NCBI RefSeq assembly: GCF_004360225.1
Contig: NZ_SNUA01000001.1
Coordinates: forward strand, 434,001 to 498,000
From: Alcanivorax sp. 24
Lineage (GTDB): Bacteria; Pseudomonadota; Gammaproteobacteria; Pseudomonadales; Alcanivoracaceae
DNA: 64,000 bases
Direction of reading: 5' to 3'
The translations under genes were made by a program, and so were the position numbers. Below are positions 1-64,000 of this stretch, piece by piece. Below the pieces are notes generated by a model, which was not told the DNA's origin, ran no database searches, and was given only the letters and a program-made list of their open reading frames with translations. Position 1 is the stretch's first letter. Each line of letters opens with the position of its first letter.

Positions 1-2
1 AC

Positions 3-3000
3 GGGCGCCATGCCGTCTGCATGCTGGACCGCAACGGCCTGCGTCCGGCCCGCTGGGTGATCACCAAGAACGGTTTCATCACGCTGTCCTCCGAGATCGG
101 TGTATACAGCTACCAGCCCGAGGACGTGGTGGCCAAAGGCCGCGTCGGACCCGGCCGGATCCTGGCCGTGGACGTCGAGAAGGGCGAGCTGCTGCAGACC
201 GAGGACATCGACAATCGTCTGAAAGTGCGCCACCCCTATCGCCAATGGCTCAGGGAGAACGCGCTTCGTATCGAGGCCGATTACCTTCCTGGCACCAAAC
301 ACATCGATGACATAAAACCGGAAGAGCTGCTCAGCTACCAGAAATTCTTCCAGGTCAGTTTCGAGGAGCGTGACCAGGTGCTGCGTCCGCTGGCTGAGGC
401 GGGCCAGGAGGCCACCGGCTCGATGGGCGACGACACGCCGATGGCCGTGCTGAGCCAGCGCCAGCGCCCGCTGTATGACTACTTCCGGCAACAGTTCGCG
501 CAGGTGACCAACCCGCCCATCGATCCGCTGCGTGAAGCGATTGTGATGAGCCTGGAAACCTGTATTGGCGCCGAGCGCAATGTGTTCGAGGAAACCGCTG
601 ACCATGCGGACCGGGCCATCCTCTCCACGCCGGTGCTGTCCTACGCCAAGTATCACAACCTGCTGGACATCGACCGGCCGGGCTACCGCTCCGAGCGGTT
701 GAGTCTGCACTATGACCCGGCCCTGGGACTGCGGGCGGCGGTCCATGCTCTGTGTGAAAAAGCCGAGCAAGCGGTGCGTGACGGTGTCGTCCTGTTGGTG
801 CTGTCCGACAACGGCATCAGCCCGGATACACTGACAATTCATGCGCTGATGGCCTGTGGCGCGGTGCATCACCACCTGACCGGATGCGGCTTGCGCAGTG
901 ATGCCAACATCATTGTCGAGACCGCCACCGCCCGTGACGCCCACCACTTCGCCGTTCTCTTCGGTTTCGGTGCCACCGCGGTGTTCCCCTACCTGGCCGA
1001 GGATATCCTGGCCGATATGGTCAAGCGCGGCGAGTTGCTGGGCGACGTGGTGGAACTGCAGAAGAATTTCCGCAAAGGCATCAACAAGGGATTGATGAAG
1101 ATCCTCTCCAAGATGGGGATCTCCACCATCACCTCCTACCGTGGCGCTCAACTGTTCGAAGCCGTGGGTATTGCCAGCGACGTGGTGGATTTGTGCTTCC
1201 GGGGGGTGCAGAGCCGCATCGAAGGGGCTACCTTCGAGGACTTTGAGAGCGACCAGAAAACCATCGCCGCCGACGCCTGGAAACAACGTAAGCCAATCGA
1301 TGCCGGTGGTGTGCTCAAGTACATCCACGGCAAGGAATACCACGCCTACAATCCGGATGTGGTGCACGCTATCCACCGTGCCGTGCAGAACGGCGATTAC
1401 CAGGCGTACAAGGAATTCGCCGAGCTGGTCAATGACCGCCCGGTGGCGACCCTGCGCGACCTGTTGAGAGTGCGCGGCGATGTGACGCCGGTGCCGCTGG
1501 AAGAGGTGGAGCCGATCGAAACGATTTTGCCGCGTTTCGACTCCGCCGGTATGTCGCTGGGCGCGCTCAGTCCGGAAGCTCACGAAGCCATCGCCACCGC
1601 CATGAACCGTCTGGGAGGGCGTTCAAACTCCGGTGAAGGCGGCGAGGACCCGGCCCGTTATGGCACCGAGCGTGTTTCCAAGATCAAGCAGATCGCTTCT
1701 GGCCGGTTCGGTGTGACCCCGCATTACCTGGTCAACGCCGAAGTGCTGCAAATCAAAGTGGCCCAGGGCGCCAAGCCTGGTGAGGGCGGCCAGTTGCCCG
1801 GTGGTAAGGTCAATGCGTTGATCGCCCGCCTGCGTCACTCCGTGCCCGGCGTGACCCTGATTTCACCGCCGCCGCACCACGACATTTACTCCATCGAGGA
1901 TCTGGCTCAGCTGATCTTCGACCTCAAGCAGGTCAATCCGCAGGCCCAGGTGTCGGTGAAACTGGTGTCCGAGCCCGGTGTTGGCACGGTGGCTTCCGGC
2001 GTGGCCAAGGCCTACGCCGATCTGATCACCATCTCCGGTTACGACGGCGGTACCGCCGCCAGCCCGCTGACGTCCATCCGTTACGCCGGTTCCCCTTGGG
2101 AACTGGGGCTGGCGGAAGCGCACCAGGCACTGCGTGCCAACGATCTGCGCCAGAAGATCCGCCTGCAGACCGATGGTGGTCTGAAGACCGGGCTGGACGT
2201 GATCAAGGCGGCCATCCTCGGCGCTGAGTCGTTCGGCTTTGGTACCATGCCAATGGTCGTGCTCGGCTGTAAGTACCTGCGTATCTGTCACCTGAACAAC
2301 TGCGCCACTGGTGTGGCCACCCAGCGGGACGACCTGCGCAAGGAGCATTTCATCGGCGCGCCGGAAATGCTGATGAACTACTTCACCTTCGTTGCCCGTG
2401 AAGTGCGCGAATTGCTGGCGGCGCTCGGTATCAAGAGCTTGCCGGAACTGATCGGCCGTACCGATCTGCTGGAGCGCATCGAAGGTCTGACCGAGAAACA
2501 GAAGCGTCTGGATCTGCTGCCGATCCTGCGCAATGACCATGTGCCGGCGGACAAGCCGACCCATTGTCAGGTGCAGCGCAACGAGCCGTTCGACAAGGGC
2601 GTGCTCAACGCCAAAATGATGGAAGAAATGCGCACCGCCGTGGAAGGCAAAAGCGGTGGCTCGTTCCACTACACCATCACCAACTGCGACCGTTCCGTGG
2701 GCGCCACGGTGTCCGGGGAAATTGCCAGACACCACGGTAACCTGGGCATGGAAAGCGCGCCGATCCGGGTTCGCTTCACCGGCACCGCCGGGCAGAGCTT
2801 TGGTGTGTTCAACGCCGGCGGCTTGCACCTGTATCTGGAAGGTGATGCCAACGACTATGTCGGTAAAGGCATGGCCGGCGGCAAAGTGGTGATACGCCCG
2901 CCCAAGGGCAGCCCGTTCAAGACCCAGGATACCGCCATCATCGGTAACACCTGTCTGTACGGCGCCACTGGTGGCAAGTTGTTCGCCGCCGGCACCGCCG

Positions 3001-3413
3001 GTGAGCGTTTCGCGGTGCGTAACTCCGGCGCCCATGCGGTGGTGGAAGGGGCTGGTGATCACTGCTGTGAATATATGACCGGCGGTTGCGTCACCGTGCT
3101 GGGCCATACAGGCCACAACTTCGGTGCCGGCATGACCGGGGGCTTCGCCTTCGTGCTGGATCAGGATAATGACTTCTTCGACCGCATCAACCCGGAATTG
3201 ATTGAACTGCATCGGATCAGTTCCGAGTCCACTGAATCCCATCGCGCTCATCTGCGTCATGTGATCGAGGAATACGTGGACGAAACCGGCAGCGAGTGGG
3301 GCCGGGAGATCCTGGACAATTTCGATGCCATGAGCCGCAAGTTCTGGCTGGTCAAACCCAAGGCGGCGAGCCTGGAAGACCTGCTCAAGAGCACGCGTGC
3401 GAACCCGGCATAA
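3..3413 (+). CDS. gltB: Glutamate synthase large subunit, 5' end outside window
   Basis: Large subunit of NADPH-dependent glutamate synthase, which makes two glutamates from glutamine and 2-oxoglutarate in the cytoplasm. The frame is open to the window edge and reads GRHAVC before the first Met, so the N-terminal glutamine amidotransferase domain lies mostly upstream. About 1136 residues remain: the central domain, the FMN-binding synthase barrel, a Cys cluster CX5CX4C ([12 protein letters not shown], near nt 2268-2303) for the 3Fe-4S centre, and the Gly-rich C-terminal beta-helix. It stops 12 bp before gltD, as expected for an operon. Known family features match throughout. Only the missing 5' part limits the call. 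Confidence 0.97.
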
Positions 3414-4847
<1,434 letters not shown>

Positions 4848-4850
4848 AGG

Positions 4851-4978
4851 CGCTTTCACGCAACACGCCCGCACGCAACACGCTAAGGGGCCTGCTTTCG
4901 CAGGCCCTTTTTCTATATGATGCGATAGTCTTTTTATGCTTTGCGTGTTCGCGTGCCAGCGTGTTGCGTGAAAACGCT
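4851..4978. repeat. Inverted-repeat element, copy A
   Basis: Arms CGCTTTCACGCAACACGC (4851-4868) and its near-complement AGCGTGTTGCGTGAAAACGC (4958-4977) flank about 90 bp holding the gltD terminator. An internal second copy of ACGCAACACGC is followed by TAAG. A related element lies between bioF and bioH (12961-13097). This looks like a short dispersed palindromic or MITE-like repeat. No transposase is associated. Confidence 0.7.
4888..4912 (+). terminator. Rho-independent terminator after gltD
   Basis: GGGCCTGC (4888-4895), loop TTTC, GCAGGCCC (4900-4907), then TTTTT. The 8-bp stem is perfect and lies 40 bp after the gltD stop, inside the inverted-repeat element. Confidence 0.9.
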
Positions 4979-4993
4979 TTTCAAGGAATCCCC

Positions 4994-6067
4994 ATGACCC
5001 ACGCCCCGCTCCAAAACGACCGCTTCCTCCGCGCGCTGGCCCGCGAACCCGTGGACCGCACCCCGATCTGGATGATGCGCCAGGCCGGGCGCTATCTGCC
5101 GGAATACCGTGCCAGCCGGGAGACGGCCGGGTCGTTCATGGATTTGTGCCGTAACGCCGAACTGGCCTGCGAAGTAACGCTGCAACCGCTGGAGCGCTAC
5201 CCGCTGGACGCGGCGATTCTGTTTTCCGACATTCTCACCGTGCCGGACGCGATGGGGTTGGGCCTCTATTTTGAAACCGGAGAGGGGCCGAAATTCCACA
5301 AGACGGTGCGCACCGAGCAGGACGTGGCGGCGCTGCCGGTGCCGAACGCGGAGAGTGACCTGGATTACGTCATGCGCGCGGTTTCCACTATTCGTGGCGC
5401 GCTCAATGGGCGGGTGCCGCTGATCGGCTTCTCCGGCAGCCCCTGGACGCTCGCCACCTACATGGTGGAAGGTGGCTCCAGCAAGGACTTTCGCCACCTC
5501 AAGGCGATGATCTACAGCCAGCCGGAGGTGGCCCACGCGCTGCTGGAGAAACTGGCCCTGGCGGTGACCGATTACCTTAACGCCCAGATTCGTCACGGTG
5601 CCCAGGCGGTGCAGATTTTCGATACCTGGGGCGGGACCCTGTCCGCCGAGGCCTACCGGGAGTTTTCCCTGGCCTACATGCAACGCATCGTCAACGGCCT
5701 GATCCGCGATCACGAAGGCCGCAAGGTGCCGGTGATCCTGTTCACCAAGAACGGCGGCTTGTGGCTGGAAGCCATGGCGGATACCGGTTGCGATGCCTTG
5801 GGGCTGGACTGGACCGTGAACATCGGTGACGCCCGCCGCCGGGTCGGCGAGCGGGTGGCTCTGCAAGGCAACATGGATCCGGCGGTGCTGTACGCCGATC
5901 CCGCCGCCATCCGCACTGAAGTGAAGCGTATCCTGGACGATTTCGGCGATCATCCGGGCCATATCTTCAACCTGGGGCACGGCATCACCCCCCATGTGGA
6001 CCCGGAACACGCCCGGGCCTTCATTGAGGCGGTGGTGGAGTTGGGCGCCAAGAAAGACGGCCCGTGA
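4994..6067 (+). CDS. hemE: Uroporphyrinogen decarboxylase
   Basis: Converts uroporphyrinogen III to coproporphyrinogen III by removing four carboxyl groups; a cytoplasmic haem biosynthesis step. The protein has 357 residues, the usual family length. The N-terminal signature [16 protein letters not shown] carries the substrate-binding arginines, and LFSDIL carries the conserved aspartate. The frame is open further upstream, but ATG 4994 follows AAGGA at a suitable distance and gives the family N-terminus; earlier starts would run through the gltD terminator. hemE after gltBD is the order seen in pseudomonads. A GACGGCCC/GGGCCGT hairpin overlaps its stop codon but lacks a clear T-tract. Confidence 0.96.
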
Positions 6068-6429
6068 AGGGCCGTTAAAACTAGGAAAAAACAGCAAAAA
6101 CAAGGAACGCATGTCGACCGTTTGGATGCGGTAACGGCGCCATGCAATTGCCACCTTACTCCTGTTTGTGCATAAGAAAAACCCCTGGCTACGAAGCCTC
6201 CGTGGGAGGTCCCCATGGTACTTGGCAAGCTCACTGATATGCCGCCACGCTAGCACGCCATTCGCCAGCAGGCTGGCTCCCACGGATCATGCTACGAAGC
6301 CGCTGTGGGAAGCGGCCTTGGCCGCGAATGCCCCGCTGGCCGTTGGCCATTCGCTTGCCAGCAAGCTTCCCACAGCGGCTTCGTGGCGATCTGTGAATTC
6401 ATGCTGAATGAGCCTGGCTTTCCTTTTGC
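6068..6429. repeat. REP-like palindromic repeat region after hemE
   Basis: No gene is supported here. A perfect 19-bp inverted repeat is present: CGAAGCCGCTGTGGGAAGC at 6295-6313 and its complement at 6365-6383, separated by 51 bp. The preceding block 6261-6294 is nearly identical to 8740-8772. A partial related block (ACGAAGCCTCCGTGGGAG) lies near 6193. This is a REP/BIME-like extragenic palindromic cluster. Confidence 0.8.
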
Positions 6430-6888
6430 TTACTGACCAATCCGTCGCAACTGATAAAGATTCCGGGTGGTGGCCACCACCTCGCCGTGGCTGTCCTTGA
6501 GTTCGGTGTCCCAGGCGAAGTCGCATTTGCCATTGGCCTCGGCTTCGGCCTGAATTCGCTGAACATCCTCCTCGCTGATGCGGACTTCCACTTCGATATC
6601 GGTGGTGGCCGGGCGTCGGAAGCGGATCTGCATGTCCTTGACGATGGGGTAGAAGCGGGAGGTATCGAAGCTGGTCATGTAGATCACGCCGCCGGGCAGT
6701 TCCGCCAGGGTATAGAGCGCCCCGGCGTACATAGTGCCCACGTGGTTGTGGTTTGGGGCCAGCGGCATTTTCATCCGGCAATAGCCCCGGTCCACTTCCA
6801 GGGTTTCCACCCCGCACCTTTCCACGAAGGGGAAGGCACGGCCGGCGTGGGTTTGGATCTGTTCCCGTTGTTCTTCGCTCAGGGTCAT
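6430..6888 (-). CDS. Hotdog-fold thioesterase-like protein (YiiD/DUF4442 type)
   Basis: A 152-residue protein with the look of a small hotdog-fold thioesterase. The central HNHVGTMYAGALYTLAE segment corresponds to the helix and active-site loop of PaaI/YiiD-like proteins, and a C-terminal strand-rich half follows (VEVRISEED, FAWDTELKD). Substrate is unknown; such enzymes usually hydrolyse acyl-CoA or acyl-carrier thioesters. Its ATG overlaps the stop of the upstream pterin dehydratase gene by one base (TAATG), so the two are translationally coupled. No export signal is seen. The family assignment is fair; the exact function cannot be read from sequence. Confidence 0.75.
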   Translation of the reverse strand: MTLSEEQREQIQTHAGRAFPFVERCGVETLEVDRGYCRMKMPLAPNHNHVGTMYAGALYTLAELPGGVIYMTSFDTSRFYPIVKDMQIRFRRPATTDIEVEVRISEEDVQRIQAEAEANGKCDFAWDTELKDSHGEVVATTRNLYQLRRIGQ

Positions 6889-7232
6889 TAACCGGCTCTC
6901 AGATAAAGTTGATCGGTCTTCGCCGCGCAGATGAAGTCATTTCGGTGCAGACCGTTGATCTTGTGGGTCCACCAGGTCACCGTCACCTTGCCGTACTCGG
7001 TGAGCAGGGCAGGATGATGACCTTCTTCCTCGGCCATGGCGCCCACCTGGTTGGTGAACGCCAGAGCGTCATTGAAGTCGTGGAAGGAGTATTGGCGTTG
7101 CAAGCGTTCCTCGCCGTCTTCCTCAATGCGCTTCCAGTCCGGAATTTCCTCGGCCAGGGTCTCGGCCTCCTGGTCGCTGATCAGGGGCGCATCGGCACGG
7201 CAGGCCTCGCAACGCTGTTGATGCAGAGACAT
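6888..7232 (-). CDS. phhB: Pterin-4a-carbinolamine dehydratase
   Basis: A 114-residue protein of the PCD/DCoH family, which dehydrates 4a-hydroxytetrahydropterin to recycle the cofactor of phenylalanine hydroxylase. The family core is visible: W-K near residue 33, [12 protein letters not shown], and the catalytic histidine region [21 protein letters not shown]. Two N-terminal cysteines form CEAC. Start ATG 7232 follows AAGGAG at 7 bp. It is the first gene of a two-gene unit with the hotdog protein. No phenylalanine hydroxylase is in the window, so its physiological partner is elsewhere or its role differs. The symbol is by family resemblance. Confidence 0.88.
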
Positions 7233-7311
7233 GATGAGGCTCCTTGTAGGGGTTGCGGGTCATTTCCAGATTAGTGCATTGGCACGGTGCTCGCATCCGT
7301 CTTTCCGGTGA

Positions 7312-8580
7312 TCAGCCGCGGCCCAGCAGATCCCGGGCAATGGCGATCACCTGCATTTCGTCGGTGCCGGCATAAATCTGCAGGATCTTGGCATCGCGCA
7401 TCAACTGCTCCACCCGGGACTCGCGCATGTAGCCATAGCCGCCATGGATCTGCACCGCTTCGGTGGCCACTTCCATGGCGGCCTGGGCGGCATAGAGTTT
7501 CATCGCCGAGGCCTCGGCCAGGGTCATCTGTTTGCCGGCGCCGGTCAGGTCGATGTAGCGGAACACCATGTTCTGCAGATTGCCGCGGGCGACTTCCATC
7601 TTCGCCAGCTTCAGCTGGATCAATTGATTCTCGCCGATGGCACGACCGAACTGGACTCGCTCGCGGGCGTAACCGACCGACAGTTCCAGAGCCCGCTCCA
7701 CCATGCCCAGCGCCATGGCGGCGACGCCGGCCCGTTCCTGCATGAAGGTGGACTTTGCGCCGGAACGGCCATAGCTGGTTTCGCTACCGCCAAGCAGGCG
7801 GTCCACGCCGACTTTGACGTCATCGAAAAACAGTTCTCCGGTGGGCGAGGAACCGATGCCCATCTTCTTGAACGGTTTGGACTGGGTCAGACCTTCCATA
7901 CCGCTGTCGAGGATGAAGGAGACGATTTTGCGGTCCCGGGGCTCAATCCCTTCTTCGTCCAGTTTGCAGATCAGGATGATGGTGTCGGCGTAGGGGCCGT
8001 TGGTAATCCAGGTTTTGGAGCCGTTGATGATGTAACCGCCATCGCCGTCACGGCGGGCCACGGTCTTCATCTGGCCGAAGGCGTCGGAGCCGGAATTGGG
8101 TTCGGAAATGGCCCAGGCGCCGATCTTCTCCATGGTCAGCAGGGGAAGGGCCCAGCGTTCTTTTTGTTCCAGGGTGCCTTTGCTCATGATGGCGCCACCG
8201 GCCAGGCCCATGGACACGCCCATGGCGGTGACCAGCCCCTGAGCGTGGCGACACAGCTCAATGGTGGGAATCAGACGTAGAGCCGCCTGTTCGGCCGCGG
8301 CGGAGGCGCTTTTCTTGCCCTCCTCCTGTTTCGGTGTGCCGGCCTTTTCCCTGGCGATCTGGCGTTCGAAGCTCTGCCGCGCCATTTCGTCCATGCCGAA
8401 GGTTTTGATCATCTTGCGCAGGATGTCGTAAGGCGGGACGCCGTTGTATTCGATGTCGTCCAGATTGGGCACCACTTCCTTGGCGATAAAGTCGCGCACC
8501 ATTTTCTGGATCATTTGTTGTTGTTCGTTCCACTCGATCATGACACTGGGGATCCTGAGGCTCTTGGGTTCCACTGACAT
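7312..8580 (-). CDS. Acyl-CoA dehydrogenase
   Basis: A 422-residue FAD enzyme of the acyl-CoA dehydrogenase superfamily, introducing an alpha-beta double bond into acyl-CoA. Typical signatures are present: AWAISEPNSGSDAFG in the middle domain and QIHGGYGYMRESRVEQLMRD near the C-terminus. An unusual Ala/Lys-rich insert (GTPKQEEGKKSASAAAEQ) lies at about residues 81-98, between helices of the N-terminal domain. An internal Met at residue 14 is an alternative start; neither has a strong ribosome site. It stands alone, flanked by repeat-rich gaps. Substrate chain length cannot be judged. Confidence 0.9.
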   Translation of the reverse strand: MSVEPKSLRIPSVMIEWNEQQQMIQKMVRDFIAKEVVPNLDDIEYNGVPPYDILRKMIKTFGMDEMARQSFERQIAREKAGTPKQEEGKKSASAAAEQAALRLIPTIELCRHAQGLVTAMGVSMGLAGGAIMSKGTLEQKERWALPLLTMEKIGAWAISEPNSGSDAFGQMKTVARRDGDGGYIINGSKTWITNGPYADTIILICKLDEEGIEPRDRKIVSFILDSGMEGLTQSKPFKKMGIGSSPTGELFFDDVKVGVDRLLGGSETSYGRSGAKSTFMQERAGVAAMALGMVERALELSVGYARERVQFGRAIGENQLIQLKLAKMEVARGNLQNMVFRYIDLTGAGKQMTLAEASAMKLYAAQAAMEVATEAVQIHGGYGYMRESRVEQLMRDAKILQIYAGTDEMQVIAIARDLLGRG

Positions 8581-9016
8581 TAGCAGTGTCCCGATGGCGG
8601 GTCATTGATCTGGAGTGGTGGCGGAATTGGCGGAAATGGTCAGGGGGTGAGCGCTGGATGCCAGATGCTTAAGGCATGGGGCGTGACGCCAGACGCCAGA
8701 CGCTAAAGTCAAAACCCGGGACTGCCAAGCCGCTATATTCGCCAGCAAGCTGGTCTCCCACGGATCATGCCACGAAGCCGCTGTGGGAAGCTTGCTTGCA
8801 AGCGAATCGCCAATGGCCCAGGGCATTCGCGGTCAACGGAGCGCCGCCCGGACCTCTTCTCACAGCGGCGCTGTAGCCCCCTCTGAATGGAGGTCTTCGA
8901 GGTAACCGAGCAATACGGGAGCCCCCGCCGGAGCGCCCCTTCCCTCTAAACCGCGAGGAACCATAAAAAAGGCGTTTTAGAGCTTGCCAGGGCGCTGGGT
9001 CTGGTTTTGCATTGCC
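8581..9016. repeat. REP-like and heptad-repeat gap
   Basis: No gene is supported. It contains GATGCCA heptads at 8657-8668, GACGCCA heptads at 8685-8703 (2.7 copies), and a block at 8740-8791 nearly identical to 6261-6313, ending in the same CGAAGCCGCTGTGGGAAGC (8773-8791). The heptads resemble, on the opposite strand, the GGCGTCC array that follows. Confidence 0.75.
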
Positions 9017-9121
9017 GGCGTCCGGCGTCCGGCGTCCGGCGTCCGGCGTCCGGCGTCCGGCGTCCGGCGTCCGGCGTCCGGCGTCCGGCGTCCGGCGTCC
9101 GGCGTCCGGCGTCCGGCGTCC
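9017..9121. repeat. Tandem array of 15 copies of GGCGTCC
   Basis: Fifteen exact, uninterrupted copies of the 7-bp unit GGCGTCC cover 105 bp. The array ends two bases before the stop codon of the comB-like gene on the minus strand. The 7-bp period keeps all frames open, which creates spurious reading frames rich in SGVRRP. An exact heptanucleotide run of this length is likely to vary in copy number. Confidence 0.97.
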
Positions 9122-9123
9122 GC

Positions 9124-9798
9124 TCAGCCCACCCTGTCGATCCGTGGCAGCGGCTCGAAGCTTACCTTCATCACCAGCCCATCATCCCCGGCGTTGCTAC
9201 TGGCCATGTGAATATCCTCGGGGCGCAGGCGCGGGTGGCTGCCGTCGAAGAACTTCCGTGCCGCGAAGGCGTTACGGGTGCGCTCCTGGGCCTGTTCCAG
9301 GGTGATGCCGTCGCCGCCCAGCAAAGCCCGAATGTACTCGGCGCAGGCCACGTCCTCGTCCCCGGTGGGGTGGGAAGCCACCAGCACCACCGACGGTGGG
9401 GCTTTTTCTTGAATATAACGGGCGGTGGCCTCGGCATTGATCAGCGCCGCCACCAGCACCTCCCGGCTGTCCCGTGCCCGCAGGGTGGCGGTGACGCCGT
9501 TGGTGGTGCGCAGGATCATGGTGCGGTCCGTCACGTCGCTGTTGGCGATTTCCCAGGGGGAGTTGCCGTAGTCAAAACCCTTGATCGGCAACGCCTGCAC
9601 CTCGCCGGCCAGCAGTGCCTGGGGGTGGTGCTCGCGCAGGGCGAAGGCTTCCTCCGCCGTGGCCACCGGCAAAATGTGATCGAGACCGCCGACGAACGCC
9701 TGATGGCTGGTGGTAAAGGCGCGGATCACATCAATGATCACGGTGATGCCGTCGATATTGTGTGGCGGATTGTGGCCTTGAGCGATGCTGATTTTCAT
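9124..9798 (-). CDS. comB: 2-phosphosulfolactate phosphatase family protein (ComB-like)
   Basis: A 224-residue protein of the ComB family, magnesium-dependent phosphatases first known from coenzyme M synthesis that remove phosphate from 2-phosphosulfolactate. Family signatures are visible: VIIDVIRAFTT near the N-terminus, LAGEVQ, GNSPWE and LRTTNGV. Bacteria carrying ComB usually lack coenzyme M, so the physiological substrate here is unknown. Its stop codon lies two bases from the heptad array, so transcripts run directly into the repeat. The gene is monocistronic; a GGTGCCG/CGGCACC hairpin lies upstream. Family call is firm, the role is not. Confidence 0.85.
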   Translation of the reverse strand: MKISIAQGHNPPHNIDGITVIIDVIRAFTTSHQAFVGGLDHILPVATAEEAFALREHHPQALLAGEVQALPIKGFDYGNSPWEIANSDVTDRTMILRTTNGVTATLRARDSREVLVAALINAEATARYIQEKAPPSVVLVASHPTGDEDVACAEYIRALLGGDGITLEQAQERTRNAFAARKFFDGSHPRLRPEDIHMASSNAGDDGLVMKVSFEPLPRIDRVG

Positions 9799-9845
9799 GG
9801 CGCGAGCGGATCCCTCGAATGGAGCAAGCGCGTATTGTAGAGCCT

Positions 9846-9863
9846 GGTGCCGCCGACGGCACC
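9846..9863. other. Hairpin between comF and comB-like genes
   Basis: GGTGCCG, loop CCGA, CGGCACC forms a perfect 7-bp stem downstream of comF on the minus strand. There is no T-tract, so it may stabilise the comF transcript or be a weak terminator. Confidence 0.45.
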
Positions 9864-9903
9864 CTCAATCAGGACCCGGCCTGGTCATGGCCGGCGCTGA
9901 GCG

Positions 9904-10602
9904 CTAGCAGGTCCGTGACAGCACCCAGACCCGCACTTCGGCGGCACCGGCGGCCAGCAGTGTGGCGGCGGCTTCGCGGGCGCTGCCGCCGCTGGTCATG
10001 ACATCGTCCACCAATAACAACCGGAGCCCCCGGACTGGCGTCTGGATAGTGAAAGCGCCGTGCAGATTACGCAGCCGCTGGCGCCGGCTACTGCCCTGCT
10101 GATGCGCGGTGGCCCGCTGTCGGCGCAGGGCGGGGAGAACCGGCCTGCGCCAGAGTGGGGCCAGCAGATGGGCCAGACGCTCCGCCTGATCAAACCCGCG
10201 CCATAGCCGCCGGCGCCAATGCGCGCTGATCGGGCACAGGACATCGGCTTGCGCCCAGGGCAAAGGTCGCTGCGCCAGTAAGTGCGCGAACGCGCGCTCC
10301 TGGTACAGCTGACCATGGTGCTTATAGGCGGTAATCAAGCGATCCAGCGGGAAATCATAACGCCAGTCACAATGGGTGGTGGTGAAGGGAGGCGGTTGTT
10401 TCAGACAACGCCCACAGAGGGTGCCACAGCCACCGGCGGGATCCGGCAGGCCACAGCGACACAGGGTGGCGGGCAGACGGCAGCGCTGCTCCAGGAACTC
10501 CTGGCAGGGCGGGCACAGCGGCGCCCCGGCGCCCCGACCACACAACAAGCAGATCGAGTTGGGATGTTTTTTAACCAAATGTAAACTTTGGAAATGCTTC
10601 AT
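9904..10602 (-). CDS. comF: ComF family phosphoribosyltransferase-like protein
   Basis: A 232-residue ComF/GntX-type protein linked in other bacteria to DNA uptake and use of extracellular DNA. The N-terminus has zinc-finger-like cysteine pairs (CLLCG, CPPC, CRCG, CGTLCGRC). The C-terminal half has the phosphoribosyltransferase PRPP loop LLLVDDVMTSGGSA. The arrangement divergent from bioB is the same as in pseudomonads. Start ATG 10602 lies inside the BirA-like operator, so repressor binding could also block comF initiation. No other competence gene is present in the window. Confidence 0.9.
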   Translation of the reverse strand: MKHFQSLHLVKKHPNSICLLCGRGAGAPLCPPCQEFLEQRCRLPATLCRCGLPDPAGGCGTLCGRCLKQPPPFTTTHCDWRYDFPLDRLITAYKHHGQLYQERAFAHLLAQRPLPWAQADVLCPISAHWRRRLWRGFDQAERLAHLLAPLWRRPVLPALRRQRATAHQQGSSRRQRLRNLHGAFTIQTPVRGLRLLLVDDVMTSGGSAREAAATLLAAGAAEVRVWVLSRTC

Positions 10603-10610
10603 GGTTGACA
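10580..10610. promoter_or_regulatory. BirA-like biotin operator over the bioB promoter
   Basis: Half-sites TGTAAACT (10580-10587) and GGTTGACA (10603-10610) are separated by exactly 15 bp, matching the E. coli BirA pattern TGTAAACC-N15-GGTTTACA with one mismatch per half. The right half contains TTGACA (10605-10610), a perfect -35 hexamer, with a weak -10 candidate TAGCCT at 10628-10633. The site also covers the comF start codon. This predicts biotin-dependent repression. Confidence 0.75.
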
Positions 10611-10659
10611 GGGTGCCCGGGGCTGCCTAGCCTTTGGGATCTCAAGAAGGAGAACCAGC

Positions 10660-11817
10660 ATGACCGTAGCCGCCGCCAACGCCCAGACGACTTCTTCCCG
10701 AACCGCTGTACGCCATGACTGGCATCGGGGTGAGATCGAAGCCCTGTTCGCCCTGCCCTTCAATGATCTGATCTTTCGTGCCGCCACTGTGCACCGGCAG
10801 TTCTTCGATCCCAACGCGGTGCAGGTGAGCACGCTGCTGTCGATCAAGACCGGCGCCTGCCCGGAAGACTGCAAATACTGCTCCCAATCCGGTCACTACA
10901 ACACCGAGCTGGAAAAGGAAAAGCTGCTGGAAGTGGCGCGGGTGGTGGAAGAGGCCAAAGCGGCGCGGGACAAAGGCGCCTCCCGGTTCTGCATGGGCGC
11001 TGCCTGGCGCAGCCCGCGGGAAAAGGACATGCCCTATGTGCTGGACATGGTGCGTCAGGTGAAGGCGCTGGGCATGGAAACCTGCATGACCCTGGGCATG
11101 CTGGATGAAAATCAAGCCCGGAACCTGGCCGAGGCCGGCCTCGACTACTACAACCACAACCTGGACACCTCGCCGGAGTATTACGGCCAGGTGATTACCA
11201 CCCGCACCTACAATGACCGCCTGAGCACCCTGGCGAATGTGCGGGATGCCGGCATGAAAGTGTGCTGTGGCGGCATCATCGGCATGGGTGAGAACCGCGA
11301 TGACCGGGTCGGTCTGCTGCAACAACTGGCCAATCTGCCCCACCATCCGGAATCCGTGCCGATCAACATGCTGGTGAAAATCGAGGGCACACCGCTGGCG
11401 GACGTGGACGATCTGGATCCGCTCGAGTTCGTGCGCACCGTGGCGGTGGCCCGCATTCTTATGCCGGAATCCTATGTGCGGCTGTCCGCCGGGCGTCAGG
11501 AAATGCATGACGAAGCCCAGGCACTCTGCTTCCTGGCCGGTGCCAATTCCATCTTCTACGGTGAGCGACTACTCACTACCGACAACCCGGAAGCGACCCA
11601 CGACCGGCAGTTGTTCCAACGTCTCGGCATCCATCCGCTGGATCCTCGCCACGAAGCCTCCGACGAGGCCCACGAAGAGGCGCTGCGCGCCCAGGTGGCG
11701 GAGCAGCAGGCAGAGGAGCAGGGGCTGTTCTACGATGCGATGAGCAAGCGCCCCGCCAAGCATGTACTGGACCGCGACACCGGCCGGCCCACCGCCGGCG
11801 CCACGCTTGACTCCTGA
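10660..11817 (+). CDS. bioB: Biotin synthase
   Basis: Radical-SAM enzyme inserting sulfur into dethiobiotin. The 385-residue protein has the 4Fe-4S motif CPEDCKYC (C67, C71, C74) and the conserved [24 protein letters not shown] and [11 protein letters not shown] segments that hold the 2Fe-2S cluster and substrate. ATG 10660 follows AGAAGGAGA at a good distance. It heads the bioBFHCD operon behind a BirA-like operator. The C-terminal 25-30 residues are a low-conservation tail, common in this family. All key residues are present. Confidence 0.98.
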
Positions 11818-11821
11818 CCCC

Positions 11822-12997
11822 ATGGGGTTCGATCTGCGGGCGCGGCTGGTGGAACGCCGCGCTCAACACCGCTATCGCACGCCACCGCTGATGAATGCCG
11901 CCTGCGGACGTACCGCCGTGGCGGACGGTCGGGAATACCTCAACTTCTGTTCCAACGACTATCTCGGCTTGGCCGGTGATGCGCGTATCGTCGCCGCGTT
12001 CCGCGATGCCGCCGATCAATGGGGGGTGGGCAGTGGCGCCTCCCATCTGGTGTGTGGGCATCAGAGCCCGCATCAGGCTCTGGAAGAAGCGCTGGCGGAG
12101 CATTGCGGGCGGCAGCGGGCGCTGTTGTTCTCCAATGGCTACATGGCCAATCTGGGGGCCGTGACCGCTCTGGTCGGCCGGGGTGACGCGGTCTTTCAGG
12201 ATCGCCTGAACCACGCTTCGTTACTGGATGCCGGCCAGCTCAGCGGCGCCCGTTCCCGCCGTTTCGCCCATAATCAGCCGGATGCCCTGGCCAGCCTGCT
12301 GGCGCGCAGCGACGCGGCCCGCAAGCTGGTGATCACCGACGGCGTCTTCAGCATGGATGGTGACGAGGCGCCCCTGCGCGCCTATCTGGACGCCTGTGAA
12401 GCGCATGACGCCTGGCTGATGGTGGACGATGCCCACGGCCTCGGCGTGCTTGACGAGGCCGGGCGCGGCTCGCTCTGGCATCAGGGCGTGCAGGACCGGG
12501 TGCCAGTCTACATGGGCACGCTGGGCAAGGCGCTGGGCACCGCCGGCGCTTTCGTGGCCGGCTCCGACGAACTGATCGAAACCCTGATACAATTCGCCCG
12601 CACGTACGTCTACACCACCGCCATGCCGGCGGCGGTGGCCGCCGCTACCCTGGTCAGCCTGGATATCGCGCGCCGGGAAGCCTGGCGCCGGGAAAAACTG
12701 ACGGCGCTGGTGCAGCGTTTCCGGCGCGGTGTGGCCGGGCTCGGCTACACCCTGATGGACTCGGCGACGCCGATCCAACCCTTGTTGGTGGGCGAGGACG
12801 CCGATGCTCTGGCCCTGAGCCAGCGTCTGTGCGCCAACGGTCTGCTGATCAGCGCGATCCGGCCGCCGACCGTGCCCGAAGGGCAGGCGCGGCTGCGGAT
12901 CACCTTCTCCGCCGCCCACGAGGAGGCGGATGTGGACCGGTTGCTGAACAGCCTGGAGGCCGCTTGCACGCAACACGCTGACACGCCGGCACGCTAA
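11822..12997 (+). CDS. bioF: 8-amino-7-oxononanoate synthase
   Basis: PLP enzyme joining pimeloyl-thioester and alanine. The start is set at ATG 11822, 4 bp after the bioB stop, giving 391 residues and the N-terminus MGFDLRARL; earlier in-frame starts lie within bioB. The PLP lysine is K236 in MGTLGKALGTAG; the DDAHGLG motif carries the cofactor aspartate and histidine. The last dozen residues (AACTQHADTPAR) are encoded by the left arm of inverted-repeat element B, so the native C-terminus appears to have been extended or replaced by repeat sequence. Confidence 0.96.
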   Translation: MGFDLRARLVERRAQHRYRTPPLMNAACGRTAVADGREYLNFCSNDYLGLAGDARIVAAFRDAADQWGVGSGASHLVCGHQSPHQALEEALAEHCGRQRALLFSNGYMANLGAVTALVGRGDAVFQDRLNHASLLDAGQLSGARSRRFAHNQPDALASLLARSDAARKLVITDGVFSMDGDEAPLRAYLDACEAHDAWLMVDDAHGLGVLDEAGRGSLWHQGVQDRVPVYMGTLGKALGTAGAFVAGSDELIETLIQFARTYVYTTAMPAAVAAATLVSLDIARREAWRREKLTALVQRFRRGVAGLGYTLMDSATPIQPLLVGEDADALALSQRLCANGLLISAIRPPTVPEGQARLRITFSAAHEEADVDRLLNSLEAACTQHADTPAR

Positions 12998-13097
12998 GAA
13001 TGGAAGGACCAGAGAGGCCGCACATTATGAAGCAAGTTCGCCAGGCAGTGAGAGGGCAGGTTTTTGTGTTTGCGTGCAAGCGTGTTGCGTGCAAGCG
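12961..13097. repeat. Inverted-repeat element, copy B
   Basis: Perfect 19-bp terminal arms: CGCTTGCACGCAACACGCT (12961-12979) and AGCGTGTTGCGTGCAAGCG (13079-13097), 99 bp apart. The left arm lies in the 3' end of bioF; the remainder fills the bioF-bioH gap. It shares ACGCAACACGC and GCACGCTAAG words with copy A at 4851-4978. Transcription must cross it to reach bioHCD. Confidence 0.85.
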
Positions 13098-13119
13098 TGC
13101 GAGCGCCAGGGTGTAATCC

Positions 13120-13950
13120 ATGCCCCGTCTCATCCCCTTTCACAACACCTACCGCTGTACCGGCAAGGCCGGTGAACAGGCCGAGGACCTGGTGCTGATC
13201 CATGGTTGGGGGCTGCACGCCATTGTCTTCGACGACATCGTGCCGGCTCTGCTTGAGCACTTCCGGGTGACCGTTGTGGACCTGCCGGGCATGGGCCAGA
13301 GTCCGTTACCCAATGACGAGTACACGCTGGATTTTCTGGCTGACCAGATTGCCTCGGTCATGCCGGAACGGGCCCATGTGCTGGGCTGGTCCCTGGGCGG
13401 GCTGGTGGCGCTGAATTTGGCGCAACGCCATGCTGAACGGGTGGTCTCGGTGGTAACGGTGGCGACCACGCCGCGTTTCACCCGCGCCGACCACTGGCCG
13501 CGGGCCATGCGCCCGGCGATTCTGCGGACTTTCGCCGAGGTCTGTGAAGAGGATTTCGAAGGCACCCTGGTACGCTTTCTGGCGCTTAACTGCAAAGACA
13601 GCGAGAACATGCGGGAGGACGTTGCCCGGCTCAAGGAAATCCTCTACTTTTGCGGCCTGCCGGCTCGCCGCGCACTGATCGAAGGACTGGTAATCCTGGC
13701 GGACACCGATCTGCGCGAGGCCCTGTCGGCGCTGAGCCAGCCCCTGCTGATGGTGTTCGGCGAACGTGACAACATCGTGCCGGTGACCCTGGTGGATGAC
13801 ATCCGGCCGCTGCTGAATGAACACGGGGAAACCGCGGTGATCGAGCGAGTGTCCCATGTACCGTTTCTATCCGCGCCGGAGCGCTTCTCCGCCGTGGTTC
13901 TCGATTTCTATCGGCGTCACGGCACCGTTGCCAGCGCCGCCGACTGGTAA
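13120..13950 (+). CDS. bioH: Pimeloyl-ACP methyl ester esterase
   Basis: Alpha/beta hydrolase that cleaves the methyl ester of pimeloyl-ACP, ending the BioC-BioH phase of pimelate synthesis. The 276-residue protein has the oxyanion HGWG motif, nucleophile S91 in GWSLGG, an acid in FGERDNIVP and the histidine in SHVPFLS. An AGGGTG ribosome site precedes ATG 13120. Position between bioF and bioC supports the call over a generic hydrolase. Its stop overlaps the bioC start by one base (TAATG). Confidence 0.93.
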   Translation: MPRLIPFHNTYRCTGKAGEQAEDLVLIHGWGLHAIVFDDIVPALLEHFRVTVVDLPGMGQSPLPNDEYTLDFLADQIASVMPERAHVLGWSLGGLVALNLAQRHAERVVSVVTVATTPRFTRADHWPRAMRPAILRTFAEVCEEDFEGTLVRFLALNCKDSENMREDVARLKEILYFCGLPARRALIEGLVILADTDLREALSALSQPLLMVFGERDNIVPVTLVDDIRPLLNEHGETAVIERVSHVPFLSAPERFSAVVLDFYRRHGTVASAADW

Positions 13951-14795
13951 TGACCGTAATGTCTTCTGCTTTCAATCCATCCGCTGGGTATGAGCCCGCC
14001 GTCACCTCCTCCACGGCCACCAAACGGGCGGTAGGGCGCCAGTTCGGCCGGGCCGCGGCCAGTTACGACGCTCACGCGGTGCTGCAGCTGTCCTGTGCCC
14101 GCAGTCTTCTGGCCATGGCGCCTGAGTCTCTGCCGATCCCCCGGGCGGCGGATCTGGGGTGCGCCACGGCGCCGTTGAGCCGGCAGCAACAGGAGCGCTG
14201 GCATGAAGTGCGCTGGCTGGCCCTGGATCTGGCGCCGGCCATGCTTCAGGAAGCGTCCCAGCGAGGCCGTACTGGCCGGCTGTTTTCACCAGTGTGCGCC
14301 GATGCCGAAGCCCTGCCGCTGCCGGACCGTTCCCTGGGACTGGTGTTTTCCAGCTTTGCTCTGCAATGGTGTGATCCGGCGGTGGTGATCGCCGAAGCCG
14401 GGCGGGTGCTCGCCCCCGGCGGCCATTTGTTGCTGGCGGTGCCATTGCGGGACTCACTGCAGGAGCTATCCGAGAGTTGGAAAGCCGCGGATCGCCGCCC
14501 CCACGTCAATGATCTGCCGACCATGGTGCAGTGGCACGACGCCCTGGCCACGGAAGGATTGTCCACGGTAACTCAGCAAACCCTGACGGTGACCCAGCAC
14601 TATCCCGACGTGCGTGCCATAGCCCGTACCCTCAAGGCCACGGGCGCCGATCATGTGCAAGGTGGTGGTGGTGGTCTCACTGGCAAGCGTGCCTTCCGTG
14701 CCATGCTCGATGCCTACGAAACTCTGCGCACCCGGGACGGTCTGCCGCTGACCTGGCGGGTGCTGTTTCTGCATGCCAGCAAGGAGAGGCTCTGA
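13950..14795 (+). CDS. bioC: Malonyl-ACP O-methyltransferase
   Basis: SAM-dependent methyltransferase that methylates malonyl-ACP to start pimelate synthesis by the fatty-acid machinery. The 281-residue protein has a Rossmann motif I (AADLGCATAP, where families often have GCGTG), LDLAPAML, and the BioC-typical C-terminal Gly-rich stretch near LTGKRAF. Start ATG 13950 overlaps the bioH stop; its own stop overlaps the bioD start (TGATG-type). The alanine-threonine in motif I is a mild departure from the usual glycines. Confidence 0.93.
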   Translation: MTVMSSAFNPSAGYEPAVTSSTATKRAVGRQFGRAAASYDAHAVLQLSCARSLLAMAPESLPIPRAADLGCATAPLSRQQQERWHEVRWLALDLAPAMLQEASQRGRTGRLFSPVCADAEALPLPDRSLGLVFSSFALQWCDPAVVIAEAGRVLAPGGHLLLAVPLRDSLQELSESWKAADRRPHVNDLPTMVQWHDALATEGLSTVTQQTLTVTQHYPDVRAIARTLKATGADHVQGGGGGLTGKRAFRAMLDAYETLRTRDGLPLTWRVLFLHASKERL

Positions 14796-15427
14796 TGCCC
14801 GCGCTACCGGCCCTGAAAGGGGTGTTTTTCATCACCGGCACCGATACCGAAGTGGGCAAGACCTGGGTCAGTTGCCGGCTGCTGGAACGGGCCCGGGAGG
14901 CCGGCTTGAGCTGCTACGGGCTGAAACCGGTGGCGGCGGGCTGTGAGGAAACACCGGAAGGGTTGCGCAACGACGACGCCGTCAACCTGATGGCGGCCTC
15001 ATCGGTGCAACTACCCTATGATGTGGTCAACCCGGTGGCGCTGAAAGCCGCCATCGCGCCGCACATCGCCGCGCAACAAGAAGGGCGCCGGATCACTTTG
15101 GCCCAACTGGCCGGCTATGTGCGTGGTGCGATCAGCAGTCATCCGGCGGATCTGATCCTGGTGGAAGGCGCCGGCGGCTGGCGTGTGCCTTTGAACGATC
15201 ACGAAATGCTCGCGGGTCTGGCGGTGGAATTGTCCCTGCCGGTGATCCAGGTGGTGGGGATGAAACTCGGCTGTATCAATCACGCCATCCTCACCGCCGA
15301 GGCGGTCCAGGCGGACGGTTTGCGCTATACCGGAACCGTCGCCAACTGCTTCGGTGACATGGATGTGCGCGAAGAAAACCTGCTCACCCTGCGTCAGCAT
15401 CTGCCCGGGGCTTTTACCGTCATCTGA
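14795..15427 (+). CDS. bioD: Dethiobiotin synthetase
   Basis: ATP-dependent carboxylase closing the ureido ring of dethiobiotin. The start is ATG 14795, overlapping the bioC stop, which gives 210 residues; the open frame upstream lies inside bioC. The P-loop GTDTEVGKT spans residues 15-23 and VEGAGGWRVP is the second nucleotide and Mg region. Length agrees with the family. It is the last gene of the operon. An AGGCCGGCCT palindrome (15433-15442) separates it from the convergent hydrolase gene. Confidence 0.96.
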   Translation: MPALPALKGVFFITGTDTEVGKTWVSCRLLERAREAGLSCYGLKPVAAGCEETPEGLRNDDAVNLMAASSVQLPYDVVNPVALKAAIAPHIAAQQEGRRITLAQLAGYVRGAISSHPADLILVEGAGGWRVPLNDHEMLAGLAVELSLPVIQVVGMKLGCINHAILTAEAVQADGLRYTGTVANCFGDMDVREENLLTLRQHLPGAFTVI

Positions 15428-15459
15428 AGGAAAGGCCGGCCTGCTTGAAGTTACGCCGA

Positions 15460-16590
15460 TCACCCATCGCGCTCCACCAACCACTGTGCCACGCGCGGCC
15501 AGCTTTCCTGCTGCGCTTTGCCGCCGCCGAGAATGGCCATATGTCCGCCGCTCACCGACAGGCACTCGACATCGGTGCTGCTCACCAATGGCAGCATGGC
15601 CCGTGAGCATTCGGGGGTGACGATCATGTCGGTGGGGCTGGTGATGTTCAACATGGGCACCGTGACTTGGCTCAGGCCGCCTTCATCACTTTCCATGGGC
15701 AGCCGGCCTTCGGCCATGACATTGTCCACCCACAGATAATGGATGATGTCCTGAATCACCGCGCCGGGGTACGCCACCATGTCGTCCAGAAAAGCGCCGT
15801 TGGTGGCGTGATTGCTCACATAGTCGTGGTCGTCCAGGTGGCGCAACAGGTCCAGGTAGCCCTTGAGGCTGGCCACCGGACTGGTCAGTTTGAACGCCAG
15901 ACTGTTGAGCCAGCCCGGTGAGCGGAACCAGCCGGGAGAGAGTTCATGGGCGCGCCAGCCGGTACGGTGCCGCAGCCAGCCCAGGGTACGGCTGATGCGT
16001 TGATACTGGCGGCCGAGGACACCGTTGCGGTGATAGTCCGTAGGGGTGCCAACCAGAACCAGATTGGCGATGTCCGGATCACGTCCCAGCGCGCAATAGC
16101 ACAGACTGAACAACCCACCGAAGCTCCAACCATGCAGATTCAGGCGGCGCTCGCCACTGTGCTCGCGTACCCGTTCCAGCAGGGCGGGAAAGCGTTCGGA
16201 AAAATAATCGGCCAGCCCCTGATGGTCGTTCTCCCGGCCCGGACGTCCCCAATCGACCAGATACAGCTCGAACCCCCTGGCGCGCAAGTAACGCACCAGA
16301 CTGCGTTGCGGGAACAGATCGTAAATCAGCATGTTCACTGCCAGCGGCGGCACCAGCACCAGGGGGGTACGTTGCCGTTGCGTGCTTACCACCAGCTCGC
16401 TGCCGTCCTCCAGCGGGATAGCGGTTTCCGTCAGCGGTGGGTAGTAGCGCAGCCGGGCCAGCCCGTCGTCATGGATGACTTGAAAAGGCGTGGTTTGCGC
16501 CTGAATCAGAGGGCGCGGACGGGTGATCCATTGACGGGCGTTGTCGAAGGTAGCGCGGGCGGTGTCCAGGGTGGGAACGGACAGCGGCAT
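15460..16590 (-). CDS. PhaC-like alpha/beta hydrolase with serine nucleophile
   Basis: A 376-residue protein related to class III poly(hydroxyalkanoate) synthases by layout: LVLVPPLAVNMLIYDL, VDWGRPG, a lipase-type box and SGGHMAIL. The nucleophile box is GWSFGG, with Ser where PHA synthases have Cys. The acid is likely the Asp in TSPTDMIV and the base the His in SGGHMA. With Ser, polymerisation is unlikely and an esterase or depolymerase role is more plausible. No phaE/phaR, granule protein or phasin lies nearby. Start ATG 16590 is preceded by GGAGG. Substrate cannot be deduced. Confidence 0.75.
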   Translation of the reverse strand: MPLSVPTLDTARATFDNARQWITRPRPLIQAQTTPFQVIHDDGLARLRYYPPLTETAIPLEDGSELVVSTQRQRTPLVLVPPLAVNMLIYDLFPQRSLVRYLRARGFELYLVDWGRPGRENDHQGLADYFSERFPALLERVREHSGERRLNLHGWSFGGLFSLCYCALGRDPDIANLVLVGTPTDYHRNGVLGRQYQRISRTLGWLRHRTGWRAHELSPGWFRSPGWLNSLAFKLTSPVASLKGYLDLLRHLDDHDYVSNHATNGAFLDDMVAYPGAVIQDIIHYLWVDNVMAEGRLPMESDEGGLSQVTVPMLNITSPTDMIVTPECSRAMLPLVSSTDVECLSVSGGHMAILGGGKAQQESWPRVAQWLVERDG

Positions 16591-16700
16591 GAAACAAGCC
16601 TCCGTAAATAGGGAGGCGCAGTGTACGGCGTGGCTCTGATGTCAGCACTTGCCGTATCGACGGAGCGGACCGGCGTCCCCGTCAAACGGCGGGAGGGCCG

Positions 16701-17615
16701 TCAATCTGGCAACAGTCGGGAGCAGCTCTCGGCAAACTGGCTCATGATCAGCTGCCGCATCCATCGGCTTGCCGGGTCCATGGTCACGCTTTTCGGCCAA
16801 TAGAGATTCCAGAATAAAGGCGGCACCTTGAGCGGCGCCTCGGTGATATACAGGCCGGTGGTTTCCGCCAGCATTCTCGGTACCGTCCATAAAAGGTCGC
16901 TTTCCGCGGTGATGTTCGCCGCCACCAGGTAGTTCTGAACGCGCATGGAGATATGACGCTGCTCCCCGAGAGCGTGCAGGGCCACATCCACTTGTCCGCG
17001 GCCGCGCTTGCGGCTTGAGACGTGAATATGGTCGGCGCCGAGATAACATTGCAGGGACAGCGGGCCCTTCGCCAACGGATGGCCGTGGCGCATGGTGACG
17101 ACGTAAGGCAATTCGGCAAGGAACGCCTGGTCCAACTCCAGGGAGTTGATGTCCGGTGCATCGATCAATAAATCCAGGCCGCCGGATTTAAGGTCCTCCT
17201 CGCCGATACGGCGATCCACGTAATAGGTGCTGAGCGCCACTTTAGGGGCCTGCTCACGTAATTTCTCGCGCAGCCCGGGAAGTATCAGAGCCTGCCCCAG
17301 ATCATTCATGCCAAGGCGGAATTCCCTTTCCGAAAGCTCCGGTTGAAAACGTAGATTTTCTCCCACACTGCGGCTGAGCAGGTCCAGAGCCTGGCGCACA
17401 TCCACGATCATGTTTTCCGCCACTGGAGTGGGCACCATCCCTTCGGGGCCACGTACAAAGAGAGGGTCATCAAAGGTCTCGCGTAGCCGCCGGAGCGCGT
17501 TGCTTACCCCGGACTGGGTAATATTCAAATGGCGTGCAACCTTGGTTACACGGCGCTCACGGTACAGCGCTTCAAAGACAATGAACAAGTTCAGATCTAT
17601 GCGGTTCAGTCTCAT
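16701..17615 (-). CDS. LysR-family transcriptional regulator
   Basis: A 304-residue LTTR of the NodD/NahR-like branch. The N-terminal winged helix is clear: LNLFIVFEALYRERRVTKVARHLNITQSGVSNALRRLRETFDD can be read in short pieces, with helix-turn-helix around residues 18-50. A periplasmic-binding-like effector domain follows. The frame opens 17 codons earlier (17666), but MRLNRIDLNLF is the usual LTTR N-terminus, so 17615 is chosen. It is divergent from the iron-type alcohol dehydrogenase and Liv transporter genes, with a 454-bp gap, and probably controls them. Effector unknown. Confidence 0.88.
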   Translation of the reverse strand: MRLNRIDLNLFIVFEALYRERRVTKVARHLNITQSGVSNALRRLRETFDDPLFVRGPEGMVPTPVAENMIVDVRQALDLLSRSVGENLRFQPELSEREFRLGMNDLGQALILPGLREKLREQAPKVALSTYYVDRRIGEEDLKSGGLDLLIDAPDINSLELDQAFLAELPYVVTMRHGHPLAKGPLSLQCYLGADHIHVSSRKRGRGQVDVALHALGEQRHISMRVQNYLVAANITAESDLLWTVPRMLAETTGLYITEAPLKVPPLFWNLYWPKSVTMDPASRWMRQLIMSQFAESCSRLLPD

Positions 17616-18069
17616 GGTTCTGTCTTTATTTGATGTATTTGTGATGAAAATGATGGCGTATTTCAAAAAGTGATTTGAGCCCGCCTGCCGCGATTACTAC
17701 TCTTCCAAAAAGTATAAGCGTGAAATCAATGGCAGGTTGGATGCAAAAATGAATACCGGAAACCCTCTCAAAGTCCTTATGCCCGTGCCGAATAAGCATG
17801 CAGGCGCCTCTCTCGCTTATCGGAAAAAATGGGGTGCCATTGATATCGCCAGCTCTTCCCTTGTGAATTCACATCTTATGAAGCGTGCCTTTTCCCGGTT
17901 TGACCGGCGTGGTCGCGCTTGCCGGAAGCGGGCGCGCGCTAATTCAATTTAACTCTATTTTTTCGATAAAAAAAGCGGACCTTTCGTTCTGCAATAAAGC
18001 AATGGGAGGCAGGCTTTGTGGTGCGAATACGGTGAGGGGCGTTGCCGTCGGTTTCGGAGTGAGGCGGAT
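17616..18069. other. AT-richer divergent promoter region
   Basis: The gap between the LysR gene and the dehydrogenase is visibly lower in GC than its neighbours and holds small open frames on the plus strand (for example 17737-17952) without family-like sequence. I see no clear hairpin or assignable operator. LTTR sites (T-N11-A) are too loose to place by eye. A promoter for both directions is expected here. Confidence 0.4.
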
Positions 18070-19242
18070 ATGAATTCAGGTTGGTACCAGTATATTGCCC
18101 AGGACCGTGTTGTCTGGGGCGTTCCCGCCGGGGAGGCGGTACGTTCCGAAGTGGAGCGTCTTGGTGCCGAGCGTGTTTTCATCATTACCGGCAGAACGTT
18201 GAACAGAGCGACGCCGGTGGTTGACGGTATCAGACAGGCTCTGGGCGTAAAAAGTGTTGGCGTATTCGACGGCTGCCGTGAGCATACGCCCCGCCAAACG
18301 GTGATCGAGGCCGCCGCCGCGATACGACGCGCCGGACCGGATCTGATCCTGTCCGTGGGCGGTGGAACAGTCATCGACACCGCCAAGGTGGTTCTCGTGG
18401 CGCTGGCGGAAAACGTGGTCGATGTGGCGGGTCTGGACCGCTGCCACATAACCGTTGATGCCTCGGGTGAGCGGCGGATTCCTGATTTGCGGGCGCCGCC
18501 AGTTCGTCAGATCGCGGTCCCTACCACCCTGTCCGGTGCCGAGTTTTCCTGTCTGGGCGGCGCCGTGGATGAGCGGCGGCATGTCAAGGATGGTTACCAT
18601 GGCGCCGCTTTATGCCCCGCGACGGTGATCATGGACCCGGCCGTCACTCTGCCAACACCTGAACGCCTTTGGCTATCGACCGGGATCCGCGCGCTGGATC
18701 ACGCGGTGGAATCCCTCTGCAGCCGTTCGCCGGCGCCACTGGTGGATGCCTGCGCCTTGCACGCACTGTCGCTTCTAAGTGAAGCCTTGCCTCGTAATCG
18801 GCGTGCGCCCGAGGATCTGGACGCACGGCTGCGGGCTCAGCAGGGCGCCTGGCTGGCCTCCCAGGGCATCCTGCGGGTCGATTATGGCGCCAGCCACGGC
18901 ATCGGTCACAGCCTCGGTGCGGTCACCGGTCTCAGTCACGGCTATACCTCCTGTGTATTGCTGCCGGCGGTACTGCGCTGGAATCGTGGACAAGGGGAAA
19001 ACCGCGCCCGCCAGAAACGAGTCGCGGCATCTATGGGGCGTACCGACGGCGACGCGGTTAGCGCCGTGGAAACTCTGATCAAAGATCTGGGACTGCCTGT
19101 CCGGCTGCGGGAACTGGAGGTTGATCCGGGTTGCTTCGAGTCGGTGGCGGAAGGCGCCATGGGCAATATCTGGGTCAATACCAATCCCCGGCCGATACGT
19201 ACCCGGGAGGACATTGTCGCCATTCTCAACGCCGCCTATTGA
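18070..19242 (+). CDS. Iron-containing alcohol dehydrogenase family protein
   Basis: A 390-residue group III (iron-type) dehydrogenase, some members of which are maleylacetate reductases. The NAD(P) loop is LSVGGGTVIDTAK and metal ligands lie in ALDHAVES and ASHGIGHSLG. The frame opens earlier, but ATG 18070 follows GGAGTGAGG and gives a family-like N-terminus. The gene precedes a Liv-type ABC importer (49 bp to the binding protein) and is divergent from a LysR gene, so it probably acts on a compound brought in by that importer. Substrate unknown; a branched or aromatic acid-derived alcohol or keto acid is possible. Confidence 0.85.
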   Translation: MNSGWYQYIAQDRVVWGVPAGEAVRSEVERLGAERVFIITGRTLNRATPVVDGIRQALGVKSVGVFDGCREHTPRQTVIEAAAAIRRAGPDLILSVGGGTVIDTAKVVLVALAENVVDVAGLDRCHITVDASGERRIPDLRAPPVRQIAVPTTLSGAEFSCLGGAVDERRHVKDGYHGAALCPATVIMDPAVTLPTPERLWLSTGIRALDHAVESLCSRSPAPLVDACALHALSLLSEALPRNRRAPEDLDARLRAQQGAWLASQGILRVDYGASHGIGHSLGAVTGLSHGYTSCVLLPAVLRWNRGQGENRARQKRVAASMGRTDGDAVSAVETLIKDLGLPVRLRELEVDPGCFESVAEGAMGNIWVNTNPRPIRTREDIVAILNAAY

Positions 19243-19291
19243 GCGGCGTCCACGAATAATGACGTTATTAGTAAAACAAAGGTGGTGAATC

Positions 19292-20524
19292 ATGTTTCTG
19301 ATCAAAAAGAACTGGAAAAAATGGACGACAGCGGCCTCGCTGGCGGCCTTGTTCGCGGCGCCGCCGGCATGGGCTGATGATCTTGATGCCCCGCAGGGTG
19401 TCACCGACACGGAAATCCGCATCGGTCATCTTGGCCCGCAGACCGGACCGGTAGCGGCTTACGATAAAATCCGAATGGGTATCCAGTCCTACTTCAAGCA
19501 CGTCAACGAGAATGGTGGAGTGAAGGGGCGAAAACTGCGGTTGATCGCCTATGACGACCAGTATCAGCCTGGCCGGACAGTGCAGCTGACCAAGCGTCTG
19601 GTGGATGAGGACAAGGTGTACGCCATGCTTGGCAATGTGTGTACTCCTTGCAATGTGGCGACCCGGCGGTTCAATGAACGCAGTGGTATTCCCATGCTGA
19701 TGACCAGCTCTGGCTCCAAGCAGTTCGTTGATCCGCCTATCGCCAACTATATGGGTTCCAGCCTGGCCAATTATGAATTCGAAGCCCGGGTTTTGACCAA
19801 CTATATTGCCACGTCTCTGAAGGCGAAGCGGGTGGTTGTTGCTTACCAGAACGACGACTACGGGAGCCCGCTGGCGGAGGCCGCCAAGGAAGCGTTGAAG
19901 GAGTATCAGGATGTGGAGCTGGTCGGTGAAGTGAATTTCCAGGCGGCGGATTCCGATCTGAGTACTCAGGCCCAGCGTATTCGCCAGGCTGATCCGGACG
20001 CTATACTGGCCTTCTCAACGCCGGCTCCGGCGGCGCAGCTGAAAAAAGCACTTTATAACATCGGATTGTCCGAGCCGGCTTTCCTGGTGTCCTCGGTTGG
20101 CGGTGACTCTGAAACGATGTTCGACCTGGCCGGGAAGGAGGTATGGAACGGTACCATTTCCAGCGCGGTTTTACCCAAGCCGGATCAAAGCGACGACGAA
20201 AGCATCAAGCAGTACATAGAACAGTTTGGCAAGGACTACCCGAAGGTGGCGCTTGCCGACTGGGGACAAACCGGGTGGGCCGCGGCGGAGGTGCTGGTTG
20301 AGGCGTTGAGACGTAGCGAGACACTGAGCTGGGATGATTTCCTGAGCGCTTTCGATTCGTTCGATAACTGGACCGGTTCCATGTACGCCGGGGTCAGCTT
20401 TTCCGAACATAACCATTATGGACTGACCTCCATGTTCATCACCGAAGCCAAGGATGGGCATATTGTTCCGATTTCCAAGCCGATCACCTTTGATCCGGTG
20501 ACGGGGCAGATCAGCGGCGGTTGA
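19292..20524 (+). CDS. Liv-type ABC transporter substrate-binding protein
   Basis: A 410-residue periplasmic binding protein of the LivK/branched-chain amino acid family. The signal peptide is evident: KKNWKK, a hydrophobic core, then PPAWA-DD, with cleavage near residue 28. The mature protein begins with TDTEIRIGHLGPQTGPVAAY, the family entry motif. Liv-like receptors bind many ligands (amino acids, amides, urea, aromatic acids), so the ligand is not fixed. It is the first transporter gene; a 93-bp gap to the permease may hold an mRNA-stabilising structure. Likely controlled by the divergent LysR protein. Confidence 0.9.
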   Translation: MFLIKKNWKKWTTAASLAALFAAPPAWADDLDAPQGVTDTEIRIGHLGPQTGPVAAYDKIRMGIQSYFKHVNENGGVKGRKLRLIAYDDQYQPGRTVQLTKRLVDEDKVYAMLGNVCTPCNVATRRFNERSGIPMLMTSSGSKQFVDPPIANYMGSSLANYEFEARVLTNYIATSLKAKRVVVAYQNDDYGSPLAEAAKEALKEYQDVELVGEVNFQAADSDLSTQAQRIRQADPDAILAFSTPAPAAQLKKALYNIGLSEPAFLVSSVGGDSETMFDLAGKEVWNGTISSAVLPKPDQSDDESIKQYIEQFGKDYPKVALADWGQTGWAAAEVLVEALRRSETLSWDDFLSAFDSFDNWTGSMYAGVSFSEHNHYGLTSMFITEAKDGHIVPISKPITFDPVTGQISGG

Positions 20525-20617
20525 AGAACAGTGTCGCTCGCAGTAGGCGGCCCCGCTCTGCCTCGGCTGATAGCGGGGCCGCATTAAGAAGAAAAACATC
20601 TCGGGAGGTATGTCCGC

Positions 20618-21487
20618 ATGGGACAGATCGTAGTAAGCGGCCTGATCTTCGGCTGTGTCTATGGGCTCGCGGCGCTTGGCCTGGTGCTGATTTTCAGAAC
20701 CACCGGTCTGGTCAACTTTGCTCATGGCGAGATGGCCATGGTCAGCTCGTTCGTGGCGTTCTCATTACTGACAAACTTTGAATTACCCTACTATGGGGCG
20801 TTTCTCGCCGCCATTGCGTTCTCGGCGTTTTTTGGCATCGCGGTGTTCTGGGTGCTGATACGTCATGTCAGTCAGGCATCCCATCTTAATCAGCTGGTGA
20901 TGACACTGGGTGTGTTTCTCGCCATACATGGCGCGGCGGGACTGATTTGGGGCCACACCCCCACCAGTTTCCCCAAGGCGGTGGAAGGTAAATCCTTCTC
21001 CATCGCCGGTGTCTTCATCACGCCCAACGAAATCTTTGTGTTGGTGATCACCTTCCTGCTCTCCATGATTCTCTTCGTCCTGTTTCGCTACACCCGGGTG
21101 GGGCTGGCGATGAGGGCCTCTTCGCAGGATCTGGTGGCGGCGCGGCTTATGGGTATCAATGTCAATGCCGTATTTCTGGCGACCTGGGCCGCGGGTTCCG
21201 TGTTGGGCGGCATTGCCGGCCTGTTGACGGCGCCCTTCACGTTCCTCGGGGTGTCGATGATGTTCAATGTGCTGATCATGGCCTTCGCGGCAGCCGTGCT
21301 GGCCGGATTCATGAGCTTGCCCGGGGCGGTGATCGGCGGACTTATGATCGGCGTATTCGGCAATCTGGTGAGTTACTACTGGGCGCCGGAAATGGCTCTG
21401 GTTTGCACCTTCGCACTAATCGTCGCGGTTCTTTATATCCGCCCGCAGGGTATCTTCGGTGACGCCCCGACCATGAAGAAGGTGTGA
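20618..21487 (+). CDS. Liv-type ABC permease (LivH-like)
   Basis: A 289-residue inner-membrane permease. It begins GQIVVSGLIFGCVYGLAALGL, typical of LivH, followed by NFAHGEMAM, the LivH family hallmark, and about eight hydrophobic segments. ATG 20618 follows GGGAGG; an ATG eight bases earlier opens only a seven-codon frame. The stop overlaps the region of the next gene's start. It forms the heteromeric channel with the LivM-like protein. Confidence 0.92.
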   Translation: MGQIVVSGLIFGCVYGLAALGLVLIFRTTGLVNFAHGEMAMVSSFVAFSLLTNFELPYYGAFLAAIAFSAFFGIAVFWVLIRHVSQASHLNQLVMTLGVFLAIHGAAGLIWGHTPTSFPKAVEGKSFSIAGVFITPNEIFVLVITFLLSMILFVLFRYTRVGLAMRASSQDLVAARLMGINVNAVFLATWAAGSVLGGIAGLLTAPFTFLGVSMMFNVLIMAFAAAVLAGFMSLPGAVIGGLMIGVFGNLVSYYWAPEMALVCTFALIVAVLYIRPQGIFGDAPTMKKV

Positions 21488-21489
21488 CA

Positions 21490-22485
21490 ATGAAAAAAGT
21501 ATTTGATCGGCGGTGGTTCGTATCCCTGCTTGTACTGGTTTTGCTGGCATTTCCATTTCTGGTCGGTCAGTCCTCGTACTTCATGGGACTGGTGGTCACC
21601 ATGGCGATTTATGCCATTGCCGCCATGTCCTTGAACCTGTTAACCGGTTACGGCGGCCAAGTGTCCATAGGTCAAGGCGGCTTCTTGATGATGGGGACGT
21701 ATTCAACTGGCGTTCTATCAACGACTTTCGGCTTGCCGATCTGGTTGGCCTTGCCGTCGGCGGGCGTCATTGCCGCGCTGGTGAGTCTGGTGATCGGGCT
21801 GCCGGCGGTACGTCTGAAAGGCCATTTTCTGGCGGTGGCAACGCTGGGGTTTGGATTGTCCATTCCGGAAATTGCGTTGAATTGGAAGTCGGTGACGGGA
21901 GGCTATTCGGGCCTGCCTTTGATGCGCCCGGAATGGGCATCCGATGACCTGACGTTCTTTTATGTCATTCTGATGCTCACTTTCCTGGTGACCTGGGTGC
22001 TGATGAATATCGCCAACAGCCGGCTCGGGCGGGCATTCCTGGCGATCCGGGACAGTGAAATCGCCGCCGCGGCCACCGGTATCAATGTTGCCGGCTACAA
22101 GACCGTCATGTTCATGATCAGCGCCTTCTTCACCGGCCTGGCCGGCGGTCTGTATGCCTATTGGATTCAATACATAAGCCCGAATGACTTCACCATCATG
22201 GCCTCCTTCTTCCTGTTGGCGATGATCGTGGTAGGTGGTTTGGCGTCGATATGGGGCGCCATTCTGGGCGCTGTCCTGTTTACCGGGATTCCTCACTTCT
22301 CCGATGCTTACGTCGGTGTCACCAATTTGGTCATCGGGTTGGCCGTGGTGCTGGTGATTCTGTTCCGTCCGGCCGGGCTTGTTTCACTGGGTGAGTTCTT
22401 CCAGCGGAGGAAACAGCGTCCGTCCGGTGAGACACCTGTGGAAAAGGTACCAGGGCAGGATTTCGAGGAGGCCGACAATGCTTAG
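21490..22485 (+). CDS. Liv-type ABC permease (LivM-like)
   Basis: A 331-residue membrane permease with the LivM signatures LTGYGGQVSIGQGGFLMMG and RLGRAFLAIRDSEIAA (EAA-like loop). GTG 21484 is an alternative start overlapping the LivH-like stop, but ATG 21490 has the better spacing to AAGAAGG. About eight to ten membrane segments are visible. A C-terminal cytoplasmic tail (RRKQRPSGETPVEKVPGQ) extends past the last helix. The gene overlaps the ATPase gene by 8 bp. Confidence 0.92.
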   Translation: MKKVFDRRWFVSLLVLVLLAFPFLVGQSSYFMGLVVTMAIYAIAAMSLNLLTGYGGQVSIGQGGFLMMGTYSTGVLSTTFGLPIWLALPSAGVIAALVSLVIGLPAVRLKGHFLAVATLGFGLSIPEIALNWKSVTGGYSGLPLMRPEWASDDLTFFYVILMLTFLVTWVLMNIANSRLGRAFLAIRDSEIAAAATGINVAGYKTVMFMISAFFTGLAGGLYAYWIQYISPNDFTIMASFFLLAMIVVGGLASIWGAILGAVLFTGIPHFSDAYVGVTNLVIGLAVVLVILFRPAGLVSLGEFFQRRKQRPSGETPVEKVPGQDFEEADNA

Positions 22486-23248
22486 TTTCGATCGCCTGAC
22501 GGTCCGTTTCTCTGGTCTTACCGCCGTGTCCGAGCTGTCCTTGCGGGTGGAAAAGGGAAGCATCCATTCCATCATCGGGCCTAACGGGGCCGGCAAGACC
22601 ACGGTGTTCAACTGTATCAGCCGGTTCTATACGCCGGCGTCCGGATCGATCAGCTTCGAAGGCACTGACCTGGGGCGGCTTAACCCTCATCAGATTATTG
22701 GCCTGGGTATTGCCCGCAGCTTTCAGAACGTGGAGCTGTTCTCGAAAATGACGGTCATGGACAACTTGCTCACCGGCCTGCATTCCCGGTTGAATCACAA
22801 TCTTCTGAAAATTTGTTTCAACCTCCCCTCTATCCGGCGTACGGAAGCGGAGGCCCGCCGAAAGGCGGACGCCGTGCTGGAGATGTTCGGCCTGTCTCAC
22901 TGCGCCAATGAACGTGTTGAAAACCTGCCGTATGGGTACCAGAAGATGGTGGATATCGGCCGGGCGGTCATGGTCGAGCCCCGGCTGATACTGCTGGATG
23001 AACCGGTGGCGGGAATGAACACCTCCGAAACCGGAGGTCTTTCCCGACTGATCCGAAAACTGCGCGATGATATGGGGATCTCGGTATTGTTGATTGAGCA
23101 TGACATGTCGTTGGTAATGGACATATCCGATCGCATCACGGTAATGAATTTCGGTGAAAAGATCGCCGAAGGGAGCCCGTCGGCGATCCAGAACGACCCG
23201 GCGGTGATCGAGGCCTATCTTGGGGAGGTGGACGATGTTGAAGCTTGA
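22478..23248 (+). CDS. Liv-type ABC ATPase (LivG-like)
   Basis: A 256-residue ATPase. Walker A is GPNGAGKTTVF, the signature region is LPYGYQKMVDIGRAV (YGYQK in place of the common SGGQ), and Walker B is LILLDEPVAGMN. The start ATG 22478 lies inside the end of the permease gene and follows GAGGAGG; earlier in-frame starts are within the permease. Its 3' end overlaps the second ATPase gene by 14 bp. The altered signature loop is common among LivG proteins. Confidence 0.92.
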   Translation: MLSFDRLTVRFSGLTAVSELSLRVEKGSIHSIIGPNGAGKTTVFNCISRFYTPASGSISFEGTDLGRLNPHQIIGLGIARSFQNVELFSKMTVMDNLLTGLHSRLNHNLLKICFNLPSIRRTEAEARRKADAVLEMFGLSHCANERVENLPYGYQKMVDIGRAVMVEPRLILLDEPVAGMNTSETGGLSRLIRKLRDDMGISVLLIEHDMSLVMDISDRITVMNFGEKIAEGSPSAIQNDPAVIEAYLGEVDDVEA

Positions 23249-23938
23249 TGATGTCAGCCTGTACTACGGGCGGGTGCATGCCTTGCGGGGTATTTCCCTG
23301 GAGGTTCCTGAAGGGCGGATCGTCTCATTACTGGGCGCCAATGGCGCCGGCAAGTCGAGCACCTTGAAGGTGATTTCCGGCTTGTGTGCTCCGCAAAGCG
23401 GCGACGTGCGGTTGAACGGAGAATCCGTGCAGGGACGATCCTGCGGCGACCTGGTCAAGAATGGCGTCATTCATTGCCCCGAGGGCGGCGGGTTTTTCCG
23501 CAGTTCACCGTGGAGGAAAATCTACGTGTAGGCGCCTACCGCCGTATTGGCAACAAGGATGTCGACGAAGACATGGAGACGGTGTTCGGCTATTTCCCGC
23601 GCCTGAAGGAGCGTATGCAACAAAAGGCGGCGACGCTGAGCGGCGGTGAACAGCAAATGCTGGCCATTGGCCGTTCATTGATGGGCAGGCCCAGGCTGTT
23701 GCTGCTGGACGAGCCTTCGCTGGGCATCGCGCCGAAGCTGGTGATGGAGATTTTTGAGATTCTCAAGCGGATCAATAAGGCCGGCACCGCTATTCTGCTG
23801 GTGGAACAGAACGCCCATATGGCGATCAGGATATCCGACTATTCCTATGTGTTGGAGAATGGCCGCATTGGATTGGAAGGCGACTCCGCCGAAATCAGTC
23901 AGCGGCCGGAACTCAAGGAATTGTATCTGGGCGGTTGA
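23235..23938 (+). pseudogene. Liv-type ABC ATPase (LivF-like), frameshifted
   Basis: The gene encodes a LivF-like ATPase, but its two halves are in different frames. From ATG 23235 the frame gives LYYGRVHALRGIS, Walker A GANGAGKSSTL and VIHCPEGGG, then runs to a stop at 23529-23531. The other frame continues the expected protein as RRVFPQFTVEENLRVGAYRR, signature LSGGEQQMLAIGRSL, Walker B LLLLDEPSLGIAP and ends at 23938. GAGGGCGGCGGG near 23481-23492 would restore the family reading CPEGRRVF if one C were added. This is a one-base deletion in a GC run, either real or a sequencing error. Confidence 0.88.
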
Positions 23939-23956
23939 AGAGAGGGCTCCTGTTCT

Positions 23957-23978
23957 CCCTCCCCCGGGCCGGGGAGGG
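23957..23978. terminator. Hairpin between convergent livF-like and acyl-CoA synthetase genes
   Basis: CCCTCCCC, loop CGGGCC, GGGGAGGG. The 8-bp GC-rich stem lies between two converging stops. No T-tract follows on either strand, so a bidirectional barrier is only possible. Confidence 0.5.
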
Positions 23979-23985
23979 GAACGGG

Positions 23986-25584
23986 TCAGGCAAATTCCGC
24001 TTGTTTGAGCAGGCGGCGCTGTATCTTGCCGGTGGCGGTCTTGGGCAGATCCTCCACGAAGGCGATTTTGCGAGGGTATTTATAAGGCGCGGTGAGTGCC
24101 TTGACGAAAGTTTGAATCTCCCGCGCCAACTCGTCGCTGGCCTGATAGCCTGGTGACAGAATGATAAAGGCTTTCACCACTTCACCACGATCCGGATCAG
24201 GGCTGGCGGCGACGGCGCATTCATGGATGGCCGGGTGTTCCAGTAAAGCGTTTTCCACTTCCACCGGACCAATGCGGTAACCCGCGGAGTTGATAACATC
24301 GTCACCGCGTCCCTCGTAATAAATGTAGCCGTCTTCGTCCATATGTGCGTTGTCACCGGTGATGAACCAGCGTTCTCCATTGGCCTCCACATAACTGCTG
24401 GCGCTTCGCTCCTCATCTTTATAGTAGCCGAGCATGATTTGCGGGTTGGGCGTCTTGATTGCCAGACGGCCGGTTTTGCCCGGTGGCAGTAACCGGTCCT
24501 GTTCGCCAAGAATGGCCGCTTCCACGCCGGGCAGAGGCCGCCCCATGGAACCCGGTCTGACCGGCATGGACGGATAATTCAATACCGTCATCAGGGTCTC
24601 GGTCTGGCCATAACCATCCAGCAACTGAGCGCCGGTGCGGTCACGCCAGGCGTGCACGATGTCCGGGTTTACCGCCTCCCCGGCGGAGACCGTCAAGCGC
24701 AGCCGGTTCAGGTCCCGGTTTGTTGTATCCTCGAGCAGAAGACGGCGCAGTTCGGTGGCGGACGCGCAGAAAACGCTGACCTGATAACGCTCCAGCAGTG
24801 CCAGTCGTGATTCCGGGTCGAAAGGGCCATCGTGGAACAGGACGGCGCTTCCGCAGCTCCAGGGACCATAAAGAATGCTGGTGCCGGCTTTGCTCCAGCC
24901 AGTGTCGGCGGTACACCACATCAAATCATCCTGGTCGAGCGACAGCCAGTACCAGGCTGATCCGCGCCAACTGAACAGGGCCGCACTGGAGTGCAACACC
25001 CCTTTTGGCATACCGGTGGAGCCGGACGTATAGAACAGGATGGCGGGATCCGTCATGCGCAGCGGGACGGGCGAAAAATCCTCGGCGGCGGCGGCCACGG
25101 CCTGATCGAAATCAAGCCAGCCCTCTGCTTCGCCAACACTGATACGGACTTTGAAATGATCTCCGAACTTGGCGGCGTGTTCCGCGGTGGTGATCGCGGC
25201 GATGGCGCCGGAATGCTCGCGGCGGTAGCGGATGTCTTTCTCGGTGAGCATGGTGACACAAGGAATCGGTATGGCGCCCAGTTTGTTACAGCCGACCATG
25301 GCGATCTGCCAATGGGGCAACCGGGGCAGCACCACCAGAACGCGGTCGCCCTTTTTGATGCCGTGGGAGGCAAGCACATTGGCGAACTGGTTGGTGAGAC
25401 GTTTAATGTCGGCGAAGCTGTAGATCTGCTCCTGGCCGTGTTGATTGGTCCAGATCAGTGCGGTTTTTTCCGGCGTACGCGCCCAGTAGTCGACCACATC
25501 GCCGCCGAAGTTGAAATGGTCGGGAAGCTGCCATTCGAATTGGGAGTGGGTTTTTTCGTAGTTATTCATCGGCATGCGTTGCAT
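23986..25584 (-). CDS. AMP-forming acyl-CoA synthetase (LvaE-like position)
   Basis: A 532-residue ANL-family ligase that activates a carboxylic acid to acyl-CoA. Motifs: FYTSGSTGMPKG (P-loop), DGYGQTETL, GRGDDVINSAGYRIGPVEVE (hinge) and the C-terminal lysine in TATGKIQRR. The frame opens at GTG 25602, but ATG 25584 sits 7 bp after AAGGAG and is preferred. The sequence is nearest in style to medium-chain (ACSM-like) synthetases. It is the last gene of a four-gene unit with APH-fold kinase, SDR and ACAD10/11-type dehydrogenase, so its substrate may be a 4-hydroxy or related acid. Confidence 0.9.
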   Translation of the reverse strand: MQRMPMNNYEKTHSQFEWQLPDHFNFGGDVVDYWARTPEKTALIWTNQHGQEQIYSFADIKRLTNQFANVLASHGIKKGDRVLVVLPRLPHWQIAMVGCNKLGAIPIPCVTMLTEKDIRYRREHSGAIAAITTAEHAAKFGDHFKVRISVGEAEGWLDFDQAVAAAAEDFSPVPLRMTDPAILFYTSGSTGMPKGVLHSSAALFSWRGSAWYWLSLDQDDLMWCTADTGWSKAGTSILYGPWSCGSAVLFHDGPFDPESRLALLERYQVSVFCASATELRRLLLEDTTNRDLNRLRLTVSAGEAVNPDIVHAWRDRTGAQLLDGYGQTETLMTVLNYPSMPVRPGSMGRPLPGVEAAILGEQDRLLPPGKTGRLAIKTPNPQIMLGYYKDEERSASSYVEANGERWFITGDNAHMDEDGYIYYEGRGDDVINSAGYRIGPVEVENALLEHPAIHECAVAASPDPDRGEVVKAFIILSPGYQASDELAREIQTFVKALTAPYKYPRKIAFVEDLPKTATGKIQRRLLKQAEFA

Positions 25585-25602
25585 CGGCCTGCTCCTTCTC
25601 AC

Positions 25603-26697
25603 TTAAAAATACTGGCCCCGGCTAACATCCAGGGCGAATGAACACAATTCCCGGGCGAGTTGCCCGAACTCAACGCCGGAGTCGTTGTCTTCTCCGTTCA
25701 GAGTTTTGCGCTGGCATATCTGCTGAAACACCACGGCACTGCGCAGTAGTGCCAGTACCCGGAAATAAGTCAGGGACGTCAGTGTGGTCCCGGTCAGATT
25801 CTGGTAGAGAGTGGCGGCTTGTTCGCGGCCGGGGAAGCCGTCACCGGCGGTGGGCATTTGATTCAGGGCGTGCATACAGGGCGGGTCGTCGCGCTCGGTC
25901 CAGTAGCTGAGGAGCACCCCCAGGTCATAGAGCGGGGCGCCCCGTGTGCCCATGTCCCAGTCGATCACCGCCACTGGTGACAGGTCGTGTTCACGAAGCA
26001 GCACGTTGTCGAGTTTGAAATCATTGTGGATAAAACAATGACCTTGATCCGCGGGTATCCGCTGTTGCAGCCATTCAATCAGCCGGATCAGATCCGCCGG
26101 CGGGTGGTTGCTCCAGGCCAACCGGGCCCGCTCAACCCAGCCGGTCAGGGTGCGCTGAATGAAACCGTCCGGTTTGCCCAACTGGTCCAGACCAACACGC
26201 TCGGGAGGAACGGCATGCAGGTCCGCCAAAAGGCGAATCAACAGGGTGCCCAGATGCGATCCCAGCGGGACCTCGCCGCGCCAGTTTTGCCGGATCGTTT
26301 CCGGGATCTGCCCGCCGATGCTGAGGCCGGGCCGGTATTCCATGATGAAGAACCGGGCGCCCAGCACCTCGCTGTCCTCACAATAATGTAAGGCCCGTGG
26401 TGCCAGCGGGTAAGCCTTTGGAAGCCGGGACAGGATCAGACTTTCACGGGCCATGTCATTGGCGCCAGGCGGTATTGGTCCCGGGGGCGGGCGGCGAAGC
26501 ACCGCCCATTGCTGATCAAGGCGAATCAGATAATTGAGGTTGCCGAAACCGGTGGCGAATTGGCGGGGCGGGATATCGCTATCGAAGTCCAGTCCCTGGC
26601 CGTGGAGATAATTTGCCAATCGCCGCCAGTCCTGAGGGTACTGATTGCGCGCATCGTGAAAGTGCGCTTCTGTAACAGTGTGAATCGTATTGGACAT
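25603..26697 (-). CDS. APH-fold kinase of the ACAD10/LvaA type
   Basis: A 364-residue aminoglycoside-phosphotransferase-fold protein. Catalytic motifs are intact: FIHNDFKLDNVLL (catalytic Asp) and VIDWDMGTRGAPLYDLG (metal-binding Asp). The N-terminal ATP-binding lobe starts with RQFATGFGNLNYLI. In LvaA and the N-terminal domains of ACAD10/11 this fold phosphorylates the 4-hydroxyl of acyl-CoA. Placement between an SDR and an acyl-CoA synthetase, with an ACAD10/11-like dehydrogenase in the same unit, supports that role rather than antibiotic resistance. In the lva system LvaA needs a small partner, LvaB; none is seen here. Confidence 0.85.
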   Translation of the reverse strand: MSNTIHTVTEAHFHDARNQYPQDWRRLANYLHGQGLDFDSDIPPRQFATGFGNLNYLIRLDQQWAVLRRPPPGPIPPGANDMARESLILSRLPKAYPLAPRALHYCEDSEVLGARFFIMEYRPGLSIGGQIPETIRQNWRGEVPLGSHLGTLLIRLLADLHAVPPERVGLDQLGKPDGFIQRTLTGWVERARLAWSNHPPADLIRLIEWLQQRIPADQGHCFIHNDFKLDNVLLREHDLSPVAVIDWDMGTRGAPLYDLGVLLSYWTERDDPPCMHALNQMPTAGDGFPGREQAATLYQNLTGTTLTSLTYFRVLALLRSAVVFQQICQRKTLNGEDNDSGVEFGQLARELCSFALDVSRGQYF

Positions 26698-26710
26698 GCC
26701 GCCTCCCGGA

Positions 26711-27487
26711 TCACAGCGATTTGAGCAGATGGCCGCCGTCGACCGCTAATGCCACGCCGTTGACAAAACTGCCGGCGTCGCTGCACAGCAGCAACAATGG
26801 CGCGTCCAGTTCCGATACCTGGCCGAGCCGGCCGGCGGGGGTGTGCCCGATATACCGCTTGCCTTGCTCGGTGGCGAAATAATCCTGGTTCATCTCGGTT
26901 TCGAAATAACCGGGACACAGGGCGTTGACGCGGATGCCCTGTTCCGCCAGTTCCAGTGCCATGGCCCGGGTCAGTTGGATCACCGCGGCTTTGGACGCGC
27001 TGTAGCTGCTTTGTCCGATACCGACCCGGAGGCCGAGAATGGATGCCACATTGACGATGGCGCCGGGCAGGGATCGGGATACCAGCCGCCGGCTTATTTC
27101 ATGGGCCACGCGCCAGACGCCGTTCAAATTGGTTTCGATGACAAAATCCCAACGGGGCTGGTCGATCTTGAGGAAGCGCCCGGGATCGGCCACACCGGCA
27201 TTGTTGATCAGAATATCCACCGCTCCCCAATGCGCTTCGATACCATCAATGGCGTCGGTGACGCTGGCCGGATCGGTAACGTCCATGGCGACGGCATAAG
27301 CTTCGCCGTTATTATCGCCAATTTCTCTGACCAGTCGCTCCAGGGCGCTGGTACGCCGGGCGGCCACGGCCACGCGGGCGCCGGCCAGAGCCAGCACCCG
27401 GGCAAAGTGCGCGCCAAGACCGCTGGAGGCGCCGGTGACCAACGCGGTCTTGCCTTTCAGTGACAAGCGATCGGCAACGGGGCTCAT
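26711..27487 (-). CDS. Short-chain dehydrogenase/reductase
   Basis: A 258-residue classical SDR. Cofactor motif TGASSGLGAHFA, NNAG, catalytic Ser and YSASK (YxxxK), and PGYFETEM are all visible. The frame extends far upstream into the dehydrogenase gene, but ATG 27487 overlaps that gene's stop (ATGA), giving the family N-terminus. By analogy to LvaD it may oxidise a 3-hydroxyacyl product of the phosphorylation-dehydration route. Cofactor preference is not certain; the residue pattern after the second strand (AARRTS) hints at NADP. Confidence 0.88.
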   Translation of the reverse strand: MSPVADRLSLKGKTALVTGASSGLGAHFARVLALAGARVAVAARRTSALERLVREIGDNNGEAYAVAMDVTDPASVTDAIDGIEAHWGAVDILINNAGVADPGRFLKIDQPRWDFVIETNLNGVWRVAHEISRRLVSRSLPGAIVNVASILGLRVGIGQSSYSASKAAVIQLTRAMALELAEQGIRVNALCPGYFETEMNQDYFATEQGKRYIGHTPAGRLGQVSELDAPLLLLCSDAGSFVNGVALAVDGGHLLKSL

Positions 27488-28722
27488 GAGGCCGCTCCGT
27501 TCTGATCGGCGTAACGGCGGATGATGGTTTTGCCCAGGGTCATTTCGTGAACCTGGTCGGGACCGTCGGCGAGCCGGCACCAGCGCGCGTAGTTGAAGCC
27601 TTCCGCCATGCAGTAATCGGCGGTAAGGCCACCGGCACCGTGGATTTGCATACAGCGGTCGATGATGTTCTGCACCAGCCGGGGCACGGTGGTCTTGCTG
27701 GCGGCGATCAGATCCAGCGCTCCCTGAGTACCATGCTGATCCATCTGCCGACAGGTTTTCAGGAGGAGCAAACGCGCCATCTCGATTTCCGAAAAACAAC
27801 GGGCGATATCCTCGCGCACGGACTGATGCTGGCTGAGCGGACGGCCGAAGGTGGCACGGGACTCCGCACGCTGACAAGCCAGTTCCAAAGAACGCTGAGC
27901 GACACCGATCAGGCGCATGCAATGGTGGATGCGGCCCGGTCCCAGACGCCCCTGGGCAATTTCGAAACCGCGTCCTTCACCGAGCAACATATTGCCCAGC
28001 GGTACGCGAACATTATTGAAATGAACCTCGGCGTGGCCGAGAGGCGCGTCGTCGTAGCCCAGGGTGCTGAGCGGACGGACCAGCTCCACGCCGGGCGTTT
28101 CTTTGGGCACCAGCACCTGGCTTTGCTGTTGGTGCCGGTTCGGGTTGTCGGGATCGGATTTGCCCATGACGATAAGAATCTTGCTGCGTTCATGGAAGGC
28201 GTTGGTGATGAACCACTTGCGGCCATTGAGCACCCATTCGTCGCCGTCACGCCGAATTTGCAGCTGTACGTTGGTGGCATCCGAGCACGCCGTGTCGGGT
28301 TCGGTCATGCAGTAGCAGGAACGAATGTCGCCGTTCAGCAGCGGTGTCAGCCATGTTGCCTGCTGGTCGGCGTTGCCGTACTTCATCAACACTTCCATGT
28401 TCCCGGTATCCGGGGCATTGCAATTGAATACCTCCGGTGACCACAGCACACGGCCCATGATTTCAGCCAAAGGCGCGTAATCAAAATGACTCAGTCCGGG
28501 GTGATCGGCGAAGTGGCTCAATTCCGGGGTAACGAACAAATTCCATAGCCCGGCCTGCTTGGCCTTGTCCTTTAATTGATCTATCAGGGGGAGCGGGGCA
28601 AACCGGTTGTCGGCGTGATCCAGTTGTTCGGCGTGGGCCCGTTCGTTGGGATAGATATAATCGTCCATGAAGCGAACGAGCCGATCCTGGAGTTGTAGAG
28701 AGGTGTCGCTGAAGGAATACAT
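27484..28722 (-). CDS. ACAD10/11-type acyl-CoA dehydrogenase
   Basis: A 412-residue acyl-CoA dehydrogenase whose layout (VTPELSHFADHPGLSHFDYAP start region, CMTEPDTACSDATN, QIHGAGGLTADYCMAEGFNYAR) is that of the ACAD10/11 branch. LvaC and human ACAD10/11 act on 4-phospho-acyl-CoA by eliminating phosphate. It heads a minus-strand unit SDR-kinase-ligase, with an ATGA overlap to the SDR. A sequence AGTGATTGGTCGG lies upstream (28761-28773) and resembles the CTGATTGGTCAG found near the thiolase promoter. Function as part of a 4-hydroxyacid pathway is an inference from the full set. Confidence 0.88.
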   Translation of the reverse strand: MYSFSDTSLQLQDRLVRFMDDYIYPNERAHAEQLDHADNRFAPLPLIDQLKDKAKQAGLWNLFVTPELSHFADHPGLSHFDYAPLAEIMGRVLWSPEVFNCNAPDTGNMEVLMKYGNADQQATWLTPLLNGDIRSCYCMTEPDTACSDATNVQLQIRRDGDEWVLNGRKWFITNAFHERSKILIVMGKSDPDNPNRHQQQSQVLVPKETPGVELVRPLSTLGYDDAPLGHAEVHFNNVRVPLGNMLLGEGRGFEIAQGRLGPGRIHHCMRLIGVAQRSLELACQRAESRATFGRPLSQHQSVREDIARCFSEIEMARLLLLKTCRQMDQHGTQGALDLIAASKTTVPRLVQNIIDRCMQIHGAGGLTADYCMAEGFNYARWCRLADGPDQVHEMTLGKTIIRRYADQNGAAS

Positions 28723-28778
28723 TCGGTGTCCTTATGATCACGGTATCAGTTTGTTATATCAGTGATTGGTCGGCTCCG

Positions 28779-28801
28779 GGGCCAGGCCCGGACCCTGGCC
28801 C
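28779..28801 (-). terminator. GC-rich hairpin after the nitroreductase gene
   Basis: GGGCCAGG (28779-28786) and CCTGGCCC (28794-28801) form an 8-bp perfect stem with a 7-nt loop, 19 bp after the nitroreductase stop. No T-tract follows, so terminator function is tentative. Confidence 0.4.
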
Positions 28802-28820
28802 GCCGGTTACGCCGGGATAG

Positions 28821-29507
28821 TCAGAGGCCGTGGAATTCCGCGATGTCATCCAATCGTGCCCGCTGGGTGCGAAGCCGGTTCACGTCGGCGCTCTCATCCC
28901 GGTAACCGATGGCCATGCCGGTGAACAGCATCCATTCGTCCGGGGCCTGGAAAAACGTCCCCAGCGTTTGCGGATAGCGCGACCAGCACTCCTGCGGGCA
29001 ACTGTCGAGACCCGCTTCGCGCAGCAGCAGCATCACAGATTGCAGGTACATGCCCAGGTCCGACCATTGCGGCGGACCCATGCTGCGGTGCACGTAGCAG
29101 AACAGCGCCACCGGCGCTCCGAAGAACTGGAAGTTGTTGGCGAACCAGCGTAACCGTGCCGCCTTGTCCTTGCGGGGAATGCCAAGCAGGCCATACATGT
29201 CCTCGCCGACCTGAAAACGCCGGTCCCGGTAGGGGGCAATCAGATTGGGAGGATAAACGTCGTATTCACGGTCTTCTCCGCCGGGGGCCTGCTCCAGGCG
29301 TTGGCGCATTACTGCTTTGAGCGCCGCCATGCGCTCACCGCCGATCACATAAAGATGCCAGGGCTGGAGATTGCCGCCAGATGGTGCCCGGCTGGCTTTC
29401 TCAAGCACGGTGCGCAGCAGCGCACCGTCCACCGGCCGGTCCTGGAAGGCGCGGACCGAACGCCGGGAATCGAGCGACTCACTGACGGTTGTAGCCGTAT
29501 TGGTCAT
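28821..29507 (-). CDS. Nitroreductase family protein
   Basis: A 228-residue FMN-dependent oxidoreductase. The N-terminal RRSVRAFQDRPVD and APSGGNLQPWHLYVI are the family flavin-binding signatures; SVMLLLREAGLDSCPQECW is the helix near the active site. Members reduce nitroaromatics, quinones or enones with NAD(P)H; the natural substrate is not predictable. It is probably monocistronic, between the lva-like unit and a repeat-containing gap upstream. No export signal is seen. Confidence 0.88.
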   Translation of the reverse strand: MTNTATTVSESLDSRRSVRAFQDRPVDGALLRTVLEKASRAPSGGNLQPWHLYVIGGERMAALKAVMRQRLEQAPGGEDREYDVYPPNLIAPYRDRRFQVGEDMYGLLGIPRKDKAARLRWFANNFQFFGAPVALFCYVHRSMGPPQWSDLGMYLQSVMLLLREAGLDSCPQECWSRYPQTLGTFFQAPDEWMLFTGMAIGYRDESADVNRLRTQRARLDDIAEFHGL

Positions 29508-29730
29508 TGGCGATTACTCCTTCAAAGGCGGTTTGCTCTGACATTAAAAACAGTCAGACATGCGGTCGGTACCGACCAGCGAAGGCGGCGCTGGAATGCG
29601 GTGTTCCAAGTCTGAAAAGCGGTGTTGAAACGGTAAATTTGAGTGTGATGTTTCTCAAATCAATTTTCAGAATGACGAATTATTTCTCATGGAAATATAC
29701 CTGGTGCCCGGGTAGAGGGCAGGCAGGGGC

Positions 29731-29783
29731 GATTCGCCATCAGACTGGCTTCCCCCAGCGGGGGCTTCGTTTGGAGGCGAATC
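29731..29783 (-). other. Long stem-loop at the end of the FMN reductase-like gene
   Basis: GATTCGCC (29731-29738) pairs with GGCGAATC (29776-29783), which overlaps the gene's last codon and stop. A CCCCC-AGC-GGGGG hairpin (29752-29764) lies inside. It may end or stabilise the putA transcript. Confidence 0.5.
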
Positions 29784-30252
29784 AGAAAATCCCGTTGTCC
29801 AGACCGGCGGCCAGATACAACCCCAATTCCTCCACCTGGTCGACAAAGGCATCCCGCCAGTCGCCCCGGCAAACCAGCGGCGGTTGCACCCAGTTCCAGC
29901 GCAGGCCGGTGACGATGGACTCGATGGCGCGGCGGGTGCCGGTGCCGTCGTGGCCGGCACGGATATAAAGCGCGCAGGGCAATCCCTGTTTGTGCTCCAG
30001 CACGGCGTAGTAGGTACGGTCGAAGAAGTCCTTCAGTGCGCCGCTCATGTAGCCCAGATTCTCGGTGGTGCCGAGCAGGATGGCGTCGCAGGCCATTACG
30101 TCCTCGGGATCGGCTTCCAGCGGCGGTTTCCAGATCGCGCGGACAGTCTCGATGTCGTCATGCCCGGCGCCGCGCAGGGCGGCGTCCACCAGTTTGCGGG
30201 TATTGGGCGAGGGCGCGTGGGCCACGATCAGCAGGGTTTTGGTATCGCTCAT
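29782..30252 (-). CDS. Flavodoxin-like NAD(P)H-dependent FMN reductase family protein
   Basis: A 156-residue flavodoxin-fold protein. The first strand and phosphate loop read LLIVAHAPSPNTRKLVDA; LLGTTENLGYMSGALKDFFDRTYY is the second FMN-contact region. Such proteins reduce quinones or supply reduced flavin. It starts 10 bp after the putA stop and so is likely cotranscribed with proline catabolism, perhaps to handle quinone or flavin electrons from proline oxidation. That link is inference. Length is typical of small WrbA/MdaB-like relatives. Confidence 0.82.
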   Translation of the reverse strand: MSDTKTLLIVAHAPSPNTRKLVDAALRGAGHDDIETVRAIWKPPLEADPEDVMACDAILLGTTENLGYMSGALKDFFDRTYYAVLEHKQGLPCALYIRAGHDGTGTRRAIESIVTGLRWNWVQPPLVCRGDWRDAFVDQVEELGLYLAAGLDNGIF

Positions 30253-30262
30253 GTGATCCAGT

Positions 30263-33200
30263 CTAGGGGGCGCCTCCCAGATTCACCAGATCCGGATCGA
30301 TCCCCAGGGCCGAGAGGTTGTCGGTGACCACCCGTTCGGTGCAGAAGCGCATCAGATAGTGCGGGCCTCCGGCCTTGAAACCGGTGCCGGAGAGGCGTTC
30401 GCCACCGAATGGCTGGCAGCCGGGTACGGCGCCGATCTGGTTGCGGTTGATGTACAGATTGCCGACGCGGGCCCGTTTCACCCAGCCGTCGATGTGTGCC
30501 TGGATGCGGCTGTGAATACCCAGGGTGAGGCCGTAGCCGGTGCGCTCGATGTAGTCGATCACTTTGTCCCGCTCATCGTGGCGCCAAGCGGCGATGTACA
30601 GTAATGGCCCGAAAATTTCCTCTTCAGGCAAGTGTTCCCAGTCCACCAGTGCCGCTTCCGGTGCCACATAGAACCCCTGTTCGCCCAGAGCCGGGTCGAC
30701 CTGCGGCGTCACCGCGCTCCAGCGAGCGTGGCGGCGCAATCCGGCGCGGGCCTGTTCCAGTTGATCGCGGGCGCCGGCGTTGATGACCGGCCCCACGTCG
30801 CTGGCCAGCAAGGCCGGATGGCCCACTTTCAAGGATGCCATGGCGCCCTGGAGTTTGGGCAACAGGCGGTCAAGCAAGGTATCCTCCACCAGCAGTACCC
30901 GCAGGGCGGAGCAGCGCTGGCCGGCGCTGGTGCAGGTGCTGGTCAGCACATCCCGCACCAGTTGTTCCGGCAGCGCGGAACTGTCGGCGATCAGAACATT
31001 GAGTCCGCCGGTTTCGGCGATCAGCGGTAGCAGGGGCCCCTCGCGGGCAGCCAGGGCACGCTCGATGTGTTTGGCGGTGGCGGTGCTGCCGGTCACCGCC
31101 ACGCCGGCGAGAGCGGGGGCGTTAAGCAGTGCGTCGCTGATCCGGCTGGCCTCGCCGCCGATAAAATGCAGCGCCGCCTCTGGCACGCCCGCCTCGTGTA
31201 GCAGTTGTACCGCCCGCCAGGCGATGAAGGGTGTGTCGGAAGCCGGCTTGGCCAGTACGGTGTTGCCACTGACCAATGCCGCCAGAACCTGCCCGCAAAA
31301 AATCGCCAGGGGGAAATTCCAGGGGCTGATACAGAGGAAGACACCCCGGGCATGCCAGGTCAGTTGGTTGGCTTCACCGCTGACATGGTCCAGAACCCTC
31401 GGAGCCCCTTGCAGTGCCTCCGCCTGTTGCGCGTAGTAACCGCAGAAGTCATGGGCTTCGCGCCAGTCGGCGAAGGCGTCGGTGAAGGTCTTGCCGCCCT
31501 CCAGCATGAGCAGATAAAGCAGCTCCGCCTGATGTTGTTCCAGCAAGCCGGCGAATCGCCGCACGGTATCCGCGCGTTCCGACACCGGCCGGCGGCTCCA
31601 ATCCTCGAAGGCCTCCCACGCCCGGGTATAGGCCCGATGGACGGCGTCGGTGTCGGCCAGGTACACGTCTCCGAGTTCACGGCCATCGGCGGGGCTGCGG
31701 CGAATCCGGGGTTGGCCGTCCGCTTCCCCGGCACGCCAAAGGTGGCCTTGCCATTGGCTCAGGGATGCCCGTAACGCATGCAACGCGACCGGATCGGTCA
31801 GTGACGGTAGTGTCGGCACCCGGCGGGGCGCGAACCGTTCCGGTGGCGGCAGCAATTCCCGCGGTTGTTCCCGGGCGGGACGCCAGTTCAGGGTGGGATC
31901 CCGCGCCAACTGTTCCGCCGCGATGTGTTCGTCCAGCAATAAGTTGACGAAGGACTGGCTGCTGCCGTTTTCCATCAGACGCCGGACCAGGTAGGGCAGC
32001 AGCGTATTGAACGGGCCCACCGGCTCGTACAGGCGCAGGGGATGGCCGTGCCGCTCGGCAAAGACCCGATGCTGGGCCTCGCCCATGCCGGCCAGCCGCT
32101 GGAACTCGGCATCGCCGGTGAAGCTGTCCAGATGATGGTGCAGCCAGGCCAGGGTGTGGCAATTGTGCGTGGCGAATTGCGGATAAAAGAAGGCGGGCTC
32201 GGACAACAGGCGCTTGGCGCAGGCGAGGTAACTGATATCAGTGTGCGTTTTGCGGGTATAAACCGGGTAATCACGCAGGCTCTGCTGTTGTGCCAGCTTG
32301 ATCTCGGTATCCCAGTAAGCGCCCTTGACCAGGCGTACCGGCAGTTTCAGGTTATGTTCGCGCGCCTGATCGGCGAGCCAGTGGATCACCATCGGCGCCC
32401 TTTTCTGGTAAGCCTGCACCGCCACGCCCAGGCCCTGCCAATCCGCCACTTCCGGCAGGGCGAGGGCTTGCCCGAACAGACGCAGGGTGATCTCCAGGCG
32501 GTCCGCCTCCTCAGCGTCCAGGGTCACCGGAATGCCGGTGGCGGCGGCGCGGGACAGCAGATCCCGCAAGCGGGGCCACAGTTGCTCCCGTACCGTGGCC
32601 CACTGGGCGAATTCGAAGCGGGGATGGAGCGCGGATAACTTGATGGAAATGCCATCCCGGGCCAGTACTGGCAGGTCCGGGGCCTGGCCGGCGAGGGCCT
32701 CGATGGCCTGGCGATACTGGCGGTGGTAGTGCTCCGCTTCGTCGTCGCTCTGCGCCGCCTCGCCGAGCATGTCGAAGGAATAACGTAGCGCCGGATCTCG
32801 CCGTCGCAGCGCCTGGGGCAGGGTCTCGCCGACCACGAACTGGCGCGCGATCAATTGCACGCCTTGTACCAGGGCCCGGCGGAACAGTGGATCACCAAGG
32901 CGCCGGCGCAACCCGTGCCAGGCGTCCGGCAGTGCCTGGTCCGGCTCCAGCCAGCGGGCGGACAGGGACAGGCCGCGGGCGGCCATCTGAATCAGCGCCG
33001 GGGTGTTGTCGTCCGGCAAGCTCCAGTCACCGCGAGTCAGCAGATCGTGGATCAGATCGTTGGCGTTGTCGGCATCGGGAATGCGCAGCAGTGCTTCCGC
33101 CAGCGTCAGCAGCAGGCGGCCCTCGCGGGAATTCAGACGCCAACTGTGCAGGAACTGCTCGAACAGGGCGGGACGGGCGGCGCGGGCCGCTTCCACCAGA

Positions 33201-33379
33201 GACCGGCACTCGGTGGCAATGGCCTGCCGGTCCGGGCCGGGCCGCAGAGAGCGCAACAGTTCGGCGATCAGGGTGTCCTGATCCGCCAGATGGTACGCCC
33301 GCAGCGGGGCCAGGTCGGGGCCGGGGTCGGGCAGGTCGGCAAGCGGTGGGATCATGGTGTCGATCTCCAGGCTCTCCAT
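30263..33379 (-). CDS. putA: Bifunctional proline dehydrogenase / P5C dehydrogenase
   Basis: A 1038-residue PutA that oxidises proline to glutamate in two steps with FAD and NAD. The proline dehydrogenase barrel spans about residues 70-470 (SIKLSALHPRFEF, RLVKGAYWDTEIK, YPQFATHN). The aldehyde dehydrogenase half follows (ISPWNFPLAIF, TGSTATAK, IAETGGLN, catalytic Cys in GQRCSAL). There is no N-terminal ribbon-helix-helix DNA-binding domain as in the trifunctional enterobacterial PutA, so it cannot self-repress. It is divergent from an arginase-family gene and followed by an FMN reductase-like gene. Confidence 0.96.
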   Translation of the reverse strand: MESLEIDTMIPPLADLPDPGPDLAPLRAYHLADQDTLIAELLRSLRPGPDRQAIATECRSLVEAARAARPALFEQFLHSWRLNSREGRLLLTLAEALLRIPDADNANDLIHDLLTRGDWSLPDDNTPALIQMAARGLSLSARWLEPDQALPDAWHGLRRRLGDPLFRRALVQGVQLIARQFVVGETLPQALRRRDPALRYSFDMLGEAAQSDDEAEHYHRQYRQAIEALAGQAPDLPVLARDGISIKLSALHPRFEFAQWATVREQLWPRLRDLLSRAAATGIPVTLDAEEADRLEITLRLFGQALALPEVADWQGLGVAVQAYQKRAPMVIHWLADQAREHNLKLPVRLVKGAYWDTEIKLAQQQSLRDYPVYTRKTHTDISYLACAKRLLSEPAFFYPQFATHNCHTLAWLHHHLDSFTGDAEFQRLAGMGEAQHRVFAERHGHPLRLYEPVGPFNTLLPYLVRRLMENGSSQSFVNLLLDEHIAAEQLARDPTLNWRPAREQPRELLPPPERFAPRRVPTLPSLTDPVALHALRASLSQWQGHLWRAGEADGQPRIRRSPADGRELGDVYLADTDAVHRAYTRAWEAFEDWSRRPVSERADTVRRFAGLLEQHQAELLYLLMLEGGKTFTDAFADWREAHDFCGYYAQQAEALQGAPRVLDHVSGEANQLTWHARGVFLCISPWNFPLAIFCGQVLAALVSGNTVLAKPASDTPFIAWRAVQLLHEAGVPEAALHFIGGEASRISDALLNAPALAGVAVTGSTATAKHIERALAAREGPLLPLIAETGGLNVLIADSSALPEQLVRDVLTSTCTSAGQRCSALRVLLVEDTLLDRLLPKLQGAMASLKVGHPALLASDVGPVINAGARDQLEQARAGLRRHARWSAVTPQVDPALGEQGFYVAPEAALVDWEHLPEEEIFGPLLYIAAWRHDERDKVIDYIERTGYGLTLGIHSRIQAHIDGWVKRARVGNLYINRNQIGAVPGCQPFGGERLSGTGFKAGGPHYLMRFCTERVVTDNLSALGIDPDLVNLGGAP

Positions 33380-33482
33380 GATGCCATCAACGGGGGTATG
33401 CTGGTGGCGAACCGGGCGTGCGGAATGGCGTCACGTCTGCTTTGAGGATAACCGCGACGGGCGGTTTCGGCGAGGATTGGCC

Positions 33483-34379
33483 ATGTTGTCGTTACCCGCG
33501 CTGGCGGCGCCGTCCTATCTGGGCGGACGGCGACCGGAAAGGCCCTGGCGGCCTGGAGACATCCGCCTGGAACCGTTGTGGCGGAGGCTGCGTCAGCGTC
33601 ATGGCCTGACGCTGGACTGGCGCGACTGCCTGCTGCCGCCGGACAACGCGTCCGGGCCGTCGGTCCTGGCCGATTACCTGAGCCGACTGCGAGACCGCGT
33701 GTACAACGAACTGAGTAGCGGCCGGCCGTTGTTCGTGCTCGGCGGCGATCACGCCAATGCCATGGCGGTGTGGGACGCTGCCCTGGCGACGGTGGGCGAG
33801 CGCCGTTTCGGCCTGCTGTGGATCGACGCCCATCTGGACTGCCATACCTTCATGACCACCCCCTCGGGCAATGTGCACGGCATGCCGCTGGCGGCGTTGC
33901 TGGGGCTGGCGGATCCTTCACTGGCGGCGCTGATGCCCGGCCGCCGCCGGTTGCGGCCGGAAGCACTGTGTCTGTTCGGGGTGCGCAGTTATGAGCGTGC
34001 CGAACAGGACGCCATGGAATGCCTGAAGGTCCGTGTGATTCAGGCGGCCCGGGTGCGCCGCGACGGTGTGGATGCGGCTCTGGACGGAGCGCTGGATTAC
34101 CTGGACCAGCATTGCGAGCACTACGGAATCAGCATTGATCTGGACGCCATTCACCCACGTCAGGCACCGGCGGTGGCCACGCCGGTGGTCGGGGGGCTCA
34201 ATGGTCCCGCCTTGTGTCAGGCGTTGTGCCGGAGGGTGGATCCGGATCGCTGCCGGATCCTGGAAATCGCCGAGTTCTACCCGTCGCTGGATCGCGCCGG
34301 TCGCACCCAGCGGCTATTGGCGGATCTGGTTGGCGCCTGGTGGTGGTCCCGCGGCAGCCGTCGGCGGGGGTGGGCCTGA
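33483..34379 (+). CDS. Arginase/agmatinase-family ureohydrolase
   Basis: A 299-residue binuclear-Mn ureohydrolase. Metal-ligand motifs are present: LGGDHANAM, WIDAHLDCHTF and SIDLDAIHP. The frame runs upstream into the putA start, but ATG 33483 follows GAGG at 7 bp and gives the usual start of the fold (SLPALAAPSYLGGRR). The family includes arginase, agmatinase and formimidoylglutamase. Neighbours (ornithine cyclodeaminase convergent, putA divergent) favour arginase, yielding ornithine for conversion to proline. Loop SGNVHGMPLAALLG fits that group. Confidence 0.83.
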   Translation: MLSLPALAAPSYLGGRRPERPWRPGDIRLEPLWRRLRQRHGLTLDWRDCLLPPDNASGPSVLADYLSRLRDRVYNELSSGRPLFVLGGDHANAMAVWDAALATVGERRFGLLWIDAHLDCHTFMTTPSGNVHGMPLAALLGLADPSLAALMPGRRRLRPEALCLFGVRSYERAEQDAMECLKVRVIQAARVRRDGVDAALDGALDYLDQHCEHYGISIDLDAIHPRQAPAVATPVVGGLNGPALCQALCRRVDPDRCRILEIAEFYPSLDRAGRTQRLLADLVGAWWWSRGSRRRGWA

Positions 34380-34386
34380 GGCCTCG

Positions 34387-35397
34387 TCAATTGCCCGCCA
34401 CCAATGAAAACAAGTCCTTCGGATCGGCCAGATCCGGTACCAGGGTCACCTCGCTACCGATGTCGTATCGCTCCGCCAACCGTGCCACCAGGTCCAGCAC
34501 CGCCAGGTCCTCCACGGCGATGCCCACGGCATCGAACAGGGTGATGTCATCGTCGTTGTCACGGCCGGAGCGCTGATTGGTGAGGATTTCCCATAGTTCG
34601 GAGTGGACGCTGGCGGCCCCGGTTTGCTGGATCTCGCCTTCCTGTTCGCTTTGCGGCCGGTACTCCACCACGGTTTTGCAACGGCGTATCACCTCTGGCG
34701 ACAGTTCCGTTTTACCCGGGCAGTCGCCGCCCATGGCGTTGATGTGGACGCCGGGACGCAGCAGCGCTTCGTCGATCAGGGACTGGTGTTGTTTGGCGGC
34801 GGTGAGCGTAATCCAGACATCGGCCTCACGGAGCGTATCGGCGATGTCTTGTCCTCGCCGCAGGTGAAAACGGTGGCCGAGATGACCGGCGAATTTGTCC
34901 ATGGCAGTGGCGTCGATGTCGAAGTAGCTCACCTCGGTCACCGGCAGGCGGCTGGCCAGAGCCAGCACCTGAAATTCCGCCTGGGCGCCACAACCGATCA
35001 GCGCCACCCGCTGGCTTTCCAGCCGTGCCAGCAGGCCGGCGGCCAGGGCCGCCACGGCGGCGGTGCGCACCGCCGTCAGCAAGGTCATCTCACTGACCAT
35101 CAGTGGGTAGCCGCTGGGTACGTCGGCCAGCAGGCCGATGGCGGTGACACTGAGCTTGCCCCGCGCCGGGTTGCCCGGGTGGCCGTTCACGTATTTGACG
35201 CCATAGAGCCGGTCATCGGCGCAAGGCATCAGTTCGGTAACGCCGAAAGGGTAATGGAAGGCGTGGCGGGGGGAGAGCCGCAATTCCGGCCAGCGGCGCA
35301 GGTAGTCTTCAATGGCGTCCACCGCCAGCGCCAGGAAAGGTTCCGGGCCGACGCGCCGGATCAGCGCTTGCATATCGGTCACGGTGATCAGCTTCAT
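34387..35397 (-). CDS. Ornithine cyclodeaminase family protein
   Basis: A 336-residue member of the ornithine cyclodeaminase/mu-crystallin family, which converts ornithine to proline and ammonia using bound NAD. Visible features: GVKYVNGHPGNPARG (substrate site), LLTAVRTAAVAALAA, the dinucleotide motif ALIGCGAQAEFQ and AMGGDCPGKTEL. The frame opens earlier, but ATG 35397 follows GGGAGGG. It is convergent with the arginase gene (7 bp between stops). Arginase, cyclodeaminase and PutA together would carry arginine to glutamate. Confidence 0.87.
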   Translation of the reverse strand: MKLITVTDMQALIRRVGPEPFLALAVDAIEDYLRRWPELRLSPRHAFHYPFGVTELMPCADDRLYGVKYVNGHPGNPARGKLSVTAIGLLADVPSGYPLMVSEMTLLTAVRTAAVAALAAGLLARLESQRVALIGCGAQAEFQVLALASRLPVTEVSYFDIDATAMDKFAGHLGHRFHLRRGQDIADTLREADVWITLTAAKQHQSLIDEALLRPGVHINAMGGDCPGKTELSPEVIRRCKTVVEYRPQSEQEGEIQQTGAASVHSELWEILTNQRSGRDNDDDITLFDAVGIAVEDLAVLDLVARLAERYDIGSEVTLVPDLADPKDLFSLVAGN

Positions 35398-35478
35398 GGG
35401 CCCTCCCGCGTGGCGTGCTTCCATGCTACTCCCTGGGGAGGGTGTGAGCACGCTTCATGGATAACCCGAGACCCGCCC

Positions 35479-36255
35479 TCAACGGCCCCGAAACACTGCT
35501 TGCCGTTTTTCAACGAATGCCTGGGCTCCTTCCTTGAGATCCTCGGTGGTGAAGGCCAGGGACTGCATGTCGGCTTCATGATCCAGGGTCTCGGTAAGCG
35601 AAGCGCTCCAGGAATGGTTGATTTGGGCTTTTATCATTCCCAGGCCGAGAGAGGGCCCCACGGCTATTTGACGGGCCACGTGCAGCGCCTCGTCGCCAAG
35701 CTGGTCGTCGTCGACACAGCGCCAGATCAGTCCCCAATCCGCGGCCTGCTGCGCGTTGAGTGGTTCCGCCAGTAACGCCAAAGCTCGCGCACGCGGCACG
35801 CCGATGGCGCGTTGCACGAACAACGAGGTTCCCGCGTCCAGAGCCGCGCCGAGGCGGGCGAAACTGAGAATAAAGCGGGCGGAGCGCGCGGCGAGGACAA
35901 TATCGCCGGCCAGTGCAAGGCCAACACCGGCGCCTGCCGCCGCGCCATTGACCGCCGTTACCACAGGAATGCGGCCAGCGCGCAGCCTTTCCAGAGTAGG
36001 GTGCAGATGTCGGCGCATACGGGCACCGATATCGGCGCCTGATTTGAACAGGCCTCCCCCCAACTGCGCGCCGGAGCAGAAACCCTTGCCCGCTGCGGTT
36101 ATCAGGATGGCGCGGATGTCCGCGTCCGCGCTCACCGCGGCGGTAACGGTGTCCAGCTCCCGCATCAGCGTGTCGTCAAGTGCATTGTATTCGGCGGGCC
36201 GGTTCAATGTGATGATGGCGACGCCATCGCGGTCTTCACGCAGCACGGTTGGCAT
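35479..36255 (-). CDS. Enoyl-CoA hydratase/isomerase family protein
   Basis: A 258-residue crotonase-fold protein. ITLNRPAEYNALDDTL, GFCSGAQL and AVNGAAAGAGVGLALAGDIVLAA mark the CoA site and oxyanion hole. The second glutamate common in hydratases is replaced around ARLGAALDAGTSLF, so the reaction (hydratase, isomerase or other) is open. The start is ATG 36255, 8 bp after GGAGAG. It is last in a five-gene run with SDR, two MaoC-type dehydratases and thiolase. Confidence 0.88.
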   Translation of the reverse strand: MPTVLREDRDGVAIITLNRPAEYNALDDTLMRELDTVTAAVSADADIRAILITAAGKGFCSGAQLGGGLFKSGADIGARMRRHLHPTLERLRAGRIPVVTAVNGAAAGAGVGLALAGDIVLAARSARFILSFARLGAALDAGTSLFVQRAIGVPRARALALLAEPLNAQQAADWGLIWRCVDDDQLGDEALHVARQIAVGPSLGLGMIKAQINHSWSASLTETLDHEADMQSLAFTTEDLKEGAQAFVEKRQAVFRGR

Positions 36256-36293
36256 GGTTTTCTCTCCGGTGTAGAAGGAATGGTCGTCTCCAT

Positions 36294-37157
36294 TCACATG
36301 AGCAGACCGCCGCCGCATACCAGCATCTGGCCGCTGATGTAATTGGACTCCGGTGCGCAGAACAGATAGACGGCATCGGCGGCTTCCTGCGGGTGGCCAG
36401 CTCGTCCGAGAGGAATGGTCCTGGCCATGGTGTCCAGTAACGATGGCTGAACGCCCACTTTGATGGCTCTGCCTTCCACTTCGATGGTTTTTTGCTCTTC
36501 CTCGATAGCTTGGGTGAGACGTGTTTCAATCAACCCGAAGGCGACCGCGTTGACGTTGACCTTATAACGGCCCCATTCCTTGCACAGGGTACGAGTCAGA
36601 CCCAATAAAGAGGCTTTGCCCGAGGAGTAACTGGCTTGGCCGGCGTTGCCGTATAGCCCGGCAATGGATGAGATGTTCACGACCTTGCGAAAGACCTCGT
36701 GACCTTCCGAGGCTTCCTTTTTCGCCATGATTCGGATCGGTTCCGAAGCGGCACGCAGGATGCGAAAAGGGGCAACCAAGTGCACATCCAGCATCGCCTG
36801 GAACATGTCGTCGGTCATCTTGCCGATGGTGGCGTCCCAGGTATAACCGGCGTTGTTGACGATAATATCGATGCCGCCGAACGCCTCCAGGGCACCTTGT
36901 ACGAACCGCTCCGGGAACGCTTCCTCGGTCACACTGCCATTGATGGCAATGGCGTCACCGCCGGCTTCGGCAATCTCCGCGGCGACCGCGTCTCCGGTGT
37001 CGGGATCAAGATCATTGACCACCACCCGGGCCCCTTCGGAAGCCAGTTTGAGGGCGATGGCACGGCCAATGCCGCGTCCGGAACCGGTAATCAAGGCGAC
37101 CTTTTTTTTCAGTTTGCCGTGGGGGTGGATCACCAGAGTTTCGTTATTGTCCGTCAT
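36294..37157 (-). CDS. SDR-family 3-hydroxyacyl-CoA dehydrogenase-like protein
   Basis: A 287-residue SDR: TGSGRGIGRAIA (cofactor loop), VNNAGYTWDATIG, ISSIAGLYGNAGQASYSSGKA (catalytic Ser, Tyr, Lys) and AFGLIETRLTQ. A KEASEGHEVFRK insertion before the catalytic strand and the long C-terminal extension are like bacterial fabG-type dehydrogenases of MaoC-linked beta-oxidation. Its ATG overlaps the MaoC stop by 4 bp, so it probably oxidises the hydrated product of that enzyme. Confidence 0.88.
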   Translation of the reverse strand: MTDNNETLVIHPHGKLKKKVALITGSGRGIGRAIALKLASEGARVVVNDLDPDTGDAVAAEIAEAGGDAIAINGSVTEEAFPERFVQGALEAFGGIDIIVNNAGYTWDATIGKMTDDMFQAMLDVHLVAPFRILRAASEPIRIMAKKEASEGHEVFRKVVNISSIAGLYGNAGQASYSSGKASLLGLTRTLCKEWGRYKVNVNAVAFGLIETRLTQAIEEEQKTIEVEGRAIKVGVQPSLLDTMARTIPLGRAGHPQEAADAVYLFCAPESNYISGQMLVCGGGLLM

Positions 37158-37597
37158 TCTTGTTCTCCTTGCGGGTCGAATGCGACGACCGCTTCGCCCT
37201 TGAGTTTTATGTCGCCATCCTGGTCGCGGGCGGTCATTTCCAGGCGGGCGCGCTGCTCACCGTCTACGATTTCTATAGCCGTGACACGGCCCTGGCAGGT
37301 GATCCCGGCTCCGACCTGTGTGATGGCGGTAAAGCGTACGCCGAACTCCCGCACCGATGAGGGCGGAAACACCTCGTTCAGCGCCACGCCCAAACGCGCC
37401 ATGATGAACATGCCGTGAGCGAAAACATCGGGAAAGCCAGAAGATCGGGCGAAATCGATATCGACATGGATCGGGTTGTGATCGCCGGAAGCACCACAAT
37501 AAAGCGCCAGCTCATGACGCGTGATGGGATCGAAATGGCGGTTTACCGGAATCTCTCCGACCGTCAAGGACGTCGGACCGGCGGGACAGTGATTCAT
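37154..37597 (-). CDS. MaoC-family (R)-hydratase
   Basis: A 147-residue hotdog hydratase with YCGASGDHNPIHVDIDFA, the hydratase-2 motif holding catalytic Asp and His. It overlaps the preceding small dehydratase (ATGA) and the following SDR (ATGA), so the three are translationally coupled. Small single-domain MaoC proteins often pair with a FAS1-type partner to make an active heteromer, as expected with the upstream gene. Confidence 0.9.
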   Translation of the reverse strand: MNHCPAGPTSLTVGEIPVNRHFDPITRHELALYCGASGDHNPIHVDIDFARSSGFPDVFAHGMFIMARLGVALNEVFPPSSVREFGVRFTAITQVGAGITCQGRVTAIEIVDGEQRARLEMTARDQDGDIKLKGEAVVAFDPQGEQE

Positions 37598-38085
37598 TGC
37601 GTTGCTCCGGCGGTATGGGGCGGGTTTCGAACCACGATAGTGCTGACGATATCCGCGACGTGCTGGTCATGGCCGTTATCGACGCGAATGGCCTGGGCGA
37701 TCATGGTGAGCGCCCCGCCCTTTTTATTGGAGATGTCTCTGATGCGGGTGGTGAAAACAAGCTCGTCGCCAACACAGGCGGGGTGATGGAAGGCAAACTT
37801 CTGTTCGCCGTGAAGAATACGGCCGATATCCACTCCCAGCAGTTCCAGCACCGCTGGCGGGCCCGGGTTGTCGAGGGATTGCAGGCAGAACAGATAGGTC
37901 GGCGGAATCGGAATATCGCGATAGCCTGCTTCGCGAGCCGCCCGGGTATCGTGATACACCGGATTCGTTTCGCCGATGGTCTCGAGAAAGAATTTAAGGC
38001 GCCGTGGCTCGACGAAGGCGCGTTGAGAAGGGAAGACATGGCCGACAGCGGATTGCGGATCGATCGAGAATGTCTCTGATGTCAT
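37594..38085 (-). CDS. MaoC-like N-terminal (FAS1-type) dehydratase
   Basis: A 163-residue hotdog protein of the FAS1-like dehydratase group (GETNPVYHDTRAAREAGYRDIP, PPTYLF). It lacks the GD-x-NPIH active site seen in its neighbour, so it is probably the non-catalytic or substrate-binding half of a heteromeric hydratase. ATG 38085 lies 2 bp after the thiolase stop (TGATCATG). The same pairing is known in actinobacterial steroid side-chain hydratases; the substrate here is unknown. Confidence 0.82.
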   Translation of the reverse strand: MTSETFSIDPQSAVGHVFPSQRAFVEPRRLKFFLETIGETNPVYHDTRAAREAGYRDIPIPPTYLFCLQSLDNPGPPAVLELLGVDIGRILHGEQKFAFHHPACVGDELVFTTRIRDISNKKGGALTMIAQAIRVDNGHDQHVADIVSTIVVRNPPHTAGATQ

Positions 38086-38087
38086 GA

Positions 38088-39269
38088 TCAGGCCCTCTCG
38101 TAAAGTGTCACGACGCAAGCACCACCAAGACCCAGGTTGTGCTGCAATCCGATGCGGGCGCTATCCACCTGGCGCGGGCCGCATTGGCCCCTGAGCTGCC
38201 AGACGATTTCGGCGCACTGTGCGAGCCCGGTGGCGCCAAGGGGGTGGCCCTTGGAAAGCAGCCCGCCGGAGGGGTTGGTGACGACTTTACCGCCATAGGT
38301 GTTATCGCCATCCATGATGAAACGTTCGGCGGTCCCTTCCGGGGTCAGCCCGAGCCCTTCATAGGTGATGATTTCGTTGGCGGTGAAGCAGTCGTGCAGT
38401 TCCACCACGTCCACCGCCTCGGGGCCGAGCCCCGCTTCTTCGTAGACGCTTTGCGCGGCGGCCGCGGTAAGGTCGGCGCCAACCACTTTCATTAGGTTTT
38501 GTTCCGAAAAGGTGGATGGGAAGTCCGTCGTCATCGCCTGGGCGCGGATAGCAACGTCGGCCTGAATCCCCAAGCGTCGGGCGAAACCTTCCGAAACCAG
38601 GATAGCGGCGGCGGCACCGCAGGTGGGCGGGCAACATTGCAGGCGTGTGAGAGGCCCGTACATTGGGGCGGACGCCAGTACTTCCTCGGTGGTGATGGGT
38701 TCGCGGAAAATGGCTTTGTCGTTATGTTCCGCGTGGCGCCGCGCTTTAACAGAGATCAAGGCAAAAGCTTCATCGCTGGCGCCGTGGCGTTGCTGGTATT
38801 CACGTCCGGCACCGCCGAACAGCTTGATGGCCATGGGAATGCCGGATGTGTCTCCGTTTTCATCGGCGGCCTCGACGAAACGGCTGAGCGGGCTGGGGCG
38901 GTCGGACCATACATCCCCCAAAGCACCGGGCTCCATCTGTTCGAAGCCCAGCGCAATGGCACAGTCGACCATGCCGGAAGCCACTGCCTGACGGGCCAGA
39001 AACAGCGCGCTGGATCCCGTTGAGCAGTTGTTGTTGACGTTAAGCACCGGAATGCCGGTCATACCGGCTCGATAAAGCGAGGCCTGTCCGCTGGTGGAAT
39101 CCCCGTACACATAGCCGACGTAGGCCTGTTGGATGTCCCGGTACTCGAGGCCGGCATCAGCGAGTGCGAGGCGAATCGCCGTTTCGCCCATCTTGTCGTA
39201 GCTATCGCTGGTGCCGGGTTTGACGAAGGGGATCATGCCGACCCCCGCCACTCTGACTGATTCGCCCAT
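38088..39269 (-). CDS. Thiolase / SCP2-type lipid-transfer protein
   Basis: A 393-residue thiolase-fold protein: NVNNNCSTGSSALFLARQAV (nucleophile Cys), ELHDCFTANEIITYEGLGL, NPSGGLLSKGHPLGATG and QHNLGLGGACVVTLY. These match SCP2-type thiolases and aldolase-like relatives rather than biosynthetic acetyl-CoA acetyltransferases. ATG 39269 follows GGAGAAGG. It heads a five-gene minus-strand unit that forms a complete beta-oxidation-like cycle with the synthetase at 40237. Divergent from a TetR regulator. Confidence 0.88.
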   Translation of the reverse strand: MGESVRVAGVGMIPFVKPGTSDSYDKMGETAIRLALADAGLEYRDIQQAYVGYVYGDSTSGQASLYRAGMTGIPVLNVNNNCSTGSSALFLARQAVASGMVDCAIALGFEQMEPGALGDVWSDRPSPLSRFVEAADENGDTSGIPMAIKLFGGAGREYQQRHGASDEAFALISVKARRHAEHNDKAIFREPITTEEVLASAPMYGPLTRLQCCPPTCGAAAAILVSEGFARRLGIQADVAIRAQAMTTDFPSTFSEQNLMKVVGADLTAAAAQSVYEEAGLGPEAVDVVELHDCFTANEIITYEGLGLTPEGTAERFIMDGDNTYGGKVVTNPSGGLLSKGHPLGATGLAQCAEIVWQLRGQCGPRQVDSARIGLQHNLGLGGACVVTLYERA

Positions 39270-39306
39270 GGCCTTCTCCCGTGAAAATTGGCTTTACAAT
39301 GTTTTT

Positions 39307-39340
39307 CTGATTGGTCAGTCTTTGTATTACCGGTCGGTAA
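39307..39340. promoter_or_regulatory. Candidate TetR operator between thiolase and tetR-type genes
   Basis: TTACCG (39327-39332), GT, CGGTAA (39335-39340) is a perfect dyad; CTGATTGGTCAG (39307-39318) is a second imperfect one. Both lie in the divergent promoter region. A 20-bp repeated ACCG-CAGA-CGGT dyad upstream of the acyl-CoA synthetase (40181-40220) has the same half-sites. Confidence 0.55.
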
Positions 39341-39433
39341 CTTATCGAAGAATGGCGCAGCGCAAAACCGGCGTCAAGAGAGTTCGGAGACCGATGAGCC
39401 GGTGTGAGGGCGTGTCAGGTGTGAGCAATCGAA

Positions 39434-39465
39434 CCAGGAGCAACTATGTCCAGGAGCAACTATGT
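39434..39465 (+). repeat. 16-bp tandem duplication of a ribosome site and start codon
   Basis: CCAGGAGCAACTATGT occurs at 39434-39449 and again, exactly, at 39450-39465. Each copy carries AGGAG and an ATG. The first ATG (39446) opens an eight-codon frame ending TGA at 39470-39472; the second (39462) starts the TetR-type gene. Confidence 0.95.
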
Positions 39466-40124
39466 CAGGTGACGCGGATAAGCGGGCCGACGCGGCGGAA
39501 ATGAAACTGGCCGCTTCCCCTTGGAAGCCATTCGAGGCTCGGCGCCGTGAGAGAGACGTCAAGCGTGGAGCGGTATTGCGAGTGGCGGTGAGTTTGTTTT
39601 TGGAGCAGGGCTACGATCGCACGTCGCTTAACGAAGTGGCGGAACGTCTCAATATTACCAAGCCGGCTCTTTATAACTATTTCCGCAGCAAGGAAGAGAT
39701 TCTCGTTGAGTGTTATCGGCTGGGGCAGGAAAAGGCGATGGCCGGTATCGAACGTATCCTGGCGAAGCCGGATACCGGTCTGGTCCGCTTGCGTGCCTTG
39801 ATTCGTCACTATTGCGAAGTGATGACACTCGATTTTGGTCAATGCCTGGTAAGGGTCGACGACCACGTACTTTCCGCTCTGGCTCGCGATCAGGTACGCG
39901 AAGGCAAACGTCTGATTGACCGTTATTTCCGTGATTTTCTCACCAGCGGGATGGAAGACGGCTCGATCAAACCTTGTGATGTGCGCTTGACGGTATTCGC
40001 CATTACCGGGGCGATTAACTGGGTCGGGCATTGGTATCGGGCGGATGGTGAAATGACCGCCCGGGAGATCGGTGATACCTACGCCATGCAGTTGACCGGG
40101 AGTCTGGCCGTGGAGGAAACCTGA
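39462..40124 (+). CDS. TetR-family transcriptional regulator
   Basis: A 220-residue TetR-type repressor. The DNA-binding helices are LRVAVSLFLEQGYDRTSLNEVAERL and ITKPALYNYFRSKEEILVECY (readable in pieces around residues 38-85). The C-terminal ligand domain is the TetR_C type linked to acyl-CoA control. It is divergent from the thiolase cluster and 112 bp upstream of an acyl-CoA synthetase, so it likely controls both. Its start codon and ribosome site lie in a tandem 16-bp duplication that also creates a short leader frame. Confidence 0.9.
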   Translation: MSGDADKRADAAEMKLAASPWKPFEARRRERDVKRGAVLRVAVSLFLEQGYDRTSLNEVAERLNITKPALYNYFRSKEEILVECYRLGQEKAMAGIERILAKPDTGLVRLRALIRHYCEVMTLDFGQCLVRVDDHVLSALARDQVREGKRLIDRYFRDFLTSGMEDGSIKPCDVRLTVFAITGAINWVGHWYRADGEMTAREIGDTYAMQLTGSLAVEET

Positions 40125-40180
40125 TTCCAGGGCATTGGCGGGACAGGGCCGTTCACGAGAGCAGTTCACCGAGAATAACA

Positions 40181-40220
40181 AAGCTTACCGCAGGCGGTTC
40201 AAGCTAACCGCAGACGGTTC
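40181..40220 (+). repeat. Two 20-bp tandem repeats carrying ACCG/CGGT dyads
   Basis: AAGCTTACCGCAGGCGGTTC (40181-40200) and AAGCTAACCGCAGACGGTTC (40201-40220) differ at two positions. Each has ACCG-N4-CGGT. Spacing close to two helical turns fits cooperative repressor binding upstream of the synthetase. Confidence 0.75.
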
Positions 40221-40236
40221 AACAGGAGTGAAAGGA

Positions 40237-41793
40237 ATGAACATAACTCAGGGCCTGCGCCGCGCGCAGCAGATTAACCGAAACGGAACCGCCATCATTG
40301 AAGGTGACCTCACACGCACCTGGGCAGAGGTGGGTGACCGCGTTGCCCGGTTGGCAGGAGCGCTTGGCGAATATGGCGTGAAGCCGGGAGACCGGGTTGC
40401 GGTGTTGATGCTCAATAGCGCCCGCTATCTTGAATTGTATCTGGCTTGCGCCTGGTCCGGTGCGGTCATCGTGCCACTGAACATTCGCTGGAGCACAAGG
40501 GAGAACGCGCTGGCTTTGGAAGACTGTGGTGCCCGCCTGTTGTTTGTCGATGCGGCTTTCGAGTCCTCGGCACGGGAACTGGCCGACGACGGTATGGCAA
40601 CCACCGTGGTGTGGGCTGATGATGGCGCGTCGCCAACGGGTTCGCTTGATTACGAGACACTGCTGAATGAGGCCGCCCCGGTGGCGGACGTGATGTGCGA
40701 TCAGAATGATCTCGCCGGTATCTTTTATACCGGTGGCACCACGGGCCGCTCGAAAGGAGTGATGCTCAGTCACGGCAATCTGGTCGCCAATGCCTTCAAC
40801 GCGCTGGCGGAAGGCCTGTTTCCCAGAGGCAGTGTGTATCTTCACGCGGCGCCGATGTTTCATCTCGCCAACGGCGCGGCGATGTATTCGCAGCTGTTGT
40901 GTGGCGGTACCAACGTCATTATCCAGGCGTTCAGCCCGGAAGCCTTGACCGCGGCGGTGGAACGTCACGGTGTCACGGATATGTTGCTGGTGCCCACCAT
41001 GATCCAGATGCTGGTCGACAGTGAGGCCGTGGTGTCCGCGGATTTGTCGTCGGTTCGCCGTGTTCTGTATGGCGCCTCACCGATCAGCGAGGCGGTGCTT
41101 GACCGGGCTTTGGCACGGCTCCCGGATGCCGGTTTCGTGCAACTTTACGGTATGACGGAGCTGTCGCCGATCGCCACCCTCAACCCGCCTGAGAACCATC
41201 TGGGAGAGGCGCGTGAGCGAGGACTTCACAAATCCGCCGGACGAGCCACGCTGGGGGTCGAGGTGCGTATTGTTGGTGACGACAATAACCAGCTGCCGCC
41301 CGGTCAGGTCGGGGAGATCGTGGCGCGTGGTGATAATCTGATGCAGGGGTATTGGAACCGTCCCGAGGAAACCGGCAAAGCGATCGTCGACGGTTGGATG
41401 CATACCGGTGATGGCGGTTATCTGGACGCCGACGGCTATCTGTTCGTGGTTGACCGCGTCAAAGACATGATTATCTCCGGTGGGGAGAACGTCTATTCCG
41501 TCGAGGTGGAAAATACCATCGCCGAGCATCCGGCGGTGGCGCAATGCGCGGTCATCGGTATTCCGGACGATCATTGGGGGGAGGCGGTTCACGCGGTGGT
41601 TCTGCCAAAGCCTGGAGAAGCCATTGGCGGTGACGAGCTCATCGCTTTTTGCAAGGCCCGTATCGCTGGCTACAAATGTCCCCGCAGCGTGGAGGTGCGC
41701 GACCAGCCGCTGCCGATGTCCGGCGCCGGCAAGATTCTCAAGACCGAATTGCGCCGGCCCTGGTGGGAGACCCGCGAACACGGTATCTCCTGA
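40237..41793 (+). CDS. AMP-forming acyl-CoA synthetase
   Basis: A 518-residue ANL ligase activating a carboxylate to CoA thioester. Motifs: FYTGGTTGRSKGVM (P-loop), YGMTELSPIAT, WMHTGDGGYLD and DRVKDMIISGGENVYSVEVEN (hinge), with the C-terminal lysine in MSGAGKILKTELR. ATG 40237 follows AGGAGTGAAAGGA; the upstream frame is not family-like. It probably feeds the thiolase-MaoC-SDR-crotonase unit under the same TetR regulator. Chain length or ring type of the substrate is not readable. Confidence 0.92.
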   Translation: MNITQGLRRAQQINRNGTAIIEGDLTRTWAEVGDRVARLAGALGEYGVKPGDRVAVLMLNSARYLELYLACAWSGAVIVPLNIRWSTRENALALEDCGARLLFVDAAFESSARELADDGMATTVVWADDGASPTGSLDYETLLNEAAPVADVMCDQNDLAGIFYTGGTTGRSKGVMLSHGNLVANAFNALAEGLFPRGSVYLHAAPMFHLANGAAMYSQLLCGGTNVIIQAFSPEALTAAVERHGVTDMLLVPTMIQMLVDSEAVVSADLSSVRRVLYGASPISEAVLDRALARLPDAGFVQLYGMTELSPIATLNPPENHLGEARERGLHKSAGRATLGVEVRIVGDDNNQLPPGQVGEIVARGDNLMQGYWNRPEETGKAIVDGWMHTGDGGYLDADGYLFVVDRVKDMIISGGENVYSVEVENTIAEHPAVAQCAVIGIPDDHWGEAVHAVVLPKPGEAIGGDELIAFCKARIAGYKCPRSVEVRDQPLPMSGAGKILKTELRRPWWETREHGIS

Positions 41794-41819
41794 ACGGCTG
41801 TCGCCGGGCCGTGTGAGGG

Positions 41820-41852
41820 CGCGCGGTGGTCCGCGCGTCCGGGTTCCCTTTT
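41820..41852 (+). terminator. Terminator-like hairpin after the acyl-CoA synthetase gene
   Basis: CGCGCGG, loop TGGT, CCGCGCG (41820-41837) followed by a pyrimidine-rich stretch with CCCTTTT. It lies between convergent genes and overlaps neither. Confidence 0.55.
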
Positions 41853-41854
41853 CA

Positions 41855-42337
41855 CTACAGATAGTCCAGAGGCAGGGCACTGGTGTCGATCACCCGCCGC
41901 ATCACGAAGCTGGAGTGCACGCCGCTGACGCCCTCGATGCGGGTCACCTTGTTGAGCAGAAAGTTCTGGTAGTGGTCGATGTCCGGCACCACTACCTTGA
42001 GCAGGTAGTCCGCTTCCTGGCCGGTGACCAGATAGCACTGTTGCACTTCCGGGTACCGCGACACGGTGGCCTCGAAATTGGCGAACCGCTCGGGGATGTG
42101 GCGGTCCATGCTGACCTGAATCATGACGGTGAGGTCCAGACCCAGCTTACGGGGATCCAGCACCGTTTCCCGCCGCAGGATGATGCCCGCCGCTTCCAGC
42201 TTTTGTACCCGCCGTGAGCAGGGTGAGGGAGACAGGCCGACCCGCTCCGCCAGTTGTTGATTGGTAAGGCCGCCGTCGTCCTGGAGAGCGCGCAGGATGC
42301 GGACGTCGGTGCGATCCAGATTTGCCGGTTTTTCCAT
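41855..42337 (-). CDS. Lrp/AsnC-family transcriptional regulator
   Basis: A 160-residue feast/famine regulator. Helix-turn-helix: LRALQDDGGLTNQQLAERVGLSPSPCSRRVQKLEAAGII (around residues 14-52, readable in pieces), followed by the RAM effector domain (YLLKVVVPDIDHYQNFL). The frame extends 49 codons upstream without family-like residues; ATG 42337 gives the usual N-terminus. It is divergent from leuA, so it may control leucine synthesis or respond to leucine, as Lrp does. Direct evidence for that is lacking. Confidence 0.92.
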   Translation of the reverse strand: MEKPANLDRTDVRILRALQDDGGLTNQQLAERVGLSPSPCSRRVQKLEAAGIILRRETVLDPRKLGLDLTVMIQVSMDRHIPERFANFEATVSRYPEVQQCYLVTGQEADYLLKVVVPDIDHYQNFLLNKVTRIEGVSGVHSSFVMRRVIDTSALPLDYL

Positions 42338-42633
42338 GGGTGCGGTGTTTCCTTTCGTTTTTTTCGGTTTGCACGAGATAATATTGCCAAATATTCGGAA
42401 AATGGGAGAAAAAAAGCAAGCACGTTGCCCTGTTGTCTCCGTAAACTGTCTCTTGTCGTCACGGGTCACAAGTCCGGGCGACACCGGAAGCGGCCCCGCC
42501 CTACCCGGCGGCGGTCGTACCCGGACCCGCGTTGACCGGTGATCCCGGAGAACGATCGAGGGCCTGCCTGGCGGGCCCCGGAATCCAAAAAAGACAGGGT
42601 TTCCCTTACCAGGGTATCAATTGGAGTCACCCC
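42338..42633. promoter_or_regulatory. lrp-leuA divergent region
   Basis: This 296-bp gap has an AT-rich part (42360-42415, with GATAATATTGCCAAATATTC) likely to hold promoters for both genes, and a GC-rich leader before leuA with an imperfect GGGCC...GGGCCC hairpin near 42560-42578. I found no convincing leucine-rich leader peptide. Confidence 0.45.
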
Positions 42634-44307
42634 ATGAGTTTCGATCATCGCAAATACAGTCCTTTCGTTACCGTCGACAAACCGGATCGCAAGTGGCCGG
42701 GCCGCCGCATCGAGAAAGCGCCGCTATGGGCCGCGGTGGATCTGCGGGATGGTAACCAGGCGCTGATCAAGCCTATGTCGGTGGCGCAGAAAAAGCGTTT
42801 CTTCAAGCTTTTGGTGGAAGTGGGGTTCAAGGAAATTGAGGTGGGTTTCCCCTCCGGCAGCCAGATCGATTTCGATTTTTGCCGTGCCCTGATCGAGGAA
42901 GACCTGGTGCCGGACGATGTCCATATCCAGGTGCTCACCCAGTCACGGCACGAACTGATCGAGCGCACCTTTGAAGCGGTACGTGGGGCCAAGAACGCCA
43001 TTGTTCATATTTACAATGCCACCTCGCCGACGTTCCGCGAGCAGGTGTTCAATGTGGACAAGGAAGGGTGCAAGGCCATCGCCGTGCAGGCCGCCACCTG
43101 GGTGCGTGACATGGCGGCGGAGCAGCCGGAGACCCATTGGAGTTTTGAGTATTCGCCGGAGACCTTCAGCGCCACGGAGACCGATTTCGCCGTCGAGGTG
43201 ATTGATGCCGTGAATGAGGTTTGGCGCCCGGATCAGGGCCAGCGGGTGATCATCAACCTGCCGGCCACGGTTGAAGTGAGCACGCCGAACGTGTTCGCCG
43301 ATCAGGTGGAGATCGTGCATGAAAACATCCGCTATCGGGAGCATGTACTGATCAGTGTCCACACTCATAACGATCGTGGTTGTGGTGTGGCGGCCGCCGA
43401 GCTGTCGATGATGGCCGGGGCCGATCGGGTGGAAGGGACGCTGTTGGGCAATGGCGAGCGCACCGGCAACATGGATCTGGTGACCTGCGGTATGAACCTC
43501 TATACCCATGGGGTCGATCCCGGGATTGATTTCTCACGGATGAAGGAAATCGTGCAGGTGGTGGAGGAGATCACCGATATCCCCACGCACCCGCGTCATC
43601 CGTACGCTGGCGATCTGGTGTTCACGGCCTTCTCCGGCAGCCACCAGGACGCGATCCGCAAGTGCCTCGGCCTGTATAAATCCGGTGACATCTGGCGTGT
43701 GGCGTATCTGCCCATCGACCCGGCGGATCTGGGGCGGCGCTACGAGGAAGTGGTGCGGATCAACTCCCAATCGGGCAAAGGCGGCGTGACGCACGTACTG
43801 GAGCGGGACTATGGCATCAGTCTGCCACGCTGGTTGCAGCAGGAAATGGCGAAACTGGTGCAGACCGATGCCGAGCAGGATGGTGGCGAGATCGATAGCC
43901 GCCGGGTGCATCAGCGTTTTAATAGTGACTATTTGGAAGTGCCGAATGGCTGGACGCTGCGTTCCTATGATCTCCATCGCGGAGAGCAGGGCGTGCAGGC
44001 GCAGATCAGCATCGGCGATGAGCGTTCACCGGTGACGGTGCTCTCCGGCCGCGGCGAAGGCGCTGTCGGTGCCCTGGTGGAATCGCTCAACCGCCGGCAC
44101 GGTTGGCAGTTGCAAGTGGAAGCGTTCGACGAGTACTCGTTGGGCGACAACACCGAAGCCAATGCCATGGCCTGTGTCCGGGTGCAGGTTGGTGGTCATA
44201 CGCGGAGTGCCGTGGCGCTGGCCGCGGACACCACCGCCGCCGCCCTGCAGGCGATCCTCTCCGCCGCCGGCCGCATGGCCGAGGCGGAGGCGCAAAAAAG
44301 CGCTTAA
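42634..44307 (+). CDS. leuA: 2-isopropylmalate synthase
   Basis: First committed enzyme of leucine synthesis, joining acetyl-CoA and 2-oxoisovalerate. The 557-residue protein is the long (alpha) type: catalytic barrel with DLRDGNQALIKPM, SVHTHNDRGCGVAAAEL (metal-binding His) and GNGERTGNMDL, then a C-terminal regulatory domain (VQAQISIGDERSPVTVLSGRG). ATG 42634 gives MSFDHRKYSPF, the usual start; the upstream open frame is not family-like. It is divergent from an Lrp regulator and ends in a strong terminator located within the coding end of the convergent gene. Confidence 0.96.
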   Translation: MSFDHRKYSPFVTVDKPDRKWPGRRIEKAPLWAAVDLRDGNQALIKPMSVAQKKRFFKLLVEVGFKEIEVGFPSGSQIDFDFCRALIEEDLVPDDVHIQVLTQSRHELIERTFEAVRGAKNAIVHIYNATSPTFREQVFNVDKEGCKAIAVQAATWVRDMAAEQPETHWSFEYSPETFSATETDFAVEVIDAVNEVWRPDQGQRVIINLPATVEVSTPNVFADQVEIVHENIRYREHVLISVHTHNDRGCGVAAAELSMMAGADRVEGTLLGNGERTGNMDLVTCGMNLYTHGVDPGIDFSRMKEIVQVVEEITDIPTHPRHPYAGDLVFTAFSGSHQDAIRKCLGLYKSGDIWRVAYLPIDPADLGRRYEEVVRINSQSGKGGVTHVLERDYGISLPRWLQQEMAKLVQTDAEQDGGEIDSRRVHQRFNSDYLEVPNGWTLRSYDLHRGEQGVQAQISIGDERSPVTVLSGRGEGAVGALVESLNRRHGWQLQVEAFDEYSLGDNTEANAMACVRVQVGGHTRSAVALAADTTAAALQAILSAAGRMAEAEAQKSA

Positions 44308-45479
44308 CCGCGAACCGAGCCGGTCCGCTCATGATCACCGGCCCCGTTGGGGGCCGGTGATTTTGTTTCTGGGGGGTGGCTGGGGGACAGTTGCGCGGGC
44401 GACTCAGGCTCCGGCACGCAAGCGGCGATACCGTTGACCAGATCACTGGGTACGAAGTAGTTGGTGCCGGGGTCGCCGGTATGCTGGCGGACCACATAGC
44501 GCCCTTCGGTTTCCAACAGGATTTTTACGTCGCGGGAGCGGCGGTCATCCAGAGTAATGGCCTTGAGTCCCGGAGGGGGGGCTTGCCACAGCAACACGGC
44601 ACAATGGCGTGCGCCGGAAGCGGATGTTTGCAAAGTGTAGCCAGCCAGTTTGGCGCTGGCCGGAGGGAACAGCCCGATCAGCACGACAAGCGCGAAGCCC
44701 CGCAGCGTGATCCAGGCAATGGGATTGCGCTGGTTCTGTATCGTCGCAATAAGCACCAAACTGATGAATTGCAATAGGCCAAACACCAGGATGACCAGCA
44801 GTCCCAACGGGTAGCCCCAGGTGTCTTGTTGCTCCGTTGAAGCCAGGAAGGACATAACCGCGGTTCCAAGGATCATCAGGAGCAATATTTGCGCGAGGCC
44901 GGCGCCCAGGGCCATCAATATGAAATCAGGCGAGAACCGCCAGAAACGCCACAAGCCTTTGATGGCGACAACAGCGAACAGGGTGATAGGGAGCAACAGC
45001 GTGAAAAGCGCCGCGATGGTGCTGTCGGAATCCTTGAACAACTCCGCGAGTGTCAGCCAGGTAACGGCCATCAGCGACAAGGCCAATAGCCAACGGCCCA
45101 GCAACCTCCGGCGAGCCGGCTGCCGGTTTTTATCCTTGAGGTTCTCCAGCCCCAGCTCCTCTATCAGTTTGGGACCATCAAGATGTGTCGGTGTGAACAG
45201 TATCGCCGTGGGCAGCAGCAGCAGAGCCACCAGCAAGGCAATGATGAAGACCTGAACCGCGAACAGGATGGGCAAAGCGGTGATGATGGTGGGCGAAGTC
45301 AGGCTGAGCGGTACTTTTTCTTCAATGATGTAGTTATGCAGATACAGCGCGGACGTAAACAGGGTGCCGGCGGCGAGTGGCCAGGCCCGGTCGTTGAGCC
45401 AGGCCAGTCCCTCGGTCAGTTGGCTGTCCCAGGTCGGCGAAGAAGGCGCTGTTTCCGTGCGTTCGACGTTGTTTTCCAT
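44304..45479 (-). CDS. Polytopic membrane protein of unknown function
   Basis: I do not recognise this 391-residue protein. It has an N-terminal soluble stretch, about nine hydrophobic segments between residues 35 and 280, and a C-terminal hydrophilic domain (LDDRRSRDVKILLETEGRYVV) ending in a Pro/Ser-rich tail. ATG 45479 has better spacing to AGGG than the upstream Met codons (45485, 45509). The last codons overlap the leuA stop (TTAA) and encode, on the other strand, the leuA terminator, so its C-terminal tail (KSPAPNGAGDH) is a by-product of that hairpin. Neighbours give no functional hint. Confidence 0.75.
   Translation of the reverse strand: MENNVERTETAPSSPTWDSQLTEGLAWLNDRAWPLAAGTLFTSALYLHNYIIEEKVPLSLTSPTIITALPILFAVQVFIIALLVALLLLPTAILFTPTHLDGPKLIEELGLENLKDKNRQPARRRLLGRWLLALSLMAVTWLTLAELFKDSDSTIAALFTLLLPITLFAVVAIKGLWRFWRFSPDFILMALGAGLAQILLLMILGTAVMSFLASTEQQDTWGYPLGLLVILVFGLLQFISLVLIATIQNQRNPIAWITLRGFALVVLIGLFPPASAKLAGYTLQTSASGARHCAVLLWQAPPPGLKAITLDDRRSRDVKILLETEGRYVVRQHTGDPGTNYFVPSDLVNGIAACVPEPESPAQLSPSHPPETKSPAPNGAGDHERTGSVRG
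44334..44368 (+). terminator. leuA terminator inside the convergent coding sequence
   Basis: ATCACCGGCCCC (44334-44345), loop GTTG, GGGGCCGGTGAT (44350-44361), then TTTGTTT. The 12-bp stem is perfect. It starts 26 bp after the leuA stop and lies within the last codons of the convergent membrane-protein gene. Confidence 0.93.
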
Positions 45480-45556
45480 AACCATGAACCCTGTCGATCC
45501 TGTAACCATCGGCGGGCATTAAGAATACGGGATGAGTCCGAGCTGTCCAGGATCGG

Positions 45557-46258
45557 TCAGGCAGAGCCGATACCCAAAAAACGCCCCAGCAATACCGACA
45601 GCAAACGCTGATTGGTGGTGAATATCTGCGGCAGGCTGAGGATTTCCGTGACGCTCTGGGTCCAGGGGCCGGGGCTGAGATCGGTGGCGCATTCCTGGCA
45701 CAGGGTGCGGGCGTTGTCCTCGCCCATTTCCAGGTGAAATTGCAGGGCCAGGACGTTGTCGCCGTAGCTGAAGGCCTGGTGTTCGCATCCCCAGCTGCGG
45801 GCCAGATGGAGAGCGCCGTCGGGTATCTCGAAAGTATCACCGTGCCAATGAAACACCGCCGGGGCATCATTGAACAGGCTGCCCAGGGGGTGCTGCTGGC
45901 CCAACTCGGTGCTCTGGACCGGAAAGAAACCGATTTCCTTGTTCGGGTTTTCGTGCACCCGTGCACCGAGCGCGCGAGCAATCAGTTGAGCTCCCAGGCA
46001 GATGCCAAGCACTTTGTGGCCACGGTCGATACAGGCGCGAATAAAACGCTTCTCGTCAGCCAGCCAGGGGTAGCGCTGATCGTCATCGGCGCCCATGGGG
46101 CCGCCCATGACAATCAGCGCGTCCAGATCATCCGGGTCCGGTAACGCTTCACCGTGATAGAGACGGGTGGCGGTGATGTGCGCGCCATTGGCGTCCAACC
46201 AGGGCTTGATGGCGCCCAGTTTCTCGAAGGGCACGTGGGTCAGGTAATGGATGCGCAC
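45557..46258 (-). CDS. Class I glutamine amidotransferase-like protein
   Basis: A 233-residue protein of the GMP-synthase-like GATase 1 group. The nucleophile Cys is in GICLGAQLIA; the His and Glu pair is in LQFHLEM. VMGGPMGADDDQRYPWL is the family signature of stand-alone amidotransferases such as YfeJ and PuuD relatives. It may release ammonia from glutamine or a gamma-glutamyl compound. It lies between two minus-strand genes with a 21-bp gap to the downstream lipoprotein region. Substrate unknown. Confidence 0.85.
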   Translation of the reverse strand: MRIHYLTHVPFEKLGAIKPWLDANGAHITATRLYHGEALPDPDDLDALIVMGGPMGADDDQRYPWLADEKRFIRACIDRGHKVLGICLGAQLIARALGARVHENPNKEIGFFPVQSTELGQQHPLGSLFNDAPAVFHWHGDTFEIPDGALHLARSWGCEHQAFSYGDNVLALQFHLEMGEDNARTLCQECATDLSPGPWTQSVTEILSLPQIFTTNQRLLSVLLGRFLGIGSA

Positions 46259-46279
46259 GGCCAGCCTCCCGGATTCCGG

Positions 46280-47650
46280 TTACAGATACTCCGCGGTGAA
46301 CACCGCCAGCAGATGGTTTTCCTGATCGTAGAGGCTAAGCCGTTCGCCATCGATGCGGAAGCCCCGGGTCTGCTCCAGGCCCGTGAGGAACGCGCCGGAG
46401 ACAGTGTCTCCAGTGCAAGCCCGTTCGGTGGTGGTTAATTCCGTGAAGGTGAGGTTGTCGCCGTCCACGGTGAAACCGCCGGTAAGGCGATTGCAGCTGG
46501 TATTGCCCTTGACCGTGTTATCGCCGGCGAGGATCAGGTGGGCCTGGTTCCGGCCTTCGGCGGGGGGCGAGGCGGCCCGGCCGTCCACGTCAATCAATTT
46601 CCAGTAGGTGTTGGTCAGTTGCGCGGAGGGTTGTTCGCACTGCTCGGGCTCCATCACCTTGCGATAATCGCGAACCACCAGGGCGTCCACCAGCGTACCG
46701 GCTTCCCGGCCGCGCCGTTTTTCCAGGGTCCCGTCCAGTTCCATGAACAGGGGGGCCATGGGTTCCAGGCCGGCTTGCTGGTAAGCCTTGGCCAGGGCAT
46801 CGGCCATGGCGCCGGTCACGGTCAGGCGCCGGTCGCTGTCGCAGGGCGTGAAGATGGCCTGCTCATTGTGGTAAAGGTAACGACCGACGAAGCTGACCGG
46901 TGCCGGCCCGCTGTCATGGGCGGTCAGGTTCACGGTGGCGAGCCGCCCTTCATCGTCCCGCTGCAAAGGGGTGTCCCCGGTGGTCATGACAACACCGCCA
47001 TCGACGATGACCCGGGCGTTCACCGAATAGTCGGCGCCGGCCTTGAGGCGTCCGCTGGCCAGGTAGAGGTGAAAGGGTTGGGGTGTTTCCCGCAGATGGA
47101 TCAGGCGCTGCAGTAACGGTGCCCGGTTGCTGTCCATCAAGGTCACCGCCAGTACCGCCTGGGGGGGCAGCTTGGTGTCGTCAGCGAAAGTGATTTCGCC
47201 GCTGACCTGTTCCACCGCTTCGTCGTCCCGTTGGTAAACGCCAGCATAAGGGGTGTTTTCGTCCTGTTTCCCGGCCTGGCCCGCGAGGGTCAGGGTGTCT
47301 TTCTCCAGCGTCGGGCTCAGAACGGCCTCGTTGACGTTGTCCTGCCCATTCAGATAGCGCAGGGCCAGTTGATTGTCGCGGCGTTCCCAGCTCAATCCCT
47401 GATGTCGGGTATCGCCTACCAGAAACAGTTCGCCGTCCTCCGCCAGTACCAGAATGCGCGCCGCTTGATCGCCGGTGGGGCGCCAGGCGCCGCTGATGCT
47501 GTCCCGTTCCTCGGCGGCCGGCTCGGGGGCCGGGCTGGCTTGCTCGGTCCGCGGTTGTGGCGCGGCGGGGGTATCGGCATCGGGAGAGGGGCTGTCGTCA
47601 CAGGCAGCCAACAGCGCTACCAGGGGCAGCACGAGCCCGATTGCTTTCAT
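46280..47650 (-). CDS. Lipoprotein with YbaY-like and META domains
   Basis: A 456-residue predicted lipoprotein. The signal ends in the lipobox LLAACD (Cys at about residue 17), followed by a Pro/Ala/Glu-rich linker. A YbaY-like beta domain (VSGEITFADDTKLPPQAVLAV) lies near residues 129-230. The C-terminal domain with LTNTYWKLIDVDG, GNTSCNRLTGGF and a central FTELTTTERAC is META/HslJ-like, associated with heat or antibiotic tolerance. A linking domain of unknown fold lies between. Probably anchored to the outer membrane. No function is assigned. Confidence 0.82.
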   Translation of the reverse strand: MKAIGLVLPLVALLAACDDSPSPDADTPAAPQPRTEQASPAPEPAAEERDSISGAWRPTGDQAARILVLAEDGELFLVGDTRHQGLSWERRDNQLALRYLNGQDNVNEAVLSPTLEKDTLTLAGQAGKQDENTPYAGVYQRDDEAVEQVSGEITFADDTKLPPQAVLAVTLMDSNRAPLLQRLIHLRETPQPFHLYLASGRLKAGADYSVNARVIVDGGVVMTTGDTPLQRDDEGRLATVNLTAHDSGPAPVSFVGRYLYHNEQAIFTPCDSDRRLTVTGAMADALAKAYQQAGLEPMAPLFMELDGTLEKRRGREAGTLVDALVVRDYRKVMEPEQCEQPSAQLTNTYWKLIDVDGRAASPPAEGRNQAHLILAGDNTVKGNTSCNRLTGGFTVDGDNLTFTELTTTERACTGDTVSGAFLTGLEQTRGFRIDGERLSLYDQENHLLAVFTAEYL

Positions 47651-47697
47651 AGGAAGCTCTCCAAATTCTGTCTTGAATATCTAGTCGAATCGAACGC

Positions 47698-47711
47698 CGG
47701 GTTCGAACCCG
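47698..47711. repeat. 14-bp palindrome CGGGTTCGAACCCG
   Basis: A perfect palindrome between the mtgA and lipoprotein genes. It resembles a tRNA T-arm (GGTTCGAACC), but no tRNA body is present, so it is listed only as a palindrome. A GATGGT-N5-ACCATC stem follows toward mtgA. Confidence 0.6.
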
Positions 47712-47750
47712 TGGGTATGTGATGGTGAGATACCATCCGCCCCGTTTTGT

Positions 47751-48425
47751 TCAGCCCGGATCTGGCAAGGCCACCAGGGGGAGCTGATTTTGTATCCACT
47801 GGGTGCGTTGGTGCACGTAATCGGTGACACCACGCACGTCATAGTAGCTGGGGCGCGGCAGCATTGCCGCCAGTTGCGCCGCCTGCGCCGGCCCCAGGGA
47901 CGCGGCGCTGATGCCGAAGTAATGCCTGGCGGCGGCTTCGGCACCGAAAATCCGGTTGCCCCATTGGGCAGTGTTCAAGTACAGCTCCAGAATCCGCTGC
48001 TTGGACATGGTGGCTTCCAGCATCAGCGCGATCAGGGCTTCCTGCCCCTTGCGCCAGTAGCTGCGGTCGCTGTTCAGGAACAGATTCTTGGCCAGCTGCT
48101 GGGTGATGGTGGAGCCACCGGCCACCGGGCGCCCCGCCTTGCGGTTGCGCTCGATGGCGTGACGGATCCCGCGCCAGTCAAAGCCGATATGCTCAACGAA
48201 GCGGGCATCCTCCGAAACCAGTACCGCCCGTTTCAGGTCCGTGGCGATTTGATCGTAGTCCCGCCACAGATACTGCACCGTGCCGTGTTGGCGGGACCGT
48301 TCCATGAAGGCGGTATTCTGCGGGTTGTAAGCGCGTAAATACAGTACCTGGCCGAGGAACCACAATTGTGTCCCCAGCACCGCGATGATGGCCAGTCCCA
48401 GCAGTGACAGAAAAAAGCGTTTCAT
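47751..48425 (-). CDS. mtgA: Monofunctional peptidoglycan glycosyltransferase
   Basis: A 224-residue inner-membrane glycosyltransferase that polymerises lipid II. The N-terminus (MKRFFLSLLGLAIIAVLGTQ) is one membrane helix. The GT51 domain shows SEDARFVEHIGFDW (catalytic Glu), GGSTITQQLAKNLFL and RKGQEALIALMLEATMSK. Length is typical of MtgA, lacking the transpeptidase of bifunctional PBPs. ATG 48425 gives the standard start; the frame runs on upstream without family-like residues. Confidence 0.95.
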   Translation of the reverse strand: MKRFFLSLLGLAIIAVLGTQLWFLGQVLYLRAYNPQNTAFMERSRQHGTVQYLWRDYDQIATDLKRAVLVSEDARFVEHIGFDWRGIRHAIERNRKAGRPVAGGSTITQQLAKNLFLNSDRSYWRKGQEALIALMLEATMSKQRILELYLNTAQWGNRIFGAEAAARHYFGISAASLGPAQAAQLAAMLPRPSYYDVRGVTDYVHQRTQWIQNQLPLVALPDPG

Positions 48426-48549
48426 GGCGTACCCGTTCCGTCCGGCGATGCCGGAGGCGTCCCTTCTCATGATCCCGGTCTATGTTGTCCAAAAGCGGCC
48501 GGTTTGTCAGGTTGAAAACATCGGGAACGTGACCGGAGCCGGGTCCTGG

Positions 48550-48882
48550 TCAGCGCCCAGGCACCGGCAGATCGAGCTTGGGTTGCTCTCGGCGCTTCGG
48601 TGAGGAAAACGGCTTGGCGGTGTTTCGGGGCAGGCCCTGGCCTTCGGCGCCGGTCATGTCCTCGATTTCCAGCTTGTGTTTTTCCATGGGGTTCTCCCCG
48701 CGAGAGCCGGAATCATCGTTTTGCAACCGGGTGCGCGGGGTGCTGCTCAGGCCCTCGTAGTTGAGGCCATAGTTGTAGTCTTCTTCGTAGACGTCGTCGC
48801 CGCGGATGTAGTCGTAGCCGTCGGCATGAACCGCGCCGATGGCCAGCAGGCCGGCCGTGAGGAGGGCGATGGGCAGGCGCAT
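48550..48882 (-). CDS. Small secreted protein of unknown function
   Basis: A 110-residue protein with a clear signal peptide (MRLPIALLTAGLLAIGAVHA, cleavage before DGYDY). The mature part is acidic at first (YDYIRGDDVYEEDYNYGLNY), then hydrophilic with no transmembrane segment and a Pro/Lys-rich end. ATG 48882 follows GGGAGAAG; the long upstream frame is unlikely to be coding. I do not recognise a family. Position beside mtgA hints at an envelope role, without proof. Confidence 0.65.
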   Translation of the reverse strand: MRLPIALLTAGLLAIGAVHADGYDYIRGDDVYEEDYNYGLNYEGLSSTPRTRLQNDDSGSRGENPMEKHKLEIEDMTGAEGQGLPRNTAKPFSSPKRREQPKLDLPVPGR

Positions 48883-49000
48883 GGGGCTTCTCCCTGTGGC
48901 TTCATGGAAGATTGGACGCCGCCGGGTCCGAAGCGGTTCCCGCGCCGGCCGGCGGTGCATGCTCTCGCGGCGATGAGCGAAGGCCGCGGTGAGCGCCCGG

Positions 49001-50695
49001 TCAGTCGTGTTCCCGGGGGGGCGCCGCCAGCGCGTCGATCGCCTCGCGATTGTTAACGAACAGATTGTCGTCACCGAGCCGTTGCAGCAAGCCGATGTGG
49101 GCCAGACGATCGCGGACCTGCTTTTTCACCCCGGACAGGGCCAGCCGGATACCCCGCCGTTGCAGGTCCTGATGCAATTGGGACAGGGTGTCCGCGCCGG
49201 TGGCGTCCATGTCGTTGACCGCGGACGCGCAAATCAGAATAACCCGGAGATCGGTTTCTTTTTGCAGACGTTCGCGGATGAAGCGGTCCATGAGCGGTGC
49301 GGTGATGTAGGTCAGGGACGCGTCCAGGCGCAGCGACAATACCCCGGGCGCAATCGGGGGCAGGCCGTTGAGGGAGCGGTCTCGAAGGGTACCGGCGGGG
49401 TCCAGCCCCAGTTCGATCAGGCGCGGGTGGGCGCGCCGATAAAGGAAGAACAGCATCGCCAGCAAGAAGCCTGTGAGGACACCCCAATGGAGGTACGGAA
49501 CCGCGATCAGCGTGGCGATAAAGGTCGCCACCGCCACCACGCCGTCATCCCTGGAGGTACGGAACAGATGCAGAAACGCCTTCGGCTGGATCAGGTTGAG
49601 GACCGGTACGATGATGATTGCCGCCAGCACGGCGCGTGGCAGATGCTGCAGGTAGCTGGTGAAAAAAAGCAGGCAGACCAGGGTGCACAGGGCCGCGAAC
49701 AGTGCTGACCAGCCGCTGGTGGCTCCCACATAAAGATTCAGGGCGCTGCGGGAGAAGGAGCCGCTTACCGGGAAGGCCCCGCTCAAGCCACTGGTGATCT
49801 TCGCCAGCCCCTGTCCCACCAGTTCCTGATTCTGATTCCACAGGCGGCCATCCGGGTTGGGCAGGGTGCGGGCACTGGCCATGGCCTCGGTGAAGCTGAT
49901 CAGGGCGATGATCACCGCCGCCGGCAACAGGGCGCGGTGCTGTTCAAGGGTGAGGGAGGGCGGCCACTGGGGGGCGGGCAAGCCGGCGGGAATCAACCCC
50001 ACCACATTGCCTCCCAGCGCTTGATAGCCGAACAGGGCGCTGACCGCGATGCCCACGACACACACCACCAGAACGCCGGGCAGCCGTGGCGCGAAGCGTT
50101 TTTGCAGCCACAGCAAAATAATCGAGCCCAGGCCGAAAGCCAGGCTCCATAGCCAGGTGGCGTCGGCATTGGCCAGGTGGTGTTGGAGGCTGGCCACCGC
50201 AGTGCTGAAATCCTGGCTTTGCAGGCCCAGCAGAGCAGGTAGTTGAGACAGCAGAATGATCAACGCTGCCGCGTTAATGAACCCCGTTATCACGGCGTTG
50301 GATATGAAGTTGGCGATCACTCCAAGCCGGAAGGCACCGAGCAGGAACTGGATCAGGCCAGCGTACAGCGCCAGCCAGATGGCCAGCATTACCCATTGTC
50401 CGCTTTCCGGTTCCGCCAGGGGGTGCAGAGCGGCGTAGGTCAGCAGACTGGTGAGGGCCACCGGGCCCACCGCGAGCAGTGCCGAGGAACCCCACAGGAT
50501 TCCCACGATACTGGGAAGCAGGGCGGCATAGAGCCCGGTGACCGGAGGCATGCCGGCCAAAGTGGCGTAGGCGATGGCTTGAGGAATCAGTACCAGTCCC
50601 ACGGTGATGCCGGCGAAGGCGTCCTTGCGCAATGACCGGGCGCTGGGACGGGGCCACTGCGTGAACGGCAGCAAGCGGCGGATCCAGGACTTCAT
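49001..50695 (-). CDS. SulP-family anion transporter with STAS domain
   Basis: A 564-residue SLC26/SulP transporter. The membrane domain has GITVGLVLIPQAIAYATLAG and about a dozen hydrophobic segments; the hallmark GLSGAFPVSGSFSRSALN is present. The C-terminal STAS domain (about 430-560) carries VNDMDATGADTL, the anti-sigma-antagonist-like core. Substrate may be sulfate, bicarbonate or a dicarboxylate; no carbonic anhydrase or sulfate genes are adjacent. The start is ATG 50695 after GGAG. It is separated from neighbours on both sides. Confidence 0.92.
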   Translation of the reverse strand: MKSWIRRLLPFTQWPRPSARSLRKDAFAGITVGLVLIPQAIAYATLAGMPPVTGLYAALLPSIVGILWGSSALLAVGPVALTSLLTYAALHPLAEPESGQWVMLAIWLALYAGLIQFLLGAFRLGVIANFISNAVITGFINAAALIILLSQLPALLGLQSQDFSTAVASLQHHLANADATWLWSLAFGLGSIILLWLQKRFAPRLPGVLVVCVVGIAVSALFGYQALGGNVVGLIPAGLPAPQWPPSLTLEQHRALLPAAVIIALISFTEAMASARTLPNPDGRLWNQNQELVGQGLAKITSGLSGAFPVSGSFSRSALNLYVGATSGWSALFAALCTLVCLLFFTSYLQHLPRAVLAAIIIVPVLNLIQPKAFLHLFRTSRDDGVVAVATFIATLIAVPYLHWGVLTGFLLAMLFFLYRRAHPRLIELGLDPAGTLRDRSLNGLPPIAPGVLSLRLDASLTYITAPLMDRFIRERLQKETDLRVILICASAVNDMDATGADTLSQLHQDLQRRGIRLALSGVKKQVRDRLAHIGLLQRLGDDNLFVNNREAIDALAAPPREHD

Positions 50696-50856
50696 TGAAA
50701 CTCCATGAACGGACTGTGGCGCGGGGCACGGCAAAACCGGACCGCTGGGGTGCAGGCATTCGGGCTAATGTCAGGCAATTATAAATGAGGAGTGGGCGGT
50801 ATTGAAATTGGTTCGCTAGGCTATTTTTTGATGGCTGGTTATTAATGGAAGGGTGG

Positions 50857-50894
50857 TGCCAAACAAAGCGGGAAGCGGCCCGCGGCCGCTTCCC
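50857..50894 (-). terminator. Terminator after the PHP-domain lipoprotein
   Basis: On the minus strand GGGAAGCGGCC pairs with GGCCGCTTCCC (50870-50880 and 50884-50894), an 11-bp perfect stem with a 3-nt loop, followed by GCTTTGTTTGG. It starts 9 bp after the stop of the upstream gene. Confidence 0.75.
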
Positions 50895-50903
50895 ATGGGA
50901 GGG

Positions 50904-52532
50904 TCACTCCGCCGTAATGAAGATCGGATTGGAGTAGAACCACAGATCGTTGTAATTGCGGGCGTTGATGGCGTCAAAGCGAGCGGCGTCATTGGCGACC
51001 TCCACCTTGGCGTCCGGCAGTGGTTCGCCGTCTTTCATTTGTCCCGGTACGTTGACCGCCAGATTGGTGCCGCGTAAGCGCAGGTACTGATCGCCGGACG
51101 CGGTGAAGGTGTGGGTGATGACGCTGTAGCCGTCCTCGTCCACGGTCCAATCATTGGCGGTGAAACGTGCCAGCACCCGGGTGCTGGGGTTGCTGGCGGA
51201 CTGATAAGCCACGGAGTCCGGCCGCGCCGGCGCCTGGACATCGCCGACAATCAGGTCCACGTGATCCACGGTCGGCTTCATATAAGCGGACTGGCCGCTC
51301 TCCAGTGGATATTCGTAGTGATTGGTCTCCGGGCTGCGGAAGCGAATGGTCACCGTTACCTGGTCGCCGGGGGCCGCGTTCAGGGTGCCCCCCATGACCG
51401 TGCCGCGATCACCGTTGGCGGCCCGGAACTCCAGAGCGTCGATCAGATCGCCGAAAACACCAAACAGACGGCCGCCGCGCAGTCCTTCCAGCAGGGCGGA
51501 GGCGTCCTCCCCATCCTTCCAGACATAGGTCTTGGCATATTCACCGGGGGCGTAGCCGCTGCTGTAACGGCCCTGGGCGGTGGTGAAATGGTAGTCGGAG
51601 TTGGCCAGGTTCCAGATCCGCCGGCCCTCTCCCAGGAGCGCGTCCCAGGTGCCTCCCAGTTGTGCCACCAGATAGTCGGTACCGCCGTAGGTGCGCGAGC
51701 TCAGGTTCTCCTCGACATAGGCCTCGGCGTAGCCACCGCGATCGGGCTCCATCTGATTGCCGACCATGCCTTCGATGGCGAAAAACTGATCCGGGGCCAG
51801 GTCATGCATTTCGCGAATCTGGGCGATGGTGTATTTGCCCGTGTAGCGGGAAGGGTGGTTCAGCAGCATATAGCTGTCGGGATGATTGTCGCGCAGCCAA
51901 CGCAATGCGGTCAGGGCGTCCTCGTGGGTGGTGTTGGCGCGCGGCTGATCGCCGAGACGTTCCACCAGGGCGGGATCAAAAAGGCCGGCATCACGGGTGG
52001 TGAACAGATACTCGAACTCCGCCATCGCCCGTAGATTGGCCTCGGACATCGGGTCGTCCATGCCGATACCCACATTGACGTGGTCGTGAGTCGGCATATC
52101 CCACTCGAACGAGGAATAGATCAAGGCGCCGGGATAGCGGTCTTGCTCCAGGGCTTGCTTCAGATAAGGCATCTCGTGGTCGATAAGCGCCTGATAAAAG
52201 GGTATGGATTCTCCCAGCTCGGCGCCGTCATGATCCCGGTAGGACGTGCGCAGATGATTGGAAATGGTGAGCCAGTCCAGACCGTAGCGAGTAAAAGCAT
52301 CCTCCAGAACGCTCTCCAGGGAAACCTGGGCGTCGTCGGATTGGTAGGTATGCACATGCAGATCCCCGGCGCTCCAGGAACCGGTGGGTTGCGGTTCCGG
52401 AGTCGGCTCGGGGGTGGGCTCGGGAGCCGGCGAGGAGCTGCTTCCGGATCCACCGCAGGCGCTCAGGAAAGTGGCGAGGGTGATGGCCGACAACAAGGAA
52501 GCGCGAGTGTTGCGGGGAAAAAGAAAAGACAT
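50904..52532 (-). CDS. PHP-domain metallophosphoesterase-like lipoprotein
   Basis: A 542-residue predicted lipoprotein. A signal region ends in FLSACGGS (lipobox), then a PEPTPEPTPEPQP spacer. The PHP domain begins GDLHVHTYQSDD and continues with WLTISNHLR, WDMPTHDHVNVG, NHPSR and LANSDYHFTT, matching the metal-ligand pattern of PHP phosphoesterases. A beta-rich C-terminal domain of unknown role follows. Likely outer-membrane anchored, acting on a phosphorylated or nucleotide substrate. ATG 52532 follows GGAGAG. Related to DUF3604-like exported PHP proteins; exact activity unknown. Confidence 0.8.
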   Translation of the reverse strand: MSFLFPRNTRASLLSAITLATFLSACGGSGSSSSPAPEPTPEPTPEPQPTGSWSAGDLHVHTYQSDDAQVSLESVLEDAFTRYGLDWLTISNHLRTSYRDHDGAELGESIPFYQALIDHEMPYLKQALEQDRYPGALIYSSFEWDMPTHDHVNVGIGMDDPMSEANLRAMAEFEYLFTTRDAGLFDPALVERLGDQPRANTTHEDALTALRWLRDNHPDSYMLLNHPSRYTGKYTIAQIREMHDLAPDQFFAIEGMVGNQMEPDRGGYAEAYVEENLSSRTYGGTDYLVAQLGGTWDALLGEGRRIWNLANSDYHFTTAQGRYSSGYAPGEYAKTYVWKDGEDASALLEGLRGGRLFGVFGDLIDALEFRAANGDRGTVMGGTLNAAPGDQVTVTIRFRSPETNHYEYPLESGQSAYMKPTVDHVDLIVGDVQAPARPDSVAYQSASNPSTRVLARFTANDWTVDEDGYSVITHTFTASGDQYLRLRGTNLAVNVPGQMKDGEPLPDAKVEVANDAARFDAINARNYNDLWFYSNPIFITAE

Positions 52533-52636
52533 TGAACGTGCTCTCCGGATCAAGGCATCAGGATCGATGCCGTGAAAAAGAAGGGCACTTTGGACCAGTC
52601 AGGTGACGATATAATGACGTGTGGAACACATACTGA

Positions 52637-53101
52637 TCAGTCTTTCTTATGATTCCAAAAGCGCAAGTGAAGAGCAGCGGCTTCTTCTTCCAGTAGTGGT
52701 CCGATCACTTGCACGGTGCTCCGGCCGGCTGCGAACGCCTGAGACACATTGAAAAACGAGGTGGAGAAGGCGATGAAGAATCCCAGTCCGTTTTCGGCGG
52801 CGACGAATTCCGCTACCACGGCACCAATGATGGCCAGTGTGATGGAAATGCGCAGCGCGGAAAAAATATGGGGCACCGCGAAGGGTAATCGAATGTTGCG
52901 GATCTCACGCCAGCGGCTGGCGCCGAGGGAACGGGACAGCTCGATCAATTCCGGGGGCGCCGACATTAATCCAGTGACGGTTGAGACGACGATGGGAAAG
53001 AAGGTGATCAGGAAGGTAATGACGATACGGGGAGCGTCACCGGCCCCCAGAACCACCACGATAATGGGCGCCAAAAGCAGAGATTTGTTGCCAGACCGGC
53101 A
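52637..53101 (-). pseudogene. ABC permease fragment (TauC/SsuC-like), 5'-truncated
   Basis: Reading NKSLLLAPIIVVVLGAGDAP, FFPIVVSTVTGL, LGASRWREIRNIRLPFAVPHIF (the EAA loop) and GLGFFIAF, this is the C-terminal part of a nitrate/taurine-type inner-membrane permease. The N-terminal helices are gone; the upstream frame fuses directly with a binding-protein remnant at about 53095-53110. The last residues (EEEAAALHLRFWNHKKD) do not look like a normal end. It is downstream on the strand of the amidase-GntR unit, so it was probably part of that operon. Confidence 0.8.
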
Positions 53102-53590
53102 TCATTCTGAGCTGCGAAAAAATACGGGCGGGAAAGCCCGGGCCCGCGTCCACTTCCGCCCCCTTCGCTTTCAGCGCTACTCCCACTTGTTGGGGATCAC
53201 CAATAGCTTTTTTTCGCGCCTGGCGCTGAATGGACAGTACCTTTTTGACCAACTCCGGCTTTTTCTTGATCAGACGGTCGAATGCAAACATCGAGAGGTC
53301 ATAGCCATCAAAGCCATAATCGGGCCAGGGTAAACTCCGGGTCTCTTTGCTGGCTTGCTTAACTAAGGCGTTGAAGGCCGGCATCCTGGTGACCCAGTTG
53401 ATGATGCCGTCCACCCGGTTGGTACTCATCAGCTGCCCATGGCCGCGGGATCCGCCTTGGTCACACGCACATCGTCCGGCGACATGCCGGTGCCTTCCAG
53501 GACCAACGGCCAGGTGACATTGGAGGCGGAGAAGGTGGCGGTGGCGGGATTCTTTCCTTTCAAGTCATCCAGACTTTGACGTTGGAGTCA
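53102..53590 (-). pseudogene. ABC substrate-binding protein fragment (NMT1/TauA-like), frameshifted
   Basis: Two frames give one protein: SLDDLKGKNPATATFSAS and LEGTGMSPDDVRVTKADPAAMG, then, after a one-base shift near 53440, QLMSTNRVDGIINWVTRMP, WPDYGFDGYDLSMFAFD and KKPELVKKVLSIQRQARKKA. These are the middle region of NMT1/THI5-like binding proteins. The N-terminal part and signal peptide are missing and the C-terminal side is cut at the permease junction. A stop lies four codons upstream of the first readable segment. Confidence 0.75.
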
Positions 53591-53597
53591 GCGCTGA

Positions 53598-53816
53598 CAA
53601 AAAATCGCATCCAGACATGATCTCCAGTTCAATGTCTTCGGGCCGGCGAACAGCCTGATCAAAGCGGATACCCCGCGGATGGAAGACGCGCTGATCGCTT
53701 ACAGCATCGATAAGATGCAAAGCGAGAGGATCCTGCTTTCCAGCGATGCCGAGGGCGGCCGGTGCGGTATCATGAGTGACCTGCGCTTTGTGCGAGGGCT
53801 TTATCCGGAGGATTGA
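53598..53816 (+). pseudogene. C-terminal remnant of an ABC substrate-binding protein, opposite strand
   Basis: Plus-strand reading gives LQFNVFGPANSLIKADTPR, MEDALIAYSIDKMQSERI, LLSSDAEGGRCGIMSDLRF and VRGLYPED. This matches the C-terminal end of NMT1/TauA-like binding proteins, which the minus-strand fragment lacks. It lies just past the minus-strand remnant, with a TGA at 53595 in its frame. It overlaps the 3' end of the GntR gene. An inversion of the original gene end explains the pattern; a second decayed gene is the alternative. Confidence 0.55.
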
Positions 53817-54532
53817 TTGTCCGGAGAGGAGGACGGGATGGAGTCCGGACCGCCACGGGTATCCAGATAGTCCCGTGAGGTGCGGTGGGCATGCAGAACA
53901 TGGTCGCGAATCAACTGGGCGGCCCGCTCGCTTTCGCCACGAACGATGGCCATGACAATGTCGCTGTGTTCGGTGAAGGAAGCGGACAGGCGCTCCCCCA
54001 CTCTGAATTGCGCGCGGCGGTAGGCCAGCACCCGTGAGCGGGCGGCCATGGCGGTTTCATACAGATAGCTGTTGTGGCAACCGCGAAACAGCTTTTCATG
54101 GAAGAGCAGGTTGGCCGCGTCGTAGGCGTCGACGTTACCGTCGGCCACATGAGCGTGGCTGTCCAGATGGCTGGCAAGCAGATCTTCCCGTTCCGCGCGG
54201 GTCATATTGAGCGCCGCCATGCGCGCGCAGGCCGCTTCCATTTCCGCCGCGTATTCAAACATTTCGCTGAGCCGCTGTTCCGGCACTTCAATGACGAAGA
54301 CGCCGCGCCGGTGCTGGTGCTCCACCAGGCCGGCGGAGGCCATCTCCCGCAACGCCTCGCGTACCGGAGTGCGCGATACGTCGAAGCGCCGGGCCAGGGC
54401 AATCTCGTCCAGACGTGTGCCCGGCGGGAGCAAGCCGCCGAGAATCTCATCGGACAGGGCACGCCGGATCTGTTCCGCCAGCGGGCGGTCGTCCTCGTCG
54501 GCGGCACTGAGCACGGTGGTCTGTTGTGTCAT
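53801..54532 (-). CDS. GntR-family regulator, FCD type
   Basis: A 243-residue FadR-subfamily regulator. The winged helix has LADQIRR-like LAEQIRRALSDEILGG, GTRLDEIALARRFDVSRTPVREALREM and GVFVIEV; the C-terminal FCD domain follows, with metal-ligand type residues in NLLFHEKLFRGCHNSYL. ATG 54532 lies 5 bp after the stop of the AtzH-like gene, with GGAGGAG over that stop. It is third in the amidase unit. TGTATACA palindromes upstream of this operon and of the HpxW/TauE operon are candidate operators. Confidence 0.9.
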   Translation of the reverse strand: MTQQTTVLSAADEDDRPLAEQIRRALSDEILGGLLPPGTRLDEIALARRFDVSRTPVREALREMASAGLVEHQHRRGVFVIEVPEQRLSEMFEYAAEMEAACARMAALNMTRAEREDLLASHLDSHAHVADGNVDAYDAANLLFHEKLFRGCHNSYLYETAMAARSRVLAYRRAQFRVGERLSASFTEHSDIVMAIVRGESERAAQLIRDHVLHAHRTSRDYLDTRGGPDSIPSSSPDNQSSG

Positions 54533-54537
54533 GACAC

Positions 54538-54921
54538 TTACTCCTCCATGAACGACACATGGGCGGCCACGACCCGCCATCCCTCCGGGCGGCGGGCCCA
54601 GACCTGACTCTGGCGACCGGTGCGCGGGTTCCCCGGGCGGCGGAACTCGGTCCAGGCGGTGGCCAGATCGTCGCCATGGGCGGTGATCACGGTGTTATGT
54701 AATTCACGTTGCAGTCCCTTGGACGGTCGTTGCGCGCGGAAGGCGGCAATTCGCCGATAGCCGTAGAGATTCTCGCCGGCACCGTAGCGCACCACCCGTT
54801 CGTCGTTCCAGAACAATTCGTCCAGGACCGTCACATCATTTTCGACCAGTGCTTTCTCATAGCGCAGGAATGCGGCTTTGACTTCCGCCACCACGTTCGG
54901 TCGGTCCAGTTCCAGGGTCAT
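54538..54921 (-). CDS. AtzH/HpxZ-like (DUF3225) NTF2-fold protein
   Basis: A 127-residue protein of the AtzH/HpxZ family: AEVKAAFLRYEKALVENDVTVLDELFW, RYGAGENLYGYRRIAAFRAQR and WAVVAAHVSFM-like WRVVAAHVSF. Such proteins accompany amidase genes in the atzGEH and hpxWXYZ ureide clusters. HpxZ is linked to oxalurate use, but its chemistry is unclear. Downstream of an amidase and upstream of GntR, it supports a small-amide or ureide pathway. Start ATG 54921; 39 bp after the amidase stop. Confidence 0.82.
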   Translation of the reverse strand: MTLELDRPNVVAEVKAAFLRYEKALVENDVTVLDELFWNDERVVRYGAGENLYGYRRIAAFRAQRPSKGLQRELHNTVITAHGDDLATAWTEFRRPGNPRTGRQSQVWARRPEGWRVVAAHVSFMEE

Positions 54922-54960
54922 TATTACTACTCCTCATTATTACTCTTCGGGGCCGGCGCG

Positions 54961-56130
54961 TCAGGTGCTGATGAATTCGGGCAGGCGGGCCGCCAGATCC
55001 AGCAGCTGTTGATCGCTGCCCGCGGGCCCGATCAGTGACAGCCCCACCGGACCATGCTGGTCATGCAACAGCGGCAAACTCAGTTGCGGCAGCCCGGTGG
55101 TGCCAGCCAGCGCCGTCATTCGCAGGGTGCGGCCGCGGATGTTTTCCACCCTGGCTTCGTCGGCTTGCAAGGGCAGGGCCGAGGTCGGCGTGGTGGGCAG
55201 GCAAAGCAGGGTGTCTTCGCCGAGCAGAGCGCGGATCCGGGTGCGCAAGGCCTGACATTGTTCACGGGCATCCTCGGCTTCGGCGGCGGTGATGCGCGAT
55301 GCCGCTTCGAAGCGTTCCTTCACACCGGGACCGAAGACCGGTTGCTCGACTTGGATCCAGGAGCCGAAGCGGGCCCAGGCCTCATAAGCCTGCAGGGGCC
55401 GGAACGCGTTGAAGTAGGTGTCCAGGTCGCCAACACTGATGCTGCCGCCAAAGGTCACGCCGGGCAGGCCGTCGCCGACCCGCGCTTCCAGCTGCGACAC
55501 CACGTCGGCATCGGATTGCGCCAACGCCTCCTCCACCAGCAGTAAACGACGCGGCGCGGGCCGGTTACTGGTGGGCAGCAGAATCCGGCCAAGCCGGGAC
55601 ATGAGTTCGGCGTCCCGGGCGAACCAGCCGAGGGTATCGAAACTTTCCGCCAGGTGGGCGCAATGACGGTAATCCACCACGCCATGGGTGGGGCGCAGCC
55701 CATGGATGCCGCAGTAGCTGGCCGGCACCCGCACTGAACCGCCGGTGTCGCTGCCCAGCGCGAAGTCCACCAGCGCGGCGGCCACCACCGAGGCGGAACC
55801 GCTGGAAGAGCCGCCGGGTACCGCGCCCGGCACCGCCGGATTGGGCGGCGTGCCATAGTGTGCGTTCTGGCCCGCCAGGCTGTAAGTCAACTCGTCGGTG
55901 TGGGTCTTGCCGATCAAATCCGCGCCCGCCGCCAGCAGGGCTTCGATCATCGGGGAGGTGTGCCGCGCTGGCGGCTGGCTGGCGCGCCAACTCGGCTGGC
56001 CGACGCCGGTAATGGTTCCGGCCACGTCGAACACGTCTTTGACGGCGAAGGTCAGGCCTTGCAGCGGGCCCTGTCCGGTGGCGTCGAGGCGCACTGGGTC
56101 GAAATCGAGAAAGCCGTTTTCCAGTATCAC
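54961..56130 (-). CDS. Amidase-signature hydrolase (AtzE/HpxY-like context)
   Basis: A 389-residue amidase. The Ser-cisSer-Lys triad fits: K31 in FAVKDVF, the cis-Ser near S108-S109 in PGGSSSGS, and nucleophile S132 in GSDTGGSVR. GTG 56130 is chosen as start: GGAGG lies 8 bp upstream and the protein then begins with the family fold. A 14-codon frame with its own AAGGAG ends in a TGA overlapping that GTG (GTGA). In ureide clusters such amidases act with an AtzG/HpxX small subunit; no clear one is seen. Its order before AtzH-like and GntR genes suggests a carboxy-biuret or oxalurate-type substrate. Confidence 0.85.
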   Translation of the reverse strand: MILENGFLDFDPVRLDATGQGPLQGLTFAVKDVFDVAGTITGVGQPSWRASQPPARHTSPMIEALLAAGADLIGKTHTDELTYSLAGQNAHYGTPPNPAVPGAVPGGSSSGSASVVAAALVDFALGSDTGGSVRVPASYCGIHGLRPTHGVVDYRHCAHLAESFDTLGWFARDAELMSRLGRILLPTSNRPAPRRLLLVEEALAQSDADVVSQLEARVGDGLPGVTFGGSISVGDLDTYFNAFRPLQAYEAWARFGSWIQVEQPVFGPGVKERFEAASRITAAEAEDAREQCQALRTRIRALLGEDTLLCLPTTPTSALPLQADEARVENIRGRTLRMTALAGTTGLPQLSLPLLHDQHGPVGLSLIGPAGSDQQLLDLAARLPEFIST

Positions 56131-56757
56131 CGCCGGATCCTCCGGGGGCAGCGGCCAGGAAGGCGTTGCATTGGTGTGCTCCTTGAGATCCTTGATACGT
56201 CCAAGGCGGACGGAGCAGTGTTCGTGCCAATCTTCGGTGCCCGGAAAATGCGGGGTTGAGAGGCGCGCCGGATAGGGCGGGCCCCGTTACGGGGCAGGGA
56301 GGTGATGGTGTATACAGAAATGGGGCAGGCGGACATTCACGAGTGAGCTTTCCACAGCGGCCTCGTGATGCTTGCTGGCAAAGGCCGCTAGCCTTATAGC
56401 GACCTCCAAAGTCAGGTTTCCAGCCCCCGCCGCTAAGCAGGGGGGCGTGGATTGCGGGCCCGCCAGCGTCCCGGCAAACCGAAGTCGGCGCCAAGCCTGA
56501 CTACCGTGGAATAAAAGATATGAGGTTTACTCATGAATTTCTGAAATATTATCATTATTTTTCATGGTGCGGTTCCGGTATAAAACCCCCCGTTGTTCAT
56601 TACCCGGGAACACACCAAGGCTGATTCCCCGGCAGACCGCCCAGTGCAGGCATTTGGAGTCTGAGCAGGCCGCCGGGTCGATCCAGTCCGGGGTGTTCCG
56701 GAACGAATCGGCAATATGAGCCGATCTCATCTTGGATTATCAGGATGCCCGACAGCC
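56131..56757. promoter_or_regulatory. Amidase-mesX divergent region with palindromes and structured leader
   Basis: The gap holds a hairpin GCCCCG-TTA-CGGGGC (56281-56295), the palindrome TGTATACA at 56309-56316, a REP-like remnant (56347-56366), and an AT-rich promoter-like stretch (CATGAA...TTCATG arms at about 56532-56566, TATAAA at 56579-56584). Downstream, 56603-56725, several stems can be drawn: CCGGGAA/TTCCCCGG, CAGAC/GTCTG, TCCGG/CCGGA and ATCGGC/GCCGAT. This suggests a structured mesX 5' leader. No consensus cobalamin or SAM riboswitch was found by eye. Confidence 0.55.
56309..56316. promoter_or_regulatory. TGTATACA palindrome upstream of the amidase operon
   Basis: Perfect 8-bp palindrome about 179 bp upstream of the amidase GTG. 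A longer form, TTGTATACAA, lies 90 bp upstream of the TauE/HpxW-like operon (63672-63681). FCD-type GntR proteins commonly bind such TGTATACA cores. The same 8-mer also occurs by chance in gltB coding DNA (101-108). Confidence 0.55.
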
Positions 56758-57741
56758 ATGAATAAAGAGTTTGTATTCTCCCTTGACAGCATTCGTTTCG
56801 ATGAGCACTACCAGCCGTCGAGCGCGACGCGCCTGACCACCAACTTTGCCAATTTGGCCCGGGGTGAGAGTCGCCAGGAAAACCTGCGTAATACGCTGAA
56901 GATGATCGACAGCCGCTTCAACGACCTGGCCCACTGGGATAATCCGGAAGGCAATCGCTACAAAGTCGAGCTGGACATCATTTCCGTACAAATGGAGATC
57001 GGTGCCGACGGCCGCGCTGCCGCGCTGCCGCTGATCGAGATACTGAAAACCACCATCGTCGATGGCAAGCACAACGCGCGCATTGAGGGCATCGTCGGCA
57101 ACAACTTCTCGTCCTACGTGCGTGATTATGATTTCAGTGTGCTGCTGCTGGAATACAACAAGAATCGCGATCGCTTCAGTGCGCCGGACGGTTTCGGCGT
57201 CCTGCACGGGCAGATATTCCGGAGTTTCGTCAACTCGGATACCTACCGGGAGAACTTCAGCAAGGCGCCGGTGATTTGCCTCAGTGTGTCAAGTAGCAAG
57301 GTGTACCACCGCACCGACAATCAGCACCCGGTGCTGGGCGTCGAGTACCAACAAAACGAACTTTCGCAGACCGATGAGTACTTTAAAAAAATGGGCATGA
57401 AGGTGCGTTATTTTATGCCGCCCGACAGTGTCGCACCGCTGGCGTTTTACCACACTGGTGATTTGTTGTCCGACTACACCAACTTGGAACTGATCTCCAC
57501 CATCAGCACCATGGAGTCTTTCCAGAAAATCTACCGTCCGGAGATCTATAATGCCAACTCGGCCGCTGGACACTGCTACCAGCCTAGCCTGAAGCACCAG
57601 GATTACTCCTTGACTCGGATTGTTTACGACCGTGAAGAACGTAGCCGGTTGGCCATTGAGCAGGGCAAGTATGTAGAGGAATGTTTCATCAAACCGTACC
57701 GCGGCATTCTTGAGCAGTGGTCGGCCAATTATGCCCATTGA
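56758..57741 (+). CDS. mesX: DUF1852 protein MesX, accessory to methionine synthase MesD
   Basis: A 327-residue DUF1852 protein. The start MNKEFVFSLDSIRFDEHYQPS and following NFANLARGESRQENL are the family's hallmark. MesX is required with MesD for methionine formation in bacteria and may be an oxygenase-like partner. ATG 56758 is chosen because the family begins there; upstream in-frame starts lie in the leader. It is 12 bp before mesD and is followed by a flavin reductase gene, consistent with a three-gene unit. The methyl donor and exact reaction are unresolved. Confidence 0.9.
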   Translation: MNKEFVFSLDSIRFDEHYQPSSATRLTTNFANLARGESRQENLRNTLKMIDSRFNDLAHWDNPEGNRYKVELDIISVQMEIGADGRAAALPLIEILKTTIVDGKHNARIEGIVGNNFSSYVRDYDFSVLLLEYNKNRDRFSAPDGFGVLHGQIFRSFVNSDTYRENFSKAPVICLSVSSSKVYHRTDNQHPVLGVEYQQNELSQTDEYFKKMGMKVRYFMPPDSVAPLAFYHTGDLLSDYTNLELISTISTMESFQKIYRPEIYNANSAAGHCYQPSLKHQDYSLTRIVYDREERSRLAIEQGKYVEECFIKPYRGILEQWSANYAH

Positions 57742-57753
57742 TAAACGACAAGC

Positions 57754-58797
57754 ATGGGATCATCGGTCATGAATAAATTATTGCCCACTTCGACAGCGGG
57801 CAGTCTGCCCAAGCCCTCCTGGCTGGCACAGCCGGAGACCCTTTGGTCGCCGTGGAAACTGGAAGGCGAAGAACTGGCGTCTGGAAAGCAGGACGCCTTG
57901 AGCTTGTCGTTGCAGGAACAACAACAGGCAGGCATTGATATCGTCAGTGACGGCGAGCAGAGCCGCCAGCATTTCGTCACCACCTTCATAGAACATCTGG
58001 ACGGCGTGGATTTCGAGCAGCGCGAGACGGTCAGGATCCGCGACCGCTACGACGCCAGCGTGCCCACGGTCAAAGGCGCGGTGAGCCGCCAGAAGCCGGT
58101 GTTTGTCGAGGACGCCAGGTTCCTGCGCCAACAGACCTGCAAACCGATCAAATGGGCTTTGCCAGGTCCTATGACGATGATCGATACCCTCTACGACGCC
58201 CACTACAAAAGCCGCGAAAAGCTGGCTTGGGAATTCGCCAAGATTCTCAACCAGGAAGCCAAAGAGCTGGAAGCGGCGGGGGTTGACATCATCCAGTTCG
58301 ACGAACCAGCCTTCAACGTGTTCTTCGATGAGGTGAACGACTGGGGCATCGCCACGCTGGAGCGGGCTATTGAAGGACTCAAGTGCGAAACCGCGGTGCA
58401 TATCTGCTACGGCTACGGCATAAAAGCCAACACCGACTGGAAAAAAACCTTGGGGTCCGAGTGGCGGCAGTATGAGGAGATCTTCCCCAAGCTGCAGCAA
58501 TCCAACCTTGATATCATTTCGCTGGAGTGCCAGAACTCCCGCGTTCCGATGGAGCTGGTCGAGCTCATTCGTGGCAAAAAAGTGATGGTCGGAGCCATTG
58601 ACGTGGCCACCCATGCCGTTGAAACACCGGAGCAAGTCGCCGACACACTGCGCAAGGCGTTGCAGTTTGTCGATGCGGACAAGCTGTGTCCATGCACCAA
58701 CTGTGGCATGGCACCGCTGCCACGTGGCGTGGCACGTGCCAAGCTGCGGGCACTGAGTGCCGGCGCCGAGATCATCCGGCGGGAATTGGCCGGTTGA
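57754..58797 (+). CDS. mesD: Core-MetE methionine synthase MesD
   Basis: A 347-residue homologue of only the catalytic C-terminal half of cobalamin-independent methionine synthase MetE. Zinc ligands appear intact: H216 and C218 in VHICYGYG, E258 in LECQNS and C317 in CTNCGM. The family start (LLPTSTAGSLPKPSWL) is clear; M57769 is an alternative to ATG 57754. It lacks the folate-binding N-terminal half, so the methyl donor is probably not polyglutamyl folate; in the MesD family it is unidentified. It follows mesX and precedes a flavin reductase. Confidence 0.9.
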   Translation: MGSSVMNKLLPTSTAGSLPKPSWLAQPETLWSPWKLEGEELASGKQDALSLSLQEQQQAGIDIVSDGEQSRQHFVTTFIEHLDGVDFEQRETVRIRDRYDASVPTVKGAVSRQKPVFVEDARFLRQQTCKPIKWALPGPMTMIDTLYDAHYKSREKLAWEFAKILNQEAKELEAAGVDIIQFDEPAFNVFFDEVNDWGIATLERAIEGLKCETAVHICYGYGIKANTDWKKTLGSEWRQYEEIFPKLQQSNLDIISLECQNSRVPMELVELIRGKKVMVGAIDVATHAVETPEQVADTLRKALQFVDADKLCPCTNCGMAPLPRGVARAKLRALSAGAEIIRRELAG

Positions 58798-58916
58798 GTG
58801 CAGCCATGGTATCGGCAGGGTGAGGGGACGATGATTCCGGCCGCACCTCATTGGCGAGGGCGGATGAGGCCGATCGTCCGCAGCTCCGAGTGACCACCCA
58901 GGAATCAGGATTGACC

Positions 58917-59420
58917 ATGTCATGTTTCAGTTCGGCCATTGATCCCGCTCGCTTTCGCGAAGCGCTGGGTTACTACGCATCCGGCATCACGGTGATTTCG
59001 TCACAGCTGGACGACGAGCCGGTGGGCTTCACCTGCCAGTCGTTCTACAGTGTGTCGATGAACCCGCCTCTGGTGTCTTTCAGCGTGATGTCCAGCTCGT
59101 TGAGTTATCCAAAAATCCGTTGCGCGGGCCGCTTTGCCGTCAACATCCTGGCCGGTGAGCAGGTGGCCATTTCCAACCAATTTGCTCGGCGCGGCGCCGA
59201 CAAATGGGAGGGGATCGAGCGTCACCAATCGCCGCTCGGCAATCCGGTGATCGCCGGGTGTTTGCATTGGTTTGATTGCGAGGTTCACGCTGAACATGTC
59301 GCTGGTGATCACGTCATTGTGATCGGTGAGGTGAAGGCACTGAAGCTGCAAGAGGCGGGGGAGGAACAGCCGCTGTTGTATTTCAAAGGGCAATACGCAA
59401 CCCTGCCGGGTCTGGCGTGA
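58917..59420 (+). CDS. Flavin reductase family protein
   Basis: A 167-residue FMN/FAD reductase-like protein (ALGYYASGITVISSQLDD, VGFTCQSFYSVSMNPPLVSFSV, FAVNILAGEQ). Such proteins supply reduced flavin to oxygenases. ATG 58917 follows AGGA at 7 bp; earlier in-frame starts are not family-like. As the third gene after mesX and mesD, it may serve MesX, a proposed oxygen-dependent factor; this is inference. A 119-bp gap from mesD holds no clear terminator. Confidence 0.88.
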   Translation: MSCFSSAIDPARFREALGYYASGITVISSQLDDEPVGFTCQSFYSVSMNPPLVSFSVMSSSLSYPKIRCAGRFAVNILAGEQVAISNQFARRGADKWEGIERHQSPLGNPVIAGCLHWFDCEVHAEHVAGDHVIVIGEVKALKLQEAGEEQPLLYFKGQYATLPGLA

Positions 59421-59537
59421 GGCGGGGCCTCATGTCTGCTGGGTGAGCAGGCGCTGCTGTTCCGTGCCGGCGTCTATGAGTTCAAGGTCCGGCCAGCGGC
59501 GTCAGTGTGCGCCGCCAAGCGGCCAACGGTGTCCGCT

Positions 59538-60992
59538 TCAGTCTTCCGGTTTTGAGGCGTCCGCCTCAAACCACTGTGGCCAGGAGCTGCGGTGCCGGTC
59601 GTCCGCACTGATGCAGGGGATCAGCGTTTGCGCCAGCATCGGTAACCGATCGGCGGATTTGGCAAGGCGGTATTTGACGCTGTGTATGCACTCCCGGTCG
59701 CCAAACTCACAACGGTTCAAATAAGTGCCGCCACAGGGGCCGTTGGCGAGACCTTTCGGGCAGGTTTCCGGGCAAACGTACACCGTGTCTTGCAAGCGAC
59801 AGCTGCCACAGGTGTCGCAGCCCACCAGCGGTCGTTTGATGGCCCGTTCCGCCGCATGCAGTGCCGCACCGCCTATCGTTGTCTTCCAGATCCGTCGCGT
59901 CACCAGCCAGCCGAACGCCCGGCTGAGTAAACTGCCGCGTTGGAAAAACAACCGGTGGACCGTGGCAAGCCTGCGGTAGCGTCGGTGCTCCGAATCGGTG
60001 GCTCGGGCGCCGGGCCGTCCCAAAGCACGGACGTCGATATCGGGAGTAAAGCAAACCTCGGGCCCGCCGGGCAGTTGCCAGCTTGCGCGCCACTCTGAGT
60101 GCCACGCATCCAGTGAGCTCACGCGCTCACGTAGAGCGGTCAGATGTTGTTCCAACAAGAGGAGTTCCTCCAACGTATGCACGCCGGACAGATGGATGCC
60201 GGCATATCCCATCCATTGCAGGCCCAGTATTTGCAGCGCCAGACGTTTAAGGCTTCGTGTATCGGCGTCGTCCTGCGACAGGCGTGTTTCGCTATCCAGC
60301 ATCTGGCGCATGGAGTCGGTGATAACGATGCCGGGTACCGACTGCAACGCCGCGGCGCGCTGTGCGGTTAGCCGCATCACACAGGCCAACATCGGCGTGC
60401 TGTGTGGCTGCGCGTGCATCCACTGCTGGGCTTCAAGGTGCCTGGCGGCATCGTAGCCGAGCTGAAGGGTGAAAAAGTCAGCGCCGGCACGCTGCTTTTT
60501 CCGCGCCTTCAAATACTGTGCTTCGGCTTCTTCTTCCAGGTATTTGAACGGATTCAGCGCGGCGTCCAGCAGCCAGTCCGGACAGGATTCCCGGACAATT
60601 TGCAGTGCAGGCACCGACTCCAGATAACGTACCGGGGCTTGGCCGGGACAGTGGCCAGGCAGGCGGTCGCCGGTGAGCAGCAGCAGTTGTTTCAAACCCC
60701 GCGCCTTCATCAAGCCCAGTTGGTTCAGCAAGTCCGAGCGCTCGCGATCCTTGCCGGAAAAGTGCAGCAAGGACGAGGTCGGGCAACCCAGCGCTTCCGC
60801 TCCTTGCAAGGGGCCTGGATCCGAATGCGGGCCGACACGGTCGGCGAAGGACGGCACTAGCAGTCCACCCGCGAAATGACCGCGCTGCAGGATTTTCCCA
60901 AGCGCCGCCACGTGCGCTGCGGACTGCCGGGGAAGAACCTCCATTACGCAGACGAAGCGGTGTGCGTCCAGCGCCTGTTTCAGTATGGTCAA
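59538..60992 (-). CDS. MTHFR-like protein fused to a Cys-rich MTHFR_C domain
   Basis: About 484 residues. The N-terminal part resembles methylenetetrahydrofolate reductase barrels (CVMEVLPRQS, LLLLTGDRLPGHCPG, LNPFKYLEEEAEAQYLKARK, GADFFTLQLGYD). The C-terminus holds a metal-binding domain: CDTCGSCRL, CPETCPKGL, ANGPCGGTYLNRCEFGDREC. No ATG fits; TTG 60992 is the best start candidate, but is uncertain. The long upstream frame overlaps the next gene and is not coding-like. Convergent to the mes operon, it may provide or process one-carbon units for MesD. That is a context inference. Confidence 0.78.
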   Translation of the reverse strand: MTILKQALDAHRFVCVMEVLPRQSAAHVAALGKILQRGHFAGGLLVPSFADRVGPHSDPGPLQGAEALGCPTSSLLHFSGKDRERSDLLNQLGLMKARGLKQLLLLTGDRLPGHCPGQAPVRYLESVPALQIVRESCPDWLLDAALNPFKYLEEEAEAQYLKARKKQRAGADFFTLQLGYDAARHLEAQQWMHAQPHSTPMLACVMRLTAQRAAALQSVPGIVITDSMRQMLDSETRLSQDDADTRSLKRLALQILGLQWMGYAGIHLSGVHTLEELLLLEQHLTALRERVSSLDAWHSEWRASWQLPGGPEVCFTPDIDVRALGRPGARATDSEHRRYRRLATVHRLFFQRGSLLSRAFGWLVTRRIWKTTIGGAALHAAERAIKRPLVGCDTCGSCRLQDTVYVCPETCPKGLANGPCGGTYLNRCEFGDRECIHSVKYRLAKSADRLPMLAQTLIPCISADDRHRSSWPQWFEADASKPED

Positions 60993-61125
60993 AACTGTCC
61001 GGTACCTTGGCTGTTGGAGGCCCTTGTTGTGATGGCCCCCTGACAATTGAGTTTGGGATGGGATATTGGTGGCGGAAGGCCTGGGGCGCCTGGCAGTGGC
61101 GGCCCCGAGGGTGTGGGTGCGGGGC

Positions 61126-62718
61126 TCAGAGCGTCGCGACGGTACCGTCGCTGCGCGGGTCGGCGGCGCCTTCCAGTAGGCCATTGGGATGGCGTACCAC
61201 GGCGCCGGCGTGGCCCATGGTGTCGCTGAAGTCTTCGTCCAGCACTTCCACCTGATGGCCGGCATCGCGTAGTTGTTGCGCCAGGGCGGGGTCAAAACGC
61301 GCTTCCAGTTTCAGGCTGGTGCTTTGTTCCCCCCAGGTTCGGCCGAGTAGCCAGCGCGGTGCGGTCACGGCCTGTTGCAAGGGCTGATTGAACAGGGCGT
61401 AGCGGCTGAAGACCGCGGCCTGGGTCTGGGGTTGGCCCTCGCCGCCCATGGTGCCGTACACCATGGTGCGGCCGTCATCGAAGCGAGCCATGGCCGGGTT
61501 CAGGGTATGGAACGGTTTGCGCCCCGGTTTCAGGGTGTGCAAGGCGGCGTCATCCAGGGAGAAACTGACGCCCCGATTTTGCCACAGTACCCCGGTGGCG
61601 GGCAGCACGATGCCGGCACCAAATTCCCAGTAAGTGCTCTGGATGAAACTGGCGCAGCGGCCTTCGCGGTCGATGCAGCCCATCCAGATGGTGTCGCCGG
61701 GTTGCGCCGGGTAAGGCCAGGGCAGCGCGCTCTGGCGGTCGATGCGGCGCACCCGCTCGGCCAGATCCGATTCGCTGAGAAAACGGGCCGGATCCTCGCT
61801 CATATAGGCCGGGTCGGTGCAATACTGGTCGCGTACCAGGAACGCCTGTTTAGTGGCTTCCACCAGCCCGTGGAGGTGATCGAAGCCCTCGCCGTCCGTT
61901 ACCCCGAGCCGGTCGAACAGGCCAAGAATCATCAACGAGGCCATGCCTTGAGTGGGAGGGGGTTGGTTATACAGCGTGCTGCCCCGCAGGCGCACCGACA
62001 GCGGTGGTAACGTCCGCGCCTGATAGCCGGCCAGATCCTCGCGGGTGAGCGGGCTGCCGGCCCGGGCCAGGTCCTCGGCCATGGCGGTGGCCAGCTCGCC
62101 CCGGTAGAAATCCTCGGTGCCGGCCTGCCCGATACGTTCCAGGGTGGCGGCCAGTCCTGGCTGCCGCAGAATGGCACCTTCCACCGGCACCTGGCCCTGG
62201 TCCAGGAAGGTGTCGGCGAAGCCGGGCACGGAAGCCAACTCTGACAGCTTCCGCCGGGTCAGTTGTTCCTGGCCGCGGGTCACCGCCACGCCGTCCCGGG
62301 CATGCCGCTGGCCGTCTTCCAGCAGGCGAGCGAGTGGCAGTTCGCCTCCCCATTGACGTGCCACGTTCATGGCCTGACCCCAGCCGCCAACGGTGCCCGC
62401 CACGGTGAGCGCCGCCAGCGGGCCACGGGTGGGGATGCTGTCGTGGCCATGTTGCCGGTAGTAGTCGACATCCGCGGCGGCAGCGGCGGTGCCACAGGCT
62501 TCGATCGCCACCGGCGCCTCGCCGGGAGCACCCAGGATCCAGAAACCGTCGCCGCCGATGGCGTTCATGTGCGGGTACACCACGGCGATGGCCGCCGCCG
62601 CCGCCACCATGGCCTCGGCGGCGTTACCGCCTTCGCGAAGCACATCCCGGCCGGCTTGGGCGGCCAGATGATGGGGGGCTACCATGACGCCACCGAGAGC
62701 GCGTTTGGTCGTCAACAT
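61126..62718 (-). CDS. HpxW-like gamma-glutamyltransferase-family hydrolase
   Basis: A 530-residue GGT-fold proenzyme. Family signs: GGNAAEAMVAAAAAIAVVYPHM, NAIGGDGFW, PPPTQGMASL and the autoprocessing region GDTIWMGCIDREG, where Thr would be the new N-terminal nucleophile. This loop differs from the TTHFSV of classical transpeptidases and is like oxamate amidohydrolase HpxW. No signal peptide is seen, so it is cytoplasmic. ATG 62718 follows GGAG, 24 bp after the TauE/SafE gene. With the amidase/AtzH-like genes nearby it supports oxamate or oxalurate degradation, not glutathione breakdown. Confidence 0.83.
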   Translation of the reverse strand: MLTTKRALGGVMVAPHHLAAQAGRDVLREGGNAAEAMVAAAAAIAVVYPHMNAIGGDGFWILGAPGEAPVAIEACGTAAAAADVDYYRQHGHDSIPTRGPLAALTVAGTVGGWGQAMNVARQWGGELPLARLLEDGQRHARDGVAVTRGQEQLTRRKLSELASVPGFADTFLDQGQVPVEGAILRQPGLAATLERIGQAGTEDFYRGELATAMAEDLARAGSPLTREDLAGYQARTLPPLSVRLRGSTLYNQPPPTQGMASLMILGLFDRLGVTDGEGFDHLHGLVEATKQAFLVRDQYCTDPAYMSEDPARFLSESDLAERVRRIDRQSALPWPYPAQPGDTIWMGCIDREGRCASFIQSTYWEFGAGIVLPATGVLWQNRGVSFSLDDAALHTLKPGRKPFHTLNPAMARFDDGRTMVYGTMGGEGQPQTQAAVFSRYALFNQPLQQAVTAPRWLLGRTWGEQSTSLKLEARFDPALAQQLRDAGHQVEVLDEDFSDTMGHAGAVVRHPNGLLEGAADPRSDGTVATL

Positions 62719-62742
62719 GTCGTGTTCTCCGGGCCGTGGCGG

Positions 62743-63582
62743 TTACAGCAAACCGTACAGCATGCGTAGTGAAGTCAGGAAAAGGAAAAAGGCAAAAACC
62801 TGCCGTAACCGGTCGGCGTTCACCGCGTGGGCGATGCGCGCGCCGATGGGTGCCATCATCATGGTCATCGGCACGATCAGCGCCAGACCGGCCAGATTGA
62901 TGTAGCCGAGGCTCATCGGCGGGCGATTGGGCACGCCCAGACCATTGATCAGAAAGCCAATGGCACCGGGCAGGCTGATCACCATGCCGATGGCGGCGGC
63001 GGTGCCCACCGCGCGGTGGATCGGGTAGCCGAAAGCGGTTAGCAAGGGGACGCTCAGCGTGCCGCCGCCGATTCCCATGAGCGTGGAGAAACCGCCCACC
63101 AGAGTGCCGATGATCTGTTTGAACGGGGTCGGCGGCAGATCGTCGGTCAGTGCCAGGCCCTTGCTGCGGAACGCCATGTTGGCGGCCACCAGCAGAGCGA
63201 CCACGGCGAAGATCGCGGTCAGGGTGGTACCGCGCAGATAGCCACTGATGGCGATGCCGATCAGTACGCCCACCAGCAAGGCGGGCCCCCAGGTTCGCAG
63301 CAGGGAGACGTCCAGATTGCCCTTCCTGGCGTGGGCCCGGGACGACATGATCGAGGCGGGAATAATAGTAGCCAGGGAGGTCCCCACCGCCACGTGCATT
63401 TTCACTGACTCGTCCACACCGAGCAGGGTGAACAGGTGATACAGCACCGGCACCACCACGATGCCGCCGCCCACCCCCAACAGACCGGCCAGCAGGCCGG
63501 CGATGATGCCGGTGGCCAGCAGCGCCACTACCAGCCCGGCCAGCCATCCGACACTGTGACCACTCAGAAGCTCCACGATCAT
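62743..63582 (-). CDS. TauE/SafE family anion exporter
   Basis: A 279-residue membrane protein with the family's paired repeats: GLLAGLLGVGGGIVVVPVLYHL and GFSTLMGIGGGTLSVPLLTAFG, and about eight membrane segments. Members export sulfite, sulfoacetate or other organic anions. First in a two-gene unit with the HpxW-like gene; its substrate may be a carboxylate product such as oxamate or oxalate. A TTGTATACAA palindrome 90 bp upstream of ATG 63582 suggests regulation by the nearby GntR protein. Confidence 0.9.
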   Translation of the reverse strand: MIVELLSGHSVGWLAGLVVALLATGIIAGLLAGLLGVGGGIVVVPVLYHLFTLLGVDESVKMHVAVGTSLATIIPASIMSSRAHARKGNLDVSLLRTWGPALLVGVLIGIAISGYLRGTTLTAIFAVVALLVAANMAFRSKGLALTDDLPPTPFKQIIGTLVGGFSTLMGIGGGTLSVPLLTAFGYPIHRAVGTAAAIGMVISLPGAIGFLINGLGVPNRPPMSLGYINLAGLALIVPMTMMMAPIGARIAHAVNADRLRQVFAFFLFLTSLRMLYGLL

Positions 63583-64000
63583 CCCCAGACGATTTGATCT
63601 TCGCCGGCCGGGCTATTTCCCGGGCGCGACTCCAGGTTCCCCTAAAGGAAATTTTGGCTAGGATGCCATTTTTGTATACAAGAATAAAGTGCTGATTTAT
63701 AGGTGTTTTTAGGAATTACATGGGCTATTTGGGGGCGACCTCATGTTATTGCACCAATATTGTGCATTGCTGTTCAGGGTTTGGCACGGCGTGGTGGTTG
63801 CGATGTGTTTTGTTGTGGCAAGAGAAGCGGGGGTAGATTTCAGATCGAGGTTTGTGACTTGTTGACTTTTATGGTTTTGTTTTGTCTTCCGAAGCCGGTG
63901 GGTTGATTGGATGCTCGGTCCGGCATTCCAATAGTGGTTATTGAGTATCCACTCTTCTGAACGGGGGCATCCGTGTTTGCAGTAAAAGCCACCCAGCATG
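63583..64000. other. AT-richer window end with no supported gene
   Basis: GC content falls visibly after 63650. Small frames on both strands (for example 63703-63906 and 63709-63999) have composition unlike the neighbours and no recognisable family. The only defined site is the TTGTATACAA palindrome at 63672-63681. A gene may begin beyond the window edge. Confidence 0.5.
63672..63681. promoter_or_regulatory. TTGTATACAA palindrome upstream of TauE/HpxW-like operon
   Basis: A perfect 10-bp palindrome 90 bp before ATG 63582, in AT-rich promoter-like DNA. It extends the TGTATACA site upstream of the amidase-GntR operon and is a candidate operator for that FCD-type GntR regulator. Confidence 0.6.

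Follow-up and report, generated by a model that had tools for sequence, protein, structure and literature searches.

Two operons in the window, by which we mean the whole 64-kb stretch of DNA analysed here, are preceded by closely similar palindromes, and one of the two encodes a GntR regulator. This raises the question whether the operons belong to one regulon, which protein reads the palindromes, and what the regulon serves. The original prediction proposed a ureide regulon under the GntR protein of the first operon. Our analysis leads to a related reading, to which we give a probability of about 0.62: the palindromes would be operators of an FCD-type GntR repressor of a purine/ureide nitrogen regulon, with repression by the window's own regulator, here called GntR1, and transcription through NtrC and sigma54 as parts of the model. 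The genome of the window (4.76 Mb, 99 contigs) is called G000 below; G-numbers denote genomes and L-numbers loci.

Two palindromes upstream of two operons

The two candidate operators are as follows.

63672..63681, no strand, candidate operator 1, TTGTATACAA, upstream of TauE-HpxW (operon A); extends the third copy of the 8-mer
56309..56316, no strand, candidate operator 2, TGTATACA, upstream of amidase-HpxZ-GntR1 (operon B)

The 8-mer TGTATACA occurs at 101-108, 56309-56316 and 63673-63680, its sole copies in the window, which makes three against 0.16 expected, and none of 100 shuffles held three or more. Both upstream palindromes were thus located where they had been claimed, and the copy at 101-108, described beforehand as a single occurrence in gltB coding DNA, does fall within a long ORF which reads by eye as the glutamate synthase large chain. 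The TauE start follows operator 1 at a distance of 89 bp (63672 to 63582), and the predicted GTG start of operon B follows operator 2 at 178 bp (56309 to 56130). In the whole of G000 the 8-mer has ten copies, against two of the reversed control, and TTGTATACAA has three exact copies. Judged by eye from ORF lists, six of the seven copies beyond the window lie in presumed coding ORFs, one of them on the strand opposite to the listed ORF, and the remaining, intergenic copy lies between par-type and ATP-synthase genes. This last copy (C4:120408) was considered as a third target and rejected, none of the 12 sites of the genus genome G182 being found there by eye.

Both candidate operators are built as GT-AT-AC, with 2 nt between GT and AC, which is a spacing of FCD GntR operators. 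Operator 1, as TTGT/ACAA, fits the full published TKGT/ACMA boxes, whereas operator 2, as CTGT/ACAC, is off these boxes at both outer bases; its outer T, kept in relatives, is gone in the window (CTGTATACAC against CTGTATACAT). In the part of PMC4494728 available, sites of FadR-subfamily GntR proteins are described as palindromes whose GT and AC are 2 or 3 nt apart, and HpxS and MdcY are reported, with a few more proteins, to have the 2-nt spacing. As far as that part of the source goes, the spacing makes an FCD regulator the natural reader of the site and agrees with the earlier statement that FCD-type GntR proteins often bind such cores.

The genes of the two operons, operon A first, are listed below.

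62743..63582, minus strand, TauE/SafE-family membrane protein (Pfam PF01925, E 6.6e-51)
61126..62718, minus strand, HpxW-like gamma-glutamyltransferase-fold hydrolase, candidate oxamate amidohydrolase (PF01019)
54961..56130, minus strand, amidase of the PRK08310 family (NF006169, 466.5 bits against a cut-off of 391)
54538..54921, minus strand, HpxZ/AtzH-like protein (NF033625, 201.8 bits against a cut-off of 135; PF11533)
53801..54535, minus strand, GntR1, FCD-type GntR regulator (PF00392 and PF07729)

With the gamma-glutamyltransferase model TIGR00066 the HpxW-like protein scores 316.6 bits, under the cut-off of 357.85. Among solved structures it matches 5hft best (E 3.2e-89 and 3.1e-82 with the two chains), which we take to be Klebsiella HpxW, and the protein is consistent with the hpxWXYZ set, as a putative oxamate amidohydrolase. 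For the AtzH/HpxZ-like protein, 6bjt is among the solved matches. The amidase did not prove to be of the HpxY/AtzE type: the AtzE models give 196.5 bits against 461 and 193.6 against 425.75, less than half of the cut-offs, so that the comparison with atzGEH is good for the AtzH/HpxZ part. No HpxX/AtzG small subunit was noticed on reading the list of window ORFs of at least 80 aa. The likeness to hpxWXYZ and atzGEH put forward in the original prediction therefore holds for HpxZ and HpxW and fails for the amidase, and biuret, one of the three substrates it named, becomes less likely, since the amidase is far under the AtzE cut-offs and no HpxX/AtzG was noticed. The guess would narrow to compounds of the oxamate/oxalurate type. 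In GntR1, the recognition helix VSRTPVREAL and three histidines of the FCD domain are invariant among five aligned orthologues.

Conservation of the palindromes in relatives

A scan for HpxZ was made in the named genome collection and the best 80 loci were kept. A GntR1 orthologue stands beside HpxZ in ten of them, with identities of 67-93% in L062-L069 and just under 60% in the Marinobacterium loci L071 and L072 (tblastn), and all ten have TGTATACA upstream of the GntR1-type operon. The seven Alloalcanivorax/Alcanivorax loci L062-L068 also have the TauE-HpxW pair, with a palindrome of its own, adjoining operon B directly or across about 3 kb; what had been predicted as one unit from two separate operons is thus a single cluster in these relatives, each part with its palindrome. 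When the TauE upstream regions of eight genomes (the window and L062-L068) were aligned, 67 of 260 columns were invariant, and TGTATACAA was the single invariant run of at least 6 bp. The palindrome is accordingly conserved in the orthologous promoters, as the original prediction had proposed to check. The counterpart of operator 2 reads CTGTATACAT in L062 and L063 and GTGTATACAT in L064-L068, and GTGTATACATTC is the longest invariant run upstream of the TRAP-amidase operon in the latter five loci. The weight of this conservation is borne by two clades whose proteins are about 20-35% different, close relatives alone proving little.

The gap between palindrome and amidase is about 3 kb in L064-L068, L071 and L072. 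Its ORFs in L064 are those of a TRAP transporter (DctPQM), and L071 looks alike by eye; such a transporter may point to a carboxylate substrate. The distance also accounts for two short loci, L056 and L057, from the first four examined, which have HpxZ and GntR1 and no palindrome within their stretches: with the site some 3 kb away from the amidase on its upstream side, those stretches end short of it, and it is present in L064 and L068, which cover these places at greater length.

Among the other 70 of the best 80 loci the 8-mer occurs somewhere in 12, all of them from Enterobacterales. In the three of these examined (L093, L077, L110) two copies flank a GntR gene, which in Rahnella (L093) adjoins PuuE allantoinase and an NCS1-like permease; the HpxW/HpxZ-type genes of L093 have no such palindrome at them. 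We take the Rahnella regulator to be HpxS from its gene context, no library match giving it that name. When GntR1 was searched for across the class (threshold E 1e-45, no more than seven candidates scored per genome), 369 genomes yielded, besides G000, two distant GntR1-like genes (42% and 45%). Neither locus has GTATAC, so that this search cannot separate GntR1 from GntR2, the second FCD regulator described below.

Purine cluster in related genomes and the inserted module

The sites of the 8-mer were fully listed in six other genomes of the genus. Within a stretch of 28-37 kb, the copies near these operons are 6 of 12 in G182, 9 of 13 in G043, 9 of 13 in G294, 10 of 13 in G295 and 6 of 10 in G293; the sixth genome, G296, has four copies and neither GntR2 nor urate oxidase. 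The sites of G182 are found at a guanine deaminase-like gene (below the cut-off of its model) and in the gap that separates PuuE allantoinase from a row of genes for hydroxyisourate hydrolase, urate oxidase, allantoicase and ureidoglycolate lyase. A further position is immediately ahead of the GntR2 gene, behind which comes 8-oxoguanine deaminase. The cluster of G043 resembles that of G182 by eye.

Eight of the 13 genus genomes have GntR2 orthologues (72-98%), and these eight are also the ones with urate oxidase; G000 lacks both. The urate oxidase of G299 has an internal stop. Orthologues of GntR1 (at least 76%) occur in nine of the 13, namely those eight and G000, which is the sole one with GntR1 and without GntR2. 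Genomes with GntR2 hold 10-16 copies of the 8-mer, against 0-4 in the other four besides G000, and in all eight GntR2 genes a copy precedes the matched stretch by no more than about 105 bp.

Positions 53778-56332 and 61126-63881 of the window are collinear with G182. Absent from G000 is the part of G182 from 11045 to 39581, about 28.5 kb including GntR2 and the purine genes, and a second gap of about 6.5 kb lies close by. The genome of the window has thus lost most of a larger purine-breakdown cluster, of which the two operons look like a reduced and interrupted remnant. The features that mark the loss and the interruption are given here.

53612..53641, no strand, scar of the lost purine cluster, between transporter remnants; synteny break where G182 11045 abuts 39581
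56333..61125, no strand, inserted module; homology to L062 and L063 ends at 61126 and 56332
59538-60992, minus strand, MTHFR-like gene (family match)
58917-59420, plus strand, flavin reductase (family match)
57754-58797, plus strand, MesD-like methionine synthase (family match; the name MesD is inferred from the available part of PMC7857596)
56716-57741, plus strand, MesX (PF08908)

Homology to L062 ends at 61126, the stop codon of HpxW, and restarts at 56332, 16 bp before operator 2, and 176 bp of L062 stand against about 4.79 kb of window between the operons. A MesX/MesD pair with a flavin reductase nearby is described in the part of PMC7857596 available. The 4.8-kb mesX-mesD-like module is, as this comparison of sequences indicates, an insertion between two surviving operons which spared operator 2. 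The original prediction had the operons split by a methionine module; it does lie between them, though as a later insertion, MesX being present in 1 of 13 genus genomes, and loss of the purine cluster together with gain of the mes module explains the apparent split.

Promoter context

The scans with consensus patterns for NtrC and sigma54 each gave one candidate element at these operons.

63750..63766, minus strand, NtrC-like site TGCACAATATTGGTGCA, upstream of TauE; one mismatch to the NtrC consensus
56214..56229, minus strand, sigma54-like -24/-12 element TGGCACGAACACTGCT, operon B; one mismatch to the consensus

The NtrC-like site is the only place in the window at one mismatch or fewer (the pattern is palindromic, and its two matches are one place), and a site with one mismatch lies 77-87 bp from the TauE palindrome in all four sequences scanned (the window, G182, G043 and G294), the distance being 78-87 bp in the last three. 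The same sigma54-like 16-mer is present in G182, and G043 and G294 have a one-mismatch element at a like place. In the sequences scanned, 14 of 33 palindromes have such an element (at most one mismatch) within 110 bp, the 33 not being independent since orthologous sites are counted separately. Under slightly different flank rules for the two controls, random intergenic positions gave 0-17% by sequence, and 60 scrambled consensuses a mean of 0.17 and a maximum of 2 of 33. The 19 palindromes with no sigma54-like element nearby include all three of L069 and operator 1 of the window. Operon A, L062 and L063 lack the -12 half found in L064-L068, in operon A because of a 10-bp gap in the TauE upstream alignment. 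In the window, therefore, the NtrC-like site is at operon A and the sigma54-like element at operon B, whereas G043 and G294 have both at the TauE promoter. A sigma70 scan near TauE gave no promoter-like match.

Candidate regulators

That the shared palindromes are genuine operators, in a regulon of known kind, is very likely from the sequence comparisons, and the regulon link of the original prediction stands. Its naming of the GntR protein of the first operon as regulator appears likely rather than proven, 8 of 13 genomes having a second FCD GntR behind the same 8-mer. Of the two cluster regulators G000 keeps GntR1, which speaks for GntR1, as do its invariant recognition helix and the Marinobacterium sites described below; with GntR2 missing, the sites of G000 could also be relics of GntR2. 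Our judgement is that GntR1 is probably the present regulator of both sites. In the model we favour, a GntR1 dimer would bind both palindromes and repress TauE-HpxW as well as the operon that encodes it. Oxamate, oxalurate or a similar small carboxylate amide would release it by occupying the FCD domain, and nitrogen limitation would bring about transcription, of the amidase operon at the least, through NtrC and sigma54. GntR2 probably used the same operators before its loss. A fuller version of this history, in which the distantly related GntR1 and GntR2 read a common operator and GntR1, left alone on two operators after the loss of GntR2 and the purine genes, makes the oxamate-type module a free-standing regulon under sigma54/NtrC, is offered tentatively.

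It is considerably less probable that the sites belong to GntR2 alone, as an HpxS-like regulator, that GntR1 uses another site, and that the palindromes of the window are orphaned relics. The copies upstream of all eight GntR2 genes would agree with this, as would the outer change in operator 2 and the Rahnella stretch, where the GntR has TTGTATACAA on both sides and no GntR1 orthologue was found. The Rahnella GntR and GntR2 share 34% identity across 217 residues (117 bits), and GntR2 is about 26% identical to GntR1; GntR1 itself aligns with the Rahnella protein over 69 residues alone (41%, 42.7 bits), too little for HpxS orthology. Against this reading stand both 8-mer cores, intact in the window within aligned stretches which are 7-10% different from L062, the HpxW/HpxZ-type genes of L093, which lack the site, and the GntR1 operon of Marinobacterium. 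In G303 a distance of about 305-340 kb separates this operon, with its two sites, from the GntR2-like genes that share its contig, and the Marinobacterium GntR2-like genes are 33-36% identical to GntR2.

Binding by another FCD regulator of the same genome, with the two operons in a wider or different regulon, is improbable. G000 encodes ten FCD proteins, one of which (L026) is encoded by a gene preceded by overlapping GTATAC cores, and in at least four of nine outside genomes the 8-mer is near other GntR genes, so it does not mark a single regulator. However, the sites cluster at the GntR1/GntR2 cluster in all five cluster-bearing genomes that were fully listed, and the low counts noted above are those of the four genus genomes that lack GntR1, GntR2 and urate oxidase alike. 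The weakest alternative, an AT-rich 8-mer met by chance in intergenic DNA, can point to eight of the ten genomic copies lying elsewhere, seven of them in presumed coding DNA, and is hardly credible given the shuffles, the clustering across genomes, the invariant footprint and the conservation in two Alloalcanivorax clades, which speak against the earlier caution that chance could not be excluded.

Among the literature matches listed, no title concerned the genus in a search on Alcanivorax and purine use, a GntR site in a search with the motif letters, or hpx gene regulation in a search on that subject. The system appears to be of a known kind in an unusual, degraded form. A guess from two sites becomes a testable regulon with a visible history, in which the purine cluster can be seen intact in relatives, and the genome of the window shows what survived the loss of the pathway core and of one of two regulators. 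The uncharacterised FCD regulator GntR1 gains a target set and a candidate class of effector, and there is a case for asking whether paralogous GntR proteins have common operators. If GntR1 did take over, this would be a natural experiment in which one regulator replaced another while the site stayed unchanged.

Comparison with known systems

Klebsiella hpxWXYZ is the oxalurate/oxamate operon, with which the window shares HpxW-like and HpxZ proteins. The window differs in having a PRK08310 amidase in place of HpxY, no HpxX noticed and two transcription units, and in its transporter, TauE here and TRAP in L064. The cyanurate/biuret genes atzGEH of Pseudomonas share with the window an AtzH-like protein (PF11533; 6bjt match) and an amidase, whereas here the amidase is far under the AtzE cut-offs, no AtzG was noticed, and the context in relatives is one of purine genes. 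With the MesX-MesD folate-independent methionine synthase module, as far as the available part of PMC7857596 describes it, the window has in common MesX, the core methionine synthase and a neighbouring flavin reductase; here the module is outside the regulon, inserted between its two operons, and present in 1 of 13 genus genomes. The HpxS regulon of enterobacterial purine catabolism, with its FadR-subfamily GntR and a site of 2-nt GT..AC spacing (PMC4494728), has in common with the window an FCD GntR and a TTGTATACAA-type operator, but the regulator of the window is GntR1 and the core purine genes are gone. Compared with the HpxS-type locus L093, the window has the site at HpxW- and HpxZ-type genes, where L093 does not.

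Remnants and an insertion in the window

The features in the window of Alcanivorax sp. 24 (G000) are as follows.

52637-53800: broken ABC-transporter remnants
56127-56171: 14-codon ORF with a good ribosome site ahead of it
56333-61125: inserted module of MesX, MesD-like, flavin reductase and MTHFR-like genes, limited by the HpxW stop codon and by operator 2, the palindrome upstream of the amidase operon

The ABC-transporter remnants contain internal stops in the frame tried, and their fragments match four separate stretches of G182, a relative in the genus with an intact purine cluster; they mark the scar of the deletions. The 14-codon ORF overlaps the GTG start of the amidase gene, and a similar short ORF was seen by eye in two relatives' loci (L062 and L063); it is possibly a leader peptide or a leftover of lost transporter genes. 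In the inserted module, the MTHFR-like gene comes next after HpxW on the same strand, and transcription might pass from HpxW into it by read-through.

Related genes and sites in the genus

Four genomes of the genus carry a second HpxZ copy (L058-L061; 51-53% identical), which is absent from G000; at L061 it follows, by eye, an isochorismatase-like ORF. Overlapping GTATAC cores were located upstream of a different FCD GntR gene.

L046:6285-6297 (G000): overlapping GTATAC cores
L171:3001 (G182): overlapping GTATAC cores; the GntR gene here adjoins an AMP-ligase-like ORF (by eye)

These cores may represent a related operator belonging to another regulon. In G182, but outside the cluster, a TGTATACA site (L176:3001) lies, by eye, ahead of an ABC substrate-binding protein-like ORF, a possible further target in relatives.
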